From: Vibrio tapetis subsp. tapetis
GTDB taxonomy: Bacteria > Pseudomonadota > Gammaproteobacteria > Enterobacterales > Vibrionaceae
Length of the DNA stretch: 64,000 nucleotides
Assembly (NCBI RefSeq): GCF_900233005.1
Contig: NZ_LT960612.1
Span: 806,001 to 870,000 of the forward strand
Direction of reading: 5' to 3'
The first letter of the stretch is position 1. Each line of letters starts with the position of its first letter. A program made the position numbers and the translations under genes. Of this stretch, positions 1-64,000 are shown piece after piece. The notes under the pieces were generated by a model. It had not been told where the DNA came from, did no database searches, and was given only the letters and a program-made list of their open reading frames with translations.

Positions 1-1012
1 GCTTCTACCACCAGTAGCGGTATTAGAAAAGTATGCAACAACTGAAGTTGCCGCTTCTACTACGTTTGAAGCTCGTCAGGCCATTCACAATATCTTAGAA
101 GATAAAGATGACCGCCTATTGGTTATCGTTGGCCCATGTTCAATTCACGATACTGAGGCTGCACTGGAATACGGTAAAAAGCTCAAAGTGTTACGTGATG
201 AATTGGGTGATAAGTTAGAAATCGTCATGCGTGTTTATTTTGAGAAGCCGCGCACAACTGTTGGTTGGAAAGGGCTGATCAACGACCCTTATTTAAATGA
301 TACTTACAAGCTAAACGATGGTCTGCGTATTGGTCGTAAGTTGTTGTTAGACTTGACAGATATGGGCATGCCAACGGCAAGTGAATTTTTAGATATGATC
401 ACGCCTCAGTATGTGGGTGATTTGATTAGCTGGGGTGCTATCGGTGCACGTACGACTGAATCTCAAGTTCACCGTGAACTGTCTTCTGGTCTGTCTTGCC
501 CTGTTGGTTTTAAAAATGGTACAGACGGTAACATTAAGATAGCGTCAGATGCTATTCGTAGTGCTGGTGCTTCCCACCACTTTTTGTCGGTTACTAAGTA
601 CGGTCACTCTGCAATCATAGAGACCGCTGGCAACCCAGACTGCCACATTATTTTACGTGGTGGTAAAGAGCCAAACTACAGTGCTGAACACGTTGCTTCT
701 ATTAAAGATGAACTACAAGCGTCGGGCTTGCCACAAAAAGTGATGATTGATTTTAGCCATGCAAATAGCTCTAAACAATACAAGCGTCAAATGGTGGTAG
801 CGGAAGACGTTTCTGCACAATTAGCCGCTGGTGAGCAAGCCATTTTTGGCGTGATGATTGAATCACACATTGTTGAAGGTCGTCAGGATTTGGTTGATGG
901 CAATGCGCCAACTTATGGTCAGTCTATTACCGATGCGTGTATTGGTTGGGATGATACTGAAGTGGTATTGCGTCAACTTGCAAGTGCGGTTGAAGCACGC
1001 CGCAACGCGTAA
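1..1012 (+). CDS. aroG: 3-deoxy-7-phosphoheptulonate (DAHP) synthase, AroG-type, 5' end outside window
   Basis: Class I DAHP synthase, which condenses phosphoenolpyruvate and erythrose 4-phosphate in the first step of the shikimate pathway (cytoplasm). The reading frame is open from base 2, giving 336 visible residues, so about 15-20 N-terminal residues lie upstream of the window. The sequence follows E. coli AroG closely: LLPPV near the visible start, GPCSIHD, the phosphate-binding segment RTTVGWKG, GARTTESQVHRE and GFKNGTDG. The four metal ligands are recognisable as the Cys of GPCS, the His of DFSHANSS, the Glu of MIESH and the Asp of TDACIGW. Overall similarity favours AroG (Phe-sensitive) over AroF or AroH, but feedback specificity is an inference. 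A strong terminator follows, so it is the last gene of its unit. Confidence 0.95.
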   Translation, partial: LLPPVAVLEKYATTEVAASTTFEARQAIHNILEDKDDRLLVIVGPCSIHDTEAALEYGKKLKVLRDELGDKLEIVMRVYFEKPRTTVGWKGLINDPYLNDTYKLNDGLRIGRKLLLDLTDMGMPTASEFLDMITPQYVGDLISWGAIGARTTESQVHRELSSGLSCPVGFKNGTDGNIKIASDAIRSAGASHHFLSVTKYGHSAIIETAGNPDCHIILRGGKEPNYSAEHVASIKDELQASGLPQKVMIDFSHANSSKQYKRQMVVAEDVSAQLAAGEQAIFGVMIESHIVEGRQDLVDGNAPTYGQSITDACIGWDDTEVVLRQLASAVEARRNA

Positions 1013-1070
1013 TTAGCGAAGATATTGTCGCATACGGAGCATCAGGACTCTGATGAATGTGTTAAATGAA

Positions 1071-1097
1071 GAGTAGCGTATTCGCTGCTCTTTTTTT
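1071..1097 (+). terminator. Rho-independent terminator after aroG
   Basis: Arms GAGTAGCG (1071-1078) and CGCTGCTC (1083-1090), 8 bp with one G-T pair and a 4-nt loop, followed by seven T. It ends the aroG transcript. Confidence 0.85.
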
Positions 1098-1165
1098 ATG
1101 TCTATTGATCTGCGGCTGTCACTGTTACTGAGCGACTAGAGCTTACGGTTTTTTCTTTTATTCGA

Positions 1166-1193
1166 CAAAAAGCCAGCGCATTAGCACTGGCTT
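1166..1193 (-). terminator. Terminator of the outer-membrane protein gene
   Basis: On the minus strand the arms AAGCCAG and CTGGCTT close a stem with one internal mismatch and are followed by five T. It lies just past the stop codon at 1218. Confidence 0.7.
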
Positions 1194-1217
1194 GCATTCG
1201 CAGAGTGTTCTTAAGAC

Positions 1218-1931
1218 TTAGAAGTAGTAAGAAACACCCGCTTTGATTTGGTTGTCGTCTGACTTCTGACCCATAACGTGAGTTGAAGTGTGAGCGACTT
1301 TGATGTCACCCCACCACAGACCATTATTAGAAAGAGGTTGGCCGTATGAAAGCTCAAACTTCTTAATCGTCATTTTGTCGTTAACGTTAGTGTATTGAGG
1401 TTGAATCATCAGGTATTTACCTGCGTCATCTAGGTATACAGAAGCGATGAGGTTTGCTTGGTAACCCGTTTCAGATGCGTTGTCTTTGCTCAATGTTACG
1501 TGAGCAAGATTTGGGAAGATAGCTAACCAATCTAGCCCTGTTTCAACTTTTGCGATTGCGCCGATGGCCACAAGATCAAAATCACCGGTATGGTTTTTGA
1601 TGTAATCAACAGAAACACCCACTTTAGAGATGACGTTCCACTCAACGTCTTGCGTACCGAATAAACGTGCACGGGTACTATTCGCAGTATCTTCGTGATC
1701 TTCTGCTTGTTGGTAAGAGCGAGAGTGCTCTAACAAACCAAGGTAGTTGAATTTTTCAGTCAGGTTACCAGCGATACCACCTGTAAGGGTGTAATCTTTG
1801 TTGCCCGCTTGGCCCCAAAGGAAAGTATTCGTTTGCGTGACATCTGCCGGATCAATTTGGGTTTCTTCTGCCATTACTAGGTTAGGAGCAAGAGCGAATG
1901 TTAAGCCTGTCGCTAAAAGTAGCTTTTTCAT
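1218..1931 (-). CDS. Outer-membrane beta-barrel protein, function unknown
   Basis: 237 residues with a clear signal peptide (MKKLLLATGLTFALAP, cleavage after NLVMA). The mature part alternates hydrophobic and polar residues in short strands and ends in ...AGVSYYF. A C-terminal aromatic residue is the usual BAM recognition signal, so this is very likely an integral outer-membrane barrel of about 10-12 strands. There are no catalytic motifs and I do not recognise a named porin family. It has its own terminator and stands alone between aroG and a dsbA-like gene on the same strand. Substrate and role are unknown. Confidence 0.75.
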   Translation of the reverse strand: MKKLLLATGLTFALAPNLVMAEETQIDPADVTQTNTFLWGQAGNKDYTLTGGIAGNLTEKFNYLGLLEHSRSYQQAEDHEDTANSTRARLFGTQDVEWNVISKVGVSVDYIKNHTGDFDLVAIGAIAKVETGLDWLAIFPNLAHVTLSKDNASETGYQANLIASVYLDDAGKYLMIQPQYTNVNDKMTIKKFELSYGQPLSNNGLWWGDIKVAHTSTHVMGQKSDDNQIKAGVSYYF

Positions 1932-2018
1932 ATCGATAATCTCTATTACTGTATAGTTGATGGTAACGAGATTATATCCCGCATAGTTTCATATTAAACC
2001 ATATTTATTATGGGGATT

Positions 2019-2045
2019 AAAAAACCTCTCAATTTTGAGAGGTTT
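2019..2045 (-). terminator. Terminator of the DsbA-like gene
   Basis: Perfect 10-bp stem (2023-2032 with 2035-2044) and a short loop. On the minus strand it is followed by a T run (the A run at 2019-2024). Confidence 0.85.
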
Positions 2046-2074
2046 GGCATGTTGATGCGATGACGAAAAAATAT

Positions 2075-2707
2075 TTAGGCTGCTTCTGTTAGCTTCTTGT
2101 TGACAAGATTTTCAACTAAGTCCTTATATTCTTGGAAAGAAGTCACACGTTTAGGCAATACCTGATATTGATTTCCAATGATGACAGCTGGCACTGCATT
2201 GATTTTCATTCGTTCAATGTCATTCATGTATTCATGCAATTTGTCATTGGTTTCTTTCGCCATAAATTGCTTCTGAAATTCAAGTGGCTCGATGTCTAAC
2301 TCTTTGGCTAGAAGCTCAGTTAGTGTGTTCATACACTGAGGCGCTTCATTCGCTTTTAATGCGTCGAAAAGAACTTGTGTATATTCTTTATCTTTATTGC
2401 ATGATTCAGCGACAGCAAACCCTTTAGTGTAAAGAATGTCCAGTTTATCGTTAGGGCTGAATACAGGGACTTTCTTGACGCATACATCCTTTGGCAGTTG
2501 TTGCGCGATTTCTGCATAAACAGAGTCCATCGTAGCGCAATGCCAACAGCGAAAACTGAAGTACACTCGAACGTCGTTATCTTGCTGTACATTAGCCGTT
2601 ACAACTTGAAAGTCAGTGCCTTCTTTTAAATCCAAAGCCAAAGCAGGTGTGCTAAAAGCAAAAGACAGCAAAGCAATAGATACGAAAGATTTGGTTTTAT
2701 TTAGCAT
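2075..2707 (-). CDS. Periplasmic DsbA-like thiol:disulfide oxidoreductase
   Basis: 210 residues. A signal peptide ends at TPALA before LDLKEG, so the protein is periplasmic. The thioredoxin-fold active site is CWHC in the segment FRCWHCATM (about residues 53-61), where classical DsbA has CPHC. A helical insertion follows, and the cis-proline loop appears as NAVPAVIIG. It should form or shuffle disulfides in secreted proteins. The dipeptide WH between the cysteines suggests a redox potential different from DsbA's, but that is inference. It is monocistronic with a strong terminator. A MarR-type regulator lies upstream on the same strand with its own terminator between. Confidence 0.85.
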   Translation of the reverse strand: MLNKTKSFVSIALLSFAFSTPALALDLKEGTDFQVVTANVQQDNDVRVYFSFRCWHCATMDSVYAEIAQQLPKDVCVKKVPVFSPNDKLDILYTKGFAVAESCNKDKEYTQVLFDALKANEAPQCMNTLTELLAKELDIEPLEFQKQFMAKETNDKLHEYMNDIERMKINAVPAVIIGNQYQVLPKRVTSFQEYKDLVENLVNKKLTEAA

Positions 2708-2824
2708 GTTTTCTACACAAAAGGTTAAGAAGTTGAGGGAATATTATTGTTAAATTGGCTTGATGTCAAATCATTTATGGGGTGAGTGAATGCTTTCATT
2801 TAACTTATTGCTTTTTATGATAAT

Positions 2825-2848
2825 AAAAAACCGCCAATAGGCGGTTTT
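2825..2848 (-). terminator. Terminator of the marR-type gene
   Basis: Arms AACCGCC and GGCGGTT around a 4-nt loop. On the minus strand the stem is followed by six T. Confidence 0.8.
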
Positions 2849-2872
2849 CATAATAGAGTCTTTTGGGGGCTA

Positions 2873-3340
2873 TTAATCATCGCAGTCGTAATATTCTGGA
2901 TTGTAGCGAAGTACCATGCCTCTCATTGCATTAAATACAATGTCTCTGTGCTCGGTTGGAACATGACTAACCGCATCTTCCAACTCTTGGTTGATGATGA
3001 CAGACAGTTCGTCGTGAATTTTTTTGCCTTTTAGTGTTAAGAAAATTTTCTTAGCATTTTTATGTGTTGGATCTGGTGTTGAAGCAATATATTCATTCTT
3101 TTCAGCGTGGCGAATAAGACTCGTCATCGTGCCTTTACTTCTCAATAGGCGCTCAGCTAGTACGCTTGGGCGTAAGCCGTCTTCCCAGTCTAATTCCATG
3201 AGGACTAGCAATTGTTCTACGTTAATTTCTTTATGCAGCTTTTGGATTTCCAATTGAATACGGTTTTGCATTTGACGAGTTGCAATCCAGCTGATACCCG
3301 CAGTAGTTTGATAGGGTTTAAGAACATTTTTATCCGACAC
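2873..3340 (-). CDS. MarR-family winged-helix transcriptional regulator
   Basis: 155 residues, the usual MarR size. The central winged helix runs from about residue 42 (VEQLLVLMELDWEDG) through the recognition segment RPSVLAERLLRSKGTMTSLIRHAEK to the wing (YIASTPDPTHKNAKKIFLTLKGK), flanked by dimerisation helices. It is divergent from the C45-type hydrolase gene. A triplet of TCATAA/TTATGA half-sites sits 20-43 bp upstream of its start codon, a likely operator for autoregulation and possibly for the divergent gene. The ligand is unknown. Confidence 0.88.
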   Translation of the reverse strand: MSDKNVLKPYQTTAGISWIATRQMQNRIQLEIQKLHKEINVEQLLVLMELDWEDGLRPSVLAERLLRSKGTMTSLIRHAEKNEYIASTPDPTHKNAKKIFLTLKGKKIHDELSVIINQELEDAVSHVPTEHRDIVFNAMRGMVLRYNPEYYDCDD

Positions 3341-3646
3341 GAGTTAATTCCTTAATCTATTCATAATCTTTATGAGGTCATAATAACCATAAGATAGTTC
3401 GAAGTGAAAGTTGTTTCGGTGACTTTTTTGAAGTATTTCCAACACTTATCTGTAAGGAATTATATTAAACGTTGGCATTTTTTCATGAGTATGTGTTTTT
3501 ACCTTATGATCCTTTTCATGCAATTGTTTAAAATTGAATTAGTTGAGTCATTGAAAAAGAACTCTTGTGATCTCGGTCAATTTACATTCATAAATCTCAG
3601 GCGTAGTATTACTTTATTGTTCAATATTAAATCAATTGGTGGAAGA
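3341..3646. other. Divergent intergenic region between marR-type gene and C45 hydrolase gene
   Basis: About 300 bp of AT-rich DNA with no convincing gene. The hydrolase reading frame is open back to 3404, but that stretch is AT-rich, lacks a ribosome-binding site and would put an extra hydrophobic segment before a perfect signal peptide. It is treated as leader. Apart from the half-sites at 3361-3383 I see no structured element. Confidence 0.6.
3361..3383. promoter_or_regulatory. Candidate MarR operator: three alternating 6-bp half-sites
   Basis: TCATAA (3361-3366), TTATGA (3370-3375) and TCATAA (3378-3383) form two overlapping perfect dyads, spaced by TCT and GG. They lie just upstream of the marR-type start codon. 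A role as operator is inferred from position and symmetry. Confidence 0.45.
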
Positions 3647-4873
3647 ATGAAAAAATCTCTTATATACACTGCGTTGTTATCTCTGTTTTCACTTCAAGCT
3701 AGTGCAAAGTTAATTCAACACACCGAGCAAATCGCTGAAGTGCAGTTCAATGGTTCGTCTTACGAACTCGGGCAACACGTTGCGGATGTGGCCGGCGCTC
3801 AAATCTTAGATAGTATTGACCGATTCAATAATATGTTAGGTGTCATGTTACCTGGCCTTAATGTTGTTTCTATTTCTAAAAGCTTTGAAAGCAAAGATGT
3901 GTTCACAAAGCTTGAAAAAAGTAGCCCAGATGCAGCCGCTTACATCAAAGGATTGGCGAAAGGTTTAAATCGGACTCCTGAGTTACTGTTATCCGTTGCT
4001 ATGTCTGATGAGGCTATTTTGGAAAGTCAAAGCAATGGCGGTATGGGCTTCCTACAAGCGGATGTTGATTCAAGTGCTCCTGCGAGGTGCACTGTAATGG
4101 CGAAGTCTGATCAACAAGGATCGGCTTGGGGGGCGGCTAACTTCGATTACATGGGCATTAATTACACCGGCCTTATCGTCTTACATCATACCGATACTGA
4201 TGGCAAAACACGTGTTATTCAAACTTGGGCTGGCTTGATCCCTTATGGCGGTATTTCTAAGGGTGGACAGATGGTGTTGATGAATACTCTGGCCAGTGAT
4301 GGTACGGCTCGTGAAAAAGATAAGGGTGAGATCATCAGTGACCATGCCACGCCTTCTTTTTACTTATCTTGGGATGCTTACAATATTGAGCAACCAAAAC
4401 AAGTGATTGATATGGTGAAAAATCATGATGGCTACACGGCATTCTTTTCTTACATCGTGGCGGATGGTAACAACGAAGTCGTGAACATTGAGAATGGTTA
4501 TAAAGGTGCCGTTCGAACCTCTACCGGCCCGTGGAAAGCCCACGCTAACCATTCAACCTATCAACAAGAAACGTTTGTTGATGAGTCATTTGCCGCTCAC
4601 TCTCTGACACGTCAAGCCGCAGCGGACAAGTTTATGCCTAGCGCTACGGGTGAGATGGCTGAAGCTCAAAATTTTCTTGGCACAAAACCACTTTGGAAAG
4701 GTCGTGGTGAGTTGATGGGAACAGTAACGTCGACTTACATGAACTGGACGCCAACAGAAACGACCATGTACATTCAGACTGATAAGTCTGGTGATGGTGA
4801 GCGCACGGTTGTGATTAACAACCACTTTGTTGTAAAAGACGAAAGTGAGTCTTACGCTGACATCAGTTCGTAA
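3647..4873 (+). CDS. Secreted C45-type (acyltransferase/hydrolase) Ntn hydrolase
   Basis: 408 residues from the ATG at 3647, which has the purine-rich GGTGGAAGA just upstream and starts a good signal peptide (cleavage after LQASA). Ntn hydrolases of the C45/choloylglycine group cut or transfer acyl groups on linear amide bonds after autocatalytic cleavage that exposes an N-terminal Cys. The candidate nucleophile is Cys148 in PARCTVMA. It is followed by the family pattern of a second strand (GSAWGAANFDYMG) and a PYGGISKGGQMVLMN segment. The substrate is unknown; quorum-signal or beta-lactam acylase-like activity is possible but unproven. Its original terminator has been split by the IS that follows. 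Confidence 0.7.
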   Translation: MKKSLIYTALLSLFSLQASAKLIQHTEQIAEVQFNGSSYELGQHVADVAGAQILDSIDRFNNMLGVMLPGLNVVSISKSFESKDVFTKLEKSSPDAAAYIKGLAKGLNRTPELLLSVAMSDEAILESQSNGGMGFLQADVDSSAPARCTVMAKSDQQGSAWGAANFDYMGINYTGLIVLHHTDTDGKTRVIQTWAGLIPYGGISKGGQMVLMNTLASDGTAREKDKGEIISDHATPSFYLSWDAYNIEQPKQVIDMVKNHDGYTAFFSYIVADGNNEVVNIENGYKGAVRTSTGPWKAHANHSTYQQETFVDESFAAHSLTRQAAADKFMPSATGEMAEAQNFLGTKPLWKGRGELMGTVTSTYMNWTPTETTMYIQTDKSGDGERTVVINNHFVVKDESESYADISS

Positions 4874-4900
4874 TAGCAACAGGCTATACTGTTTGAGCCT

Positions 4901-4912
4901 AGCGAATTTGCT
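4901..4912. repeat. Target-site duplication, left copy
   Basis: The 12-bp AGCGAATTTGCT here is repeated exactly at 6329-6340, on the two outer borders of the IS. A 10-12 bp duplication is normal for IS4-family elements. Confidence 0.9.
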
Positions 4913-4958
4913 TAATGCCGATCGTTTAGCTACTTGAACGATCCTCCAGAGGCCTCAT

Positions 4959-4992
4959 AATCGGTCGTAACGTAAGTTACGGCCGATTTTTT
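4959..4992 (+). terminator. Terminator-like hairpin immediately before the transposase start codon
   Basis: A 13-bp stem (4959-4971 with 4976-4988, one G-T pair) with a 4-nt loop and a run of six T that abuts the ATG at 4993. It probably stops transcription entering from the upstream gene and hides translation initiation, as described for hairpins near the ends of some IS elements. That role is inferred here. Confidence 0.6.
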
Positions 4993-6315
4993 ATGTCTGA
5001 GTTTTCAAAAGAGTTACAGGTTACCGCAGAGTTTTGCCACGAACGTCCAATCGATGTGTTTAATAAACACATTCCTTGGGAATGGGTTGAAGAAGCTGTT
5101 CAACAAACTGGACGAGTATCGCTCAGAAAGCGACGCCTCCCCGCAGAGCAAGCTGTTTGGTTAGTATTAGGGATTGGGCTCCAACGTAATCGCTCCATTC
5201 AAGATGTCTGCGACAAGTTGGAGTTAGCATTCCCTGATGTAGATGGTGAACTCACACCTATGGCAACAAGCAGTATTATCAAGGGGAAAGAACGCCTCGG
5301 CGATAAACCTATGCGTTACTTATTTAAAACTACAGCCCAACAGTGGGAGCAACAATCAGACTTTGACGAAGTTTGTGGCTTAAAGCTTCTTAGTGTCGAT
5401 GGAACGTATTTCAAAACTCACAATACCGAAGAAAATCAGCATTTTGGGTTTGCTCAAAAAGGTGCATCATTTCCAAGCGTGTTGGCAGTAACATTAATGT
5501 CTACACGTAGCCACCTTGTGTCCGATGCTGCTTTTGGACCAGTAACAAACAGTGAAATATCATATGCCCAACAACTTGTGGGGTCAGCACCAGATGACTC
5601 ATTAACACTTTTTGATAGAGGGTTCACTTCTGCGGAGTTATTTACCAGCTGGCAGGGTGCTAGCAGTAACAGCCACTGGTTAACACCAATCAAAACCAAA
5701 ATGCGCTATGACATAATCGAGAGTTATACTGATTATGATCATCTCATTGAGATGCCTGTTTCACCACAAGCTCAAAAGCAGACTCCCTATCTTGGCAAGA
5801 GATGGCAAGCACGCCTTATTCTAATTCCAACCCCTAAAGGTGAAATCAAAGGCTTCATTACTTCGTGCTTATGCCCTGAGCGCTATCTGTTTGATGACTT
5901 AGTTAAAGTGTATTGGGAGCGTTGGGAAATCGAACGCAGTTACGGCGAACTAAAGCAGTATCAGTTACAAAACAAACCAACATTACGAAGTAAGAAAAAA
6001 GTCGGGATATATCAGGAGCTATGGGGAATATTAACCAGCTATAACATCGTGAGGCTGGAAATGGCTGAGATGGCTAAACAACATGAAGTTGAGCCTCTAC
6101 GGATCAGCTTCATTAATGCCTTATTTTTGATTATGGATGAGATGATTTGGGCGAGCGACACTCGAAGTCCAGGAGCGATACCAAAAAACTTAAAAGCTCT
6201 CAGGGACAATGGGAAGCGGCTTATTCTCCCCAAGAAACGGAAAAGGAAACCATACCCCAGAGCGGTTTTAAAAAAGCCAGCCCGATACCCCAATAAACAT
6301 GCCACTCGCTCTTAA
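4993..6315 (+). CDS. IS4-family DDE transposase
   Basis: 440 residues, intact. The N-terminal IS4 domain (about 1-110) is followed by the DDE catalytic core. The first Asp is in LLSVDGTYF and the second in LTLFDRGFT. The IS4 signature Y-(2)-R-(3)-E-(6)-K is perfect in YWERWEIERSYGELK and supplies the catalytic Glu. The basic tail (KKRKRKP) may bind DNA. The start codon directly follows a terminator-like T run and has no Shine-Dalgarno sequence, which fits low expression. The stop codon lies inside the palindrome that forms the right end of the element. Confidence 0.95.
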   Translation: MSEFSKELQVTAEFCHERPIDVFNKHIPWEWVEEAVQQTGRVSLRKRRLPAEQAVWLVLGIGLQRNRSIQDVCDKLELAFPDVDGELTPMATSSIIKGKERLGDKPMRYLFKTTAQQWEQQSDFDEVCGLKLLSVDGTYFKTHNTEENQHFGFAQKGASFPSVLAVTLMSTRSHLVSDAAFGPVTNSEISYAQQLVGSAPDDSLTLFDRGFTSAELFTSWQGASSNSHWLTPIKTKMRYDIIESYTDYDHLIEMPVSPQAQKQTPYLGKRWQARLILIPTPKGEIKGFITSCLCPERYLFDDLVKVYWERWEIERSYGELKQYQLQNKPTLRSKKKVGIYQELWGILTSYNIVRLEMAEMAKQHEVEPLRISFINALFLIMDEMIWASDTRSPGAIPKNLKALRDNGKRLILPKKRKRKPYPRAVLKKPARYPNKHATRS

Positions 6316-6324
6316 GCGAGTGGC
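6301..6324. repeat. Perfect 10-bp inverted repeat at the right end of the IS
   Basis: GCCACTCGCT and AGCGAGTGGC around CTTA. It contains the transposase stop codon and overlaps the right terminal repeat. It may act in transposase recognition or as an outward-reading hairpin. Confidence 0.7.
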
Positions 6325-6328
6325 ATTA

Positions 6329-6340
6329 AGCGAATTTGCT
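6329..6340. repeat. Target-site duplication, right copy
   Basis: Exact second copy of the 12-bp sequence at 4901-4912. It is followed by GGGCTTTTTT, the second half of the disrupted terminator. Confidence 0.9.
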
Positions 6341-6527
6341 GGGCTTTTTTCTGTCTCGATATCGGAGTTAGGTCGTTGAGTGTTCAGAAAAGCAATTTAC
6401 CGTATAGAGGTTTGACCTGATCGTTCTACGGTCTTAAACGAACGCTTTTGCTTGCCTTATGCAAGTGGTTGAGTTATTAAGGGGTAAATGTCGTTCATGT
6501 GAAACCATAACAAATTGGAGTTGGCTT

Positions 6528-6827
6528 GTGATTAGTAAACGATTTTTTAAAACAAAAGATGAAGTAGAAGTAACTTTTGTCCTTGATGTAGAAAAAGCCT
6601 CATCGGTGGCTTTGGTTGCTGATTTCCTGGACTGGGAAGCTCAGCCAATGAAGCTGAATAAGAAAGATAAGGCGTTTAAATTTAAAACTCGCCTGCCTAA
6701 AGGGAAAGAGTTTGAGTTTCGTTATCTTGTGAATGAATCTGAGTGGGTTAACGATGCGCACGCAGACCGCTATGTGCCTAATTCATTTGGACAAGATAAC
6801 GGTTTGATTTCTACTACTCAAGCATAG
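6528..6827 (+). CDS. Small CBM48 / glycogen-branching-enzyme N-domain-like protein
   Basis: 99 residues from the GTG at 6528. This start is chosen because GGAG (6517-6520) lies at the right distance and the homologous fold begins directly after it; the frame is open further upstream but without a ribosome-binding site. The sequence has the early-set (isoamylase N-terminal, CBM48) pattern: VTFVLDVEKASSVALVADFL-DW, MKLNKKDKAFKFKTRLPKGKEFEFRY, and VNDAHADRYVPNSFG. Such domains bind alpha-glucans when attached to enzymes. Here the domain stands alone and probably acts as a glycogen-binding or regulatory protein, an inference. A terminator follows. Confidence 0.75.
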   Translation: MISKRFFKTKDEVEVTFVLDVEKASSVALVADFLDWEAQPMKLNKKDKAFKFKTRLPKGKEFEFRYLVNESEWVNDAHADRYVPNSFGQDNGLISTTQA

Positions 6828-6851
6828 TGCTTTTTGTGGTGAGTTTTTGTT

Positions 6852-6878
6852 AGCGCTACTCATTAGTAGCGCTTTTTC
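6852..6878 (+). terminator. Terminator after the CBM48-like gene
   Basis: Perfect 9-bp stem AGCGCTACT/AGTAGCGCT with a 4-nt loop and a short T run. Confidence 0.8.
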
Positions 6879-6933
6879 ATTCTTATCTTAATGGCTTTTA
6901 GTCTTGACGCTTTGTTTGCTTTTTCTCCTAAAT

Positions 6934-7815
6934 TTAGCTCGATGATGACAACCGCTGTTTTAAGTAATTGATAAACAGTTTGGTTCTCGTATGCTCGTAA
7001 TCTAATTTAGGGTAGTAGGCATATACGGTTGTTGTATCTGCAGTAATGTTTGGTAGGACTTGAACGAGTTCGTTAGCATCTAACATATCTTGTATCATCA
7101 TGCGGCTAGCGATGAGAACACCCATTCCCGCTTTTGCACCATAAAATAACGCCTCAGGATTCGTGGTAACGAAGTTTCCTCCTAAGGTTACTCGTTGCCC
7201 TGTAGAAAGCTGGATGTCTTTTTCTAGCCTCTCCCCCCATACCAAAACATTATGTAACTTCAAATCAGAGACAGATTGAGGAGAGCCATGGGTCGCTAGA
7301 TAACCCGGCGAAGCAAACAGTTCCGCTTTATGCTCAAACAGAGGTGTGGCTTTAAAGCTTAGTGAGTTCATCTGTTCGATTTCTCTGCTGATAAATAGAT
7401 CCAAACTGAGTTCAGGTAGTTGGCCCGAGATCGTGGTCGTCAGTTGGACTTTGATCTCGGGATACTGGCGTAGGAAATCATCTAAATAGCGGACAATAAA
7501 TTTGGAGCCAACGGCCAGCGTAGCGCCTATTTTTAGTACGCCAGCAGGGGTTTGATTAACGGAACGAGTTTCGTCGATGACAGACTGCCATTGTTCCATT
7601 TGCACGCAGGATCGCTCGTAGAATAATGCGCCAGCTTCCGTTAAGTTGATGGATCGGGTTGTGCGCTTAAGTAATTGAACGCCAACACGCTCTTCTAGCC
7701 AGTGTATTCTCTTACTGACTGCCGAACTCGTGGTATTGAGCCTGCGGGCTGCGCTGCTGAAGCTCCCTTCATCGACTACTCGAATATAACTGCGTATTGC
7801 TTCGTTCCAATCCAT
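6934..7815 (-). CDS. LysR-family transcriptional regulator
   Basis: 293 residues. The N-terminal winged helix (about residues 1-60: FVDEGSFSSAARRLN-like start, TSSAVSKRIHWLEERVGVQLLKRTTR) is followed by a LysR substrate-binding domain (about 88-290). It is divergently arranged with an MFS exporter gene whose start lies about 100 bp away, so by the usual LysR logic it probably controls that gene and itself from the shared intergenic region. The inducer is unknown. It resembles the large LTTR group with the RTTRSINLTEAG signature. Confidence 0.92.
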   Translation of the reverse strand: MDWNEAIRSYIRVVDEGSFSSAARRLNTTSSAVSKRIHWLEERVGVQLLKRTTRSINLTEAGALFYERSCVQMEQWQSVIDETRSVNQTPAGVLKIGATLAVGSKFIVRYLDDFLRQYPEIKVQLTTTISGQLPELSLDLFISREIEQMNSLSFKATPLFEHKAELFASPGYLATHGSPQSVSDLKLHNVLVWGERLEKDIQLSTGQRVTLGGNFVTTNPEALFYGAKAGMGVLIASRMMIQDMLDANELVQVLPNITADTTTVYAYYPKLDYEHTRTKLFINYLKQRLSSSS

Positions 7816-7915
7816 AATCCCCCCATACTCTTGTTATTATTTATTCCCCACAGGACTTAATCTATTTCCTATTTGGCTAATTATCAATTGCTATGACTAA
7901 ATGTACACTAGATGC

Positions 7916-9115
7916 ATGAAGAATGAATCGTTTAATAAACTGCCGTTGTTTCTTGCAATGATGGTTATCGCCACCGGTCAGGTTGGCGTTGGAATTTACC
8001 TACCAGCATTACCACTTATCAGTGGTGACTTAGGGGTGAACGCCGAACAAGTGCAATACATCGTTACCGGTTATTTGGTTAGCCTAGGGGTGTCGCAACT
8101 ATTTTATGGCCCAGTTGCGGATGCAATTGGACGCCGACCTGTGTTTATCTTTGGTCAAGGGCTCTACTTAGTTGGTACGTTAATTTGCGTGGTATTTGGC
8201 CATGACTTATCCATGATTATTTTAGGGCGTGTCCTGCAAGGGTTTGGTGCGGGTAGCGCCTCTGTTATTGGAGCCAGTATTTTACGATACTCGTATAACG
8301 GCGGCCAACTGGCTCGGGCGCTTTCGTACATGTCTATTCTGGGCTCTGTTATGCCGATGGTTTCACCTGTGTTAGGTGGTTGGCTCGCGTGGAGTTTGGG
8401 TTGGCAGTCGGTGTTTTTCTTTGTGTTTATCTACGTTGCTGCCATCTATGTTCTAGGGTGCACTATATTGCCCGAAACACTGCCATATAAAAAATCGGAA
8501 CTAAAGCTGAGGCATGTATTTAGTCGCTATATTGGACTCATTAAAAGCAGCCAAGTGCTCACCAGTGCTTCTTACAATTGGATTAATTTCTTGATGATCA
8601 TGGTGACCTTGTCTTTAATGCCCTACTTGTTACAAGGCGAGCTAGGAATGAGCACCGCTGATTATGGCGTGGTGATGATTTTACCATCGTTTGGTCTGTT
8701 GGTTGGTAGCTTGGTGCAAAACGTGATACGCCGTTATCTAGGCAGCAATCAGATATTGGCGTTGGCTTTGATGATGTGCAGTGTATCAGGTATGTGGTTA
8801 CTGCTGAGTGATATGACAATGTTCTCTCTTATCGCATCTGTCTCGCTTCTAGCGACAGCGCAAGGCTTCATTTCACCCGTGGCCAATAGGTTATTGCTCG
8901 AACCCCATAAAAGACAGGCTGGAACGGTTACTGCGTTATCTGGCGCAATACAGATGTCGCTTACCGGATTACTTGGTGGGTGGCTAGCCGGTTGGGTTCA
9001 CAGCCAAACAACGTTGGGGTTATTTTATTTAACCATGACGCTGATTATGTTGGGCTTGCTGGGTTATCGCATCTACAGTCAAAAGAGATACGAGATAGGC
9101 ACGGCGATAGATTAA
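7916..9115 (+). CDS. Bcr/CflA-type MFS drug-resistance transporter
   Basis: About 399 residues and 12 predicted membrane helices: a proton antiporter of the DHA1 (Bcr/CflA) group in the inner membrane. The first helix has the family start PLFLAMMVIATGQVGVGIYLPALP. The loop 2-3 motif is YGPVADAIGRRPVF, and the motif-C-like GSVMPMVSPVLGGWLAW follows in helix 5. An in-frame ATG exists at 7901; I prefer 7916 because the family usually starts just before this first helix, but neither has a strong ribosome-binding site. The divergent LysR gene is the likely regulator. The substrate is unknown. Confidence 0.9.
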   Translation: MKNESFNKLPLFLAMMVIATGQVGVGIYLPALPLISGDLGVNAEQVQYIVTGYLVSLGVSQLFYGPVADAIGRRPVFIFGQGLYLVGTLICVVFGHDLSMIILGRVLQGFGAGSASVIGASILRYSYNGGQLARALSYMSILGSVMPMVSPVLGGWLAWSLGWQSVFFFVFIYVAAIYVLGCTILPETLPYKKSELKLRHVFSRYIGLIKSSQVLTSASYNWINFLMIMVTLSLMPYLLQGELGMSTADYGVVMILPSFGLLVGSLVQNVIRRYLGSNQILALALMMCSVSGMWLLLSDMTMFSLIASVSLLATAQGFISPVANRLLLEPHKRQAGTVTALSGAIQMSLTGLLGGWLAGWVHSQTTLGLFYLTMTLIMLGLLGYRIYSQKRYEIGTAID

Positions 9116-9241
9116 ACGGAGTAAGATGACAAATAGCGAGTTGGACGGCCAAACAATGTAATGAATTATGAGCTTAATACGAAACTTGAGTAACCTCGCG
9201 AAATAGACTTTTGTTGGCTGTTGTTTTGCGGCCTACTTATC

Positions 9242-11476
9242 ATGAACATAAAAGCTGAGTTGCATAATAAAAGTACTAAAGCTAACGTGAAATTTGATAA
9301 TGATTCCATAATTATAAAAAATTTCAGTGGGCTTAGGGTGAACAAAGTGCAGAAACAGCAAATAGTCTCAACGGTTTCATCCGCTCGCGACCATAAAGTA
9401 GTTGCGGATGTGGTATTCGATTTTCTTGTAGAGCGAATCAATCCAAGAGCCATGTATTTTATACAAGATCCGCTATTAGTCCCTGAAGCCAATCCTTTGT
9501 ACTCACGAGGTGACTATACTCCGGTCATTTCGTTTCCTGAGACCTTTTGGCGTTGGGCGGCCCAATTTGATACCTCAGAGAATCTGATCCCCCTTGAAAT
9601 CAATACCTGTGCTTGGAACTACCAAGATGCACTGGGTGGGGAGTGCTATATCATGATGTTTGATAACCACCACGATTGGCGAACCTACCTATTTGTTGAA
9701 GCGGTTGACCCAAAATACATAGAAGATCAAAGTTTTAGACTTGATTTGGATGTACTTAACTTTGTGGCTTCGCGCTGGCAGTGTTTACGAGCAGAGCGAG
9801 ACGCTGCAAGGGAGTTTAAAAATCGAGACATTCGGGAAGCGAAATACTTAGACGAGATCCGTTCACGAGAACAGTTCATTGAACAAATGAAAATGATCCA
9901 ACAAGTTGCTGTTGGGCTATCAAATCCGCCGACATTGGATGAACTGTATCTAGGTATTGTTGAAGCCATGCGAAATCAGCTCGGATTCGATCGCAGCGTG
10001 TTCATGTTATTAGATTTAAAAAAGCGTTGTTTTACTGGTACCTATGGTACAAGCGAACATGGGGAAACCATTTCAGAGTACCACACCATCTACGATATTC
10101 ATCAATTAGAAGAACAGTACATTGAAGCATTATATAGCCCCGATGAAAATCTAGTGATTATTGAAGATGCACCGCTTTACAGCTCCGGCTCAGTCGTCGG
10201 GCAAGGTTGGAATGGGATGTTGATTTTACGAGACGGCGAAGATGCGATTGGTTGGGTTGCGTTTGATAATTTCATTCGCCGTGAGCCAATTAGTAAATAT
10301 GACAGAGGGATATTACGCTCGCTTGGTTCTTTGATGTCTCAAATTTATATTCGTAAAAGACAAGAACAGAACATGCGTTTATTGCATTCGAGTATGGTTG
10401 AACTTTCTCGCTGTACGACAGTAAGCGAAGTGTGTCGTTCGGCGGTTGATTTTGCCATTCATCACCTTGGTATTGACCGCTTAGCGGTGTTTTTGACCGA
10501 CAGCGAACTGACCGAGATAGAGGGAACATGGGGCACGGACATTCAAGGTAATGTGGTAGACGAAAGCTATTATCGAAGCGAAGTTCAATACGATAGGCCG
10601 TTAGTCAGCACGGCGATAGCCCAACCAAATGAAATTTCGTTTGAAGACTCTGTCCCCATCTATCATGACAAACGCATTGTCGGTAACGGTTGGACTGCCA
10701 TGACATTACTGAAAAGCTCAACTGAAGGGCCAATTGCATTCATTGCCGCAGACAATCTATTGTCTCGTAAACCGCTAACCAGTCAGTTACAAGAATTGAT
10801 GTTGCTATTTGCGTCCAATTTGACGGAAGTGCTTCAACGTACCAAAGCACAAGAAGGGATACGCAACCTAAACGAAAATCTTGAGCGCGAAGTTAAAAGG
10901 CGCACGTTAGAATTAGAGCAAGCGAATCAACAACTGGAACTGTTATCCAATATCGACCCATTAACTCGGCTTGGAAATCGTCGCCAGTTGAGTAAGTTGA
11001 TGGATAGTTTTGAAATGATGCCAAATAGTGCCCCGGTGGGCTTCGGTTTGATTTTATTGGATCTCGATTTTTTTGGTTTGTTCAATAATGCCTATGGTCA
11101 CCTTGAAGGGGACATCACGTTAATACGTATTGGTAATATTCTGAATGGTTTTTGTAAAACAGATGGTGAGAGTTTCTGCCGAATTGGCGGTGAAGAGTTT
11201 GCGCTGTTGTTATCAAATACCAATGAGAAAAGCACCTGTCAATTAGCTGAGGAGATTCGGCAGGCCATTGAAAAAGAATCCATTTCACACAATCAGAACC
11301 CGCCCAAAAACCTGCTTACAGTTTCTGTCGGCTATTATTTTTCCTCAGCATTGCCGAAAAATTTCGATTTTGAAACCATGTACAGTAAAGCCGATGACGC
11401 ATTGTATGAAGCTAAAGCAGGAGGAAGAAATCAAGTTGTAGGCGCAAGTGAAGTGCATTATGAGCTAAGCTATTAG
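9242..11476 (+). CDS. Diguanylate cyclase with two GAF domains
   Basis: About 744 residues, soluble (no membrane helix). There is an uncharacterised N-terminal region (about 1-215), then two GAF domains (from PTLDELYLGIVEAMRNQLGF and from TVSEVCRSAVDFAIHHLGI), a coiled-coil linker (NENLEREVKRRTLELEQANQ) and a C-terminal GGDEF domain starting IDPLTRLGNRRQL. The active site is RIGGEEF and the metal-binding strand is LLDLDFFGLFNNAYGH. The RxxD inhibitory site is absent (T and E occupy the R and D positions), so product inhibition is not expected. It probably makes c-di-GMP in response to a ligand bound by the GAF domains. The start at 9242 is preferred over an upstream in-frame TTG. Confidence 0.9.
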   Translation: MNIKAELHNKSTKANVKFDNDSIIIKNFSGLRVNKVQKQQIVSTVSSARDHKVVADVVFDFLVERINPRAMYFIQDPLLVPEANPLYSRGDYTPVISFPETFWRWAAQFDTSENLIPLEINTCAWNYQDALGGECYIMMFDNHHDWRTYLFVEAVDPKYIEDQSFRLDLDVLNFVASRWQCLRAERDAAREFKNRDIREAKYLDEIRSREQFIEQMKMIQQVAVGLSNPPTLDELYLGIVEAMRNQLGFDRSVFMLLDLKKRCFTGTYGTSEHGETISEYHTIYDIHQLEEQYIEALYSPDENLVIIEDAPLYSSGSVVGQGWNGMLILRDGEDAIGWVAFDNFIRREPISKYDRGILRSLGSLMSQIYIRKRQEQNMRLLHSSMVELSRCTTVSEVCRSAVDFAIHHLGIDRLAVFLTDSELTEIEGTWGTDIQGNVVDESYYRSEVQYDRPLVSTAIAQPNEISFEDSVPIYHDKRIVGNGWTAMTLLKSSTEGPIAFIAADNLLSRKPLTSQLQELMLLFASNLTEVLQRTKAQEGIRNLNENLEREVKRRTLELEQANQQLELLSNIDPLTRLGNRRQLSKLMDSFEMMPNSAPVGFGLILLDLDFFGLFNNAYGHLEGDITLIRIGNILNGFCKTDGESFCRIGGEEFALLLSNTNEKSTCQLAEEIRQAIEKESISHNQNPPKNLLTVSVGYYFSSALPKNFDFETMYSKADDALYEAKAGGRNQVVGASEVHYELSY

Positions 11477-11516
11477 CGTTGTTCTAAGGCTAATTATTAG
11501 CTAAGTGATAATACGA

Positions 11517-12404
11517 TTACGGTTGCTGAGTCAATTCCGGTTGGATAGAGATATTAACCGTATCGTGATAGCGGCCACTTGGTTTGTTTTTTGTATCCCC
11601 TACCAGAAATGTCATGGGTATGGGCTTACCAGACGTAGAGTGTTGACTAAACCATTGATCAATAGATTGGTTTAGGTCGATATTCTGATTCTCTAATGTC
11701 AATTGGTAGGCGATATCCCATTGTGAGTTCTCTGATTGATGACGTAAAACCCCGCGATTTATTGATTCGACAGTAATGGAATAACCCCCGGTACTTTGCA
11801 CCCATAGTTTAGGCCCAGGCTGGACGGTTTTATTTTTAGTTAAGTCACCGATGTTCAATTCATAGTGTCGTTGAGACAAGCCATAAAATTGTATCTTGGC
11901 ACTGGGTAAAACCGATACGCTCACATCATAGGTTAGCTGTTGTTCCTGTTGGGCTAGGTTTGCGTTAGGCCCAGAGAATGAAGCGTGTAACTGACCCGTA
12001 AAATGACCGGCTGTAAGCCATTGATTGGGCGGATATCGAATTTGAAATCTTGCAGTTTCATTCAATTCAGAAAGGGAAATATACCACCGGCCTGCCTTCT
12101 CGTAACCGGCATTGCCATGCCATTCTAGCTTCATTTCTTTAGAGCCTGAACGGCGTAATACTTTAGCGCCTTGATCAATATCTAGCTCAACGTCGATTGC
12201 GCATTCTTGGCCTGTAATCTCTGCTCTAATTTGGTAGTTTTGTATCAGTGGCATTCCGCCCGTAAAGAACACATCGTAAGTTGATTTAGCCGAGAGAGGC
12301 TCAATACTGAGCAAGTTAAATTGGCAATCTAGATTGCTTGAAAGGGCGTGACCAGACAGGATGCTAGCTAAAAAACAAATAAGAAATCGGCGATTAATCC
12401 ACAT
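11517..12404 (-). CDS. Pilus tip/adhesin-like subunit of the chaperone-usher operon
   Basis: 295 residues with an N-terminal signal segment (CFLASILSGHALS). The first part (about 25-165) is of unrecognised beta type with a Cys pair (NLDCQF...QECAID). The C-terminal part (about 165-290) resembles a spore-coat-U/pilin domain. It is the last gene of the pilus operon, overlapping the usher by 11 bp. That position and the two-domain layout match tip adhesins such as CsuE in archaic chaperone-usher systems. Adhesin function is inferred from position; the receptor is unknown. Confidence 0.6.
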   Translation of the reverse strand: MWINRRFLICFLASILSGHALSSNLDCQFNLLSIEPLSAKSTYDVFFTGGMPLIQNYQIRAEITGQECAIDVELDIDQGAKVLRRSGSKEMKLEWHGNAGYEKAGRWYISLSELNETARFQIRYPPNQWLTAGHFTGQLHASFSGPNANLAQQEQQLTYDVSVSVLPSAKIQFYGLSQRHYELNIGDLTKNKTVQPGPKLWVQSTGGYSITVESINRGVLRHQSENSQWDIAYQLTLENQNIDLNQSIDQWFSQHSTSGKPIPMTFLVGDTKNKPSGRYHDTVNISIQPELTQQP

Positions 12405-14859
12405 AGAGTTCTCCTAACAAGGTTAAAACATCGCTGTCTTGATCCAAAGTGATCACAAGACTTCTTTTTTTCTTCATGTTGAGCTCTAAACGATAAGATC
12501 CCGGTTGTAACCCTGAAATAGCAAATCGGCCAGTACGGTTAGTGAAAAATTCAACGGATTCTTGTTTGTCATCATCCAGAAAAATGGCATTGCCTGCGAT
12601 GAGCTGGATCGGCGAGCCGGTTTTTTTATCGAGCATTCGGCCGATTACCGTTAACACCGCGTCAGACCCGACGGTGAGTTGGTAACCTCGGTTGTAACCC
12701 GGGTTCAGTAAGAATGCACCGTCGCCCAAATCGTAACCAGGTGGAAGGTTTTCTACGTCGTAGCCAATCAACTGTGCATTGTAGGCAACCAAGTCTGGCA
12801 GCAATACGTTGCTGCTAGAGTCACTCACGACACGGGCATACTCGGTGTTTCTGAGTGGTTCGATGGCCACCCGATTCTCAGCTAAGCTTTTGTGTTTTTT
12901 GATCACCGCGAACGACTCGCCGACTTTACGGCCAATCGCCACTGATGTGCCCGCAAAGGCAATAGCACTGGATAATTGCACTCGAGTATTGTGAGTTCGA
13001 TTATCTTGATTGATGTCTTCGTAGCGTGTTGTATGGTCAGCGACAAATTGATATCGGTTACCCGTGTAATTCACACCCGCATCGACATCAGCATTGACTT
13101 TTGGGTCGGTTGTTACTGTCGCAAACGCGGAAAGAGCACCAGTATTGCCGACGCCTTCCTTATAATTTATATCCATTATAGCTTGATCGTTTTGCCCCAC
13201 GTAACGTCCCACAATTCGAGTGGCTTGACTCAACGGCCAGCTCAGAGTGAGCGACGCTGATAATTCATCCTGCTGCTGTTGGTAATCACGATAATCCACC
13301 CGAGTACTCCAAGTCGCTGGAGTATCAAAAAATGAACCAGAAAGACTAGGGCTCAATGACCAGTAGTTATTATTAGATGAAATACCAGAACTGTAGGTGG
13401 CCGATGCGGCGGCTCGTAGTCTTGGCGTCAGATTTACGGAACCAAACATAGAGATGTAATGGGCAATATTATTTAAAATTTGGTCATCGACTTGATAATC
13501 ATCGACCCCAGCAAAGTTCTCAGTTTGATAATCGTAGATCACGCTCCATTGCGGGCGAAGCGAATGATTGTCAGCAAAGCTGGCATCAAAGGCAATGCGC
13601 ATGGCGTGCCCGTCACCCATGTTTGGGTGGTGACTTTTTGACGCGATGAACTCAGTCACGCCAAACGGCCCCGCCATTAACAAAGAGCTGCCATATTGAT
13701 ACAGATCCTCTTGGCTTTGCGCGTTTAAACCAATAGTTAACCAGGGATACACGCCCAAATCCAGATAACCGTGTAGCAGTCTTTGGTCGGTTTCATATTT
13801 TATTTGGTTGCCATTAAAGCCGCTAGGTGCCCCAAACATTAAGCTGTATTCAAACTCTCCACTATCGAGTAAATCATTACCGGTCGCGACTGAAAATTGA
13901 ACTCGTTCTTGTTTGCCAGTTGCATCAGTAATGATCAATTCAATGTCGTTGTTCCCCTGAGCAAGCGGAATGTCATTGAGGTTATAGCTACCTGCATTGA
14001 GTGTTAAACGTTGGACGATAGCCCCATCAATGACAACGTCGACACTTGACGTTCGTTGTAATGTAAATGATTGAGTGGCCTTAGGACGCACATTTCGAGT
14101 GGGGATAAGAGTAAAGTCTCGAGTGATCCCGATACCAAGAATATCGGCACTGCCTTGTAGGTTCTTGCCGTTATTAAACATATCACCCACAACCAGCCGA
14201 GTCCCTTGAGTTGGAAAGTCGACGTTAACTCGTGTGCCATTGCGCGAATAACTGGCGGCTTCGGTACTAGAATGTTGGTAGTTTGATTCGTACTCGAGAT
14301 TAGCTTGACCAACACTGAATGCAGACTCAAAACGGTGATTCGTCTGGCGGTCGATAATGGAATCCTTGTTAACGGCCTGCGTTTGTGTGCCCGATAAACT
14401 GACATTGACATAGCCACTGACCAATGAGGGTTCCAAGTAATTAGAATCTAGCTGTGAACCAGCAGCGGAAAGTTGTTGGGTGAGTAAATGGTCGGTAGGA
14501 ACCAAAATTGTACATTCCAGAGTTGAAAAACTAAAAATTAGGTCTAATCCGACAGCGCGAAAGTCTTGTTGAGAGAGAATATCAGTGGCATTTGATTGCG
14601 CTAGTTTGGTTATCGTTTCTCTTGAAATTAAGCGCTTTAGTAACGCTATTGTGGCGCTTTTTGGCAACAAGATTTGATCATCTTTTGTGATGGTCAATTG
14701 AGCTTCACCAATCACACTATCGCTGATTTTCAACAGCGAAATCATTTCAATATCGCGGCCGGTTTGGTTGAGTTTCATCGTCTCGGCCTTGGGCCAAGTG
14801 GGGAAGAAAACCAGAGATGTAAACCCGATAGCCCATAGGCAGAGTCGTCGTAAACTCAT
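12394..14859 (-). CDS. Outer-membrane usher of a chaperone-usher pilus
   Basis: 821 residues, the size of ushers such as CsuD/FimD. A signal peptide (ending WPKA) is followed by an N-terminal periplasmic domain, a long barrel region rich in aromatic strands (about 160-640) with an embedded plug (around PTRNVRPKATQSF and VDVVIDGAIVQR), and C-terminal beta-sandwich domains (LPPGYDLGDGAFLLNPGYNRG, GRFAISGLQPGSYRLEL). It forms the secretion pore and assembly platform for the pilus. It overlaps the preceding chaperone gene by 4 bp (ATGA) and the following gene by 11 bp, indicating translational coupling. Class assignment (archaic versus alternative) needs an alignment. Confidence 0.9.
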   Translation of the reverse strand: MSLRRLCLWAIGFTSLVFFPTWPKAETMKLNQTGRDIEMISLLKISDSVIGEAQLTITKDDQILLPKSATIALLKRLISRETITKLAQSNATDILSQQDFRAVGLDLIFSFSTLECTILVPTDHLLTQQLSAAGSQLDSNYLEPSLVSGYVNVSLSGTQTQAVNKDSIIDRQTNHRFESAFSVGQANLEYESNYQHSSTEAASYSRNGTRVNVDFPTQGTRLVVGDMFNNGKNLQGSADILGIGITRDFTLIPTRNVRPKATQSFTLQRTSSVDVVIDGAIVQRLTLNAGSYNLNDIPLAQGNNDIELIITDATGKQERVQFSVATGNDLLDSGEFEYSLMFGAPSGFNGNQIKYETDQRLLHGYLDLGVYPWLTIGLNAQSQEDLYQYGSSLLMAGPFGVTEFIASKSHHPNMGDGHAMRIAFDASFADNHSLRPQWSVIYDYQTENFAGVDDYQVDDQILNNIAHYISMFGSVNLTPRLRAAASATYSSGISSNNNYWSLSPSLSGSFFDTPATWSTRVDYRDYQQQQDELSASLTLSWPLSQATRIVGRYVGQNDQAIMDINYKEGVGNTGALSAFATVTTDPKVNADVDAGVNYTGNRYQFVADHTTRYEDINQDNRTHNTRVQLSSAIAFAGTSVAIGRKVGESFAVIKKHKSLAENRVAIEPLRNTEYARVVSDSSSNVLLPDLVAYNAQLIGYDVENLPPGYDLGDGAFLLNPGYNRGYQLTVGSDAVLTVIGRMLDKKTGSPIQLIAGNAIFLDDDKQESVEFFTNRTGRFAISGLQPGSYRLELNMKKKRSLVITLDQDSDVLTLLGELYVD

Positions 14860-15581
14860 GGTATCAAGCCTTGATACTCACCGGGGGGAAGTGCGTGTTT
14901 AGGAAGGATACTGAGCGTTGAGAATGGGGGAATAAACCGCTCATCAAGTTGATCGAAGAGTTGCGCATTGTAGTTTTTGGATAGTGTGGTGGTGGTTGGT
15001 ACAAATTTGATGAGGCTTAAGTAGGTATAGCGATTGCCGTGATTGACCAGTTTCACTTCACCGCTCTTCTCAACATGTAAAGCCACGTTTGCTTGTTGTG
15101 ACTGAGAGAAAACATGCACCAGAGCGTTATAGTGAACCTGAACTGAAATACCACTTCGCTTCTCTGCCGAATGGCTGACGGTCGATAGGCCAACACCTAG
15201 GTTACGCATCGATTCAGAAGATAAAGCCGGTTGGCTTAGCCGTAAATAGTAACTTTCAGAATTAGTTTGTTGGTTTTTGCTTACCCATTGAAGGCGAAAC
15301 ACCTGAGACTGAGCAGGGTGTAAAATACTGGCTAGTGGAAACACCAGTAAGTTATCGTCCTCTACTTCCTCAGTAATGAACTCGCCATTCGCTTGAAAGA
15401 CAATCCGACGTAAACTGGCTTCAAGTGGCACACTTTGATTGGTGTTATTCGTGACCACTACTTGGGACATACCGCCACGTTGAGTGTCTATTTCTAATAC
15501 GGTTGGTGACAGTACAAGGCTGTTGGAGAGAGCGGAGAAAAGCATCAAACCTATGAGTAGAAATAGTTTTCGTTTCATCAT
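14856..15581 (-). CDS. Periplasmic PapD-like pilus chaperone (second)
   Basis: 241 residues: a signal peptide (LIGLMLFSALSNS), then two Ig-like domains. The first contains QVVVTNNTNQSVPLEASLRR and the chaperone-typical segment LLVFPLASILHPAQSQVFRL. It should donate a beta strand to nascent pilins in the periplasm. It starts 2 bp after the stop of the first chaperone and overlaps the usher start by 4 bp. Two chaperones side by side in one pilus operon imply specialised client subunits (for example pilin versus tip), which is inference. Confidence 0.85.
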   Translation of the reverse strand: MMKRKLFLLIGLMLFSALSNSLVLSPTVLEIDTQRGGMSQVVVTNNTNQSVPLEASLRRIVFQANGEFITEEVEDDNLLVFPLASILHPAQSQVFRLQWVSKNQQTNSESYYLRLSQPALSSESMRNLGVGLSTVSHSAEKRSGISVQVHYNALVHVFSQSQQANVALHVEKSGEVKLVNHGNRYTYLSLIKFVPTTTTLSKNYNAQLFDQLDERFIPPFSTLSILPKHALPPGEYQGLIP

Positions 15582-15583
15582 AT

Positions 15584-16294
15584 TTATTCCGCATCTTCAA
15601 TTTCGATAGAAACTGAGTCCGAATCAAACCCTTTAATCGGTTCCATGATGAAGGTGCGCTTAGATTTAGGTAAAACTAAGGTGCCAGCAACTAAGTTACT
15701 TAATTCAGAGCCCTTTATGAATCTAGATTGATTTTTGTCTGAAATTTTCCAATTGGTTTGCGTTAAGCGACCGTAGCTGTTGCCCTCATTTTTTACTTTA
15801 ACCAACCATTGATTTTTTGAATGCTCAATTCCATCAATGCTGAGGTCTGAATGTGTGTTCTGAGGCTTGATATTTAACAAGGTATTAAATTGAAGCAGTA
15901 GCCCTAAGCTTGCGGAATCAGCATTCGGTTTTTTCACTTTTACTTGGCGAACGGAAATTCGGTAAGATTTTGACTGTGAAATGGATGGGTTACCAAGATA
16001 GCGAACCATGACAGACTGAGAACGACCAGGAGGGATAATGGCGGTAAACGGAATAACAAGTAGGTTATCTTCGGCTAATTGGGTCGTTTCGTTACCATGT
16101 TCATCCATGGTCATTGAAAAAGGAGTCAACTCTACCGTCAGAGGATCGCTGCCAGTATTGTCAATTCTCATCGACATTTGAGCGCCTTTTCCTATTGGCG
16201 ATAACTCTGCGACCATAGGTTGCACTTTATATGCATATGTCGAGGAACTAACAAGTAAACCGACGATGAAAAATACCTGCTTTACTGGCATCAT
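15584..16294 (-). CDS. Periplasmic PapD-like pilus chaperone (first)
   Basis: 236 residues with a signal peptide (VGLLVSSSTYA). The first Ig-like domain has the pattern MSMRIDNTGSDPLTVELTP and LLVIPFTAIIPPGRSQSVMVRYLG, which corresponds to the G1-strand region used for donor-strand complementation. A second domain follows. It lies between the major pilin gene and the second chaperone. A C(UUCG)G-capped hairpin (16319-16336) sits in the leader and could lower expression relative to the pilin. It diverges strongly from its neighbour, so the pair is not a recent duplication. Confidence 0.85.
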   Translation of the reverse strand: MMPVKQVFFIVGLLVSSSTYAYKVQPMVAELSPIGKGAQMSMRIDNTGSDPLTVELTPFSMTMDEHGNETTQLAEDNLLVIPFTAIIPPGRSQSVMVRYLGNPSISQSKSYRISVRQVKVKKPNADSASLGLLLQFNTLLNIKPQNTHSDLSIDGIEHSKNQWLVKVKNEGNSYGRLTQTNWKISDKNQSRFIKGSELSNLVAGTLVLPKSKRTFIMEPIKGFDSDSVSIEIEDAE

Positions 16295-16318
16295 GATTGC
16301 TACTCCTTAGCGAGAAGT

Positions 16319-16336
16319 GGGAGGCCGAAGCCCCCC
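16319..16336 (-). promoter_or_regulatory. UUCG-tetraloop hairpin between pilin and chaperone genes
   Basis: In the minus-strand transcript, GGGGGGC-UUCG-GCCUCCC forms a 7-bp stem with one mismatch and an extra-stable tetraloop, without a T run. It is placed to protect the pilin mRNA 3' end or to attenuate the downstream genes. The function is inferred. Confidence 0.5.
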
Positions 16337-16369
16337 AAACAGTCCGCTTTGACCGTGATTTATTTGCGT

Positions 16370-16858
16370 TTAGTTTGCTGTGATTTGAACCGTTAATGTG
16401 TCTGAATAACCGCCAGACCACTGAGCCGTTGATGCCGTTTCTACAACTAAAGATGCAGCCGTACCGCTCGCAAGATTTGAACCGCTATATCCTTGAGTTG
16501 CACTCACATTATTCAGCCCTGGACCACCTGCCGTAACCAGCACAAGAGGTGTCATGCTCGATGGGGTTAATGTGGCGGTATAGCCGATTGCGAAATCTTC
16601 ATTATCATCAGATTCAAGCCCACCTTCGGCACTGGTTAGCGTGACAACTGCGCCATCTGCATCGTTACATTTCAATGTTAGGTTTGCGGTTACAGTTTGT
16701 GTCGATGCATCAATTTGGCCAAAATCGAGTAATTGAGTGTAGAGGCCGTTAACTTCACATACTGGTGCGACATACCCGACGAGCTGAACATCACCAGCAT
16801 TAGCTTGAGTAGTAAATGCTGCGGTGACTGCGATTGCACATATTGTTAGCTTATTCAT
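16370..16858 (-). CDS. Major pilin-like subunit, spore-coat-U (SCPU) domain
   Basis: 162 residues from the ATG at 16858, which is preceded by a strong AAAGGAG (the frame is open a few codons upstream from a GTG without a better site). The signal peptide ends at TQANA. The mature domain has a conserved Cys pair (PVCEVNG...LTLKCNDADG), small-residue-rich beta strands and a C-terminus AQWSGGYSDTLTVQITAN, which is diagnostic of SCPU/CsuA-type pilins. It probably polymerises into the pilus rod by donor-strand exchange. The strong ribosome-binding site and the hairpin after the gene fit high expression. Confidence 0.82.
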   Translation of the reverse strand: MNKLTICAIAVTAAFTTQANAGDVQLVGYVAPVCEVNGLYTQLLDFGQIDASTQTVTANLTLKCNDADGAVVTLTSAEGGLESDDNEDFAIGYTATLTPSSMTPLVLVTAGGPGLNNVSATQGYSGSNLASGTAASLVVETASTAQWSGGYSDTLTVQITAN

Positions 16859-16944
16859 ATTGTTGACTCCTTTCACGGGGTAAAATTACTAGTTGTGCCC
16901 AACACCAAAATGGGCTGTGTTTGGTTTTTGGGTATTCATACTTC

Positions 16945-17448
16945 TTATTGGCTTATGGCATCTAGTGATGGATAAACATCAATCTCGATGACATCTTCGT
17001 ACTGTCCTGCATAAAGCAGTTTGTCGCTGAGCGTTACTTTCATTATTCCTTTAGCCGAAAATGGAATGGCATCAGCACCGTTAATAACATTGGGTGACAA
17101 TAGGTCACGGCTTGCCATTGAGGAACTTAGCCCGACCGACACAACATCTATTTCCAGTTGATAGTTAGTCAGGATTTTTCTATTACTGTCTAACAACTGT
17201 AAACCACCATTTTTTGAATATACAGACAACGTTAAAGGTTGGTTGCAATAAACGTTAAACGGCAACGATTGTTGTTTATGGTCGTTAAATACCATTTTGT
17301 TATTGGTACTAAAGTTAATGTTGCACTGGCTAGGTATGTAACCAGAAATATCTATTGATAACTGTTCTCCGGTTGAGGCCCAACTAGGATTATTTAATGT
17401 AAACAAACTAAAAAAAAGATAAGCATTGACCGTGAATCTTTTTTTCAT
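16945..17448 (-). CDS. Minor pilin-like subunit, first gene of the pilus operon
   Basis: 167 residues from the ATG at 17448. The frame is open upstream, but this ATG starts a standard signal peptide (MKKRFTVNAYLFFSLFTL, cleavage near PSWA). The mature part has a Cys pair (SQCNINF...VYCNQPL) and the C-terminal beta pattern KLLYAGQYEDVIEIDVYP, which is like the SGxYxDxITV ending of pilins. It is therefore a divergent pilin, possibly an initiator, anchor or minor subunit. Its promoter must lie in the 285-bp region shared with the divergent VpsT-like regulator gene. Confidence 0.65.
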   Translation of the reverse strand: MKKRFTVNAYLFFSLFTLNNPSWASTGEQLSIDISGYIPSQCNINFSTNNKMVFNDHKQQSLPFNVYCNQPLTLSVYSKNGGLQLLDSNRKILTNYQLEIDVVSVGLSSSMASRDLLSPNVINGADAIPFSAKGIMKVTLSDKLLYAGQYEDVIEIDVYPSLDAISQ

Positions 17449-17733
17449 TGTATATCGTCCTATGTCCCTCAGCCGTGAAATAACTATAAATGCAATTCCT
17501 AATGTAAGAGTGTTAAACAAGATTGATATGGAAGGAAAAGTATTAGTTAAGTTGTAGTTTTGGCATGTTGCTTTAAGTAATATCGTTTTAATTCATCAAG
17601 GTATGCTGGTTTGGTCCGAATAGTATGGTAAGTATCAATTTAGAGACATCAACTGAGGTTAATATGTATTTGATTGTTTTATTTCTTATTTTAAATGGCA
17701 ATGAAATACTACATATTTATTTAGAGGCTTATC

Positions 17734-18456
17734 ATGATTGAAAATATTTCAACTAAGAATCATATAAAAAAGACGGTTGTATTTATTGGAAAGGTTAATA
17801 TTCATTCACAACTAATTCGTAGAGAATTAGAAAGAACTAATAAATTTATTATAAAACAGATAAATATAGATGAATTTAGTAAAGACAATATCATTAGCAC
17901 AGCGTCAGTAGTATTGATGAGTTATGATTGCAGTAATGAACTTTCCCATAACGAGTTATTTCCCTCGAGCTCATTAACTAGCAATTTAGTTGTGTACGAC
18001 ATACCGCTAGAGTTGAAAAATCGTTATCTTGCTTCTTGGTATAGTTTAAAAGGCGTTTTATATGAAAATGCCTCGCTTGACCACCTCACTCGTTGTGTTG
18101 AAGCTGTTGCCGTTGGGGATTTTTGGCTGCCACGTCATCTTATGGCCCGAATGCTTGATAAAATGAGACCTTATGCATTGTCTTCCCAAAGTGATATTGA
18201 AGATTTAACTAAGCGAGAAAAACAGATTTTTGATCGTTTAGTGTGTGGCCGATCTAACCTTCAAATTGCAAATGAGCTCTTTATCGCTGAAAGTACGGTT
18301 AAAACACACGTCTATAAATTGTATAAAAAGTTGAATGTTAGTTGTCGAAGAGACGCCGTTAAGTTGGCTCGTAAGAAGTGTCAGCCTGCTGTTGTTAAGT
18401 TCTCGAAAATGAACACGTTTAATAAACTGACGCCATTAAAAAGGGAGTGGCACTAA
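17734..18456 (+). CDS. VpsT/CsgD-like LuxR-family biofilm regulator
   Basis: 240 residues: an N-terminal receiver-like domain lacking phospho-acceptor features (about 10-140) and a C-terminal LuxR-type helix-turn-helix (about 160-220: LTKREKQIFDRLVCGRSNLQIANEL, STVKTHVYKLYKKLNV). In V. cholerae VpsT, c-di-GMP is bound through a W[F/L/M][T/S]R motif starting at W131. Here residues 131-134 are WLPR, the same place and a near match. It is divergent from the pilus operon and is its likely activator; both points are inference from position and family. The coding sequence is AT-rich at its start. Confidence 0.82.
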   Translation: MIENISTKNHIKKTVVFIGKVNIHSQLIRRELERTNKFIIKQINIDEFSKDNIISTASVVLMSYDCSNELSHNELFPSSSLTSNLVVYDIPLELKNRYLASWYSLKGVLYENASLDHLTRCVEAVAVGDFWLPRHLMARMLDKMRPYALSSQSDIEDLTKREKQIFDRLVCGRSNLQIANELFIAESTVKTHVYKLYKKLNVSCRRDAVKLARKKCQPAVVKFSKMNTFNKLTPLKREWH

Positions 18457-18569
18457 AATGATGCAAGTGAAACGTTAATATTCGCTCAGCCTCATATCTG
18501 TATGGCTTATGTAATGTGTATTTGGTATAACTGTATGTAATTATTTGTATTTTCTCGTTAGGAAATGGG

Positions 18570-21385
18570 ATGTCATACCAAATACATACTCATTTTGGAC
18601 ATCATCAAACTTTATCTAAAACGGCTGTCGTGGCGAGTTTTGCTGCGTTACTTTCTGCTTGTAGCAGCACATCTAGTACGTCTAATCAGTTTATCCCAGA
18701 CACCAAATGGCACTCTAGTCAGCTCGAAAATGGGTTGGGCTATCACTTGTATGAGAAAAAAGGTGAGCCTATCGAGTTGCGTTTCATTGTTCGTGCTGGT
18801 GCGTTGAATGAATCGGAAAATCAGTATGGTTACGCTCATTTTCTAGAGCATATGGCTTTTAATGGTACCCAGCATTACCAAGGCAACGACATTGTTGCTG
18901 AGTTTGAAAAAGCGGGAATGAGCTTTGGTGCTGACTTAAACGCATTTACATCCCATGAAGTGACGTCTTATACACTATCTCTTCCTGACCAAACCAGTTT
19001 AGCGATGGCCTTAGAGTGGCTTCGAGATGTTGGCGACGGCATTAGCTTTGATTCTGCTGAAGTAGAAAAAGAAAAAGGGGTGGTATTAGGCGAGATTAGA
19101 AGTTACGAGCGTAATGAAAGATCTGTATTTGATCAGGCATTTGATGTTGCATTAGGTGATTCAGTCTACGCGACATACGATGTTTTGGGGACTAAAGAGA
19201 GCATTTCAAATATCGATATAGATCAGCTGAAGCGTTTTATCAAGCTTGGTATGTGCCTAACAATGCTGAGCTTGTGGTTGTGGGTGATTTTGATAAAAAA
19301 GCCTTAGTCAAAGCGATCAGTGATGAATTCGGATCTTGGGAAAAGCGTGACCTAACGGCAATTTCACCGCCCGCTGAGGTTAAAGTTTGGGATAACGAAG
19401 CGCTGCTGCTAGATGCACCTGAAGGATCATCGTCTGGGTTCGGGCTTTTTAGTCACTTGCGTACATTAGGCGATTCAGACAAGTTAAGCCAGCAAGAAGA
19501 CCTCTATATTGATTTAGTGAATGGGTTGCTTTCCAATCGCTTGAAGAACAGAGCGTTTGAAGAAAACAAGTTGTTGCTTGATATCGGTGCCCAGTCATTT
19601 GTTACGTATGATCAACAGTATAGTGTGATTTATGCCGACTATGATGAGCAAGAGCGATTGACGATGCTTGAGTTTATGGCCAAAGAGCTGACGAGTATTC
19701 GTGATTATGGCTTTGTAGAAAGTGAGCTGTACACGGTTATGTCTCAGTTTAATAGTGAGCATGCCAATATCGATTTGGATGAAACCAACACAAGCTCTAG
19801 CAGCATTGCAAACTACAAGCAAAACACCCTGATTGATGATCGAGTTTATCAAGATATTGCAGATTATCGTGACAACTTAAGAGCATTTATCGATAAGGTG
19901 ACCCTTAGCGACGTGAATAAGCGAGTGAACCGACTACTAAGTGCAGAGTTAAAACACATTTACTCTGCGAGCTTAGCCGATGATATGAGCGAAGCTGAAC
20001 AAGGGCGTAGATTGCGCTCGTATCATCTTCCAATGCTCGCCATGTTGGAACAGCCAGGTCAGAAAACGTATATTAGTAGCGTCCCGAATGAACTGATTAC
20101 TCCCACTTCGCATGGCAAGGTTGTTGAGCAAAAAACGCTGAGTGAGAATATGCATTTTTGGCAACTGGATAACGGGATGAAAGTTTGGCTTAAACGTGTA
20201 CCTGAAGCTGAGAAAGAACTGTATTTGTCTTACGCTGCCAGAGGGGGAATCAAAAGTGTCGATGCCAAATTAAACCCGGCAGTCGAACTGGCATTGGATT
20301 CGTTTATGCGCAGTGGCCTTGGTAAATTTAATGCAGTTGAAGCAGACCGCTTCTTAACTGAAAATGGCATTACGCTGTACCCTATACTTGCTTCCAGTGC
20401 GCAAGGTTTTAGTATGACTTCTCACAAGGAGTCTCTTGATAACGCATTTTCCGCGTTGTATACCGCGGCCACTTCGATGCAGGTTCAAGCGAATCAGCTT
20501 GAGTTGGTTAAAAAGAATGTCGTTAACAACCGCATACAGGGGCTTAAATCGTCTTCAGGCCAGTTAACGAAAGCAGCGCGTGAAGTCTTGTACCAACCAA
20601 ATAGCTACTATCAATTCCCTTCTGTTGAGCAGATTAAAGCGGTGACAGTGGAAGAAGTTCAAAGCCTTTATGATGGGCTGTTCCGTCAAAAGTACGGCTT
20701 TGATGTTGTTATCGTTGCTGACATGTCGGCATCTGAAGTCGAACCTTACCTGACGCGTTATCTAGCAAATATTCAGTATGATGAAAAAACAGATATGGGG
20801 TCGCAAACCGCAAAATTGAAGGAGGATCGCCAAGACCTTCGATTAGATATTTCTAAGGAAAACAGCGTTGCGTTTAATCTGTTCTACTCAAGTTATTATA
20901 AGACTAATTCAACACGAGAACTCATTCAGCTTGATTTGATCTACTATCTGCTTGAGACCCGTTATCGAAACGAGCTTCGAGAAGAAAGGGGGCTAGATTA
21001 CACACCGGCGGTGATCCTTTCCGTCGAAGATAAAGCCGATATTGCTTCTGTTGTGATCAGTTTAAATTTGGATACAGCGGATGTAGAGAAAGCCCGTAAG
21101 GCGTTGAATGACATTCACAAAGAGCTGGCAAGTGGCTTTACTCAGTTAGAGTTGGATACCGCTAAAAAGCAAGTAAGCCATTCGCTTTCAGTGCAAAAAG
21201 ACAATCCATTTGCGCAACTTTCCTGGCACCAACGAGCCGTGCTGTATGGCTATGACTTTGAAATATTTAGCCGTGCACCCGCAATACTCAATACGATCTC
21301 CGTCGATGATGTGAACAAAACGCTCAATGCGTTAATGGGGCAGGATACAGCAACCTTTGTGGCTGAAATGTGGCCGAAGCCTTAG
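18570..21385 (+). pseudogene. M16 (pitrilysin/insulinase-type) metalloprotease lipoprotein, broken by a 1-bp frameshift
   Basis: The N-terminal part carries a lipoprotein signal (ALLSAC) and the zinc site HFLEH at residues 90-94. The rest (two M16 half-domains, catalytically silent C-terminal half) continues in another frame from about 19240. Adding one T to the TTTT run at 19235-19238 restores KRFYQAWYVPNNAELVVVGD, the conserved family sequence, and gives a 938-residue protein, normal for this family. So either one T is lost by mutation or the base is a sequencing error. If real, only a 230-residue amino fragment is made. Both fragments otherwise look well conserved, suggesting the lesion is very recent. 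Confidence 0.85.
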
Positions 21386-21544
21386 TGAGGCGATGTCTCA
21401 TTTTAGAGAGGTATAACAACAAAATATTAACAATAAGATGTGAGCAACTTGACACATTGCTGTTGGTGGCTTTTCTTTAATACTTGTTTGATATTTTTAT
21501 CAAGCAGCGTGTAGTTAGACATTCATGTAGAAGGAGCATACAAA

Positions 21545-22057
21545 GTGAAGCTAATTTCAATATCAGTATTAATGGCAGGTTCGGCTTTGATGTTTGGTTG
21601 CCAATCGACGGCACCAATGTCAGAAGATGAAAAAATGGTTACCTCGAAGTTGTGCTCGGTGGGTGATATGTCGGGCGTCTCTGCAAACCAAGATATGTTT
21701 GAAAAGGCAGTCATGGATTGTGGTGGATATGACATCTTTACCGAGGACATGCTAGTTGGGAGCACATTGACGTTTTCTTTCAACAATGGCAAGAGCACTC
21801 GCATAATGAAGGCTGCTGAAGATGGAACAGCATCTTATGATAAGCCGGAAAAAGGAACTTCAGAAACGATTCAGTGGAAGCTGGATGACAGAGGAAACTT
21901 GTCTTTGATGTTTGAAGACGGTTATCTGTGGCACTGGGTTCTACAAGCGGAAGCGGGGAATTACTGGGCTATTAAGAGCTATGGTATCGGGGCCAAAGCG
22001 GAAGAGCGTGACATCATGAGCATGGTGGTGACGGTTACGCCTCCTGTGGAAATATAA
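21545..22057 (+). CDS. Small lipoprotein, function unknown
   Basis: 170 residues from a GTG with AAGGAG at a good distance (21532-21537). The lipobox is LMFGC (Cys at about 19), so it should be membrane-anchored. The mature part has two further Cys residues (KLCSVGD, VMDCGGYD) and a beta-rich second half (TIQWKLDDRGNLSLMFEDGYLWHW) that looks like a lipocalin-like or META-like small barrel, but I cannot assign a family. It follows the M16 gene by 160 bp and has its own start signals. A bidirectional terminator follows. Confidence 0.7.
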   Translation: MKLISISVLMAGSALMFGCQSTAPMSEDEKMVTSKLCSVGDMSGVSANQDMFEKAVMDCGGYDIFTEDMLVGSTLTFSFNNGKSTRIMKAAEDGTASYDKPEKGTSETIQWKLDDRGNLSLMFEDGYLWHWVLQAEAGNYWAIKSYGIGAKAEERDIMSMVVTVTPPVEI

Positions 22058-22074
22058 CCTACTCGTGATTCAAT

Positions 22075-22113
22075 AAAAAACCACTCAGTCATTTCTTACT
22101 GAGTGGTTTTTTT
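22075..22113. terminator. Bidirectional terminator between the lipoprotein gene and batD
   Basis: Perfect 9-bp stem (22081-22089 with 22098-22106), preceded by six A and followed by seven T, so it can work for both convergent transcripts. Confidence 0.9.
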
Positions 22114-22153
22114 ATTTACGGCCTGAAAAGCTCTTGTTGGATTTTCGTATTAT

Positions 22154-23806
22154 TTACAATTTAGCCAGTGAGGTATTAATCACTTGGTTACCGTGAGGAG
22201 ACAAGTGCTTGAACATGGACTTCAGCGCTTTCTTATCAACGGACATGCTTTCGTGTTCAGGCCTTGAGCTATATAGGCTTGCGAGAAACTCATCCACTAG
22301 TGTTTGTAGGTTTTTACGCTCTTCACTCGACGGTGAATAGAGGGTCATCCATTTTTGGTAATCGCGATTGAACGCTATTCCGTCGTTATCGTCCAGAGCG
22401 CGGTTGATAGACGTCAGCAGCGATGAATTGGTGTCTAACTTGATGACTGTCGGTACGGATAGGTTGTTTGATGGGCTGCGTTTTTCTTTCAGCCAAAGTG
22501 CAACAAACACTAACCAAAGTAATGCAAAAAGGCCACTTGCATATGGCCAGATCCCAGCATCAACCACCGTGATGGTTTGGGTGGGGATATCCGATGCAAT
22601 AGTGGGAGCCAAATTGTCTGATTCTGTGCTGGCTTTTACGGTCCAATTTGCGCCGTTTATCTTAGCAAATTGAGCCTTGTTGGAGTCACTATGCCACCAG
22701 TTCACACCGACGCTCGGGAGGGCGTATTCTCCGGCCTGTTTGGCGATTAAAACCTGCTTTAATGTCATGGTGGTGAGGCCATTTTCATCCGTTTGATAGG
22801 TTGCGGGCTCTTGATATAAACGAATGTTATTCGAGTATTCCACCACCAAGTTTGGCAATTGTTGCGCAGATAAGTTAGCGGCCTTAAGGACTAAGGTACG
22901 GCTAATGGGTGTGCCGACTTCAGAAGAGAAGCTATCGCCGTTGATTTGTGCTCCATCCGCGTCTTGCCAAAGCTGTTGTAGTGACAGTTGTGTGGTGGGT
23001 AACCAAGTCCCTTGGTAATCACTTGGCTTGTCTTTGATGTTGAGAATGACGGGCTGAGCACTGGTATTTAATTGGATAAGACGAGTGCGGCCACGGTTAT
23101 CAGCCTCTACTAGTGAGCCTGTTAAAGTCGAAGGGGTTAAGGTGATGGTTCCTGATTGATTGGCACTGACATTAAAAGATTGTTCGACGACGGTTGCTTG
23201 AATGCCACTGATAACGGTTTGATACTGATTGGCTTCCGCAACGGGAGTGATGGTTAGGCCGTCGCCAGTTGGGGCTTCAATATTCGTATTTTGCAATCGG
23301 CGCGGGTCTGCTTTTAGAATCAACTTAGTGTGGAGCAGTGTTGTTTCTCCGATATACAGTGTGTGTTTGTCTACGGTCGCTTGCATCTTCACCACGTCGG
23401 CTTGTGTGGTTGCTTCGCTATCCATAGACACTTGTACGTCTATTGCCTTTGTCTTGGCTCCGTTTATGTCAAAGCTCGGGATAGTTAACACGCCTAATCG
23501 ACTGGCCGCGAGCGCTATTTTCCACTCGCTGCGCAGTGATGTTCGTCCGTTGACGCTATTTTGATAAGAACCAAAGCTTGGCCGGCCTATGTAAAAATCT
23601 GGTTCTAGCGCCGAGAAGTCGACCTCGTTGCCTTTTGCCCGTGTATCTACACTGATGGTCAGTTGAAATACTTCGTCTTTGTTGACTTTGTTAGTACTCA
23701 CACTCGCGGTGGCGACTGGAGCGGCGTAACTTTGCACACTACCCAATGACGCAAAACATGCGATCAATAATAAGGGCCATGTTTTGAAAATAGAGACTTT
23801 TACCAT
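22154..23806 (-). CDS. batD: BatD-like oxygen-tolerance membrane protein
   Basis: 550 residues. A signal peptide (ending SYA) is followed by a large periplasmic part with repeated Ig-like beta domains (about 30-400: ATASVSTNKVNKDEVFQLTISVD, VKMQATVDKHTLYIGETTLLHTKL), a membrane helix near 415-435 (FALLWLVFVALWLKEK) and a short cytoplasmic tail. This is the BatD (PF13584) layout. It is the last gene of the BAT operon and overlaps batB/C by 7 bp. Bat proteins are linked to stress or oxygen tolerance and to MoxR chaperone action; the exact client is not known. Confidence 0.85.
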   Translation of the reverse strand: MVKVSIFKTWPLLLIACFASLGSVQSYAAPVATASVSTNKVNKDEVFQLTISVDTRAKGNEVDFSALEPDFYIGRPSFGSYQNSVNGRTSLRSEWKIALAASRLGVLTIPSFDINGAKTKAIDVQVSMDSEATTQADVVKMQATVDKHTLYIGETTLLHTKLILKADPRRLQNTNIEAPTGDGLTITPVAEANQYQTVISGIQATVVEQSFNVSANQSGTITLTPSTLTGSLVEADNRGRTRLIQLNTSAQPVILNIKDKPSDYQGTWLPTTQLSLQQLWQDADGAQINGDSFSSEVGTPISRTLVLKAANLSAQQLPNLVVEYSNNIRLYQEPATYQTDENGLTTMTLKQVLIAKQAGEYALPSVGVNWWHSDSNKAQFAKINGANWTVKASTESDNLAPTIASDIPTQTITVVDAGIWPYASGLFALLWLVFVALWLKEKRSPSNNLSVPTVIKLDTNSSLLTSINRALDDNDGIAFNRDYQKWMTLYSPSSEERKNLQTLVDEFLASLYSSRPEHESMSVDKKALKSMFKHLSPHGNQVINTSLAKL

Positions 23807-25716
23807 GATTTCTTCACTTTGTTAGGTGATTCTTTTTGCTGCGCTTGCAGAAGCATTTGCGCTTTTAATAAGAAGCTCGGATCGCCCTGGCTTTGGATCT
23901 GTTCCAATTTGCGCAAGTTCGGATCTACGTGTTGTGTGTTGTCTGAATCTTGCGCCATTGACGCTGTTTTAGCGTGAGCATTGTCATTTTCAACACCATC
24001 TGTATCTGACGCTGGTTCTGTTTTGCTTTCTTGTTGCGACGTTTGATTCGCTTCATCTGAAGTCGGCTGTTCTTGACGCTGCTCGTTTTGAGCTTGCTCC
24101 TCTGGAGACGGTTGCCCTTGAGATTGAGCTTCTTCGGGTTGGCTTTGTTGTTCTGGTTTCCCTTGCTCTGATTGGGTTTTATCCGATGCGCTTTGATCTG
24201 AATTTTTTTCACCAGAAGAAGGTTCGCCATCAGACGACGGATTCGAATTAGACGGATCATTGCCCTTTTTGTCTGGGCTATTCTGATCGTTTTTTTGTTG
24301 GTCATCCGGTTGTTGATTGTTGCTGCCATCTTTTTGCTGCTGCTCTTTTTGTTGTTGCTGTTTTTGTTGCTCAAGAGCGTGTTCTACGATGGCCAGATTT
24401 TTCTTAATATCATCGGCGTCAGGTGACTCTTTCAATAAGGATTGATAGGCTGATTTGGCGTCCTCCAACTGCCCATTTTGCGCTAAGGCGTTGGCGAGAT
24501 TGTACTTGGCGTTGGCCGTGTCGATCCCTTGTAGGCTATCAATGGCCTGCTGATATTCCCCAGCTTGATAGTGCGCCACACCTTGCCATTCTTTACTCGA
24601 AAATTGACTTGCCGCTTGTTGGTAATCTTGCTGTTGAAAAGACTCGTAGCCTTGTTGATTGGCGTTTTGTAAAGGCGCAGATATTGATGCAGCCAAAGCA
24701 GGTTGACTTGGCGTGAGTGGCAGAACAAGCAGAGCCAATGAAAATAACCATCCTTTACGAAATAAGCCAAGCAAGGGCAGCAGTACAAACGGAAGCAACC
24801 AGAAGCCATTATTAATACGGCTACTGAGTTGTTTTCCGTTCGCCTCTGAACTGTTGATCTCTGAACTTGAGGTCAGGCTGAAGTTCGCAATGGCATCGAC
24901 GTCTTGGTTATCTTGTCTTAACGCGCTGAATACCCCTTCGGTGCTGCGCGCCAAGCTTTGCAGACCAGAAAGATTAGTGGTTGCCATAACAGTGACACCG
25001 CTGTTGTCTTTTAACAGTGTGCCGTCAGGTTGAGTGATAGGAGATCCTTGCTGCGTGCCAACAGCAAGAACTGAAATACGCCACGGTTGGCCCGACAAGT
25101 GATTGTTCAACGCTGTTAGCTGGTCGGTATCGATATCATCGGCCAACACAATCACGTCACCTTGCTGGTGCCCAGCTTCTTTCATCAGTTGAATAGCTTG
25201 CTCTATACCGGCTGGTAAGTTACCACCTTGAAATGGCATGATCTCCGGTGATAAGTTTTGTACTAAATCCGCTAAAGTTTGACTGTCGGTGGTCAATGGG
25301 CTGAGTGTATAGGCATCTCCGGCAAACGCGACTAAACCAGTTGTGCCTTCTTTCCATTTAGGAAGAAGATCCAATGCCTTGTATTTGAGCTGCGTTAGAC
25401 GATTAGGCTTGATGTCCGTTGCGTATAAACTGCGAGACATATCCAACACCAATACACGAGCACTTTGCAGTTGAAACGCAGGGCGCTCTTGTTGCTGCCA
25501 GCTTGGCCCTGCTAAAGCGATACATCCGAAGATCCAGCTGAACAACAGGAGCTTAGGTAAATGAGATGCACGGCTTTGTTCTAAGCCGAGCCCAGTTGCG
25601 ATATGAGCTGCGATGAGTCCCTGTTTTGAACGGCTTCGAATGAGCCAAAATGCCAATACAATGGCTGGTAACATGGCGAGCAACCATAATGGCGTGATGA
25701 ACATGAAATCAACCAT
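23800..25716 (-). CDS. batB: BatB/BatC fusion: von Willebrand A domain plus TPR and low-complexity tail
   Basis: 638 residues. It has an N-terminal membrane helix (PLWLLAMLPAIVLAFWLI), a VWA domain (about 85-270) with MIDAS motif DMSRS, a second membrane segment (about 310-345), TPR repeats (about 380-460: AKYNLANALAQNGQLEDAKSAY) and a Gln/Ser/Glu/Pro-rich disordered tail of some 140 residues. VWA-TPR fusions of this sort combine BatB and BatC. It sits between batA (8-bp overlap) and batD. The tail's repetitive codons make long shadow frames, which are not genes. Confidence 0.87.
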   Translation of the reverse strand: MVDFMFITPLWLLAMLPAIVLAFWLIRSRSKQGLIAAHIATGLGLEQSRASHLPKLLLFSWIFGCIALAGPSWQQQERPAFQLQSARVLVLDMSRSLYATDIKPNRLTQLKYKALDLLPKWKEGTTGLVAFAGDAYTLSPLTTDSQTLADLVQNLSPEIMPFQGGNLPAGIEQAIQLMKEAGHQQGDVIVLADDIDTDQLTALNNHLSGQPWRISVLAVGTQQGSPITQPDGTLLKDNSGVTVMATTNLSGLQSLARSTEGVFSALRQDNQDVDAIANFSLTSSSEINSSEANGKQLSSRINNGFWLLPFVLLPLLGLFRKGWLFSLALLVLPLTPSQPALAASISAPLQNANQQGYESFQQQDYQQAASQFSSKEWQGVAHYQAGEYQQAIDSLQGIDTANAKYNLANALAQNGQLEDAKSAYQSLLKESPDADDIKKNLAIVEHALEQQKQQQQKEQQQKDGSNNQQPDDQQKNDQNSPDKKGNDPSNSNPSSDGEPSSGEKNSDQSASDKTQSEQGKPEQQSQPEEAQSQGQPSPEEQAQNEQRQEQPTSDEANQTSQQESKTEPASDTDGVENDNAHAKTASMAQDSDNTQHVDPNLRKLEQIQSQGDPSFLLKAQMLLQAQQKESPNKVKKSW

Positions 25717-26671
25717 GATGCCTCCTTAATACGGCAACAAACATGGATAAAAATAGCGCAATGGCAAGTGGGAGGGTGAACCATTCTGATTGTGGTCGCC
25801 AAGTTTGACTGACCGAAGTGATAGGTTCTAGTTTGTTAATTTCATCGTATATATTGGCCAAATCTTTGCTGTCTCGAGCTCTAAAGTATTGGCCTCCTGT
25901 TATTTGGGCTATCTCGGTTAACATTTTTTCATCCAGGTCTTGGGCGGTGTTAACGGTACGCTCAAAAAAGAAGTCCTTCACTACCATTTCGCCCGCACCC
26001 ACACCAATGGTGTAGATGGTCGCGCCATATTGTTTGGCTATTTTGGTTGCTTCAATAGGGTCGATGATACCAGCGGTGTTGCTGCCATCACTGAGTAATA
26101 CCATGACACGTTGTGGTGCTTCACTATCGATGAACGTTTTAGTGGCAAGGCCTATGCCTTCTCCGATTGCAGTTTTAGTGCCGATCAACTTTAGTACGGT
26201 TCTATTTAACTGGGCTTTGACGGTGCTCTTATCTAGTGTCAGTGGCGTTTGCAGATAGGCATGATCAGCAAACAAGACCAAGCCTAGCCTGTCTCCGCTT
26301 CGTTTATCAATGAAGTCACCAACGACTTGTTTCACTGCCGTTAGGCGATCGATAAAGTCGTTGCCTTGCTTCATGTCCTCTTGGCTCATGGAGTAGGATA
26401 AATCTACCACTAGCATCATATCTCGATGTTTTGGATGAAACTCGACGGGTTCACCAAGCCATACTGGGCGAGCCAATGCAGTTACCGCCATCATCCAAGT
26501 AATGACGGCCAGTAATTTTAGCAATTTGGAGAGGCTGGGGGTTTGCGCGTCTTCCGTTGGCACAAACGGGAGCTTGATTGCTTCTTGGTTAGGCGCTGGT
26601 GGAGCAAAGAAATAAATTAGGGACGGTAAAGGCAGTAAGAAAAATGCCCACCACCAAGCGAAACTAAGCAT
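25709..26671 (-). CDS. batA: BatA-like von Willebrand A domain membrane protein
   Basis: 320 residues from the ATG at 26671, chosen because AAGGAG lies just upstream and the N-terminal membrane helix (WWWAFFLLPLPSLIYFF) begins directly after it. The order is a second helix, a VWA domain (about 85-285) with complete MIDAS DLSYSMS, TPLTLD and LLSDGSNTAG, and a C-terminal helix. BatA is the inner-membrane partner of BatB in Bat complexes. It overlaps the preceding DUF4381 gene by 8 bp and batB/C by 8 bp, so the operon is translationally coupled. Confidence 0.88.
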   Translation of the reverse strand: MLSFAWWWAFFLLPLPSLIYFFAPPAPNQEAIKLPFVPTEDAQTPSLSKLLKLLAVITWMMAVTALARPVWLGEPVEFHPKHRDMMLVVDLSYSMSQEDMKQGNDFIDRLTAVKQVVGDFIDKRSGDRLGLVLFADHAYLQTPLTLDKSTVKAQLNRTVLKLIGTKTAIGEGIGLATKTFIDSEAPQRVMVLLSDGSNTAGIIDPIEATKIAKQYGATIYTIGVGAGEMVVKDFFFERTVNTAQDLDEKMLTEIAQITGGQYFRARDSKDLANIYDEINKLEPITSVSQTWRPQSEWFTLPLAIALFLSMFVAVLRRHHG

Positions 26672-27155
26672 GAGTTGCTCCTTGATTCTGGCGAGGTTTT
26701 GGTGGCAGGGCTTGTACAATCCATTGTTTAGCATCTGCAATTAATGCGGGGTCTTCCTCTCCTGATTGATATAGCGCGGTGTCCCAGCGAGCCTGTTTGG
26801 TAACAAAAGTTGGTTGGTTTAACTGTTGGTCAAGAAATTGATACCAACTCTTCCCTGTTAAGGAGGCAATGTGTTGACGAGGAAAGTAGCTCATGGCGGC
26901 TTGGCGCATCAGGTTATGTGCCTCCATGACGCTGGTTGATGATGAAAATTGGCGAAGTGCTTGAGTTTTAGCTCGGAGCTTTTGCTCGCGACGATAAAGT
27001 GCATAAATAAGGGCGAAAACCAGGCCGACTGTCGTAAAGATGAGCAGCCACCATCCCCATGCGAGCGGCCAGGCGCTCGGTTCTAACGGTAACCGTAAAG
27101 ATTCAAGAGGAAGAGGAGGTGTTTCCATATTCGGTTGGGGGTTGTTAACGGCCAT
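26664..27155 (-). CDS. DUF4381 membrane protein of the BAT operon
   Basis: 163 residues with one N-terminal membrane helix (WWLLIFTTVGLVFALIYALYRR, about 32-54) after a proline-rich leader and a cytoplasmic helical domain (RQAAMSYFPRQHIASLTGKSWYQFLDQQ). This matches DUF4381, a standing member of gamma-proteobacterial BAT operons between the DUF58 and BatA genes. It overlaps both neighbours by 8-11 bp. No enzymatic motif is visible; a scaffold role is likely. Confidence 0.85.
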   Translation of the reverse strand: MAVNNPQPNMETPPLPLESLRLPLEPSAWPLAWGWWLLIFTTVGLVFALIYALYRREQKLRAKTQALRQFSSSTSVMEAHNLMRQAAMSYFPRQHIASLTGKSWYQFLDQQLNQPTFVTKQARWDTALYQSGEEDPALIADAKQWIVQALPPKPRQNQGATHA

Positions 27156-28143
27156 TTTGCCCTCCTTTTACTTGCAGATCATGCAGTTGAGTGAGCAAAG
27201 AAACGTTGCTAGAGATTTCGCTAGTAGGTATCGCAAGTGACTGGCAAGCTTGAGTAAAAGGAGTCAAAGCGTGTTGAAATTTCTGCTCTATTTTGTCTTT
27301 TGTGGCTTTTGAACCAAAATTTAGCCAAGCGCTGCTGAATGCATCTTTTACGTGTGCAAGCCCTTTATATTGCGTTTCACCGTGCTCTAGCGGGTCTGAG
27401 ATCTGAATGGCTCGAATGTGATTATGTTGGCGCAATTGGCTGAGCAGTGCCTGGTGCTTGTCGCCAAACCGCTGGAAGTCGCTGATTAATATCACGTCAC
27501 TGCCCTTGGGGCATAATCGATGAAGAGACTGCAAAACGTCGGTCACTGAGGTCGAATTTTCTGATGCTTGAGTGATTGAAATCGCATCACTGTGTTTTCG
27601 AACCATTTGGTCGGCAATGTACAGGGCTCCTTTCGCCCGAGCCGTTGGCTTTAGGTCGTACAGAGAGGCGCCGTCATCAATGATGGCACCGATTCGGTCT
27701 CCATTGCTTACGGTTAGCCAACTGATTAGGCTGGCCATGTGTGCAGCTTGCACGGATTTCAGCATCAATTGAGAACCAAAACGCATGGTTGTACTCAGGT
27801 CAATATACAAAATAACGGGTTGTTCTCGTTCTTCTGTAAACAACTTGGTGTGCGTTTTTCCAGTGCGAGCGGTAACGCGCCAATCAATAGAACGAATGTC
27901 GTCACCGGCTTGGTACTGGCGCACTTCAGCAAAGTCCATTCCTCGCCCTTGATGTCGGCTTTGGTGCCCACCGTTTAACTGAGACCACAAACTTCTCGCT
28001 GGTGGTTGCCAGTGTACCGTTTGGCTTTTATAGGCGAGTAGCTCATCTAGGCACAGTTGCACGCCATTGCTTTTTTCAGGCAAAGCCAACGCTTGCGAGG
28101 TGCCCGGCGATGTGGTTGGCGCCGCTTTTCTTTTCCCTTTCAT
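27145..28143 (-). CDS. DUF58 (VWA-like) protein of the BAT operon
   Basis: 332 residues, no signal peptide. The DUF58 core is marked by GRGMDFAEVRQYQAGDDIRSIDWRV and the VWA-like strand PVILYIDLSTTMRFGS, which keeps a DLSTT metal-site-like motif. The remainder forms a Rossmann-like fold (LHRLCPKGSDVILISDFQRF). It lies 8 bp after moxR and overlaps the DUF4381 gene. DUF58 proteins usually act with MoxR AAA+ ATPases. Confidence 0.88.
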   Translation of the reverse strand: MKGKRKAAPTTSPGTSQALALPEKSNGVQLCLDELLAYKSQTVHWQPPARSLWSQLNGGHQSRHQGRGMDFAEVRQYQAGDDIRSIDWRVTARTGKTHTKLFTEEREQPVILYIDLSTTMRFGSQLMLKSVQAAHMASLISWLTVSNGDRIGAIIDDGASLYDLKPTARAKGALYIADQMVRKHSDAISITQASENSTSVTDVLQSLHRLCPKGSDVILISDFQRFGDKHQALLSQLRQHNHIRAIQISDPLEHGETQYKGLAHVKDAFSSAWLNFGSKATKDKIEQKFQHALTPFTQACQSLAIPTSEISSNVSLLTQLHDLQVKGGQNGR

Positions 28144-28151
28144 GACAACCC

Positions 28152-29108
28152 CTAAGCGCTGCCAACAACACTGAGTAAGTGGTCAATTACTTGGTTTGGT
28201 TTTATGCCTTGAGCTTGAGCCGAATAACTTAGCAGTAAACGGTGTCTTAGAACCGGGTAAGCCATGGCTTGTATATCTTCTGGTGTCACGTAATCTCGGC
28301 CAGCTAACCAAGCATGAGCGCGACTGGCTCTGTCTAAGGCAATGCTGGCTCGTGGGCTGACTCCCATATCAAGCCATGATGCTAAATCTTGGCTGTATTC
28401 TTGTGGTTGTCTGGTTGCCATGACTAAGCGGATGATGTATTCCTCAACGCCTTCAGCCATGTGAGTGGCTAATGCTTCTTGGCGTGCCGCGAATACGTCG
28501 CTTTGCGTCACCTTAATTGCTGAATGGTTGATTTGACCTTGAGCTTCCCCACGATTAAGCCTGAGTATTTTTAGCTCGTTTTCAGCGTCTGGGTAGTTCA
28601 CTTCTAAATGCAATAAAAAGCGATCCAATTGAGCTTCTGGCAATGGGTAGGTGCCTTCTTGCTCTATCGGGTTCTGAGTTGCCATGACCAAAAACAGTTC
28701 TGGTAGCGCATAGGTATTGCGCCCAGCGGTGATTTGCTTCTCTGCCATGGCTTCAAGCATGGCGGCTTGAACTTTTGCTGGGGCACGGTTGATTTCGTCG
28801 GCCAGCAGTAGAGAGTTAAATATTGGGCCAGATTGAAAAGTGAACTCTCCGGTTTCTGGGCGGTATATATCGGTTCCCGTTAAATCAGCAGGCAGAAGAT
28901 CGGGAGTAAACTGAATTCTGTGGAAATCCCCTTCAATACAATCAGCAAGGCTTTTAACGGCTCGGGTTTTTGCAAGACCAGGAGGGCCTTCGACCAATAT
29001 ATGACCGTCAGCTAACAGGGCAACTAACAGCTGCTTAACCAGACCGTGTTGGCCTATCACTTGGGAATTTAAGTAGTTTTGTAATTGAAGGAAGGTGTTT
29101 GATTGCAT
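28152..29108 (-). CDS. MoxR-family AAA+ ATPase
   Basis: 318 residues. Walker A is GPPGLAKTR, Walker B is LLADEINRAP, sensor I lies in MATQNPIEQEGTYPLPEAQ and the arginine-rich sensor II region is GVSPRASIAL. MoxR ATPases act as chaperones for metal-cofactor or VWA-protein assembly. It is the first gene of the six-gene BAT operon, with a 300-bp upstream region shared with the divergent chemoreceptor gene. Confidence 0.93.
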   Translation of the reverse strand: MQSNTFLQLQNYLNSQVIGQHGLVKQLLVALLADGHILVEGPPGLAKTRAVKSLADCIEGDFHRIQFTPDLLPADLTGTDIYRPETGEFTFQSGPIFNSLLLADEINRAPAKVQAAMLEAMAEKQITAGRNTYALPELFLVMATQNPIEQEGTYPLPEAQLDRFLLHLEVNYPDAENELKILRLNRGEAQGQINHSAIKVTQSDVFAARQEALATHMAEGVEEYIIRLVMATRQPQEYSQDLASWLDMGVSPRASIALDRASRAHAWLAGRDYVTPEDIQAMAYPVLRHRLLLSYSAQAQGIKPNQVIDHLLSVVGSA

Positions 29109-29414
29109 ATCGATTACGTTCCAATGGTTATCAACGTCACATATCTGACCTAAATCAGAAAAAAAAGTTCAGCTTAACAATTTAATAAAATGCTGATTGC
29201 GAAAGAGAAAACAAACCTATCATTAAATAGTTTTTGACGCCAAACGTTTGCGATCTGCTGGGGGGCTAAAATAGGCCCAATTTTTTGCGTATAATTGGAA
29301 GGTATGTGTAAGCATACGTAAATCCACAGTATTATTTGTATACGCTGGCCGTCAATATTTTGTATAAATCATTTATAGGCCGGCATTAATTATTTGTTTG
29401 AAAAAGGCAAAACT
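29109..29414. other. Divergent intergenic region between moxR and the chemoreceptor gene
   Basis: About 300 bp, AT-rich, no gene. It must hold the promoters of the BAT operon and of the MCP. A small dyad GTATG-N6-CATAC occurs near 29304-29320. I see no known operator, riboswitch or sRNA signature. Confidence 0.5.
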
Positions 29415-31332
29415 ATGATTGGCTCGCGCTCAATGAGTATTAAACGAAAAATCGTTGTCGGGATTACCTTTGCGGTAATTGCATCAACTAGCCTAGTTGA
29501 TGCAATTACCGCAAAATCAGTCCCGAGATGTATTGGAACACCGTCTGGTCGATATTGAGTTACCGTCTATGCTGGACTTAGTGGGCGTACAAATTGACGG
29601 TGAAGTCTCACAAATGCTGGCAGCGGCCGAGCAACTCGCGTCGAATCAATTTATTCACCAAGCAATCAAGAATACCGATCGTGATCCTGAAAGTGAAGCC
29701 ATGTTAGTCAAACAATTGAACGTGGTTCGCGATCAATATGGACTTAACGATGCGTCAGTTGCGAACCGTAATACGGCGTATTATTGGAATCAAGGCGGCT
29801 TTTTACGTGAATTGAATCAACAGCAAGATGGTTGGTTCTTTGGCTTTACTCAGTCAGGACAAAAAACCAGCGTCAGCATTTTCCAAGAAGCTAATGGCGA
29901 CGTGAAAATGTTCTCTAACTTCCAGCAAGTGAATGGTTTAGCTATGTCAGGATTATCGAAGTCACTGACGGACATGGTTAATTTGCTAAACAGTTTTCAG
30001 ATAGAACAGTCTGGCTACGTTTATTTAGTGAACGCCGAAGGTAAGGTTCAGATCCACAAACAAGCAGGTAAACGCAAAGATAGCCTAACCTCACTCTATG
30101 GTGGTGAGACTTCGGCTTTACTTAACAAATCTGCTTTTAACTTGATCACCGCTCAAGACAATGGCCAAGAGGTGTTTGTTGCGACTCGCTACATACCTTC
30201 GATGGACTGGTTTGTGGTAGCTCAAGTACCTGTAGATGAAGTGTTTGCAGAGCTCAACGCTACCGCGCAAAAAATGCTGATCACGACACTTGCAGTGGCC
30301 GCCGCCTTTATCTTTTTAGGGCTGATCCTTGCTAGAAGTATCACTCGTCCAATTCAGGTGATTTCTGAGCGATTCAGAGAGCTGGGTGAAGGTGACGGTG
30401 ATTTGTCTCAACGTATCCCGATTAATGGTAATGACGAACTAGCGAAACTTTCTGAAGGATTTAACGGCTTCATTGAGAAAATTCATGGGTCAGTTAAAGA
30501 AGTGGCTGAAACCAGTCATGCACTTCAAATTGCGGCGCAAGGGGTTTCAGAAAAATCTCATTCGACGCACGATAATAGCCAAAATCAACGTGACCAAACT
30601 ATTCAAGTGGTTACGGCGATCAACGAAATGGGCGCAACCATCAGTGAAATCGCTACGAATGCCGCAACCGCAGCAGAGACAGCGAGTGGGGCTGAGAGCA
30701 ATACCGAAGAAGGTCGTGCTGTTGTCTTTAAAGCAAAAGATGCGATCAGTCGTTTATCATCAGACATTGACCACATTGGCAGTGTTGTTCAAAAACTGGC
30801 GGGCACGACACAAGATATCGGTTCAATCTTGGATGTGATCCGTGATATTTCTGACCAAACGAATCTACTGGCATTGAATGCGGCTATCGAAGCGGCTCGT
30901 GCGGGTGAGCAAGGTCGTGGTTTTGCAGTGGTAGCCGATGAGGTTCGTAACCTTGCAAGCCGCACGGCATCTTCAACTGAAGAAATTCAGAAGATGATTA
31001 ACCAGCTTCAAGGGGATGCTCAAAATGCAGTCGATGCAATGGAAGCTGGGAAGGCGGTAACGCAAGAAGGCGTAGTGTCGACGGACCAAGCTGTGGGAGT
31101 CTTAGCACAAATCTCTGAAAGCATTTCTGATATATCAGATCGTAATACTCAAGTGGCTACGGCGACAGAAGAGCAATCTACGGTTGTGCATACCATTAAT
31201 GAGAACATCGAAGAAATCAACGCTATCAACGAAATGACAACCAATGCGGCGCAAGAATTGGCAGATGCAAGTAACGAGCTGCAAGAGCTATCTCGTCGTT
31301 TGGATGCCATGGTTGGTGGCTTTAAACTCTAG
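29415..31332 (+). pseudogene. Methyl-accepting chemotaxis protein, frame broken at a perfect palindrome near its 5' end
   Basis: The expected start is the ATG at 29415 (MIGSRSMSIKRKIVVGITF, the beginning of TM1), but this frame runs out of homology inside the palindrome 29469-29515. The rest continues in a second frame from about 29510 ([10 protein letters not shown] onward): a Cache-type sensor region, TM2 ([19 protein letters not shown]), HAMP, and a complete signalling domain with the hairpin tip [32 protein letters not shown]. The downstream frame could start only at a TTG/ATG inside the palindrome and would lack TM1, so it could not be inserted correctly. Net length change is +1 (mod 3). 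The signalling part is otherwise perfect, so the lesion is recent, or it is an assembly error. Confidence 0.85.
29469..29515. repeat. Perfect 47-bp palindrome (23-bp arms, 1-nt centre) within the MCP gene
   Basis: Left arm 29469-29491 and right arm 29493-29515 are exact reverse complements around a single C at 29492. It lies exactly where the MCP reading frame changes and codes for part of TM1 on the left arm. A natural origin would be template-switching at a quasi-palindrome. Such structures also arise as fold-back artefacts in library preparation. Confidence 0.95.
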
Positions 31333-31388
31333 ATTGAGACTGAAAAAATGAGTAGACTCAGCTTAGAGTTAATTATTGGGTAAGTGAT

Positions 31389-31589
31389 ATGAGCGATTTT
31401 GAAAAAGAACTGGAACAGATAACAGAACAAGTGGCAAATGAGCCAGAAGTGAAACTGCCTTCAATTGAAGAGCAAAAAGCCGTTGTTGCTGAATTGAAGC
31501 GTTTGGAAGCGGAAGGAAAGCTGACTCCAGAAATTCTAGAAAAGCACTTTGGTCAATTTCAAGAGAACGCAGGCGGCCCGATCCACTAA
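31389..31589 (+). CDS. Small acidic conserved-looking protein, unknown
   Basis: 66 residues, helical and highly charged (MSDFEKELEQITEQVANEPE, LEAEGKLTPEILEKHFGQF). It has a start codon with upstream GGGTAAGTG and a proper terminator 15 bp after the stop, so it is a real short gene. It follows the MCP by 57 bp on the same strand and could be co-transcribed with it. I do not recognise a family and there are no Cys or catalytic motifs. A regulatory or adaptor role is only a guess. Confidence 0.65.
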   Translation: MSDFEKELEQITEQVANEPEVKLPSIEEQKAVVAELKRLEAEGKLTPEILEKHFGQFQENAGGPIH

Positions 31590-31604
31590 GCTTTGCCTAA
31601 TAGA

Positions 31605-31629
31605 AAAAGCACCGAAAGGTGCTTTTTTT
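31605..31629 (+). terminator. Terminator after the 66-aa gene
   Basis: Arms AAAAGCACC and GGTGCTTTT around a GAAA tetraloop, then more T. Confidence 0.88.
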
Positions 31630-31846
31630 GTGCCTATCGTTTATAAATATGCAAGGATCTTGTCGATCTTGCGTGCTGGGAATATTGATCTTGCTCAATT
31701 TATTGGGGCTGGCTAGGGCTATTAAACCGTTGTTTTGTTAACTGCTGCACAAATTTTTACTGTGTGAATTAATAATACTGAACGAGTTTGTTTTAATTGT
31801 GTCAATACAATGACATCATCATCACGCGCTAATAAGGAAAGGCCCC

Positions 31847-32092
31847 ATGCCAAAGGTATATTGTGAAGCTTGCGATAAGAAAACCGACCACAAATCGATT
31901 ATGCGCAAAAACCCTCCTCAATGTACTACTTTCCTCGAGAAATTGTCTTATACCAATCAATCTGTGTTTCAATTCATCTGTGGTAAACATTATTACGATA
32001 TGGAACGCCAGCATTACTGTCGAGTTTGCAATCATCAAAACAGTATTATTTCGATGAAAGAGCAAAGATTGACTGAAACGCGCGTTGCGTAA
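31847..32092 (+). CDS. Small zinc-ribbon-like protein, unknown
   Basis: 81 residues, AAGGAAAGG upstream of the ATG. The Cys pairs CEAC (residues 6-9) and CRVC (58-61) with additional Cys26 and Cys46 and several His residues suggest a small metal-binding fold. It is basic overall. It lies convergent to an NMT1-GGDEF gene whose stop is 14 bp away. No family is recognised. The Cys spacing fits a zinc ribbon in which the two CxxC knuckles are separated by a long loop. Confidence 0.6.
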   Translation: MPKVYCEACDKKTDHKSIMRKNPPQCTTFLEKLSYTNQSVFQFICGKHYYDMERQHYCRVCNHQNSIISMKEQRLTETRVA

Positions 32093-32105
32093 AGCCAAAC
32101 CATAG

Positions 32106-33761
32106 TTATCGTTGACTGCCTGATCTAATATTTTTCTGGGTTGGCGTCATGTTAGGCAATAACGGATGACGGTAGATTCTGATGCAATCTCGTCCAGAGC
32201 GTTTTGCTTGGTACAAGGCATCATCGGCGTGTGCAATGACCTGAGTTATGCTCTCTTCAAAATCCCATTGAACGATGCCATAAGATGAAGTGACCGAAAA
32301 TGCTTGTTGGGTATCGGTGACAAATGAATGGGTATTGAGCGCAGATTGCAAACGCTGGGTAAATATCAACGCATCACTGAGCTCTGTGTTGGGCAGCATC
32401 ACAATGAATTCTTCACCGCCAAATCGCGCGCAAATGTCGCTCTCTCGTGCAATATTAGTAATTGTTCTCGCCACACCTTCAATGACCTTGTCGCCCGTGT
32501 TATGACCATACTGGTCATTGATGTTTTTAAATAGGTCAATATCTAACAGAACTAAGCAATATGTGCTGTGATTTCGCCTTGCTTGCTTCTCCTCGATTTC
32601 TATCAGTTGCGAAAACATACGGCGATTATAAAGTTGTGTAAGCGGGTCAATGGATGCTAAGTGACGTAACCGTTCTTCAACTTCTTCTCTGCGTTCAATT
32701 TCCAGCCTTAATTTACGCATTACAAACGTTAAAAAGCCGCACAGTGCAATCATAGTAAACAAAATGATCGACAGTAAAATTACACGATTATTCGCTGTTG
32801 TAATGGCACGTTGTTCTGCTCGATAGATAAAGTTGTTGAGGTGATAGCGAGTAGCAATAAGCCCTTCATCAATGAAAACATCAGCCATTTCATCAATTCT
32901 ATCGGCTTTGATATACCCAATTTCGACCAATTCTGAACGAACGAGATTGGAGATAGCAAGTGCTTCATAACGGAGTTCATCTAGGGTCTTATTCGATCCC
33001 CATTTGTTTCTAATGCTATGGATCATGCGTTCAGGGTTTGCGAGTGCATAACGCCAGCCCTTTAGTGTGGCACGTCGAAAATCATCAACGACCTGTGGTT
33101 TGCTGTCGATCAGCTTTTGACTCGTGAATAAAAAATCACTGTAAAAATCAATGCCGAGATTTTGAGGATTCAAAGTATGGTAATGAACACCCAATTTTTG
33201 GAGCAGAAAGGGCTCGTTTGGGAGGTAGCCGTTAAACGCATCGACATTACCGTTGATGAGATCTTGCAAAGCAAAAGAGCTTTGAATCACGTTAACATCA
33301 TCGAGGCCTACTTCGCCTTTAGATAACATGGATAAAAATTCAGGGCTGATACTGCCATCTAGGGTCATGATGGATTTGCCTTTCAAGTCGGCCGCGCTGT
33401 TAATGTTAGAAGAGGCTAAAGTTAATAGTACTGCTGGTGAGTTCTGAAAAATAGCCGACAGAGCGACGACGGGCTTACCCCTTAACCTTTCTAAGATCAG
33501 TTCACCATTTGCAACGCCAAAGTCCAACTCATTGTTAAGGACGAGATCAATCGTGTTGGTGTTAGGGTTGCCTTCATGGAGTGTGACCTTGAGGTTTTCT
33601 TGTTCGTAAAAGCCTTGATCTACCGCAGCATAGTAACCGGCAAACTGAAATTGATGCATCCATCGCAGGCCGACGGATATGTGCTCTTGTCCCAAAGCTG
33701 AGTAACTCATGCAACCCACGACAAAGGTGAGAATTTTGGTGGTTGTATGGTTTTTTTTCAT
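32106..33761 (-). CDS. Diguanylate cyclase with periplasmic NMT1/THI5-like sensor domain
   Basis: 551 residues from the ATG at 33761; an in-frame GTG 9 bp upstream is less likely. The signal peptide (GCMSYSALG) is followed by a substrate-binding-protein-like domain of the NMT1/THI5 type (about 25-245: VGLRWMHQFQFAGYYAAVDQ, NELDFGVANGELILERLRGK). Then come a membrane helix (LLSIILFTMIALCGFLTFV) and a cytoplasmic GGDEF domain starting IDPLTQLYNRRMFSQ, with active site RFGGEEF. The I-site RESD (RxxD) is present, so product inhibition is expected. The sensor probably detects a pyrimidine- or amine-like ligand, which is inference from family relatives that bind thiamine precursors. Confidence 0.9.
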   Translation of the reverse strand: MKKNHTTTKILTFVVGCMSYSALGQEHISVGLRWMHQFQFAGYYAAVDQGFYEQENLKVTLHEGNPNTNTIDLVLNNELDFGVANGELILERLRGKPVVALSAIFQNSPAVLLTLASSNINSAADLKGKSIMTLDGSISPEFLSMLSKGEVGLDDVNVIQSSFALQDLINGNVDAFNGYLPNEPFLLQKLGVHYHTLNPQNLGIDFYSDFLFTSQKLIDSKPQVVDDFRRATLKGWRYALANPERMIHSIRNKWGSNKTLDELRYEALAISNLVRSELVEIGYIKADRIDEMADVFIDEGLIATRYHLNNFIYRAEQRAITTANNRVILLSIILFTMIALCGFLTFVMRKLRLEIERREEVEERLRHLASIDPLTQLYNRRMFSQLIEIEEKQARRNHSTYCLVLLDIDLFKNINDQYGHNTGDKVIEGVARTITNIARESDICARFGGEEFIVMLPNTELSDALIFTQRLQSALNTHSFVTDTQQAFSVTSSYGIVQWDFEESITQVIAHADDALYQAKRSGRDCIRIYRHPLLPNMTPTQKNIRSGSQR

Positions 33762-34009
33762 CGGGAGCACGCTGATATTGTTTACGATAGGAAAAGGCTT
33801 GAACGGTTAGTCTAAAGATTCTTAGTTATATGCGCCATAGGTGATATGAAACAATGGTGATTTATCTTGTTTATGATTAATAAAATAAGATTAAATGCGA
33901 TATGAGTCACCTTTGGTGTGAGAGGTGATGAAGAAGAAGGGTAATCGATGGTTTGTTATGCATTGTTAAGGTGAATGGGTCAGTGCTGCTTCCTCATTTG
34001 CATTTTTCA

Positions 34010-34043
34010 TTGCATTTTGCGATTCGATAGTTGTATTTTGCAA
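34010..34043 (+). promoter_or_regulatory. Two LuxO-type activator sites upstream of qrr
   Basis: TTGCATTTTGCGA (34010-34022) and TTGTATTTTGCAA (34031-34043) each match the LuxO box TTGCA-N3-TGCAA with one mismatch. They lie 60-100 bp upstream of a perfect sigma-54 promoter, the proper place for an enhancer-binding protein. LuxO binding is inferred from the known control of Vibrio qrr genes. Confidence 0.8.
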
Positions 34044-34104
34044 ATAAAAAAATCATATATGCAGCATTTTTCACCGTTTGAGCGATAATTCGAGTAATTC
34101 AAAG

Positions 34105-34121
34105 TTGGCACGGTGATTGCT
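34105..34121 (+). promoter_or_regulatory. Sigma-54 promoter of qrr
   Basis: TTGGCACGGTGATTGCT matches the sigma-54 consensus (GG at -24: 34107-34108; GC at -12: 34119-34120) with exact spacing. The predicted transcription start is about 34131. Confidence 0.92.
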
Positions 34122-34130
34122 TTATACCTA

Positions 34131-34241
34131 GTGACCCTTTTTAAAGCCGAGGGTCACCTAGCCAACTGACGTTGTTAGTGAATCTATTTGTTCACAATAT
34201 ATATCGGCCAATCGCACTATTATTTGCGATTGGCTTTTTTT
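34131..34241 (+). ncRNA. qrr: Qrr quorum-regulatory small RNA
   Basis: About 110 nt from the sigma-54 start to the terminator. Stem-loop 1 is GTGACCCT...AGGGTCAC (34131-34138 with 34150-34157). It is followed by the conserved Qrr target-pairing core CTAGCCAACTGACGTTGTTA (from about 34158), a second stem region (TTAGTGAA...TTCACAA) and the terminator stem GCCAATCGCA/TGCGATTGGC (34207-34216, 34225-34234) with seven T. The full stem-loop 1 resembles Qrr2-4 rather than the shortened Qrr1. Qrr RNAs act with Hfq at low cell density on luxR/hapR-type, luxO, luxM and aphA mRNAs. Confidence 0.95.
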
Positions 34242-34377
34242 GCCGGCAACTCGTCCTCCTCTGGTAACTGACCAAAATCTCCATTCTCAATCAAAAATAC
34301 AATAAATACCTATTGCATGAACTGAAAGAAAAATGCTATTTAATTGTTAATTAAATGTTTATTTCTAGGCGGTTAAT

Positions 34378-34860
34378 GTGTCGACCTCTCCACCGGATCG
34401 AATTGATTATGAAATTTTGCGGCAGCTTAGGCTAAAAGGTCGGCTGACGATGGTTGAACTGGCAAAGTTGGTTAACTTAACCACCTCACCGTGTACTGAT
34501 AGGGTAAAGCGGCTCGAAAAATCGGGTTATATCTTGGGCTATCATGCAGAATTGTGCCCCGATAAGCTTAACTTAGAAGTTCAGGTGTTTATTCACATTC
34601 GTCTTGATCAGACGAGCTTCTCCATCTTTGACAAATTTGCTGCTGCCGTTGAGTTAATGCCAGAAATTGAAGAGTGTTATTCGCTGTCAGGTGATTTTGA
34701 TACCATGATCAAAGTGCGGGTGAAAGACATGAAAGCGTATCAGGCATTCATGTCGACAAAGTTGGGAACATTACCGGGTGTTATTCAAACTCGCAGTGAA
34801 GTGGTGATCGAGGAGCATAAATCTGGGTTTGGCATTAACCCTGACTTAGTTGGGCGCTGA
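34378..34860 (+). CDS. Lrp/AsnC-family transcriptional regulator
   Basis: 160 residues from GTG (AGGCGG lies just upstream). The N-terminal helix-turn-helix (about 8-60: DYEILRQLRLKGRLTMVELAKLVNLTTSPCTDRVKRLEKSGYI) is followed by a RAM ligand-binding domain (about 70-150: EVQVFIHIRLDQ, GDFDTMIKVRVKDMKAYQAFM). It probably senses an amino acid. It starts 137 bp after the Qrr terminator on the same strand and is not obviously linked to any metabolic operon here; the nearest transaminase gene is 4 kb away. Confidence 0.9.
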   Translation: MSTSPPDRIDYEILRQLRLKGRLTMVELAKLVNLTTSPCTDRVKRLEKSGYILGYHAELCPDKLNLEVQVFIHIRLDQTSFSIFDKFAAAVELMPEIEECYSLSGDFDTMIKVRVKDMKAYQAFMSTKLGTLPGVIQTRSEVVIEEHKSGFGINPDLVGR

Positions 34861-35012
34861 TTGTATGCTCGTTTTACCTTAAACGCGAGGGCACTTGCCA
34901 TTAACGAGCACTACAAAGTGCGGTAACAATCGACCTTTGCATCAGGGTATCTGGTTTGCAGTCGCATTGATTGTTATGGTACTTGCCTTACTTTCCCTTA
35001 TCGAATGATGCA

Positions 35013-35567
35013 ATGAAATCTCCTTGTCTTGGCTATGCACTGGCATGTCTATTAAGCGTTTCTTCACCCTCAGCTTTTGCTTTCTATCCACTTTGGCTTG
35101 CGCCTTTAATGCTTGATGATGAACCACAGTGGACTCTGTCTCAAGTCTCAGCACAATCAGACTTATTTGACTGTGGGCTAGAGGCGGATAACCAGCGGTT
35201 TTGCAGCGATGAAATTCGTTATTACAAGGTGCCAGTAATGGGGGAGGTCTTTATAGCAGAAGACAGCATGTCGCAAATTCAACTACAACGTGATTACAGT
35301 TTGCTCCATTATTCGGAACTGCAAATAAACCTTCGTAAAGACGGGTTCTTACTGAAAGAAGCCCATATCGGTGGCGAGTCGTTTATTGTTGACGAGGTGC
35401 TAAAGACGATGTCAATGGAAGAGGCAAATAAAGCCTTGGTGCCTTTTCTTAATCGTCCTACCGACGCGAATGAACGTACGCTTGTTTGGCAGCGAGGTGA
35501 CAAATCCAAAGTTAAGCTCGTGACAGACCGAGAGTTTGTAACCGTTATTTTTTATTATCAAGACTGA
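35013..35567 (+). CDS. Exported protein of unknown function
   Basis: 184 residues from the ATG at 35013, which begins a typical signal peptide (cleavage near PSAFA). The longer frame from 34971 adds a leader without support. The mature protein has one Cys pair (LFDCGLE...RFCSDE) that may form a disulfide, and a beta/alpha second half (YYKVPVMGEVFIAEDSM, TREFVTVIFYYQD-like ending). I do not recognise a family. It stands alone between the Lrp gene and the GH13 gene. Confidence 0.6.
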   Translation: MKSPCLGYALACLLSVSSPSAFAFYPLWLAPLMLDDEPQWTLSQVSAQSDLFDCGLEADNQRFCSDEIRYYKVPVMGEVFIAEDSMSQIQLQRDYSLLHYSELQINLRKDGFLLKEAHIGGESFIVDEVLKTMSMEEANKALVPFLNRPTDANERTLVWQRGDKSKVKLVTDREFVTVIFYYQD

Positions 35568-35836
35568 ACGCTATCGACTGTATTTACGACCAATCATACT
35601 TTCTGGTTTTGTCCTCGGATGATTATTTAATAAAAAGAGACGGTCTTCTATGTCTTCTATTTTTGATTGATTTGTGAGCGTTCTAACGGAACGTAGACCT
35701 GAATTGAAAGCAATCTGTGATCTTGAACTCTAAGCCCCTGACCTAAGCCTTTATACATTGATTTATAGGATGATTCGCCCAGAATTTCGGCCTTTATGAT
35801 AAACAAGAACAGTCGCGTTTATCGAAGGGGAAGTGT

Positions 35837-37894
35837 GTGAACAGTCGGAATTGGAATAAAGGCAATACTCTGATTATCAGTGCAATATTGTCTGGCGTGT
35901 TAGTGGGTTGTGGTAGCAGTGGAAGCTCCTCTAGTGAATTGCAACCTGTCGTGGATGATAAACCCGTCGTCACGCCTTATGCCTGCCTTGATAGCACGGA
36001 ACAAGCGGTTAACGATTTACGTATTTATCAAGTGATGGTGGAGAGCTTTGTCAGTGGAGACGATACCATAGGCCACGGTACGGGATACGGAACGAGCCAG
36101 CATAATGGTGATATCCAAGGCATCATTGACTCGCTCGATTACGTTGAGTCACTTGGCATGAACGCGATTTGGCTTACGCCTATTTTCAATTCTGTTGCTA
36201 TCGATGGACAAAATCACTGGGCAGATAGGTTAGACGCGACGGGATATTTTGCGACCGATTATTTTGCAATAGATCCTCGATTTGGCACGATGGAAAAAGC
36301 CAAAGAACTGGTCGAAAAAGCACACGCCAAAGGTTTATATGTCTTCTTTGATGGGGTGTTTGGTCACCATAAGGAAAACGTTGTTGCTTCTCCGACTGGA
36401 AAGCGACCGGTTGGTAAAAGTAACCCCGTTTCGTATCCAGAAAGTTTAGCCTTCTATCAAGAGGTCGCCGAATACTGGGTCACGGAGCTTAAAATTGATG
36501 GCTGGCGTTTAGACCAAGCCTATCAAGTACCAACGGACGCTTGGAGCCAAATTCGCAAAACGGTCGACCAAGCATCTGCCAGTGTGACTTACCAGAACAA
36601 AGAGGGCAAGACGGTGAACCCGCTCGGCTACATGGTGGCCGAAATTTGGAATAACGAGAGTTATATTAAGCAAACGGGCTATGGTGAAACGAATGCGCCA
36701 GCATTGTGCTCAGCGTTTGATTTCCCTGTTCGTTATCGTGTGGTCGAAACTTTCGCTGTGAATGAAAGTGGCGTTGGTGGTAAAGGAGGTGATTGGCTTA
36801 ATGAAGGCATGAGTTTACACCAAACCTACCCGGATCACGCCAAGCCCAATTTGATGATAGGCAACCATGATTTGGTTCGATTTGGTGATCTAATACAAAG
36901 GGGAGAATTGGGCCAGCCAACAGAGGCGAAGTACTGGCAACGTTACCGTGCTGCTTTGTCGTTTCAAGCGGCTTATACTGGACCAATCACGATGTACTAC
37001 GGCGATGAAATTGGCGATCAATTAGATGGGTATGCTAATAAAGTTGAAACCGATTGTGCAGTGCAGGGGTTATGTGAAGATCACGTAGCGAGAACCGATG
37101 GTAAAGTTGCTGGCGTTAATGCGACATTGAATCGTGATCAAGCAGCACTAAAGAACTACGTGACGTCATTGATGAAGCTACGTGCCGAACACCCAGCCCT
37201 ATATTCAGGAAAACGCGTTAATGTTATTGCGTCTAAGCAGGCCTATGTAGACCACAAACAATTTGGCACTGACACGGTACTTTATGTCGTCAGCACCAGT
37301 GACCAAGCTCAGACCTTGACCATAACGGGCGAGCAAATAGGTTCTGCGGGAAAATTGGTTGACCTACAAAGTCGCGATGAGTTGGCTTTGGCCTCTGGTC
37401 ACTACACGATCACGTTAGCGCCATTCGAAGCCCGTTTTTTAAAGGTTGATACACCGAACTCAGTGGGGCCGATAGCAAGCTCTACGTCTAACGGTGCGAT
37501 TGATGGGGATGCCTTTATGGCAAAATGTGATAATCCGTTATCTGATGAGGCAGGTCCGGTCAGTAACGCGTTATACGTTGTTGGTGATTTTTCTGACTCC
37601 AACTGGAAACACGTCGAGGGACGTAAGCTAACGCATAGGGGAAATGGCGTTTATCAAATGACATTCACCGAAAAGCCGGGCAGTTACAAAATGCAATATG
37701 CGACCAAGGGATGGCGTTCTCAGTACACTGCTGAGGGGATGGGCTTAAAATTGGGCAAAGAAACGGCGCTAATGAACGGCGGTTACGGTAAAGATACCGT
37801 TGCGTCGTTGATTGATGGCGGTGAATACGTCTGGAGTTTAAAGTTTGACGACTCCGGTAACCCCACCTCTGTGATGGTCGCGCAATGTCAGTAA
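35837..37894 (+). CDS. Alpha-amylase family (GH13) lipoprotein
   Basis: 685 residues from GTG with AGGGGAAG upstream. The lipobox is VLVGC (Cys at about 25) followed by a Ser/Gly linker. The GH13 barrel (about 65-440) has all catalytic residues: nucleophile Asp226 in DGWRLDQ, acid/base Glu269 in VAEIW and Asp345 in IGNHDLVRF. A C-terminal all-beta domain follows (about 455-535), then a CBM-like module (about 575-685: VSNALYVVGDFSDSNWK). It should degrade alpha-glucans at the cell surface or in the periplasm. No MalT box was seen upstream. A terminator follows. Confidence 0.9.
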   Translation: MNSRNWNKGNTLIISAILSGVLVGCGSSGSSSSELQPVVDDKPVVTPYACLDSTEQAVNDLRIYQVMVESFVSGDDTIGHGTGYGTSQHNGDIQGIIDSLDYVESLGMNAIWLTPIFNSVAIDGQNHWADRLDATGYFATDYFAIDPRFGTMEKAKELVEKAHAKGLYVFFDGVFGHHKENVVASPTGKRPVGKSNPVSYPESLAFYQEVAEYWVTELKIDGWRLDQAYQVPTDAWSQIRKTVDQASASVTYQNKEGKTVNPLGYMVAEIWNNESYIKQTGYGETNAPALCSAFDFPVRYRVVETFAVNESGVGGKGGDWLNEGMSLHQTYPDHAKPNLMIGNHDLVRFGDLIQRGELGQPTEAKYWQRYRAALSFQAAYTGPITMYYGDEIGDQLDGYANKVETDCAVQGLCEDHVARTDGKVAGVNATLNRDQAALKNYVTSLMKLRAEHPALYSGKRVNVIASKQAYVDHKQFGTDTVLYVVSTSDQAQTLTITGEQIGSAGKLVDLQSRDELALASGHYTITLAPFEARFLKVDTPNSVGPIASSTSNGAIDGDAFMAKCDNPLSDEAGPVSNALYVVGDFSDSNWKHVEGRKLTHRGNGVYQMTFTEKPGSYKMQYATKGWRSQYTAEGMGLKLGKETALMNGGYGKDTVASLIDGGEYVWSLKFDDSGNPTSVMVAQCQ

Positions 37895-37956
37895 GGATGA
37901 TGCGTGATACTTGCTCGTTAGTCGTTTTCGCTATGAAATAGCCAAGCCGCACTAGT

Positions 37957-37998
37957 CTATTAGCTGCACTGGCCTATTAGCTACATCTGTCTATTAGC
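37957..37998. repeat. Short 17-bp tandem repeat, 2.5 copies
   Basis: CTATTAGC recurs at 37957, 37974 and 37991 with exact 17-bp spacing and partly conserved spacers. It lies in the 3' untranslated region of the GH13 gene, just before its terminator. Confidence 0.7.
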
Positions 37999-38050
37999 CT
38001 CACCGTCTTTTAGAATTCAATTTATTGAGTTAAAGGTGGTGAGGTTTTTT
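37998..38050 (+). terminator. Terminator after the GH13 gene
   Basis: CCTCACC (37998-38004) pairs with GGTGAGG (38038-38044), with a longer partly paired interior and a seven-T tail. Confidence 0.65.
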
Positions 38051-38085
38051 TCGCTGTAAAGTATGACGTTGTGCTCTAAGTTACG

Positions 38086-38991
38086 TTAGCCAAAAAAACC
38101 AACCGGGAGGAAAAAATCTAATTCGAATTTTTCATCATCGGCAAGAAAGTGGTTTTTCCGATAATGTACATAAGCAGGAGATGCCATCATTTTAAGGCCG
38201 GACTTAGGCAGCCAATGCTCTTGAATTAAGCTAATTTGTGGTAACAGTTCCCCATATACGCCATACAATGAAAACTTGGCGTATAGTCCTCCGGGGATGG
38301 TCAGTTGATTGACCAGCCCTCGTTGCGGGATTGGCTTATCAATCTCGACGCACGCGACATAACGACATTGATCTAACTCGACCCATGCCGGGTTTGAATG
38401 ATGAATACCAAATTGCCCAGAAAAGTCTCGTTCTTCACTGCTAGCCCAGGCTTTGAGTAACTGCCAAGGTTGCCTGATAGAGCGGTTATAGCCTGTATGA
38501 CGAATGTAAGCCACATTACGTTCAGGTACTTGGGTGATCTCTGGGGTCGGTAATCGACTGACGTCTATACGACGATAACACCGAGCCACTTCTTCGTTTT
38601 TTAAGTAGGGTTTGTCTTGATGCTGACGGTTTCCTTTGCGCCATTCTCCTGGGGACACGGCAAACGTGCTCTTGAACGCACGGCTAAAAGACGAGACGGA
38701 ACTAAAACCACTTCTTTCAGCAATATCGAATATCGACGAGCGGGCATCAAACATCAGTTGGTTGGCGGCATACTCCATTCGAGTACGGCGGATATACTGG
38801 TGGACAGGTTCACCGACGATTTGTTTGAAAATTCGGTGAAAATGCTGCTCGGAATAGGCGGCTACCTTAGCTAGATCTGCAGCTAACAGTTCGCGACTAA
38901 TATCTTGATGAATATAATACAGTACGTCGTTAATCCGCGACAGATTCTGAGGTGGAGTTGGGTCGACCGGGCTCGATTGGTTATTCAACAT
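38086..38991 (-). CDS. AraC-family regulator with GyrI-like effector domain
   Basis: 301 residues from the ATG at 38991. The frame is open to 39135, but that would overlap the divergent gene and lacks family similarity. The AraC helix-turn-helix pair is N-terminal (about 20-120: LAADLAKVAAYSEQHFHRIFKQ, SIFDIAERSGFSSVSSFSRAFKSTFAVSPGEWRK). The C-terminal half (about 145-300) is a GyrI-like small-molecule-binding domain (VAYIRHTGYNRSIRQPW, GGLYAKFSLYGVYGELLPQI). This is the Rob/SoxS-like arrangement. It is divergent from an aminotransferase gene and may regulate it. Confidence 0.85.
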   Translation of the reverse strand: MLNNQSSPVDPTPPQNLSRINDVLYYIHQDISRELLAADLAKVAAYSEQHFHRIFKQIVGEPVHQYIRRTRMEYAANQLMFDARSSIFDIAERSGFSSVSSFSRAFKSTFAVSPGEWRKGNRQHQDKPYLKNEEVARCYRRIDVSRLPTPEITQVPERNVAYIRHTGYNRSIRQPWQLLKAWASSEERDFSGQFGIHHSNPAWVELDQCRYVACVEIDKPIPQRGLVNQLTIPGGLYAKFSLYGVYGELLPQISLIQEHWLPKSGLKMMASPAYVHYRKNHFLADDEKFELDFFLPVGFFG

Positions 38992-39063
38992 ACAAAAGTC
39001 ACCGGATAGCATAAATGGACATACATTAAAGCATAAACGGACACTTGAAAGGCGGATTATTTT

Positions 39064-39080
39064 TGTATCCTGTGGATACA
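39064..39080. promoter_or_regulatory. 7-bp dyad in the promoter region of the aminotransferase gene
   Basis: TGTATCC-TGT-GGATACA, perfect arms, 22 bp before the start codon at 39103 and about 70 bp from the AraC-type start. It is a candidate operator. The binding protein is not known. Confidence 0.4.
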
Positions 39081-39102
39081 CAATTGAGTCACGGAAAGCC
39101 AG

Positions 39103-40257
39103 ATGGAAACCACTTACGCCTTGCAACAGATCCAATCGTCCTATATTCGAGAGATATTAGAAGCGGCGACAAACCCTAACGTTATTTCACTGGCTGGTGG
39201 TCTACCTGACCAAGCGACATTCCCAATTGAATTGATGAAGCCAACATTGGAAGGACTGTCGGCAATGCCGGAGGTATTCCAATATGGAGAAACCGCGGGC
39301 TATGGGCCTCTAATCAAGCACCTTACGGCTTTATATGAACTACCTGAGCACCATAAGGCGATGGTTACAACGGGCTCTCAGCAAGGTTTAGACTTGATTG
39401 CCCGTGCTTACGTAAACCCTAATGATACCGTTGCAATGGAAGCGCCATGCTACCTTGGTGCCATGCAGGTGTTTGGTATGTGCCAGGCGAATATTGTGAC
39501 TGTTGACCAAAACAATCACGGCCCGGAGTTGGAACAACTTGAACGTTGTTTCAAAGAGCAAAGCCCTAAAATATTCTATGCGGTACCAGATTTCCATAAT
39601 CCAACAGGAGTGTGTTGGTCATTAAAGACCCGCAAACGTGTTGCTCAGCTATGCGAACAGTACAATGTGACTCTTATTGAAGACTCACCGTATCGTGAAA
39701 TTCGTTTTTCTGGAGAAGCGTTACCCTTGGTTTCAAGCTTTTGCCCCGATCATGCCATTGTATTGCGCTCGTTCTCCAAAATTGCCTCTCCTGGCCTCCG
39801 TATTGGGGTGGTAACGGGTAAAGCGTCATACATCGAGCCCATGATCAAAGTGAAACAAGGCGCCGATTTACATTCAAGCGTACCGATGCAAGCGCTGCTT
39901 TTAGGGTTATTAGAGCACCCTGAATTTGACAAGCACATTAAAAAAATTGGTGACTTATATCAGACGAGATGTAATAAATTGACTGATGAACTGGCTGCCC
40001 AGTTACCAAGCTCGTGTTCCTTTTCACTTGTTGAAGGCGGTATGTTTGTTTGGGTGACGGTGCCAGAATGCGACACTTTTGAGTTGGCAAAAACATTGCT
40101 TAAGTCTGGAGTCGCGGTAGTACCTAGCGCGGTGTTTTATCCGAAAGGCACCAAGGTGCAATCGGCATTAAGACTTAACTTTACCAACTCCTCATTGGAT
40201 GAATTAGAACTTGGAGTGACCAGAATTAAGCAGGCGTTGGTTCAGTCAGTTTCTTGA
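39103..40257 (+). CDS. PLP-dependent aminotransferase, fold type I (2-aminoadipate-aminotransferase-like)
   Basis: 384 residues without the MocR DNA-binding domain. The aspartate-aminotransferase fold is evident from NVISLAGGLPDQATFP at the start, QYGETAGYGPL, TTGSQQGLDLIARAY and DFHNPTGVCWS. The PLP-lysine motif is LRSFSKIASPGLRIG and the substrate-carboxylate Arg lies in LRLNFTNSS. It transfers amino groups between amino acids and 2-oxo acids; LysN-like or aromatic/branched specificity cannot be told. A terminator follows. Divergence from the AraC/GyrI gene suggests control by a metabolite. Confidence 0.9.
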   Translation: METTYALQQIQSSYIREILEAATNPNVISLAGGLPDQATFPIELMKPTLEGLSAMPEVFQYGETAGYGPLIKHLTALYELPEHHKAMVTTGSQQGLDLIARAYVNPNDTVAMEAPCYLGAMQVFGMCQANIVTVDQNNHGPELEQLERCFKEQSPKIFYAVPDFHNPTGVCWSLKTRKRVAQLCEQYNVTLIEDSPYREIRFSGEALPLVSSFCPDHAIVLRSFSKIASPGLRIGVVTGKASYIEPMIKVKQGADLHSSVPMQALLLGLLEHPEFDKHIKKIGDLYQTRCNKLTDELAAQLPSSCSFSLVEGGMFVWVTVPECDTFELAKTLLKSGVAVVPSAVFYPKGTKVQSALRLNFTNSSLDELELGVTRIKQALVQSVS

Positions 40258-40289
40258 TTGCTTTATCATTTGGCGACCACTAGATCAAA

Positions 40290-40318
40290 ACAGCCCACGA
40301 GTCAGTGGGCTGTTTTTG
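40290..40318 (+). terminator. Terminator after the aminotransferase gene
   Basis: Arms ACAGCCCAC and GTGGGCTGT with a 6-nt loop and a T run. It may also serve the convergent ECF operon (A run before the stem). Confidence 0.85.
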
Positions 40319-40341
40319 TTGAAGTGTATCCAGTAAAAACC

Positions 40342-41190
40342 TTAGCCAAATGGGTACCAAAATAGTTCGGTTTCTAGGTAGCGTTTTGCAATGGCAGCAA
40401 TAACTGCAGTCATCGCTGTTGCTATCACGATTACATCCACTTTGTTAAGGGGCTTAAGGCTGTACCAATGACGACTTTTATGGCGGCCAAAACCTCGTAA
40501 CGTCATGGCATTGGAAATCTCTTCTGCTCTATCTAAGCTTGAGAAAATCAACGGCCCAAGAATACTGGCGACGTTTTTCATTCGAGTAAAGAATGGGGCA
40601 TTACGGGATAGATCCACACCTCGTGCTTGCTGGGCGTGCATAATGTTAATGAAATCTTTTTTTACTTCAGGCAGGTATCGCAAAGTCAAACTGACCGCAT
40701 AGGCTATTTTGTACGGTACACCTAAACGATTTAAGCTCGCTGCAAATTCCGTAGGATGAGTAGTGAAGACAAATACCAACGCCATTGGGAACATGCTGAA
40801 GTATTTAAGCGTTACGGTGATCAGGTAGTACAAGGTTTCCTGCGTGAGGGAATAGCTCCCCCAAAGTGGCACCAATACGGTGTGACTGCCTATGAACTCA
40901 CTCCCTTGAGTTGGAGCAAGTAAAAACATAAATAATGCGTTCAAAGACAGTACTGTTCCCGTGCCAATAAGTAACGGTTTATAGACGTTGAAGGGCACAC
41001 GACTCATGCGCAGTAGTGTCATACCCAATAAGATCATGCCAGCAATAATACGGACATCAAAGGTCGTCAATACCACGGTAACCCAAGCAACGAACATGAC
41101 AAATTTAGTGATGCCGTTTAAATGGTGCAGAGGTGAGCCGGTATTGACATAGTTGATGCCAAATTTCATTTTAGAGACGCGCTGACTCAT
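40342..41190 (-). CDS. ecfT: Energy-coupling factor transporter T subunit (EcfT)
   Basis: 282 residues, about six membrane helices and the EcfT coupling motif ARG in HAQQARGVDL, with a second basic segment near AMTLRGFGRHKSRH. EcfT links the membrane S component to the two ATPase domains. It overlaps the ATPase gene by 4 bp (ATGA). It closes the three-gene ECF operon. The substrate depends on the S gene. Confidence 0.9.
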   Translation of the reverse strand: MSQRVSKMKFGINYVNTGSPLHHLNGITKFVMFVAWVTVVLTTFDVRIIAGMILLGMTLLRMSRVPFNVYKPLLIGTGTVLSLNALFMFLLAPTQGSEFIGSHTVLVPLWGSYSLTQETLYYLITVTLKYFSMFPMALVFVFTTHPTEFAASLNRLGVPYKIAYAVSLTLRYLPEVKKDFINIMHAQQARGVDLSRNAPFFTRMKNVASILGPLIFSSLDRAEEISNAMTLRGFGRHKSRHWYSLKPLNKVDVIVIATAMTAVIAAIAKRYLETELFWYPFG

Positions 41191-42884
41191 GCTACATGCC
41201 CCTGTTCGCCAGAGATAAAGTGCTGCATAAACTCATCGGTTTGTTCAATGCCAGCTTTAATGGCGAGTTCATATAGGCTTGTGGGCGCTAAATTCGCTTT
41301 GCAAAGCAGTTCAGGTCGGCTGAAAACAGAAGTCACAGGTGCGTCTGCGATGAGTTGGTTGTCTGCAATAACAATAGATCTTGTGGTGTATTCTAGAACG
41401 AGGTGCATGTCATGAGAAATGATGAGTACCGTTAAGCCAAGATCGTTGTTCAGTTCTTTAATGAAGCTGAGCATGGAGGTGTAGTTGCGATAATCTTGAC
41501 CTGCTGTCGGCTCATCAAGAATGAGTAACTCAGGTTCTAAAACCAAGATTGAGGCAATAGTGACGCGCTTTTTTTGGCCATAGCTGAGTGCTTCAATTGG
41601 CCAGTGTCGATATTTGCTTAAGCCACAAAGAGTAAGGGCTTTGGTTACTTTAGTTTCAATACTTGCTTCGTCCATGCCTTTATTGCGAAGACCGAAAGCG
41701 ATTTCATCAAAAATCATATGGTGGGAGATCATATGATTTGGGTTTTGCATCACGACGCCAACTTTGGCACTGCGCTCAAATATTGATAGCTCAGACAAAT
41801 CTTGCCCGTTCATAATGATTTGACCTGCATCCGGTTCTAACACACCCATAATCAGTTTGGTTATGGTCGACTTACCTGAACCATTTTTACCTAATATTGA
41901 AACGAATTCGCCTCTATTGATGTGGAACGACACGTTTTCTAATGCGTTTTTTTCGCCATCATATGAATAGGTTAACCCGTGAGATTCGAGCAACCTTTCT
42001 TGTTGCACGCTCACGCTTTCTATTGGTCTTTGGTGGAACCACTGGTCGATACATTGTTGATGCGGCGTGACGTCAAATTCAGCAAAGTTCGACAAAGATT
42101 CGTGTGCTTGTACTTGGCATTGAGCTCTTTTTAAAGCCGACAAAAACAGAGGCTCACGAATGCCGTGCTCGGATAAAAGCGAAGAATGGAGCAATTCGTT
42201 TGGTTTGAGATCCGCGATGATTGCTCCCGCGTCCATAAGAACGATGCGATCTACTGGGCGGTGTAGCACGTCTTCTAAACGATGCTCAATGATGATGGTG
42301 GTCTTGCCACTTTTCAGGTGCAAATCGTCGATGATTTCTATGGTCGCTTTGCCCGTTTTCGGATCAAGGCTCGCTAGTGGTTCATCAAATAGCAAGATAT
42401 CGACATCATCGACCATAACACCGGCTAAAGAAACTCGCTGCTTTTGCCCCCCTGAAAGGTCATGAGGAGAGTGCTCTAGTAGATCATCTAAATCGACCAT
42501 GCGGGCCGTTTTTTCTACCAGTTCAAGCATTTCGCTATGTTCAATTAGCTGGTTTTCAAGAGCAAAGGCAATGTCTTCTGCAATGCTTAAACCAACAAAC
42601 TGGCTGTCGGTATCTTGTAATACGGTGCCAACTTGCTCGGTAAATTGATGCAACTTCATATTGGCCGTGTCTTGGCCGTTTATGGTTAACGACCCAGAGA
42701 TTTCGCCTTTGATAGCGTGAGGGATCAAGCCATTTAAGCACTGACCAAGGGTAGATTTGCCACTGCCACTTGGCCCGATAATTAAGATTTTCTCTCCTTT
42801 CTCTATCCTTAGATTGATATGTTTTAATGTCGGTTTATCCAGAGACTCATATCTAAAAGAGAAGTCAGAAAATTCAATAGTCAT
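41187..42884 (-). CDS. ecfA: Fused double ATPase of the ECF transporter (EcfA-EcfA')
   Basis: 565 residues with two ABC domains. The first (about 1-225) has Walker A GPSGSGKSTL, signature LSGGQKQR and Walker B ILLFDEP. The second (about 300-540) has GKNGSGKSTI, signature LSYGQKKR and LLILDEP. It energises uptake by the ECF complex. It lies between the S gene (3-bp gap) and ecfT. Fused ATPases of this sort occur in group I or standalone ECF systems of gamma-proteobacteria and firmicutes. Confidence 0.93.
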   Translation of the reverse strand: MTIEFSDFSFRYESLDKPTLKHINLRIEKGEKILIIGPSGSGKSTLGQCLNGLIPHAIKGEISGSLTINGQDTANMKLHQFTEQVGTVLQDTDSQFVGLSIAEDIAFALENQLIEHSEMLELVEKTARMVDLDDLLEHSPHDLSGGQKQRVSLAGVMVDDVDILLFDEPLASLDPKTGKATIEIIDDLHLKSGKTTIIIEHRLEDVLHRPVDRIVLMDAGAIIADLKPNELLHSSLLSEHGIREPLFLSALKRAQCQVQAHESLSNFAEFDVTPHQQCIDQWFHQRPIESVSVQQERLLESHGLTYSYDGEKNALENVSFHINRGEFVSILGKNGSGKSTITKLIMGVLEPDAGQIIMNGQDLSELSIFERSAKVGVVMQNPNHMISHHMIFDEIAFGLRNKGMDEASIETKVTKALTLCGLSKYRHWPIEALSYGQKKRVTIASILVLEPELLILDEPTAGQDYRNYTSMLSFIKELNNDLGLTVLIISHDMHLVLEYTTRSIVIADNQLIADAPVTSVFSRPELLCKANLAPTSLYELAIKAGIEQTDEFMQHFISGEQGHVA

Positions 42885-42887
42885 GCT

Positions 42888-43446
42888 TTACTCGGCTTCA
42901 GACAGGTTTTGGCTTTGTTGCTTGCGCTTGGCAACGGATTTCAAAATGAAGTAACCCACAACTGAAATTAAAACAGCATTACCCGATGCGATGATCGTGA
43001 GCTGAGTGAAGACTTTGGTGAAAGGTTCGGCGTACAAAATGGTGTCTAAAAAAGCGGAGCAACCGTACCCAATCACATTACCAACAAGAGCTAGCCCTGC
43101 AAATAACACGATATCTTTGACGGGTAATTGGCCTTGTTCAAGGCGGTGCTTAGTGAGGATAGGAAATAGCCCGATGATCAAGCCTACGATGCCAGAACCC
43201 AGAACCCAGTACCCATGTGATCCAAACGCCCCAACCTGCAAATAGATCGGTTACCCAGTGACCAATGAACCCCACCAAAAAGCCAACAATTGGGCCAAAC
43301 AGTACAGAGAAAAGCGCCAATACGGCCATTGCCGGTTTTAATGTGGTGTTGGCAAATACGGGAATACCAAACATCGGCAGTCCACCGATGCCGTATAACG
43401 CTGCGCCAATGGCAATGACAACAACGGTTTTTGCTGTGAAATTCAT
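42888..43446 (-). pseudogene. ECF transporter S component (PF07155/UPF0397-like), broken by a 7-bp duplication
   Basis: The first 60-odd codons ([20 protein letters not shown]... to [12 protein letters not shown]) and the last 110 ([14 protein letters not shown] onward) are in different frames. At the joint there is an exact 7-bp tandem duplication (43194-43200 and 43201-43207). Removing one copy restores [13 protein letters not shown] and a 183-residue protein with about six helices, the family size. Relatives are annotated as riboflavin-type or methionine-precursor-type S components; the substrate here is not determinable. Without this subunit the T and A subunits would lack specificity. 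Confidence 0.88.
43194..43214. repeat. 7-bp tandem repeat at the frame break of the ECF S gene
   Basis: AGAACCC occurs twice in tandem (43194-43207), and the next unit AGTACCC is a one-base variant, so the run is 2.9 units of 7 bp. Slipped-strand gain or loss of one unit would switch the frame. Confidence 0.85.
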
Positions 43447-43517
43447 AGGAAATCCTTGAGGTTAAAAATGTGCGAGGTGCTAAACCAAGGCGCGAATTCT
43501 ACCTTTTTTTGCTTGCT

Positions 43518-43549
43518 CATTCTAGATGTGTGTCTAGACATCTAGAATG
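43518..43549. promoter_or_regulatory. Candidate operator of the ECF operon: 12-bp inverted repeat
   Basis: CATTCTAGATGT (43518-43529) and ACATCTAGAATG (43538-43549) are perfect reverse complements with an 8-bp spacer that itself carries most of a third TCTAGA. There is no T run, so a protein-binding site is likelier than a terminator. It is 70 bp upstream of the S gene start. Confidence 0.55.
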
Positions 43550-43791
43550 ATGAATGGACGTGCAATGAGGCTGATTGCAAGCACAGATATTCGATATTTT
43601 TCGGGTTAATAGTCCTCGAATCTGGATTGAGGTGCGGATTTAGGCATTAAATTATTAGTTATTGGTGCAAATTAAGTGTACGAATGTTGCAATAAAGTAA
43701 CACTTAATTGCGAGGCATTTTGTATATATCAACATTTTACCGTGTATTTATGGTTTGTTCTTCTAAAGTTGTTTTACGAGTGAAGTTAAGT

Positions 43792-43812
43792 GTTCGAGAA
43801 TTCCTCTCGAAC
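43792..43812 (+). promoter_or_regulatory. Small hairpin in the chitinase leader
   Basis: GTTCGAGA and TCTCGAAC (8-bp arms, 5-nt loop) lie 41 bp upstream of the chitinase start, without a T run. It may affect mRNA stability or be an operator. Confidence 0.35.
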
Positions 43813-43853
43813 GCCATTAATTTATAAAACAATAAGTTAAGGAACGGACAGTT

Positions 43854-46800
43854 ATGAACATTGTGACAAGGAACAAAGGAATTTTCCCTCTTAGCACGCT
43901 AACAGTGTCTTGCCTGATGGCATTTAACAGTTATGCGGCCGTAGATTGCAGTGCCATGCCCAATTGGGACGCCGCGACGGCCTATGGTGGCGGAGCGCAA
44001 GTTCAGCACAATAATACCGCGTACCAAGCGAATTATTGGACGCAGAATAACGATCCTTCAACTCACTCTGGAGATTACGCACAATGGCAGGTGGTCGATA
44101 CCTGTTCTGGAGGTGTCGTCGTTAATGATCCTCCAAGTGTGTCTTTGACGTCTCCTGTTGCTAACAGTGAATTTAACGTGGGTGACACCGTTACCTTTAC
44201 CGCCAATGCCGCCGATACAGACGGCTCGGTCGCCAAAGTTGATTTCTTAGTTGCTGGCGTCGTCGTGGGCTCAGCAACCTCTGCGCCTTACTCATTTTCA
44301 TGGAGTGCTACGGAAGGCGCTCATACGGTCAGTGCTAAATCTGTGGATGATCAAGGTGCAGAAAGTACCTTAAGCAGCGCTAACATTACTGTGACTCAAA
44401 CAGGACCGGTTAATGTGCCGCCTACCGTAGATGTCGCCTTGTCCGTTGCAAGTGTTGATGTTGACGCTAACGGCAACGGCTGCAGACAGCGACGGCACGG
44501 TTGATAAAGTGGATTTTTATGTGGCTGGTACTTTGGTGGGTACTGCAGCGACCGCACCATATACTCTGGATTACACAACCACTCGCAGTGGCACGCTTGC
44601 CGTGTATGCAAAAGCCACCGATAACTTAGGGGCAACCAGTAACTCTACAACAAGCAACCTTACCGTAAATGCTGGGCCCGTTGTCAGCACTTGTCGTCCT
44701 GATGGTTTGTACCAAACGGAAGGTGTGAATGTGCCTTATTGTTCCATCTACGATCAAGATGGTCGTGAAATGATGGGCGTTGATCACCCTCGACGTGTGA
44801 TCGGTTACTTTACCAGCTGGAGAGCGGGTGATGATCCGCAATCGTCTTATCTAGTGAATGACATTCCGTGGGAGCAATTAACCCACATTAACTACGCGTT
44901 TGTGAGTATCGGCTCTGATGGAAAAGTAAACGTTGGTGATGTCACTGATCCAAACAATGCCGCTGTGGGTAAAGAGTGGCCTGATGTGGACATCGATCCA
45001 ACGCTTGGCTTTAAAGGGCATTTTGGTGCACTTGCAACCGCGAAAAAACTGCACGATGTGAAGACGCTCATTTCTATTGGTGGCTGGGCTGAAACGGGTG
45101 GCCACTTTGCAACAGATGGAACCCGTGTAGCCGATGGCGGCTTCTACACCATGACCACAAACGCCGATGGTAGCGTTAATCATCAAGCCATTGAAACCTT
45201 TGCAACATCCGCTGTTGCGATGATGAAAAAGTACCAGTTTGATGGTCTAGATATCGATTATGAATACCCAACATCAATGGCGGGTGCTGGTAATCCGGAT
45301 GATGTGGCTTTTTCTGAGCCTCGCCGTGCTTACCTAATGGAATCGTACAATGTATTGATGAAAGTGCTGCGTGAGAAGTTAGATGCAGCCAGTGCTCAAG
45401 ATGGTGTTCATTACATGCTAACCATTGCCGCGCCTTCTTCTGCTTATCTCCTACGTGGTATGGAAACCATGTCAGTCGCTAAGTACTTAGATTACGTCAA
45501 TATCATGTCTTACGACTTACACGGTGCGTGGAATGATCACGTGGGTCATAACGCTGCATTGTACGACACTGGTCTAGATTCTGAGCTAGCTCAATGGAAC
45601 GTATACGGAACGGCGGCCTATGGCGGGATCGGTTATCTCAATACAGATTGGGCGTTCCATTACTTCCGTGGTGCGATGCCGGCTGGGCGAATCAATATTG
45701 GTGTGCCTTACTATACTCGTGGCTGGCAAGGTGTGACTGGCGGAACCAACGGATTATGGGGGCGCGGCGCGCTACCCAACCAAGCTGAGTGTCGGAGAGA
45801 AGAACAACTGTGGCTACGGTGCAACGGGTATCGACAACATGTGGCACGATACCGATCCTAAAGGCAACGAAATGGGTGCAGGCTCAAACCCAATGTGGCA
45901 TGCCAAAAACCTAGAAAATGGAGTTTGGGGTTCGTATGCTACCGCTTATAAACTCGACCCAGTTAATGATCCGAGCGATCAACTTGTTGGAACCTACACT
46001 CGTCATTACGATGCCGTCGCCGTCGCTCCATGGCTATGGAACGCAGAGAAAGGCGTGTTCCTATCAACAGAAGATAAAGCCTCTATTAACGTGAAATCGG
46101 ATTACGTTATTGATAAAGAAATTGGCGGCATCATGTTCTGGGAGCTTGCTGGGGATTACAACTGTTATGTGTTAGATGCTTCAGGTAACCGTACGACCAT
46201 CGATAGCACGGAAGCGGCTTGTCAAACGGGTAATGGCGAATATCATATGGGTAACACCATGACCAAAGCCATTTATGACAAGTTCGCCACAGCAACGCCA
46301 TATGGTAACAAAGTGGCGGTGACACCAATACCTACAGAAGCGGTGGATATTGGCGTGAGCATTGGTGGATTTAAAGTTGGTGATCAAAACTACCCAATCA
46401 ATCCTAAAATCACCTTTACTAACAATACTGGACAAGAACTGCCAGGAGGCACTGAATTCCAGTTTGATATTCCAGTTTCGGCTCCAGACAACGCAAAAGA
46501 TCAGTCCGGCGGTGGCTTGACGGTGATCTCTGCAGGTCATTCGCGTGCTGATAATATTGGTGGTTTAGATGGAACCATGCACCGCGTAGCGTTCACTTTA
46601 CCGACATGGAAAGCGTTACCAGCTGGTGGAATATACGAGCTTGATATGGTGTATTACTTACCGATTTCAGGCCCAGCTAATTACGCGGTGAAGGTGAACG
46701 GCGTGGACTACGCGTTTAAGTTTGAGCAGCCTGACCTCCCAATTGCAACCATTACTTCCGGAGGTAACAACGGTGGCAATAATGGGGGTAACATGGGAGA

Positions 46801-46966
46801 GACTTGTGATGTCACAGGGCTGCAGACTTATCCTGCTCTGCCACAAAATGATCATGCCAACAACGGCGATAAAGTCATTTACCAAGGCACGGTGTATCAA
46901 GCGAACTGGTGGACAGCTTCAGTTCCAGGAAGTGATGGCAGTTGGACTAAGGTCTGTGACATTTAA
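43854..46966 (+). pseudogene. Large GH18 chitinase, modular, with two frame breaks
   Basis: The restored product has about 1036 residues: a signal peptide (ending NSYA), a CBM5/12 chitin-binding module (WDAATAYGGGAQVQH...YWTQ), two bacterial Ig-like domains ([36 protein letters not shown]), the GH18 barrel with catalytic motif [10 protein letters not shown], a C-terminal beta domain and a final CBM5-like module ([16 protein letters not shown]). Frame 1 fails near 44455-44475 in the second Ig domain. Frame 2 continues to about 45790, where deleting one base in GAGTGTCGGAGAG gives [20 protein letters not shown] as in relatives. Both shifts are +1. A terminator follows. Confidence 0.87.
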
Positions 46967-46988
46967 CTAAAAAGTAGATAGGAATAAA

Positions 46989-47018
46989 AGCACGCTGAAG
47001 ACTTCAGCGTGCTTTTTT
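46989..47018 (+). terminator. Terminator after the chitinase gene
   Basis: Perfect 12-bp stem AGCACGCTGAAG/CTTCAGCGTGCT around one A, then six T. Confidence 0.92.
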
Positions 47019-47409
47019 ACGTTTAGAAAAGAGTGGTCTAGTATTACTAATCAAGGGTTGCTTTTGTAGAGGAGATGACTGCAACACAACTTATGTTAGC
47101 TATCTCGGGGGGAGACCTAGCATTCAATTCTATCTCAACGTCGTTTGGAACCGTTTTATTATTGAGGCTCTAACGGGCTCAATGGTGGTAGCCCGATACT
47201 ACATTGCTTATCTATGTGAGGAATGAGTCGCATAACTCGGAATAATCGTGCATAGACGGTTCAACTAACAATCAACAATCAGCAATCAGCAATCAGCAAT
47301 CAATAAGCAAGAATCAAGAATCAAGACCCAGATAAATAGAGGCTGCCTCTTGGCTTGGCCTTTTAAAAACAGTAAGTTAATGTTCTCAATGTGATCGGTC
47401 GGAGTTTGT
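47019..47409. other. Intergenic stretch with a heptanucleotide repeat; no gene seen
   Basis: About 390 bp. It contains short uninteresting frames only and a heptad array (see 47268-47323) about 90 bp before the next gene. A GAGGCTC...GGGCTC segment near 47165-47180 may be remnant terminator DNA. No sRNA signature was recognised. Confidence 0.5.
47268..47323. repeat. Eight-unit heptanucleotide repeat
   Basis: Two ACAATCA, three GCAATCA, one ATAAGCA and two AGAATCA units run without interruption. They lie between 87 and 142 bp upstream of the solute-binding protein start, where length changes could alter promoter spacing. Confidence 0.85.
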
Positions 47410-48240
47410 ATGTTGCAGTTATTGTCTCGACATCATCGAAATGTGTCGAAATCAAAAAGGTGGAGGCTCGTGCTCTCTTCCTTGCTTATTTTATCCAGTG
47501 GGTATTCTCAGGCTGAATCGTTACTGTTTACAACGGAAGATTGGAGGCCATTTGTCTTTGCTGGAGAAACCAACGTTCAAGCTCAAATGCCGGGGTTCAG
47601 TGTGGAAATTGTTAATGCTGCATTTCGTAACATGGGCTATAGCATTGAATATGAACCCAAGCCATTCAAACGTCAGATAAAGGAAACACAGTCGGGCAAA
47701 TATGCAGGGATTGTGGGGTTGCTAGCCTCGGATGCACCGAATTTGATCTACCCGAAAGAGGGCGTTGGTGAAATCCGAAATTGTTTTTACGTAGGTAAAC
47801 ACAGTCGTTGGCACTATGAGCAACCAGAGTCGCTCAGGCAGGTGGTCTTGGGTGTCATAGGAGGTTATACCTATGGCGTTATTGATTCACATATCTGGCA
47901 ATATCGAGACAGTCAAATTTACGTTTATAGCGGTGATAATGATAAAGCCCTGTCACGTTTGATAGAGCTAGTTCAAGCGCAGCGAGTAGATGTCGTGGTA
48001 GAAGACGAAGCCGTGATGGAGTTTTATCTTGTGCAATCGGGACTCAAAGGCAATGTGAAACAGGTCGGGTGCCTAGATGCGGAACCCGCCATGGTGGGTT
48101 TTACGCCGAAAGACTCACGAGCTCAAGAATGGGCTGATGAGTTTGATAAACAGGTCGATTCAATGAGGAAATCAGGTGAACTTCGACGTATTCTTGGCAA
48201 GTATGGCGTTTCAGATTGGAGCCCGATACACAGCAAGTGA
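47410..48240 (+). CDS. Periplasmic solute-binding protein, family 3 (amino-acid type)
   Basis: 276 residues with GGAG at a normal distance. It has a long n-region then a signal peptide (LVLSSLLILSSGYSQA). The mature part has the family 3 pattern: LLFTTEDWRPFVF, PGFSVEIVNAAFRNMGYSIEYEPKPFKRQ, and a C-terminal QVDSMRKSGELRRILGKYG. No permease or ATPase gene is nearby, so it may serve a distant ABC system or act as a periplasmic receptor. The ligand is unknown. Confidence 0.85.
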   Translation: MLQLLSRHHRNVSKSKRWRLVLSSLLILSSGYSQAESLLFTTEDWRPFVFAGETNVQAQMPGFSVEIVNAAFRNMGYSIEYEPKPFKRQIKETQSGKYAGIVGLLASDAPNLIYPKEGVGEIRNCFYVGKHSRWHYEQPESLRQVVLGVIGGYTYGVIDSHIWQYRDSQIYVYSGDNDKALSRLIELVQAQRVDVVVEDEAVMEFYLVQSGLKGNVKQVGCLDAEPAMVGFTPKDSRAQEWADEFDKQVDSMRKSGELRRILGKYGVSDWSPIHSK

Positions 48241-48311
48241 TTCCTGTCGTATGAGTTTTACTTTCTAGTCGTGTGCGCGGTAAACTAACGTGTCATTTAT
48301 GGAGTACGACG

Positions 48312-48986
48312 ATGAAATACGATTGGATACTGTTTGATGCAGATGAAACCTTGTTTAGCTTTGACGCATTGAAAGGCTTACAAACGATGTTTGCTCGGTT
48401 GGGTGTCACCTTTACAGAGCAAGACTTTTCGGAATATCAACGCATCAATAAGCCACTTTGGGTGCAATACCAAAATGGAGAGATTACAGCAGGCCAATTG
48501 CAACAAGATCGATTTCTATCTTGGGCTGAAAAGTTGAGTACAACAGCCCATGAATTAAATCGCTTGTTTCTTGAGGCAATGGCCGATATTTGTCAGGTAC
48601 TGCCTGGTGTAAAAGAGCTACTCGATTTGATCGGTAACCAAGCTCAGTTGGGTATTATTACGAACGGTTTTACTCAGTTGCAACAAATTCGTCTAGAGAA
48701 AACAGGTCTGACAGACTATTTTCAACATGTGATCATCTCAGAAGAGATTGGTGTTGCAAAGCCAGACCGTGCTATTTTCGATTTTGCGTTGGCTAAGATG
48801 GGGCAACCAGATAGACAGAAAGTATTGATGGTGGGCGACAATGTTCATTCTGATGTACTCGGAGGGATCAACGCTGGTGTCGAAACCTGTTGGATCAATT
48901 GGGATGGCGATGCTAAACCGGATCATATCGAACCTCATTTTCAAGTCAAAAACTGGTTCGAACTTAAGCAGTTGTTAATTGCATAA
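48312..48986 (+). CDS. yjjG: HAD-family 5'-nucleotidase YjjG
   Basis: 224 residues from the ATG at 48312 (GGAG upstream). The HAD motifs are FDADETLF (I), IITNGFTQ (II), Lys in GVAKPDRAIFDFAL (III) and MVGDNVHSDVLGG (IV). The length and the pattern ISEEIGVAKPDRAIFDFAL match E. coli YjjG, which dephosphorylates non-canonical pyrimidine nucleotides such as dUMP and thus cleans the nucleotide pool. A terminator follows. Confidence 0.9.
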   Translation: MKYDWILFDADETLFSFDALKGLQTMFARLGVTFTEQDFSEYQRINKPLWVQYQNGEITAGQLQQDRFLSWAEKLSTTAHELNRLFLEAMADICQVLPGVKELLDLIGNQAQLGIITNGFTQLQQIRLEKTGLTDYFQHVIISEEIGVAKPDRAIFDFALAKMGQPDRQKVLMVGDNVHSDVLGGINAGVETCWINWDGDAKPDHIEPHFQVKNWFELKQLLIA

Positions 48987-49022
48987 ACAGACAGCCTAAA
49001 TATCCATATTAAAATAGTGGAT

Positions 49023-49051
49023 TAGACTCTCATTTGAGGGTCTTTTTTATT
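49023..49051 (+). terminator. Terminator after yjjG
   Basis: Arms AGACTCTCA and TGAGGGTCT (one G-T pair) with six T. Confidence 0.75.
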
Positions 49052-49111
49052 TTGGTAAGCGAGTTAGTTGATATAGTTAAATCCAATTGAATTCGTCAGA
49101 GGGTAATTGCT

Positions 49112-49261
49112 ATGAAACGATTTTTTCCTTCCTCAGTCATGCTGACTCCGTTTGTTGTGAAACACTACCAAGAACAAGACGACGATCAGAGTCAAAGTGA
49201 TGAACGAGATGAAACTGAACAGCCAGTTGAACAGAATGAGAAAATACAAACCCCTAGCTGA
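49112..49261 (+). CDS. Small 49-residue protein with acidic tail
   Basis: ATG at 49112 preceded by GAGGG at a suitable distance, stop at 49261. The first 17 residues are basic-hydrophobic (MKRFFPSSVMLTPFVVKHY) and the rest is strongly acidic with Gln and Asp/Glu (EQDDDQSQSDERDETEQPV). It is too short for many gene finders. It sits alone between two terminated units. I do not recognise it; the bias from hydrophobic start to acidic tail suggests a membrane-associated or regulatory peptide, or chance. Confidence 0.45.
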   Translation: MKRFFPSSVMLTPFVVKHYQEQDDDQSQSDERDETEQPVEQNEKIQTPS

Positions 49262-49576
49262 GCGTCAACCTTCTCATAAATGAACAATATGAAGCTCGTG
49301 TCCTGCGAGCTTTGAACGCTATAGCTTTTCAAACCACCTCCCTTTCTGTGCTCTCCCTTACGCTCTTAAACTATTTTTCTATCACCCGCATTCGAATGTT
49401 GAAAATCAACTGTGTTAGCGTGGCCATTTAGGGGGTAGAAATGGCTATTTTGAGGGTTTTTAAGTTGTTGGTTTTTAAGGTTTTGTTTTTGTGGGAAAAC
49501 AAGGTCTTGAGATGTTAGCCTATCAGAAATTAAGGCTTCACCTAATAGAGGCCGGAATCAACATTTAAGGAAAACC
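49262..49576. other. Gene-free stretch before the qnr-like gene
   Basis: 315 bp with a G/T-rich tract (about 49430-49500). I see no ORF with a ribosome-binding site, no LexA-type CTGT-N8-ACAG box and no terminator. It should contain the qnr promoter. Confidence 0.5.
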
Positions 49577-50233
49577 ATGGACCATAGTGCAAAAACATTC
49601 GAAGGACAGACTTTTTCTCACCAAGATCTGCAATTTGCTAGATTCGAAAACTGTGCTTTTTATAATTGCGATTTTAGTCGTGCCGATCTTCGCGAAGCGC
49701 AGTTCATAGATTGTCGGTTCATTGAAAGTGGCGCTATTGAAGGCTGTAATTTTGAGTTCGCAAACCTTAAAGACGCGAGCTTTAAAGATTGCCGTTTATC
49801 AATGAGCTACTTTGTTGGTGCGAATTGCTTTGGGGTTGAGTTTCGCGGGTGTGATTTAAAGGGGGCAAATTTTATGAAAGCCAACTTTGCTAATCGAGTC
49901 AGTCACCAAGTGTACTTTTGTTCGGCTTATATTACGGGTTGTAATTTGTCATACACCAATTTCGAAATGGCCTGCATCGAAAAGTGCGATCTATTTGAAA
50001 ACAGGTGGAATGGGGCAAATTTAGATAATGCGTCATTTAGGGGATCAGATTTATCTCGAGGTGAGTTTTCCCCAGAGAGTTGGGGGACGTTCCGTCTTGA
50101 GAACAGTGATTTGACCCACGTAGAGCTGAACGGGCTCGATATACGAAGAGTATCACTGGAAGGGGTTAAAATATGCGAATGGCAGCAAGAGCAACTTCTC
50201 GAACCTTTGGGGATTCTCGTTTTGCCTAGCTAA
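49577..50233 (+). CDS. qnr: Chromosomal Qnr-family pentapeptide-repeat protein
   Basis: 218 residues, exactly the length of Qnr proteins. It is built of A(D/N)LXX repeats (FSRADLREAQFIDCRF, CDLKGANFMKANF, GSDLSRGEFSPESW) forming a right-handed beta-helix that mimics DNA and shields gyrase and topoisomerase IV from quinolones. Conserved Qnr segments include LKGANF, YFCSAYITGCNLSY and CIEKCDLFENRW. Vibrionaceae chromosomes are the known reservoir of qnr genes. A ribosome-binding AAGGAAAACC precedes the ATG. No LexA box was seen. Degree of resistance cannot be read from sequence. Confidence 0.93.
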   Translation: MDHSAKTFEGQTFSHQDLQFARFENCAFYNCDFSRADLREAQFIDCRFIESGAIEGCNFEFANLKDASFKDCRLSMSYFVGANCFGVEFRGCDLKGANFMKANFANRVSHQVYFCSAYITGCNLSYTNFEMACIEKCDLFENRWNGANLDNASFRGSDLSRGEFSPESWGTFRLENSDLTHVELNGLDIRRVSLEGVKICEWQQEQLLEPLGILVLPS

Positions 50234-50353
50234 CAACCGCTCAAACACGATTTAGCTGGTAACTTTGTCGATTTGAGCACATAAGATGATGAACTTATAT
50301 GATAATTTTATTTATCTTCGTACTTACCAGCGCTAAAGGAATAGTTAGTTCAG

Positions 50354-50764
50354 ATGTTCAAAAAAGTTGAAGCTCCTCATATGACCTCGTCAGGTTTAAA
50401 AGTAGGCGATTCCGTTATTGCAATTGCGAAAATGGACCGACTGTATGTCAAAAACTACACGGCGCTGGATAAAGTGAAGCGCTCACTTGTCGTGGCATTG
50501 GTTTTTTCTTTTTTTGGTCTTCTCGTTCACCCATTGTATCTAGGGCTTCCGCTATTCGTACTGATTTTAGCCCTTGCGTATTGGAAAGCACCAGAGGTAG
50601 AGCTAAGAGCTCTGATGGTGCCTTCCTCCGATATGGCAGCAGTAGATACAGGCTTACATAAAAGCAACGATCCACATGTTTATCAAAACGTTGTAGAGAA
50701 ATTTCATGCGTTAAAATCGTATGAAGAGCTTATCGCACATCATGATGATGACATGGATGAATAA
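50354..50764 (+). CDS. Small membrane protein, unknown
   Basis: 136 residues with two adjacent membrane helices (SLVVALVFSFFGLLV and LYLGLPLFVLILALAYW, about 45-77) between a short N-terminal soluble part (VGDSVIAIAKMDRLYVKNY) and a C-terminal acidic tail (HHDDDMDE). The gene overlaps the following YhhN-family gene by 8 bp (ATGAATAA), so the two are translationally coupled and probably work together. I do not recognise a named family. Confidence 0.7.
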   Translation: MFKKVEAPHMTSSGLKVGDSVIAIAKMDRLYVKNYTALDKVKRSLVVALVFSFFGLLVHPLYLGLPLFVLILALAYWKAPEVELRALMVPSSDMAAVDTGLHKSNDPHVYQNVVEKFHALKSYEELIAHHDDDMDE

Positions 50765-51398
50765 CGCACTATTACTTGCCATCGTGATTAGCGGAGCGTT
50801 ACATATTTCCGCTATTTCCCACGCACCTAATTGGCGGTACTACTTATTTAAACCCATACCTATCGTGCTCATGATGGTGGCGATTTTTCTGAACTCTGCC
50901 CCCGATGTTGGCTTGACTCGCTACGCGTGGCTTATTGTTAGCGGGTTAGTGATGTCTGCCATTGGTGATGTGTTTTTAATGCAGCCTAGAGATAAGTTTA
51001 TACCTGGGTTAGTGGCATTTTTAATGGCACATCTTTTTTATAGCGGAGCATTTTGGATGCTCGTTGAAGGGGACATGGTTTGGTGGTTGCCTGCGGTGTT
51101 GTTTTCAGCTGGAATCATGATCGTCTTGATTTTACTGCCGTATTTAAATGCAATGTTAATCCCCGTCACTGTGTATATGCTGGTTATTATTCAAATGGCT
51201 TGGGCGGCTGGAGAGCTGTATTTGACCGTCCCTAGTATGATGAGTATCGTGGCATTTTCAGGAGCATTGATTTTTTTGGTTTCGGATTTGACGTTGGCTT
51301 TTCATCGTTTTAAGCAGCCAAGTCAGGTTAAGCAGGTATTCCTTATGGTGACCTATTATTTGGCGCAATTAGGTATCACTTATTCAGTTTTACTGTAA
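50757..51398 (+). CDS. YhhN-family membrane protein (lysoplasmalogenase-like)
   Basis: 213 residues from the ATG at 50757, which overlaps the previous stop; the longer frame from 50721 is a shadow of the upstream gene. Eight predicted membrane helices are present with the YhhN signatures LFKPIPIVLMM and SAIGDVFLMQPRDKFIPGLVAFLMAHLFY. Vertebrate homologues hydrolyse lysoplasmalogens; bacterial members are poorly studied. A 13-bp perfect hairpin straddles the stop codon. Confidence 0.88.
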   Translation: MNNALLLAIVISGALHISAISHAPNWRYYLFKPIPIVLMMVAIFLNSAPDVGLTRYAWLIVSGLVMSAIGDVFLMQPRDKFIPGLVAFLMAHLFYSGAFWMLVEGDMVWWLPAVLFSAGIMIVLILLPYLNAMLIPVTVYMLVIIQMAWAAGELYLTVPSMMSIVAFSGALIFLVSDLTLAFHRFKQPSQVKQVFLMVTYYLAQLGITYSVLL

Positions 51399-51409
51399 CT
51401 GAATAAGTG
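51377..51409. repeat. Perfect 13-bp inverted repeat across the yhhN-like stop codon
   Basis: CACTTATTCAGTT (51377-51389) and AACTGAATAAGTG (51397-51409), 7-nt loop. It has no T run, so it is more likely an mRNA-stabilising 3' structure than a terminator. Confidence 0.7.
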
Positions 51410-51435
51410 CGAATAGAAGGCGACTTGGCAAATAG

Positions 51436-51460
51436 AGAAAAAGCAGGCTGATGCCTGCTT
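51436..51460 (-). terminator. Terminator of the YheO-type regulator gene
   Basis: On the minus strand the stem AAGCAGGC/GCCTGCTT is followed by five T. Confidence 0.8.
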
Positions 51461-51488
51461 ACTATAGAAATCTTTGAATCCACGAGAA

Positions 51489-52178
51489 TTACGCCATCGC
51501 AGATTTTGACTCTTCAGATCGAGCCTGTTGCTCACTCTTAATCTCTCGCACGTAACGGTATACGGTATCTCTAGATACTTGCAAATTAGTGGCCGTTGTT
51601 ACAATGGCATCTTTAATATTAAACGTGCCGTTGTCATAGAGCTTTTCTACAATAATTCTATTTCTTTTTGATGGCGAAATACCTTGGTCCATCATGGCTT
51701 CTTTTCTGATCTTAGCAATGGTGTCGTTTAGCATTTCGTCCGGGCTTTTAGAAAAAGTTTCAGGGGACGTCATCGTATTGGAAATAGAATTGCTATTAGG
51801 AACCATACTGCTAAACAGCGAATGGATAGGGGCATCCATATTCGAGTTGATACAAAGGAGTCCAATCGCTTTACCGATGTCATTGCGGATCAGTGTGGTT
51901 ACCGAACGCAGAAGTTTGCCTTGTGGCCCTTTACTGAAGTACGGTTCAGAAACGTCGATACCCGTTTTCAGCTTTTCGAGGGCTAAATTAGTGATCGGGG
52001 CACCAATATCGCGATCGGTCACGTGACCATTGGCGATTTTAATAATAGACGGGTTATCAATGTCTAAACTGTGTAATACAACTTCGGTATGATTTCCGTA
52101 CATAGCAGCAATTCCATCTACGACATTAAACGTAGCCTGCAAAATCAATTTATCACTTAACGATAATGTGACGAGCAT
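51489..52178 (-). CDS. YheO/DauR-type transcriptional regulator (PAS-like plus HTH)
   Basis: 229 residues. The N-terminal YheO-like PAS domain (about 8-125: LILQATFNVVDGIAAMYGNHTEVVLHSL, IGKAIGLLCINSNMD) is followed by a C-terminal helix-turn-helix (about 170-215: RNRIIVEKLYDNGTFNIKDAIVTTATNLQVSRDTVYRYVRE). Relatives (DauR) control amino-acid catabolism genes. It lies downstream of the CyuA-like gene on the same strand but behind a terminator. The unusual TGCA array upstream of ridA could be its target, which is inference. Confidence 0.87.
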   Translation of the reverse strand: MLVTLSLSDKLILQATFNVVDGIAAMYGNHTEVVLHSLDIDNPSIIKIANGHVTDRDIGAPITNLALEKLKTGIDVSEPYFSKGPQGKLLRSVTTLIRNDIGKAIGLLCINSNMDAPIHSLFSSMVPNSNSISNTMTSPETFSKSPDEMLNDTIAKIRKEAMMDQGISPSKRNRIIVEKLYDNGTFNIKDAIVTTATNLQVSRDTVYRYVREIKSEQQARSEESKSAMA

Positions 52179-52234
52179 GAAAGCTTCCTCTTGGCCTGTT
52201 TATTAGTAAATGAAAGAACGTTAGACATAGAATG

Positions 52235-52263
52235 AAAAACGCTACTCCAATAATGAAGTAGCG
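52235..52263 (-). terminator. Terminator after the CyuA-like gene
   Basis: In the minus strand CGCTACT and AGTAGCG pair around a 10-nt loop, followed by five T. Confidence 0.8.
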
Positions 52264-52273
52264 ATTATGCACC

Positions 52274-53551
52274 TTAAGAGGACATGATATCAATGATTTC
52301 TTTGTCGGTAATTGCCATACCAGTACTGACCATTCGGCCGATATTACGTATGGTTTTTTCAACATCGTTAGCAATAACACCTTGGTCATCGATAGACTGA
52401 TTGTTTAGAGCTAAGAGCATGCCTTTCATTGCGGCTTGTGATGAACTACCGACTTTCATCGCACAGGTAGATTTTGCACCGTCACACACCATTCCCGAAG
52501 TATCGCTTAGTACATTTTTAATAGCAGAACAAGATTGCTCAAAACTTCCGCCTTTCAAGTAAACCATCGCCATAGACGCCGCTGAACTTGTCGCTGTGTT
52601 ACCACAGAATGCACAAAGAGGTGGGTAGTGAGATTTGATGTAAACAGCGCCTAGATGGCTAAGAATCAGCGCACGAGCCAATTTTTCATCGTCAGCTTTA
52701 ACAAATTCAGCTGTTTTTACCACTGGGATTGTTGCCGCGATACCTTGGTTACCGCTGCCATAGTTGCTCATTGCCGGTAGTGTCGCACCACCCATACGAG
52801 CATCTGAAGCGGCAGAAGTGTACATAAGGATATCCGCAGAAAGGCTAGGGCTCATTAGGCCTTCAGCCATGCTGCTTCCCATTGTACGGCCAATTTCCAA
52901 ACCGTATTTATTGTCTAGGCCTTCTTGTGAAAGTGCGACATTAAGATCACGAGCTTGTAGGATAAATTCGATGTCGGCAAAATCGGCTTGAGTCGCGAAC
53001 TCGTAAATACCTTGAATGCTTATATCAACACCTTCACAAATTGAAGCCGTTGAGCCACAAGCTGTCGCTTCGTCTGTCGCGAATGTGATTTCACCGTTTA
53101 ATTTCTTCTCAACGATGCGAGTATGGCCACCGCTGATCGTGATTTCTGCGGTGTTGTCACCAAGGGTTGCGATCGCTCGGCAGAAAATGAACTCGTCTGT
53201 TTTTTCACGAGATACTTCAACATTACCAGCATCGATCATTGCTTGAGCTTTAGTTACGTCATCTGCATTGATTTTAGCTAGTACTTCAAGGCCAGCCTCG
53301 AAATCACCCGCAACAGCACCAGACGCAGCAGCAATTGGAAGGCCAATTTTGCCAGTACCAGGAACAAAAACACCCATTGAGTTTTTGTACAGGTTGTCTG
53401 ATACAAAGACTTTCAGAGTTTCTGGCGCGCCACCCAGCATTTGAGCTACAGCACTGCTTGCGTATGCAGCTGAAATTGGCTCAGTACAGCCAAGAGCAGG
53501 TTTAACGACTGAGTTAATGATGTCGATATATTGTTTCCATTGAGCTTTCAT
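52274..53551 (-). CDS. cyuA: CyuA-like L-cysteine desulfidase (UPF0597)
   Basis: 425 residues, the UPF0597 length. The N-terminal part contains [15 protein letters not shown] and the C-terminal serine-dehydratase-alpha-like part contains Cys clusters that would bind an Fe-S centre ([43 protein letters not shown]). CyuA breaks L-cysteine into pyruvate, ammonia and sulfide. It is 9 bp downstream of the RidA gene, a fitting partner because RidA clears the 2-aminoacrylate released by such lyases. Confidence 0.9.
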
Positions 53552-53560
53552 AACAGACCC

Positions 53561-53941
53561 TTATTTTTTGTGAGCGATAGCTTCAACTTCGACAAGAACG
53601 CCTAATGGCAAGTCTTTTACTGCAAAGCAGCTACGTGCTGGGCAGTCTGTTTTGAATAGATCTGCGTAAACGGCGTTGAAGGCGGCGAAATCAGAGATGT
53701 TCGCTAAGTAACAGGTCGTTTTTAGGACTGTTTCTGCGTTACCACCACCTGCTTCTAGAACACTCACTAAGTTCTTAAGAGACTGAACGCTTTGCTCGGT
53801 GATGCCACCTTCAACTACTTTACCTGTTGCGCTATCAACCGGAAGTTGACCTGATGTAAAGATCATGCCGTTGAATTCAGTACCGTGAGAGTAAGGACCA
53901 ATAGCAGCAGGAGCTGACGGAGAAGTAACTACAGTTTTCAT
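53561..53941 (-). CDS. ridA: RidA-family enamine/imine deaminase
   Basis: 126 residues, the typical YjgF/RidA trimer subunit: AAIGPYSHGTEFNGMIFTSGQLPV near the start, conserved Arg in CPARSCFAVKDLP, and the ending GVLVEVEAIA. It hydrolyses reactive 2-aminoacrylate and related imines to 2-oxo acids. It is the first gene of a two-gene operon with a cysteine desulfidase that makes exactly such an intermediate, so the pair forms a detoxifying catabolic unit. A CRP-type site and a TGCA array lie in the upstream region. Confidence 0.93.
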   Translation of the reverse strand: MKTVVTSPSAPAAIGPYSHGTEFNGMIFTSGQLPVDSATGKVVEGGITEQSVQSLKNLVSVLEAGGGNAETVLKTTCYLANISDFAAFNAVYADLFKTDCPARSCFAVKDLPLGVLVEVEAIAHKK

Positions 53942-54005
53942 AGGTTCTACCTTTAATGTTTGTTTTAATCTTCAAAGATTTGTTGTGGAGCCTTGAAGGT
54001 TATTG

Positions 54006-54053
54006 TGCAAATTATCTTGCAAACAATAATGCAAAAATAATTGCATAAAGAAA
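54006..54053. promoter_or_regulatory. TGCA array: four units in exact 12-bp phase
   Basis: TGCA begins at 54006, 54018, 54030 and 54042 with AT-rich spacers. Further TTGCA copies follow at about 54151, 54167 and 54194. It lies between the ridA and azlC starts. It looks like an oligomeric protein-binding array; the protein is unknown. Confidence 0.55.
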
Positions 54054-54071
54054 ACTTAGTATTACATTAAA

Positions 54072-54087
54072 CGTGACGAAAGTCACA
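54072..54087. promoter_or_regulatory. CRP-type site between ridA and azlC
   Basis: CGTGACGAAAGTCACA matches the CRP dyad TGTGA-N6-TCACA at nine of ten fixed positions. It could serve either divergent operon. Binding is inferred. Confidence 0.55.
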
Positions 54088-54238
54088 ATTCGTGCCTATT
54101 TTGTGAGGTTAATAGCGCTAAAATTGATCTGGATGCGTGATCAAATTAATTTGCAGTTAAAATTACTTGCAAAAGTTGCGATATCAAATAAAGTTGCATT
54201 CATAAAATAATTTGACATAAACCTATGGGTTGATTGGT

Positions 54239-55027
54239 ATGAAGAAACAACTGATGAGTGCGGGCTTTAAGGTAATTGCTCCGTTGTGTATTGGCGCTTT
54301 CCCTTTTTCTTTTATAGTTGGAGCGGTAAGTATTCAAGCTGGCATGGATGTCTTTCAAAGTACGCTGTGGGCGTTTACTGTTTTCGCCGGATCTGCACAA
54401 ATGGTGGCGCTGGGTCTTTTTCAGTCTGGCGCGAGTATGGCCGTTATCATGTTGACGACATTCATTATTAATCTTCGTCACATTTTATACAGTGCTTCTT
54501 TATCTGAGCATGCAAAAGAATATCCCCTCCATATCCGTATGCTGATGTCTTATGGCTTAACTGACGAAGTTTACGCCGCAACAATTACTGAGGTGAGAGA
54601 AGAAAAAGAAGGCCGTCATTGGTTTTATCTTGCTGCAATGGGCGGCTTCTGGGCTAACTGGGTAATTGCGAATTTGCTAGGTGCTTTGGTGGGAAGTTCA
54701 TTCCCTGATATTGCCAACTATGGCTTAGAGTTTGCGATGGTTGCAGCATTTATAGCGATTGTTATTCCTCAGGTAAAAAGTCGTGAGTGTATTATCGCAG
54801 CCGTTGTGGCAACCGTATCAGGCATTCTTTTGTCTGGCCTTCCGCATTCATTAGGTTTAGTCATTGCCGCCGCGATTGGTGTTTTTGCTGGTTATCAGAT
54901 GGATCTCGCGACTGAACGTGAGGAAGCTGAAGCGCTGATAAAAAAATCACAAGCTCAGGAAAAACAAGAAGAGACATTAACCGAACAAGTGCACGTTGCA
55001 CTGCCAACCGCAAATAACGAGGCCTAA
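54239..55027 (+). CDS. azlC: AzlC-family branched-chain amino-acid exporter subunit
   Basis: About 262 residues from the ATG at 54239; an in-frame TTG 9 bp upstream is less likely. It has the AzlC pattern APLCIGAFPFSFIVGAVSIQAGMD, a pair FAGSAQMVALGLFQSGAS and NLRHILYSASL, and about seven helices, then an unusual charged tail (TEREEAEALIKKSQAQEKQEE) of about 45 residues. AzlC pairs with AzlD in amino-acid efflux. The adjacent azlD starts 5 bp after its stop. The acidic-basic tail is not part of the core family. Confidence 0.9.
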   Translation: MKKQLMSAGFKVIAPLCIGAFPFSFIVGAVSIQAGMDVFQSTLWAFTVFAGSAQMVALGLFQSGASMAVIMLTTFIINLRHILYSASLSEHAKEYPLHIRMLMSYGLTDEVYAATITEVREEKEGRHWFYLAAMGGFWANWVIANLLGALVGSSFPDIANYGLEFAMVAAFIAIVIPQVKSRECIIAAVVATVSGILLSGLPHSLGLVIAAAIGVFAGYQMDLATEREEAEALIKKSQAQEKQEETLTEQVHVALPTANNEA

Positions 55028-55031
55028 TACT

Positions 55032-55355
55032 ATGGATTATTCAACATTCATCATTCTTACACTTGGTATGGCAGCCATTACTTTTGTTATTCGTTTTTCG
55101 GTAATCGGTATGGCCGGTTCGTTCGAGATGTCTGAACGAGTAAAACGTACTTTGCGTTTCGTTCCTATCACGGTGTTACCTGCGATCATCGCTGTTGAAG
55201 TGTTGGGTACCGGCACTGATCTGGCATTCAATCTTGATAACCCGAAAGTGTTGGCCGCAATTGTGTGTACGATAGTTAGCTTACGTTTTGATCTTGTATG
55301 GGTAGTTGTGAGTGGCATGGTGTCACTGATTATATTCCAAAATATACTGGCATAA
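55032..55355 (+). CDS. azlD: AzlD-family partner subunit of the exporter
   Basis: 107 residues from the ATG at 55032 (MDYSTFIILTLGMA); the longer frame is a shadow of the azlC tail. Four helices with the AzlD signature FVIRFSVIGMAG and RFVPITVLPAIIAVEVL. It forms the exporter with AzlC. Facing the cysteine-catabolic ridA-cyuA operon across a shared regulatory region, the pair could export excess amino acids, which is inference. Confidence 0.9.
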   Translation: MDYSTFIILTLGMAAITFVIRFSVIGMAGSFEMSERVKRTLRFVPITVLPAIIAVEVLGTGTDLAFNLDNPKVLAAIVCTIVSLRFDLVWVVVSGMVSLIIFQNILA

Positions 55356-55482
55356 ACGAACAGTTGGGAGCAGAGCAGTGTGATAGCTGCTCAGTAAGAG
55401 GCCCGGTTTTCTCGGACTAGGTCTTTTACTTAAGGACGTACGAATTGTTAAATGGGTATGGCAATTTGTACGAAAATAGAAA

Positions 55483-55510
55483 GGCGCTCGAAGTATCGAG
55501 CGCCTTTTTT
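55483..55510 (+). terminator. Terminator after azlCD
   Basis: Perfect 9-bp stem GGCGCTCGA/TCGAGCGCC with a 4-nt loop and six T, some 130 bp past the azlD stop. It is also the nearest terminator for the convergent HAD gene. Confidence 0.88.
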
Positions 55511-55553
55511 GATCAATATGTTGCGATACGGCACCAATCACAGATACCGCGCA

Positions 55554-56288
55554 TTAAGTATTGCCCTGAAATGCTTGCCAGAACTTTAACCCTTCCAACA
55601 CGCCTTGCGCGTGAGTTGCTTTACTGGTGTAAACATTTTCCAACTTAGATAAGTGAGCCACTTCCTTGTAGTGATTGGCGACCAAAATGGAATTGATACC
55701 GCAGATGGTTAACATGGCAGTGTCGTTTGCGGAATCTCCGGCAACGCAGACTTCATTGGCTGTCAAATTGTTCTTAGCCATTAGATGATGAATGGCACTG
55801 GCTTTGTTGATGCCTTCCGGTGTGACATCTAGATACCAATCGTGGGAATAAGTGAGATCAACGGTCACACCGTGTTGCTGTAGGATCGCGACGATTTCGT
55901 CATATTGTTTCTTATCAAGCTTCCCCTCAAAAGTGCACTTATAGGGGCCTTGATGATTGGGGTTACAATCACCAAGGTAACGTAAGTTGCGAAGCGCATT
56001 ATGTACCGCGGGTTTGTTCCAGCTAGCGTGTAGATTTTTTTGCCACTCGGAATCCGTTGTTAGCTCGTGGCCGTGATGAATTTGTGTGCCCACGTCACTA
56101 ATAATGGTACGTGGTAACGGATAGTTATTGCCAGCGAGCCCTTGTTTAATTAGGGGGAGAGTTCGTCCTGTCGCAATGACAAAGCTTAAGTCAGAGTGTT
56201 CATTCAAGTAATCAGTAAATTGTTCTACCCCAGACGAAGATCCTCCATCGAGCGTGCCATCGAAGTCGCATACCAGCATTTTTATCAT
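55554..56288 (-). CDS. HAD-superfamily phosphatase (Cof/sucrose-phosphatase-like)
   Basis: 244 residues. HAD motif I is VCDFDGTLDGG, motif II FVIATGRTLPL, Lys in INKASAIHHLM and motif IV VAGDSANDTAML, with a C2B-type cap between motifs II and III. This places it in HAD subfamily IIB, close to sucrose-6-phosphate or mannosyl-3-phosphoglycerate phosphatases. The substrate cannot be decided. It is convergent to the azl operon and stands alone. Ribosome-binding AGGG lies upstream of the ATG. Confidence 0.85.
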   Translation of the reverse strand: MIKMLVCDFDGTLDGGSSSGVEQFTDYLNEHSDLSFVIATGRTLPLIKQGLAGNNYPLPRTIISDVGTQIHHGHELTTDSEWQKNLHASWNKPAVHNALRNLRYLGDCNPNHQGPYKCTFEGKLDKKQYDEIVAILQQHGVTVDLTYSHDWYLDVTPEGINKASAIHHLMAKNNLTANEVCVAGDSANDTAMLTICGINSILVANHYKEVAHLSKLENVYTSKATHAQGVLEGLKFWQAFQGNT

Positions 56289-56621
56289 GGTGAATCCCTG
56301 AAGTGTTATAAGCCATCGCTTAAGGATGGTGAGATACGTGCAGTGAATTACGGTTTATCTCGTTTCAAATTACAGGTTGATGTCATTCTTTTTTAGATAC
56401 AAGACTAGGCCTTAGAATTTGCAGATTGGTTCAAAGATTGTACACCTAAGAGCAAATGTCACTAGGGTTAAACAGATTACGTCGATTTAGGGCGATTCCA
56501 TATAGAGAGAAGTCACTATTGTGCTAATATGCCGCGTTCTGCTATATGGACGAACTACAAATCTCACTGTTTGATTGAGCGTAGTGAACCTCGACCATAA
56601 TGATTTAATGAGGATACAAAT
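56289..56621. other. Intergenic region between the HAD phosphatase and an 86-aa gene
   Basis: About 330 bp, AT-rich. It holds the HAD gene's leader and the promoter of the small gene. No gene, repeat or RNA signature is seen. Confidence 0.5.
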
Positions 56622-56882
56622 ATGAGCAAGTTAACTGCTGCAGAGCGCAAAGCGAGAGATGAAGAACGTTTTTCTCAGCGTGTGAATGAGCGCAGAGAAA
56701 AGGGCGAAGATGTCGTGGCATACGCGCTAGCAAATAAAAAAGCGGTTAAGTTCCTGACTAAATCTGAGCGTCGCAGCCTTAAAGAGAGAAAAGCCGCGCT
56801 GCAAGATGAAGCGAACTTAAAAGAGCAAGAAGAGCTAAAAAGAATCGCAGCGGCATTTCAAGGCGAAGATAACGCGGAATAG
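56622..56882 (+). CDS. Small highly charged helical protein, unknown
   Basis: 86 residues, almost all Lys/Arg/Glu/Ala, forming a predicted long helix or coiled coil (AERKARDEERFSQRVNERR, RRSLKERKAALQDEANLKE). GAGGATAC precedes the ATG and a strong terminator follows the stop, so it is a real gene. It has no cysteine and no known motif. Such proteins often bind nucleic acid or ribosomes, but no assignment is possible. Confidence 0.7.
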   Translation: MSKLTAAERKARDEERFSQRVNERREKGEDVVAYALANKKAVKFLTKSERRSLKERKAALQDEANLKEQEELKRIAAAFQGEDNAE

Positions 56883-56933
56883 CACCAAGCTTCTCGTGCT
56901 CATGTTTTAGCGCCAATAGCTATCATGAGTAGC

Positions 56934-56970
56934 AAAAAAGGCGAGCCATTGATGATGGCTCGCCTTTTTT
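56934..56970 (+). terminator. Terminator after the 86-aa gene
   Basis: Perfect 10-bp stem GGCGAGCCAT/ATGGCTCGCC, 5-nt loop, six T after and six A before. Confidence 0.9.
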
Positions 56971-57085
56971 ATTGCAGCACCAAATGCTTAAGCGGTTGAG
57001 CCCGATAGCGCTAGAGCGTCGTATAAATTCGCGCTACCATTAGAGTGCTTTGTTTTATTTTCAACATGTCGGACTTTTTCATACC

Positions 57086-57523
57086 ATGGCTAAACGCTCT
57101 GCTCAGATTCAAATGATTTCGTATGGGATCTACAACACGTGGGATTCTCGTACCAAAGCTCTGCCTAAAATCCAAGAATTCACCACGACTATCGTTGCAC
57201 AAGAAGAGGTGGAATTTGGTTTTACTGTAAATATTAAGAAAGCCAAAGGTGAACGCATGAAATATTGCATCACTCATCCTGGTATTATCAATAAAAAAGG
57301 CAAAGTACTTGCCCCATTTGATGGTGAAGAGCACGTGGGTAGTAACGACTGGACATTTTATCTCGGCGACACTATCCAACTTTTGCACCCAGTAGATGGC
57401 CTAGAAAGTAACCTAGGTGAATGGCACATGGTATTGGAAATGCAAGGTAACGTGATCGCTGAGAAAACGTTTAAAGTGGTGGCCCGCGACGAAGGCCAGT
57501 TTTGGAAGAATAGAGGTTTCTAA
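57086..57523 (+). CDS. DUF3859-like protein
   Basis: 145 residues from the ATG at 57086; the upstream frame (from 57050) lacks support. The sequence (AQIQMISYGIYNTWDSRTKALPKI, WTFYLGDTIQLLHPVDGLESNLGEWHMVLEMQG) is a compact beta-sandwich of the DUF3859 type. No signal peptide, so cytoplasmic. Function is unknown. It is monocistronic and lies just upstream of the LacI-type gene. Confidence 0.75.
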   Translation: MAKRSAQIQMISYGIYNTWDSRTKALPKIQEFTTTIVAQEEVEFGFTVNIKKAKGERMKYCITHPGIINKKGKVLAPFDGEEHVGSNDWTFYLGDTIQLLHPVDGLESNLGEWHMVLEMQGNVIAEKTFKVVARDEGQFWKNRGF

Positions 57524-57655
57524 CAGAGCATGATCTTGGCGGAAAGGCGTATTAATTACACTGTTATCTCGTATTGCCAATAAACCATATTCTAAAACAT
57601 CGATTTTCTGTTATCTTTCCATTTAAACAGTAGTTTATGGTCTTAAGAGGCATGG

Positions 57656-58660
57656 ATGGCGACAATTTCTGATGTATCCCGTATGGCGGGCGTTTCCAAA
57701 GCAACGGTTTCGCGTGTAATTAATGGGACAGGACAAGTCAAAGAGAGCACACGAGCGCTTGTTACTGCTGTGATGAAAGAGCTTAATTATAAGCCGAGTT
57801 CAGTCGCACAAGCATTGGCAACAAAAAGCGGTAATAGCATTGGTTTGGTACTGTCGGATTTTACGGGCAGTTACTTTGGTATCTTACTCAAGCAAGCGTC
57901 AGTTAGCGCGGATAAAATGGGTAAGCAGCTATTGATTGCTGATGGCCATAACCAAGCCGAAAGTGAACTTGAGGCGGTTCATTCCTTAGTTGAAAAAAAA
58001 TGTGATGTGATTGTTCTATATAGCAGAATGCTATCAGGTGAACAGGTCATCGCATTGAATAAGTCGATCGACATCCCTTTGGTAAATGTTGGACGAAGGC
58101 TACCAGAGGAAGCAGGCTATTCCATTGCTTTTGATCAAAAGCATGCTGTTGAAATGGCGTTGGAGCACTTAATTGCTTTGGGTCACCGTGACATTACGTA
58201 TGTTGGACCTGAGCCGAAAACACCGACATCTATTTCCCGTGCTGAAGGTTTTGAGCAAGCCGTATTAACGCAGGCTGATCAAGGCTTAGTATCTCGTCAT
58301 TGTTATTGCCCGTTTGGATTTATCGAAGGCTATGCGGCGGGTCAGAAACTGTTAAATAGTGGCCAATATGGCAGTGCTATTTTGGCGGCTTCAGATGACA
58401 TTGCCGTTGGTTGTATTAAAGCGTTTACCGAAAGGGGAGTTAACGTGCCAGAGCAGGTATCGATCGTCAGTATCGATAACGATCCATGCAGTGCGTTTGT
58501 TACGCCGTCCCTAACCACCATCGATCTACCTATTCAAGCCATTATGGCGAGAGCAATGGAAGTGGCTCAGCAGTTAGTCATCGGAACTTTGGAATTTGAG
58601 TCTGAAATGATGCGTGGTCATTTAGTGCTTAGAGACTCGACCAAGTCTGCTAAACAATAA
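57656..58660 (+). CDS. LacI-family repressor, probable regulator of the adjacent PTS operon
   Basis: 334 residues. The LacI helix-turn-helix lies at 1-50 (TISDVSRMAGVSKATVSRVINGTGQV), the hinge around YKPSSVAQALATKS, then a periplasmic-binding-protein-like effector domain (GLVLSDFTGSYFGILLKQ to SPSLTTIDLP-like end). Tandem GTAACCGGTTAC-type operators are found 270 bp downstream, right before the PTS genes, matching the half-site type seen for LacI proteins. The effector is probably a phosphorylated or free disaccharide. Similar to AscG-type regulators. Confidence 0.9.
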   Translation: MATISDVSRMAGVSKATVSRVINGTGQVKESTRALVTAVMKELNYKPSSVAQALATKSGNSIGLVLSDFTGSYFGILLKQASVSADKMGKQLLIADGHNQAESELEAVHSLVEKKCDVIVLYSRMLSGEQVIALNKSIDIPLVNVGRRLPEEAGYSIAFDQKHAVEMALEHLIALGHRDITYVGPEPKTPTSISRAEGFEQAVLTQADQGLVSRHCYCPFGFIEGYAAGQKLLNSGQYGSAILAASDDIAVGCIKAFTERGVNVPEQVSIVSIDNDPCSAFVTPSLTTIDLPIQAIMARAMEVAQQLVIGTLEFESEMMRGHLVLRDSTKSAKQ

Positions 58661-58671
58661 TGCTTAAAAAG

Positions 58672-58697
58672 TGCTCACTCCTAATCGTGAGCATTTA
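58672..58697 (+). terminator. Weak terminator after the lacI-type gene
   Basis: TGCTCAC/GTGAGCA stem with an 8-nt loop and only three T, so possibly a leaky stop. Confidence 0.45.
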
Positions 58698-58932
58698 ACT
58701 GATTTCCGAGTTCTTGTCGGTAATAACTCGCAGACTATCCCTCTAGTTTTATGTCACTTATATTACCTAAATCTCACCGTTATACGTTCGTAATGTCTTT
58801 ATCTCGGAACTTTCTGTTGTTTCTATCAATAGACCTATATCACTCTTCATAGTTAATTCTCGACTAAAAATTAGATCTCGCTAGCATAAGCTGTATGAAT
58901 ATTGATCGACGTGGTGATTGTTGGGGTATATA

Positions 58933-58959
58933 TGTAACCGGTTACCGAAACCGGTTACA
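58933..58959 (+). promoter_or_regulatory. Tandem LacI-type operators before the PTS operon
   Basis: The perfect palindrome GTAACCGGTTAC (58934-58945) and a second AACCGGTTAC (58949-58958) lie side by side 45-70 bp upstream of the IIB start. Their placement at the promoter fits repression by the LacI protein encoded next door. Confidence 0.75.
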
Positions 58960-59002
58960 TTTTTTATTCTCAGTGTAGGAAAGAAACCTAAGGAGAGGAA
59001 CA

Positions 59003-59326
59003 ATGAAAATATTTTTATGTTGTGCCGCTGGAATGTCGACAAGCATGCTCGTGACCAAAATGGAGCAAGCAGCGAAGGAAAAAGGAGTGAGTTGTGAAAT
59101 TTCAGCTCATTCAATTGCTGAATTTGATGAGTGCATTCAGTGGAGCGATGTCTGCTTAGTGGCGCCACAGGTTAAATTCAAATATGAAGAATTCAAGAAA
59201 ACCGCAACACAATTAGGTAAAGGGTGCGGGCTGATCAACATGATGGATTACGGGCTATTAAAAGGTGACGCAGTCTTGGCGCAAGCAATGGAATTGTACC
59301 CAGCACAGACAACAGTGGAGAGTTAG
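59003..59326 (+). CDS. PTS lactose/cellobiose-class IIB component
   Basis: 107 residues, AAGGAGAGG before the ATG. The phospho-acceptor Cys loop CCAAGMSTSMLV begins at residue 6, the standard P-loop-like site of IIB cellobiose proteins. It takes phosphate from IIA and passes it to the sugar during transport by IIC. It is the first gene of the four-gene operon. Confidence 0.93.
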   Translation: MKIFLCCAAGMSTSMLVTKMEQAAKEKGVSCEISAHSIAEFDECIQWSDVCLVAPQVKFKYEEFKKTATQLGKGCGLINMMDYGLLKGDAVLAQAMELYPAQTTVES

Positions 59327-59330
59327 TACA

Positions 59331-60677
59331 ATGGCTATTTTTGATAAGGTATTAAGTTTTGTAGAAAATGTCGTGGCTCCCGTTGCAGGTAAAATCTCGG
59401 CGCAGAAACATGTCAATGCGATTAAAGATGGATTTGTATCAACGATGCCATTTTTGATTGTTGGTTCTATGCTGCTAGTGCTGGCGTTCCCACCTTCTGA
59501 AGGCAATTTCTTTTTCGACGGCTGGCATGGGTTGATTGCAGCAATCGGCCACGACAATATTATGACCCCATTCCAACTGAGCATGGGTATATTCGCCTTG
59601 TACGCGTCGTTCGGTATTGGTTTTAGTTTGGCTGAAGCGTACAAACTGCGCCCGATGAACACCGGGATGCTGTCGATGTTTGCATTTTTACTTGCAGCGG
59701 CACCCATGGTGAACGTCGATATCGGAGGCGTATTACCCGGTGCATTCCTAGGGGGTACGGGAGCGTTTACTGCGATTATTTGTGGTTTATTTGTCCCAGA
59801 AATGCAGCGTTTACTCATTAAATACAACATTCGAATCAAAATGCCAGCCGCTGTACCACCAAAAATTTCGGCTTCTTTCGACTTGTTAATTCCTATCGTG
59901 GTCATTTCCATCATTGTGATGTCTATGAACGTGTATCTTGAGCAATATGGGATGAAAATTCCGTCGGCTATCATGCAGTTGTTCCAGCCACTTGTTCTTG
60001 CTTCTGACAGTTTCATTGCGTGTTTGATTGCGGTTCTCTTGGTTCAAATGCTTTGGTTTAGTGGTATTCACGGTGGTTCAGTTGTGGGCGGTATTATTGG
60101 TCCAATGCTATTGATCAACCTTGGTCTTAACCAAGATGCGTTAGCTGCAGGCGAGCCGCTTCCGGCTATCTTTATTAACCCAGTGATGGACTTCTTCATC
60201 TTCGTTGGTGGGGCGGGTGGTACGTGGGGCTTAGTTGTCTTAATGATACGTTCTAAAGCCACTCAACTTAGAACCATTGGTAAAATGTCGATTGTTCCTG
60301 GTACGTTTAATATCAACGAGCCTGTGATTTTCGGTACGCCAATTGTCATGAACCCTATCTACTTCATTCCATGGATGCTCGCTCCAACCTTGAATACCGC
60401 TATTGTGTGGATGGCATTCAAAACAGGCTTCCTCGCTAAGATCATCGCGATTCCACCTTGGACGATGCCAGCGCCAATTGGTGCCATCATCGCGACCAAC
60501 TCAGGCACAGCAGCACTGGTTGTTTTAAGCAGCATCATTGTGAGTTCCATTGTTTTCTATCCTTTCCTTAAAGTACATGAAAGGCAGCTACTAGCTGAGG
60601 AGAAAGCGATGGAAGAGAAAGCACCAAGCACGACTACCACGGTTAACGGAGGCGACTTAGATGCAGTTCGAAATTAA
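59331..60677 (+). CDS. PTS lactose/cellobiose-class IIC permease
   Basis: 448 residues from the ATG at 59331 (the longer frame from 59265 is the end of the IIB gene read in another frame). About ten membrane helices, family start FVENVVAPVAGKISAQKHVNAIKDGF and the substrate-region motif PGTFNINEPVIFGTPIVMNP, as in cellobiose/diacetylchitobiose permeases (CelB/ChbC). The C-terminus overlaps the IIA gene by 17 bp. Substrate may be a beta-glucoside or chitobiose, not decidable. Confidence 0.93.
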   Translation: MAIFDKVLSFVENVVAPVAGKISAQKHVNAIKDGFVSTMPFLIVGSMLLVLAFPPSEGNFFFDGWHGLIAAIGHDNIMTPFQLSMGIFALYASFGIGFSLAEAYKLRPMNTGMLSMFAFLLAAAPMVNVDIGGVLPGAFLGGTGAFTAIICGLFVPEMQRLLIKYNIRIKMPAAVPPKISASFDLLIPIVVISIIVMSMNVYLEQYGMKIPSAIMQLFQPLVLASDSFIACLIAVLLVQMLWFSGIHGGSVVGGIIGPMLLINLGLNQDALAAGEPLPAIFINPVMDFFIFVGGAGGTWGLVVLMIRSKATQLRTIGKMSIVPGTFNINEPVIFGTPIVMNPIYFIPWMLAPTLNTAIVWMAFKTGFLAKIIAIPPWTMPAPIGAIIATNSGTAALVVLSSIIVSSIVFYPFLKVHERQLLAEEKAMEEKAPSTTTTVNGGDLDAVRN

Positions 60678-61023
60678 CAGCGAATCAGACATATCTGAAG
60701 AATTCTTGATGACGTTACTGTGTCAGGTTGGTGAGGCTCGTTCTGCTTTTATGGAAGCAATGCGAGTAGCAAGAAAAGGCAAATTCACCGAAGCGGAGGC
60801 TCTGCTTAAATCAGGAGATGCTGCGCTGGTTCAAGTACATAAATCGCAAACCTCATTGATCGGGTTTGATGAAGGGGCAGGTAAGGTCACCATGACGTTA
60901 ATCCTGACTCATATTCAAGATCATATTATGACAACGATGTTGTGTCGTGAGTTAGCAGAAGAAATTGTTGCTATTCATTATCAGTTGCAAAGGAGCAAGG
61001 CCCATGAAGAAGCGCATATTTGA
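60661..61023 (+). CDS. PTS lactose/cellobiose-class IIA component
   Basis: 120 residues, all-helical with the active-site segment THIQDHIMTTML; the His preceding IQDH is the phosphorylation site. It starts inside the end of the IIC gene (17 bp overlap) and its own last codons overlap the next gene by 20 bp, so all are tightly coupled. Confidence 0.92.
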   Translation: MQFEINSESDISEEFLMTLLCQVGEARSAFMEAMRVARKGKFTEAEALLKSGDAALVQVHKSQTSLIGFDEGAGKVTMTLILTHIQDHIMTTMLCRELAEEIVAIHYQLQRSKAHEEAHI

Positions 61024-61885
61024 TTACACGTCGGAAGACGTTCGCGTTGCGTCACGAGAGCAAATAGTAACGAGCATTCGTAACTCTGAAGGCCGTACCA
61101 TTATGGTCGAAAATGTGGTGTCAATTACACCACCAATCGACCTTGTTTCTGGTCCTGAAATTGCGGCCGCTTTCGGTGCAGATATGATCACACTCAATTG
61201 CTTGGATGTAATGAATCCACAAATCAAAGTGTTGTCAGAAATTTCCGACGAATACCTGTCTATTGAAGAGGTTAAAAAGTTAACAGGCCGATTAATCGGA
61301 TGCAACTTAGAGCCAATTCCAACGGGTGTTGGCAACGTGGATATCGGCAGAACCGTAACTAAAGAAACGGTTGAAAAGGCGGTAGAACTTGGGCTTGATT
61401 ACGTCATGCTAACAGGAAATCCGGGTAACTGTGTAACCCAAGAGACGATTCTTGATGCCATTGGCTTAGTTCGAAGCGTGTCAAAAGACATCATCGTAGT
61501 CGCCGGGAAAATGCATGCCGGTGGCGTCGGTAACGACTATAACCTGAGTATTGTTCCTGGATTTGCTGAAGCGGGCGCAGACATCATGATGTTCCCGGCA
61601 CCGTATACCACTCCGGGTGTGTGTGCCGATACCGCGAAAGAAATGATGTCGGCAGTGCACGCGAGTGGCATGCTGGGCATGCTAGCGATTGGTACATCTC
61701 AAGAAGGGGCGACGGAGTCTTACATTGAACAAGTGGCAATGGCGTCTAAAGCCGCCGGGGCCGATATTGTGCATATCGGTGATGGCGGTTACAGCGGCAT
61801 CGCGCCACCAGAAAACATCATGCGATTAGGGGTGACCCTACGTGGCCGTCGTCACCAATTCAAACGTATGATCAACCGTAGATAA
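61004..61885 (+). CDS. DUF7916-like TIM-barrel protein of the PTS operon
   Basis: 293 residues from the ATG at 61004, which has AAAGGAG upstream; the longer frame from 60965 reads out of the IIA gene. The sequence has the repeating beta-alpha pattern of a TIM barrel: ADMITLNCLDVMN, LIGCNLEPIPTGVGN, YVMLTGNPGNCVTQE, IIVVAGKMHAGGVG, ADIMMFPAPYTTPG, GMLAIGTSQEGAT, ADIVHIGDGGYSG. It resembles barrels such as DUF7916 proteins that accompany PTS genes, where one might expect a phospho-beta-glucosidase. No such glycosidase is encoded here, so it may process the imported sugar phosphate. The reaction is unknown. Confidence 0.7.
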   Translation: MKKRIFDYTSEDVRVASREQIVTSIRNSEGRTIMVENVVSITPPIDLVSGPEIAAAFGADMITLNCLDVMNPQIKVLSEISDEYLSIEEVKKLTGRLIGCNLEPIPTGVGNVDIGRTVTKETVEKAVELGLDYVMLTGNPGNCVTQETILDAIGLVRSVSKDIIVVAGKMHAGGVGNDYNLSIVPGFAEAGADIMMFPAPYTTPGVCADTAKEMMSAVHASGMLGMLAIGTSQEGATESYIEQVAMASKAAGADIVHIGDGGYSGIAPPENIMRLGVTLRGRRHQFKRMINRR

Positions 61886-61908
61886 TGTAAAGCCTGCTCA
61901 ATAAGATC

Positions 61909-61940
61909 AAGCCAGCCCATTCCCCCTATGGCTGGCTTTT
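61909..61940 (+). terminator. Terminator of the PTS operon
   Basis: Perfect 9-bp arms AAGCCAGCC/GGCTGGCTT with a 12-nt loop and a short T run. Confidence 0.75.
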
Positions 61941-61989
61941 CTGCATGTGTCACCTTTCATGCCTCTAATGATAGGACGCTTAGGGGCTG

Positions 61990-62457
61990 TTAAATCGTCC
62001 ACTGCAATTCAATTTCGCCGTCAAGCCTACGCCCTGTGGGCTGGAAGCCATGGGACAGGTAAAACTCCAGAGCGTTGCCTTTTTCAGTATCCATGGTTGT
62101 TAAGGTGACGCCGTTTAGGCCCAACAATTGCGCCATTTCTTTACAAAAGTTAAGTGCTTGAATACCAAAGCTTCCACCTTGATGGTGTTGATCGATCATC
62201 AGTCGCCATACGTAGAGGCAATTCGGTTGAAAGTGATCCGTGTCTTGTTGAGTTGTGCGCGGATCGAGAAGAGTGACCAGTCCAACGGCTGTTTGCTGGT
62301 GGTAGATACCGAATGTTAGGCTCTCACTATGGATAAGCGTTTGAACTAGCCACTTTTCGTTGTTTGTAATCAAGTGTTGCTGTGAATCCTTGACTCGTAA
62401 TGACATCAGTTCATCAACAGAGCTAGGGTTTGCTTTAATAAAAGACAGGCGGGTCAT
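61990..62457 (-). CDS. GNAT-family N-acetyltransferase
   Basis: 155 residues. The acetyl-CoA-binding motif A is seen as WRLMIDQHHQGGSFGIQALNFC (Q-x-x-G-x-G/A type), followed by VTLTTMDTEKGNALEFYLSHGFQPTGRR, the standard end of the fold. The substrate is unknown. It lies 45 bp from the MsrA-like gene on the same strand and may share its transcript. Confidence 0.85.
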   Translation of the reverse strand: MTRLSFIKANPSSVDELMSLRVKDSQQHLITNNEKWLVQTLIHSESLTFGIYHQQTAVGLVTLLDPRTTQQDTDHFQPNCLYVWRLMIDQHHQGGSFGIQALNFCKEMAQLLGLNGVTLTTMDTEKGNALEFYLSHGFQPTGRRLDGEIELQWTI

Positions 62458-62502
62458 GTTAGTAATTCCTTTACGTTAGTAGCAGTGGTAGTTATCTAAT
62501 GG

Positions 62503-62976
62503 TTATTGCTTGTATTTATGTAGGACACTTTGCGGAATATGGCAGTAATCATCTGGGCAGCGGGTTAGCCTGTCTTGGTGCTCGTCGTCGCTTGGTACAT
62601 AGTTGGATAACGGAAGCACTTCGACCATGATCTTTTCGGCATCATCCCTGCCTTGAATAAAACGGTTGGCAATAGCCAAATGGTTTTCATGCTCGCTATA
62701 GACACCTGTGCGGTACTTAGTGCCGACATCGTCCCCTTGTTTGTTTTTACTGTATGGGTCGATAATCTCAAATAAGAACTCAAGCAGTTGCTCTACAGAT
62801 ACCAGTGCAGGATCAAAACGGGTACGCACACACTCTGTGTATCCATCGTATTGGCACTGCGTCGTTTGCTCGGTGCCATTCGCACGGCCTGCTTCTGTAG
62901 AGCTAACCCCCGGAAGATGACGTAGATACTCTTGCACCCCCCAAAGACACCCGCCAGCCAAGTAGATTTCTTGCAT
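62503..62976 (-). CDS. msrA: MsrA-like peptide-methionine sulfoxide reductase
   Basis: 157 residues from the ATG at 62976; the longer frame has no support. The active-site segment is AGGCLWGVQEYL, where MsrA usually has GCFWG: the catalytic Cys is kept and Phe is replaced by Leu. Downstream signatures (EAGRANG, VRTRFDPALVSVEQLLEFLFEIIDP, GTKYRTGVY) are those of MsrA. Length fits. The Phe-to-Leu change at the methyl-binding pocket may alter activity or specificity. It would repair Met-S-sulfoxide in proteins. Confidence 0.85.
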   Translation of the reverse strand: MQEIYLAGGCLWGVQEYLRHLPGVSSTEAGRANGTEQTTQCQYDGYTECVRTRFDPALVSVEQLLEFLFEIIDPYSKNKQGDDVGTKYRTGVYSEHENHLAIANRFIQGRDDAEKIMVEVLPLSNYVPSDDEHQDRLTRCPDDYCHIPQSVLHKYKQ

Positions 62977-63192
62977 TATTTTCCAAATGATTAAACGTGT
63001 TAATACACGAATATTATCAGTTACCAAGTATATTGGTAGTGCAACGTCCCTCAACTCCCTCTACTCGGGACACACACCAAATAGTATGACCAAACGACTG
63101 ACGTTACGTTAGCAAAACCTCAATTCCAGCCATCCCACTTTTCCTGCTGATCACAACTGCTATCTTATACAAAACATTCATTGGATACCTTT

Positions 63193-64000
63193 ATGGCCAC
63201 GGCAAGAAAACAGCTCATCTCCGTCGATGCGACTCCTTATTATCACTGTGTCTCAAGATGCGTGAGGCAAAGCTTCTTATGCGGTGAAGACAGGTCAACG
63301 AATAAAAGTTACGAGCACCGTCGAGACTGGATTGAGCATAAAATTCAATCTCTCACTCGTACTTATTGTGTCGATGTTTGCGCTTATGCGGTGATGAGTA
63401 ACCATTATCATTTGGTGCTGCACATCAATCGCGATAAGGCCCTAGAGTTATCTGCGTCCGAGGTGGTTGAGCGTTGGAGTCATGAACATAAATTGCCCGT
63501 ATTGATTCAGCGTTGGTTGAGTCAGGAGCTAAAGACACAAGCTGAGGAAGATAAGTGCATGGAAATCATTGAAGTTTGGCGAGAGAGGTTGTGGTCATTA
63601 AGTTGGTTCATGAAAGAGTTGAACTACGATATAGCCTGCCGCGCCAATCAGGAAGATGAGTGTACGGGGCATTTTTGGGAAAGCCGATTTAAAAGCCAGG
63701 CATTGCTTGATGAAAAAGCGCTAGCCGCTGCGATGGCATACGTCGATCTAAACCCCGTACGTGCTGGCGTGGCTCCATGCCCGGAAAAATCAGATTTTAC
63801 CTCCATACAAGCCAGACTAAAGGCACTTGATGATAATCAGGAAACAGCCACTTGTTTGCATCCATTCATCGGTAATTCAGCCCAAAATCAGAGTGCTGGA
63901 ATACCTTTTCGATTAATCGACTACATCGAATTAGTAGAATGGACCGCAAGGCAATTTCGAGTGGATAAGGCATCAATGGCAGACGATTTCCCACCGATTC
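63193..64000 (+). CDS. Y1-type (REP-associated-like) transposase, 3' end outside window
   Basis: 269 codons are open from the ATG at 63193 to the window edge. It starts with PYYHCVSRC, then the HUH motif NHYHLVLH (about residues 76-83), and a later FWESRFKSQALLDE and VDLNPVRAG, which are the hallmarks of RAYT/IS200-like transposase domains. It contains an insertion (about 85-150) not usual in short RAYTs. Usually such proteins are domesticated or mobilise REP elements. No flanking REP-type palindrome is visible in the window. Confidence 0.85.
   Translation, partial: MATARKQLISVDATPYYHCVSRCVRQSFLCGEDRSTNKSYEHRRDWIEHKIQSLTRTYCVDVCAYAVMSNHYHLVLHINRDKALELSASEVVERWSHEHKLPVLIQRWLSQELKTQAEEDKCMEIIEVWRERLWSLSWFMKELNYDIACRANQEDECTGHFWESRFKSQALLDEKALAAAMAYVDLNPVRAGVAPCPEKSDFTSIQARLKALDDNQETATCLHPFIGNSAQNQSAGIPFRLIDYIELVEWTARQFRVDKASMADDFPPI

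Follow-up and report, generated by a model that had tools for sequence, protein, structure and literature searches.

A region I-containing Qrr small RNA gene with a sigma-54 promoter and two LuxO-type boxes beside an NMT1–GGDEF gene in Vibrio tapetis

The window, that is, the whole stretch of 64,000 nucleotides of Vibrio tapetis subsp. tapetis DNA that was analyzed, is part of contig C2 (1,855,153 bases). The genome comprises three contigs, and the third, of 82,266 bases, is identical (100%) over its first 12,000 bases to NC_010614.1, a V. tapetis plasmid of equal length; 82,266 bp is also the size given for plasmid pVT1 of strain CECT4600T (PMC3033894). In its middle part, a gene for a Qrr small RNA is located between two protein-coding genes, and the features of the locus are as follows (positions in the window).

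32106–33770, minus strand: gene of a 554-residue protein with NMT1 (PF09084) and GGDEF (PF00990) domains (Pfam), a predicted diguanylate cyclase, divergent from qrr
34010–34022, plus strand: LuxO-type box 1, TTGCATTTTGCGA, one mismatch to TTGCA-N3-TGCAA, 122 bases upstream of 34132
34031–34043, plus strand: LuxO-type box 2, TTGTATTTTGCAA, one mismatch to TTGCA-N3-TGCAA, 101 bases upstream of 34132
34105–34121, plus strand: sigma-54 −24/−12 promoter, TTGGCACGGTGATTGCT, no mismatches
34132–34243, plus strand: Qrr small RNA gene (RF00378), supported by cmscan and by its fold
34153–34162, plus strand: predicted complement to the aphA-like leader at −152 (Qrr nucleotides 22–31, 10 bp)
34166–34176, plus strand: predicted complement to the luxR leader at −25 (Qrr nucleotides 35–45, 11 bp with one G-U pair)
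34206–34241, plus strand: intrinsic terminator, a stem-loop (stem 34206–34235, 11 pairs) with a T-run
34378–34860, plus strand: gene of a 160-residue Lrp/AsnC-family regulator (PF01037; Pfam), downstream of qrr

The Rfam Qrr model (gathering score, 50 bits) was matched end to end (positions 1–108 of 108) by 34132–34243 with a cmscan score of 98.5 bits (E = 1.2e-17), and this was the sole Rfam match above threshold within the 64-kb window. A preliminary description, made from the letters alone, had proposed a complete Qrr locus here, and the covariance-model search confirmed it. The two neighbors had also been named correctly by their domains, as had the order of a conserved Qrr core followed by a terminator; the pairing core is identical to the Rfam consensus. 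The RNA folds at −35.6 kcal/mol (z = −5.44); its first stem-loop is closed and is followed by others and, at the end, by the terminator. Equal stability was reached in none of 200 shuffles. The first stem-loop (region I) is intact, with its stem at 34132–34156. Qrr1 is without pairing region I, and V. harveyi Qrr2–5 have it (PMC3262071). The earlier assignment to the "Qrr2–4 type" therefore stands insofar as the RNA is not a Qrr1, but an intact first stem cannot set Qrr5 apart because all of V. harveyi Qrr2–5 contain region I. Judged by its sequence, the locus is a genuine, complete, region I-containing (non-Qrr1) Qrr gene and a further member of a known family. The spacing to the promoter places the probable transcription start at 34131/34132.

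The promoter is the only match without mismatches to YTGGCACG-N4-TTGCW in the window, in agreement with the perfect −24/−12 element described before; matches with up to two mismatches numbered 6, against 6.56 expected. The two one-mismatch LuxO boxes of the preliminary description were recovered as well. Single LuxO boxes at one mismatch occur at chance frequency (5 in the window versus 5.35 expected), and the probability that at least two of the five fall inside one given 100-bp stretch is about 2.4e-5. In mononucleotide shuffles of the 200 bp upstream, two LuxO boxes were obtained in 0 of 20,000 and at least one box in 0.6%. Chance is an unlikely source of two boxes that are confined to 34 bases at the usual distance. 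The LuxR box TATTGATAAATTTATCAATAA was not found upstream at 6 or fewer mismatches of 21 in seven orthologous loci, a threshold beyond which a more degenerate site is possible. Because no LuxR-binding site was found upstream, LuxR feedback of the kind acting on V. harveyi qrr2–4 may be missing at the 34132 copy.

At least five Qrr matches over the cut-off were found in the genome (150 of 588 candidates were scored), and extra weak copies are possible. They are listed with their start positions in the contigs.

C1:1301424: 78.1 bits, shortened first stem, adjacent to the genes of LuxO and a LuxU-like Hpt protein
C2:681865: upstream member of a tandem pair, sigma-54 site present
C2:682260: downstream member of the tandem pair, perfect LuxO box at −109
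C2:840132: copy of the window, two LuxO boxes with one mismatch each
C2:890847 (about 8848 in locus L180): perfect LuxO box at −99, terminator stem differing in sequence

The highest-expressed qrr genes of V. harveyi, V. vulnificus, and V. fluvialis each have at least one perfect LuxO box, and mutation of LuxO sites lowered the activity of V. fluvialis qrr promoters (PMC11443567). By analogy, the copies at 682260 and 890847, the two among the other four whose promoters have a perfect box like the published top-expressed genes, are predicted to contribute more than the 34132 copy with its two imperfect boxes. The copy at C2:890847 also has a LuxR-like box at −165 with 5 of 21 mismatches; within 450 bp upstream on the plus strand, it was alone among the five copies in having such a box at 6 or fewer mismatches. 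In the genus, Qrr was present in 58 of 61 sampled genomes (own included), with 1 to 5 copies each among the best-scoring matches listed. Facing Qrr pairs about 5–8 kb apart were observed in several genomes of the genus, mostly on contig C2 (for example, G008 C2:1658459+ and 1665858−; G026 C2:540239+ and 545197−; also L186).

The tandem pair of V. tapetis occupies C2:681865–682371 (7866–8375 in L179), with its members 395 bp apart, and a second genome, G157, has a pair 399 bp apart (about 8920–9430 in L182). A pattern search for tandem qrr genes gave at least 1 of 227 genomes, its gap range being one base short of the known G157 pair. The pair is flanked by a VCA0040-like gene and a gene of 227–230 amino acids. 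It belongs to the same RNA family as the 34132 copy and shares the first stem-loop with it, but differs in that a LuxO box (perfect, at −109) lies upstream of the downstream member only. The upstream copy has no LuxO box at 2 or fewer mismatches in the 500 bp upstream, although its sigma-54 site is present. The sole perfect LuxO box of the tandem stretch lies between the two copies; it follows the start of the first by 286 bases and precedes the second by 109/113 bases. Similar 3′ stem-loops suggest that the pair arose by tandem duplication. Since the genetic organization of Vibrio Qrr genes is listed as distal in PMC4211561, the tandem arrangement seen here and in G157 is the more unusual observation, and it provides a handle on whether one LuxO box can serve two qrr promoters.

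The other components of the circuit were sought in the genome. LuxO was identified by NCBIfam NF041946 (852 bits versus a cut-off of 800), and the best hits for the LuxU-like Hpt protein and the LuxR/HapR protein scored below their NCBIfam cut-offs (123.8 versus 140 and 306 versus 350, respectively). For the aphA-like gene, no NCBIfam model scored above cut-off; we take its PadR-domain product to be AphA from its N terminus together with this domain. The Qrr RNA was compared with 54 5′ regions (luxR, aphA-like, luxO, the two neighbors, plus 49 further open reading frames of the window), and ungapped helices were ranked. The aphA-like leader ranked first (10 bp, −17.0 kcal/mol), with a stretch longer than most (310 nucleotides, against 210 for most, 190 for the Lrp-family gene, and 150 for luxO). 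The extended duplex of Qrr nucleotides 1–32 with this leader is predicted at −33.5 kcal/mol. The luxR leader ranked second with a predicted 11-bp helix (−14.2 kcal/mol). These ranks are only suggestive because window genes are close behind luxR (a frame at −13.7 kcal/mol in third place) and luxO was only 11th. Published pairing uses region II for luxR and regions I and II for aphA (PMC3262071), and the Qrr segments facing the two leaders agree with these regions. Because this complementarity fits the published regions, the RNA is best read as an ordinary region I-containing Qrr that would act in trans at low cell density.

Here, we propose the mode of action of the 34132 gene. At low cell density, phosphorylated LuxO would occupy the boxes at 34010–34043, as in V. 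harveyi, V. cholerae, V. anguillarum, and V. fluvialis, and would loop to sigma-54 RNA polymerase at 34105–34121, giving transcription from about 34132. The resulting RNA of roughly 110 nucleotides, ending at the terminator, would with Hfq pair with the luxR leader near the ribosome site and block it and would pair with the aphA leader and open it. As the net outcome, the cell would be held in the low-density mode. We infer LuxO binding, sigma-54 dependence, Hfq use, and the sign of regulation from the work on these four species; the family match, the promoter, the boxes, the terminator, the LuxO equivalog, the LuxU-like gene, and the complementarity to the luxR and aphA-like leaders come from the present analysis. 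We hold with high confidence that the gene is one of five V. tapetis qrr genes, is not a qrr1, and works as a LuxO/sigma-54-driven low-density regulator. The Qrr RNA, the promoter, and the predicted mode of action all belong to the known family.

The arrangement with the neighbors was examined in 227 genomes of the genus. Orthologs of the NMT1–GGDEF protein at E ≤ 1e-100 were found in seven of them, and in all seven a Qrr gene is divergent from it, 333–419 bp from the GGDEF start. The protein has a GGEEF motif with an RxxD motif five residues before it, which we take to be the inhibition site, and its NMT1 part resembles a periplasmic-binding-protein-like sensor of the predicted diguanylate cyclase. 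The Lrp-family gene adjoins Qrr in six of the seven carriers, with products 84.5–100% identical when the own genome is included (84.5–98% otherwise); the product of 34378–34860 remained under the NCBIfam Lrp equivalog cut-off (152 versus 233 bits). In G196, the seventh carrier, a response regulator takes the place of the Lrp-family gene and the NMT1–GGDEF/Qrr pair is kept; its ortholog retains GGEEF without the RxxD motif. More distant NMT1 proteins (E from 1e-100 to 1e-55) were found in 10 further genomes, nine as open frames of 1051–1094 residues and one of 287 residues, and none of these 10 loci had a Qrr core. Among 80 loci of GGDEF relatives, a Qrr core was present only in that of V. tapetis subsp. 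quintayensis (L036). The 607-bp intergenic region aligned over its full length only to its own genome and G157 (79%) among the matches listed, and much of the intergenic DNA outside the Qrr core, sigma-54 site, and LuxO box had diverged across the seven loci.

The copy could be vestigial or weak: its sequence is complete, but it might be transcribed very little or not at all and be redundant beside its four siblings. The imperfection of both LuxO boxes relative to the perfect box at two sibling promoters agrees with this, and so do two precedents: V. anguillarum qrr2, with two predicted boxes, was at least 20-fold below its siblings and undetectable on Northern blots (PMC3352281), and V. harveyi qrr5 is without cell-density control (PMC2680268). 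We nevertheless consider a nonfunctional copy unlikely. The Qrr core, the −24/−12 site (at −26, with 0–2 mismatches), and at least one LuxO box with no more than one mismatch are kept in all seven orthologous loci despite the intergenic divergence, which indicates selection on the locus.

The preliminary description also suggested that low cell density could affect the neighbors, and the sequence gives no support to such an effect in cis, although the neighborhood is conserved. If qrr and the divergent NMT1–GGDEF gene were regulated as a unit, the diguanylate cyclase would also be controlled, either by LuxO bound in the region between the two genes or by the RNA. The constant divergent pairing, kept even in G196 with a different gene on the other side, speaks for such a unit. 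The vca0939 gene of V. cholerae codes for a GGDEF protein. Its mRNA is named as Qrr-activated in PMC3262071. Qrr nucleotides 20–28 are complementary to the GGDEF region at −142 (9 bp, −13.3, sixth of 54), and shorter overlapping helices lie at −140/−141 in G157 (8 bp, −9.1, nucleotides 21–28) and in G150 and G148 (6 bp, −6.4, nucleotides 21–26). The complement thus weakens from 9 to 8 to 6 bp, however, and in G191, G149, and G196 the top two helices do not include it; it also lies far upstream and may fall outside the mRNA. Direct pairing with the GGDEF mRNA was rejected on this rank and on the weak or missing helices of the other carriers. Toward the GGDEF gene, no sigma-54 site with the invariant GG/GC was found at 3 or fewer mismatches in the seven loci; a two-mismatch match in G157 was rejected because it lacks the GG. 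With only a few carriers, four of which closely resemble one another, the conserved order may simply be inherited. On balance, a common regulatory unit appears improbable, somewhat more so than a weak copy. Read-through from qrr into the Lrp-family gene, which would link that gene to low cell density, is far less probable still. The two genes are on the same strand, 134 bp from the end of the Qrr match to the start codon, in an order kept in six of seven carriers, and a crude scan of 33650–34420 revealed no sigma-70-like promoter. Against this, the terminator stands between them, and pairing with the Lrp-family mRNA, ranked 53rd of 54, was rejected. For the best 30 Lrp matches, loci of about 3.46 kb were inspected; one was the locus of the window itself, and an adjacent Qrr was found at 0 of the 29 loci in other genomes. 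The Lrp ortholog is thus widespread without a Qrr beside it, Lrp as a general qrr neighbor was rejected, and the gene presumably has its own promoter elsewhere.

A bolder reading joins the two unusual arrangements: a lineage-restricted qrr would have been fixed beside NMT1–GGDEF, a diguanylate cyclase that would sense a periplasmic ligand, with LuxO between the two genes governing both, and in the same genomes the upstream tandem copy would take its activation from the box of its downstream neighbor. We regard this as improbable, more so than the regulatory unit itself. If true, a single promoter region would integrate cell density and a substrate signal to set c-di-GMP. The constant gene pairing of qrr with a diguanylate cyclase gives, in any case, a handle on functional versus merely inherited qrr neighborhoods.

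V. tapetis is a clam pathogen in which AI-2/LuxO signaling in biofilms has been inferred from RNA-seq (PMC6313714), and the Qrr locus fills in its quorum-sensing circuit. Among the papers listed for V. tapetis together with Qrr or quorum sensing, no title or abstract was about V. tapetis Qrr genes. Neither the 34132 locus nor a qrr/diguanylate cyclase gene pairing was described in the titles and abstract starts covered, a scope outside which most subscription journals lie.

Compared with known systems, the 34132 copy resembles V. harveyi Qrr2–5 and V. cholerae Qrr2–4 in its intact first stem-loop, terminator, sigma-54 promoter, and LuxO boxes about 100–120 bp upstream, as well as in its location on C2, the smaller of the two large contigs, which we take to be chromosome 2. 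Unlike these region I-containing members, both of its LuxO boxes are imperfect, no LuxR box was found upstream, and its setting, with NMT1–GGDEF beside Qrr in 7 of 227 genomes of the genus and the Lrp-family gene opposite in six, is distinct. V. anguillarum qrr1–4 likewise depend on sigma-54 and a LuxO-family activator with TTGCA-N3-TGCAA boxes, and qrr2 of that species has two predicted boxes, as the 34132 copy does, but V. anguillarum has four copies, compared with five in V. tapetis (PMC3352281).
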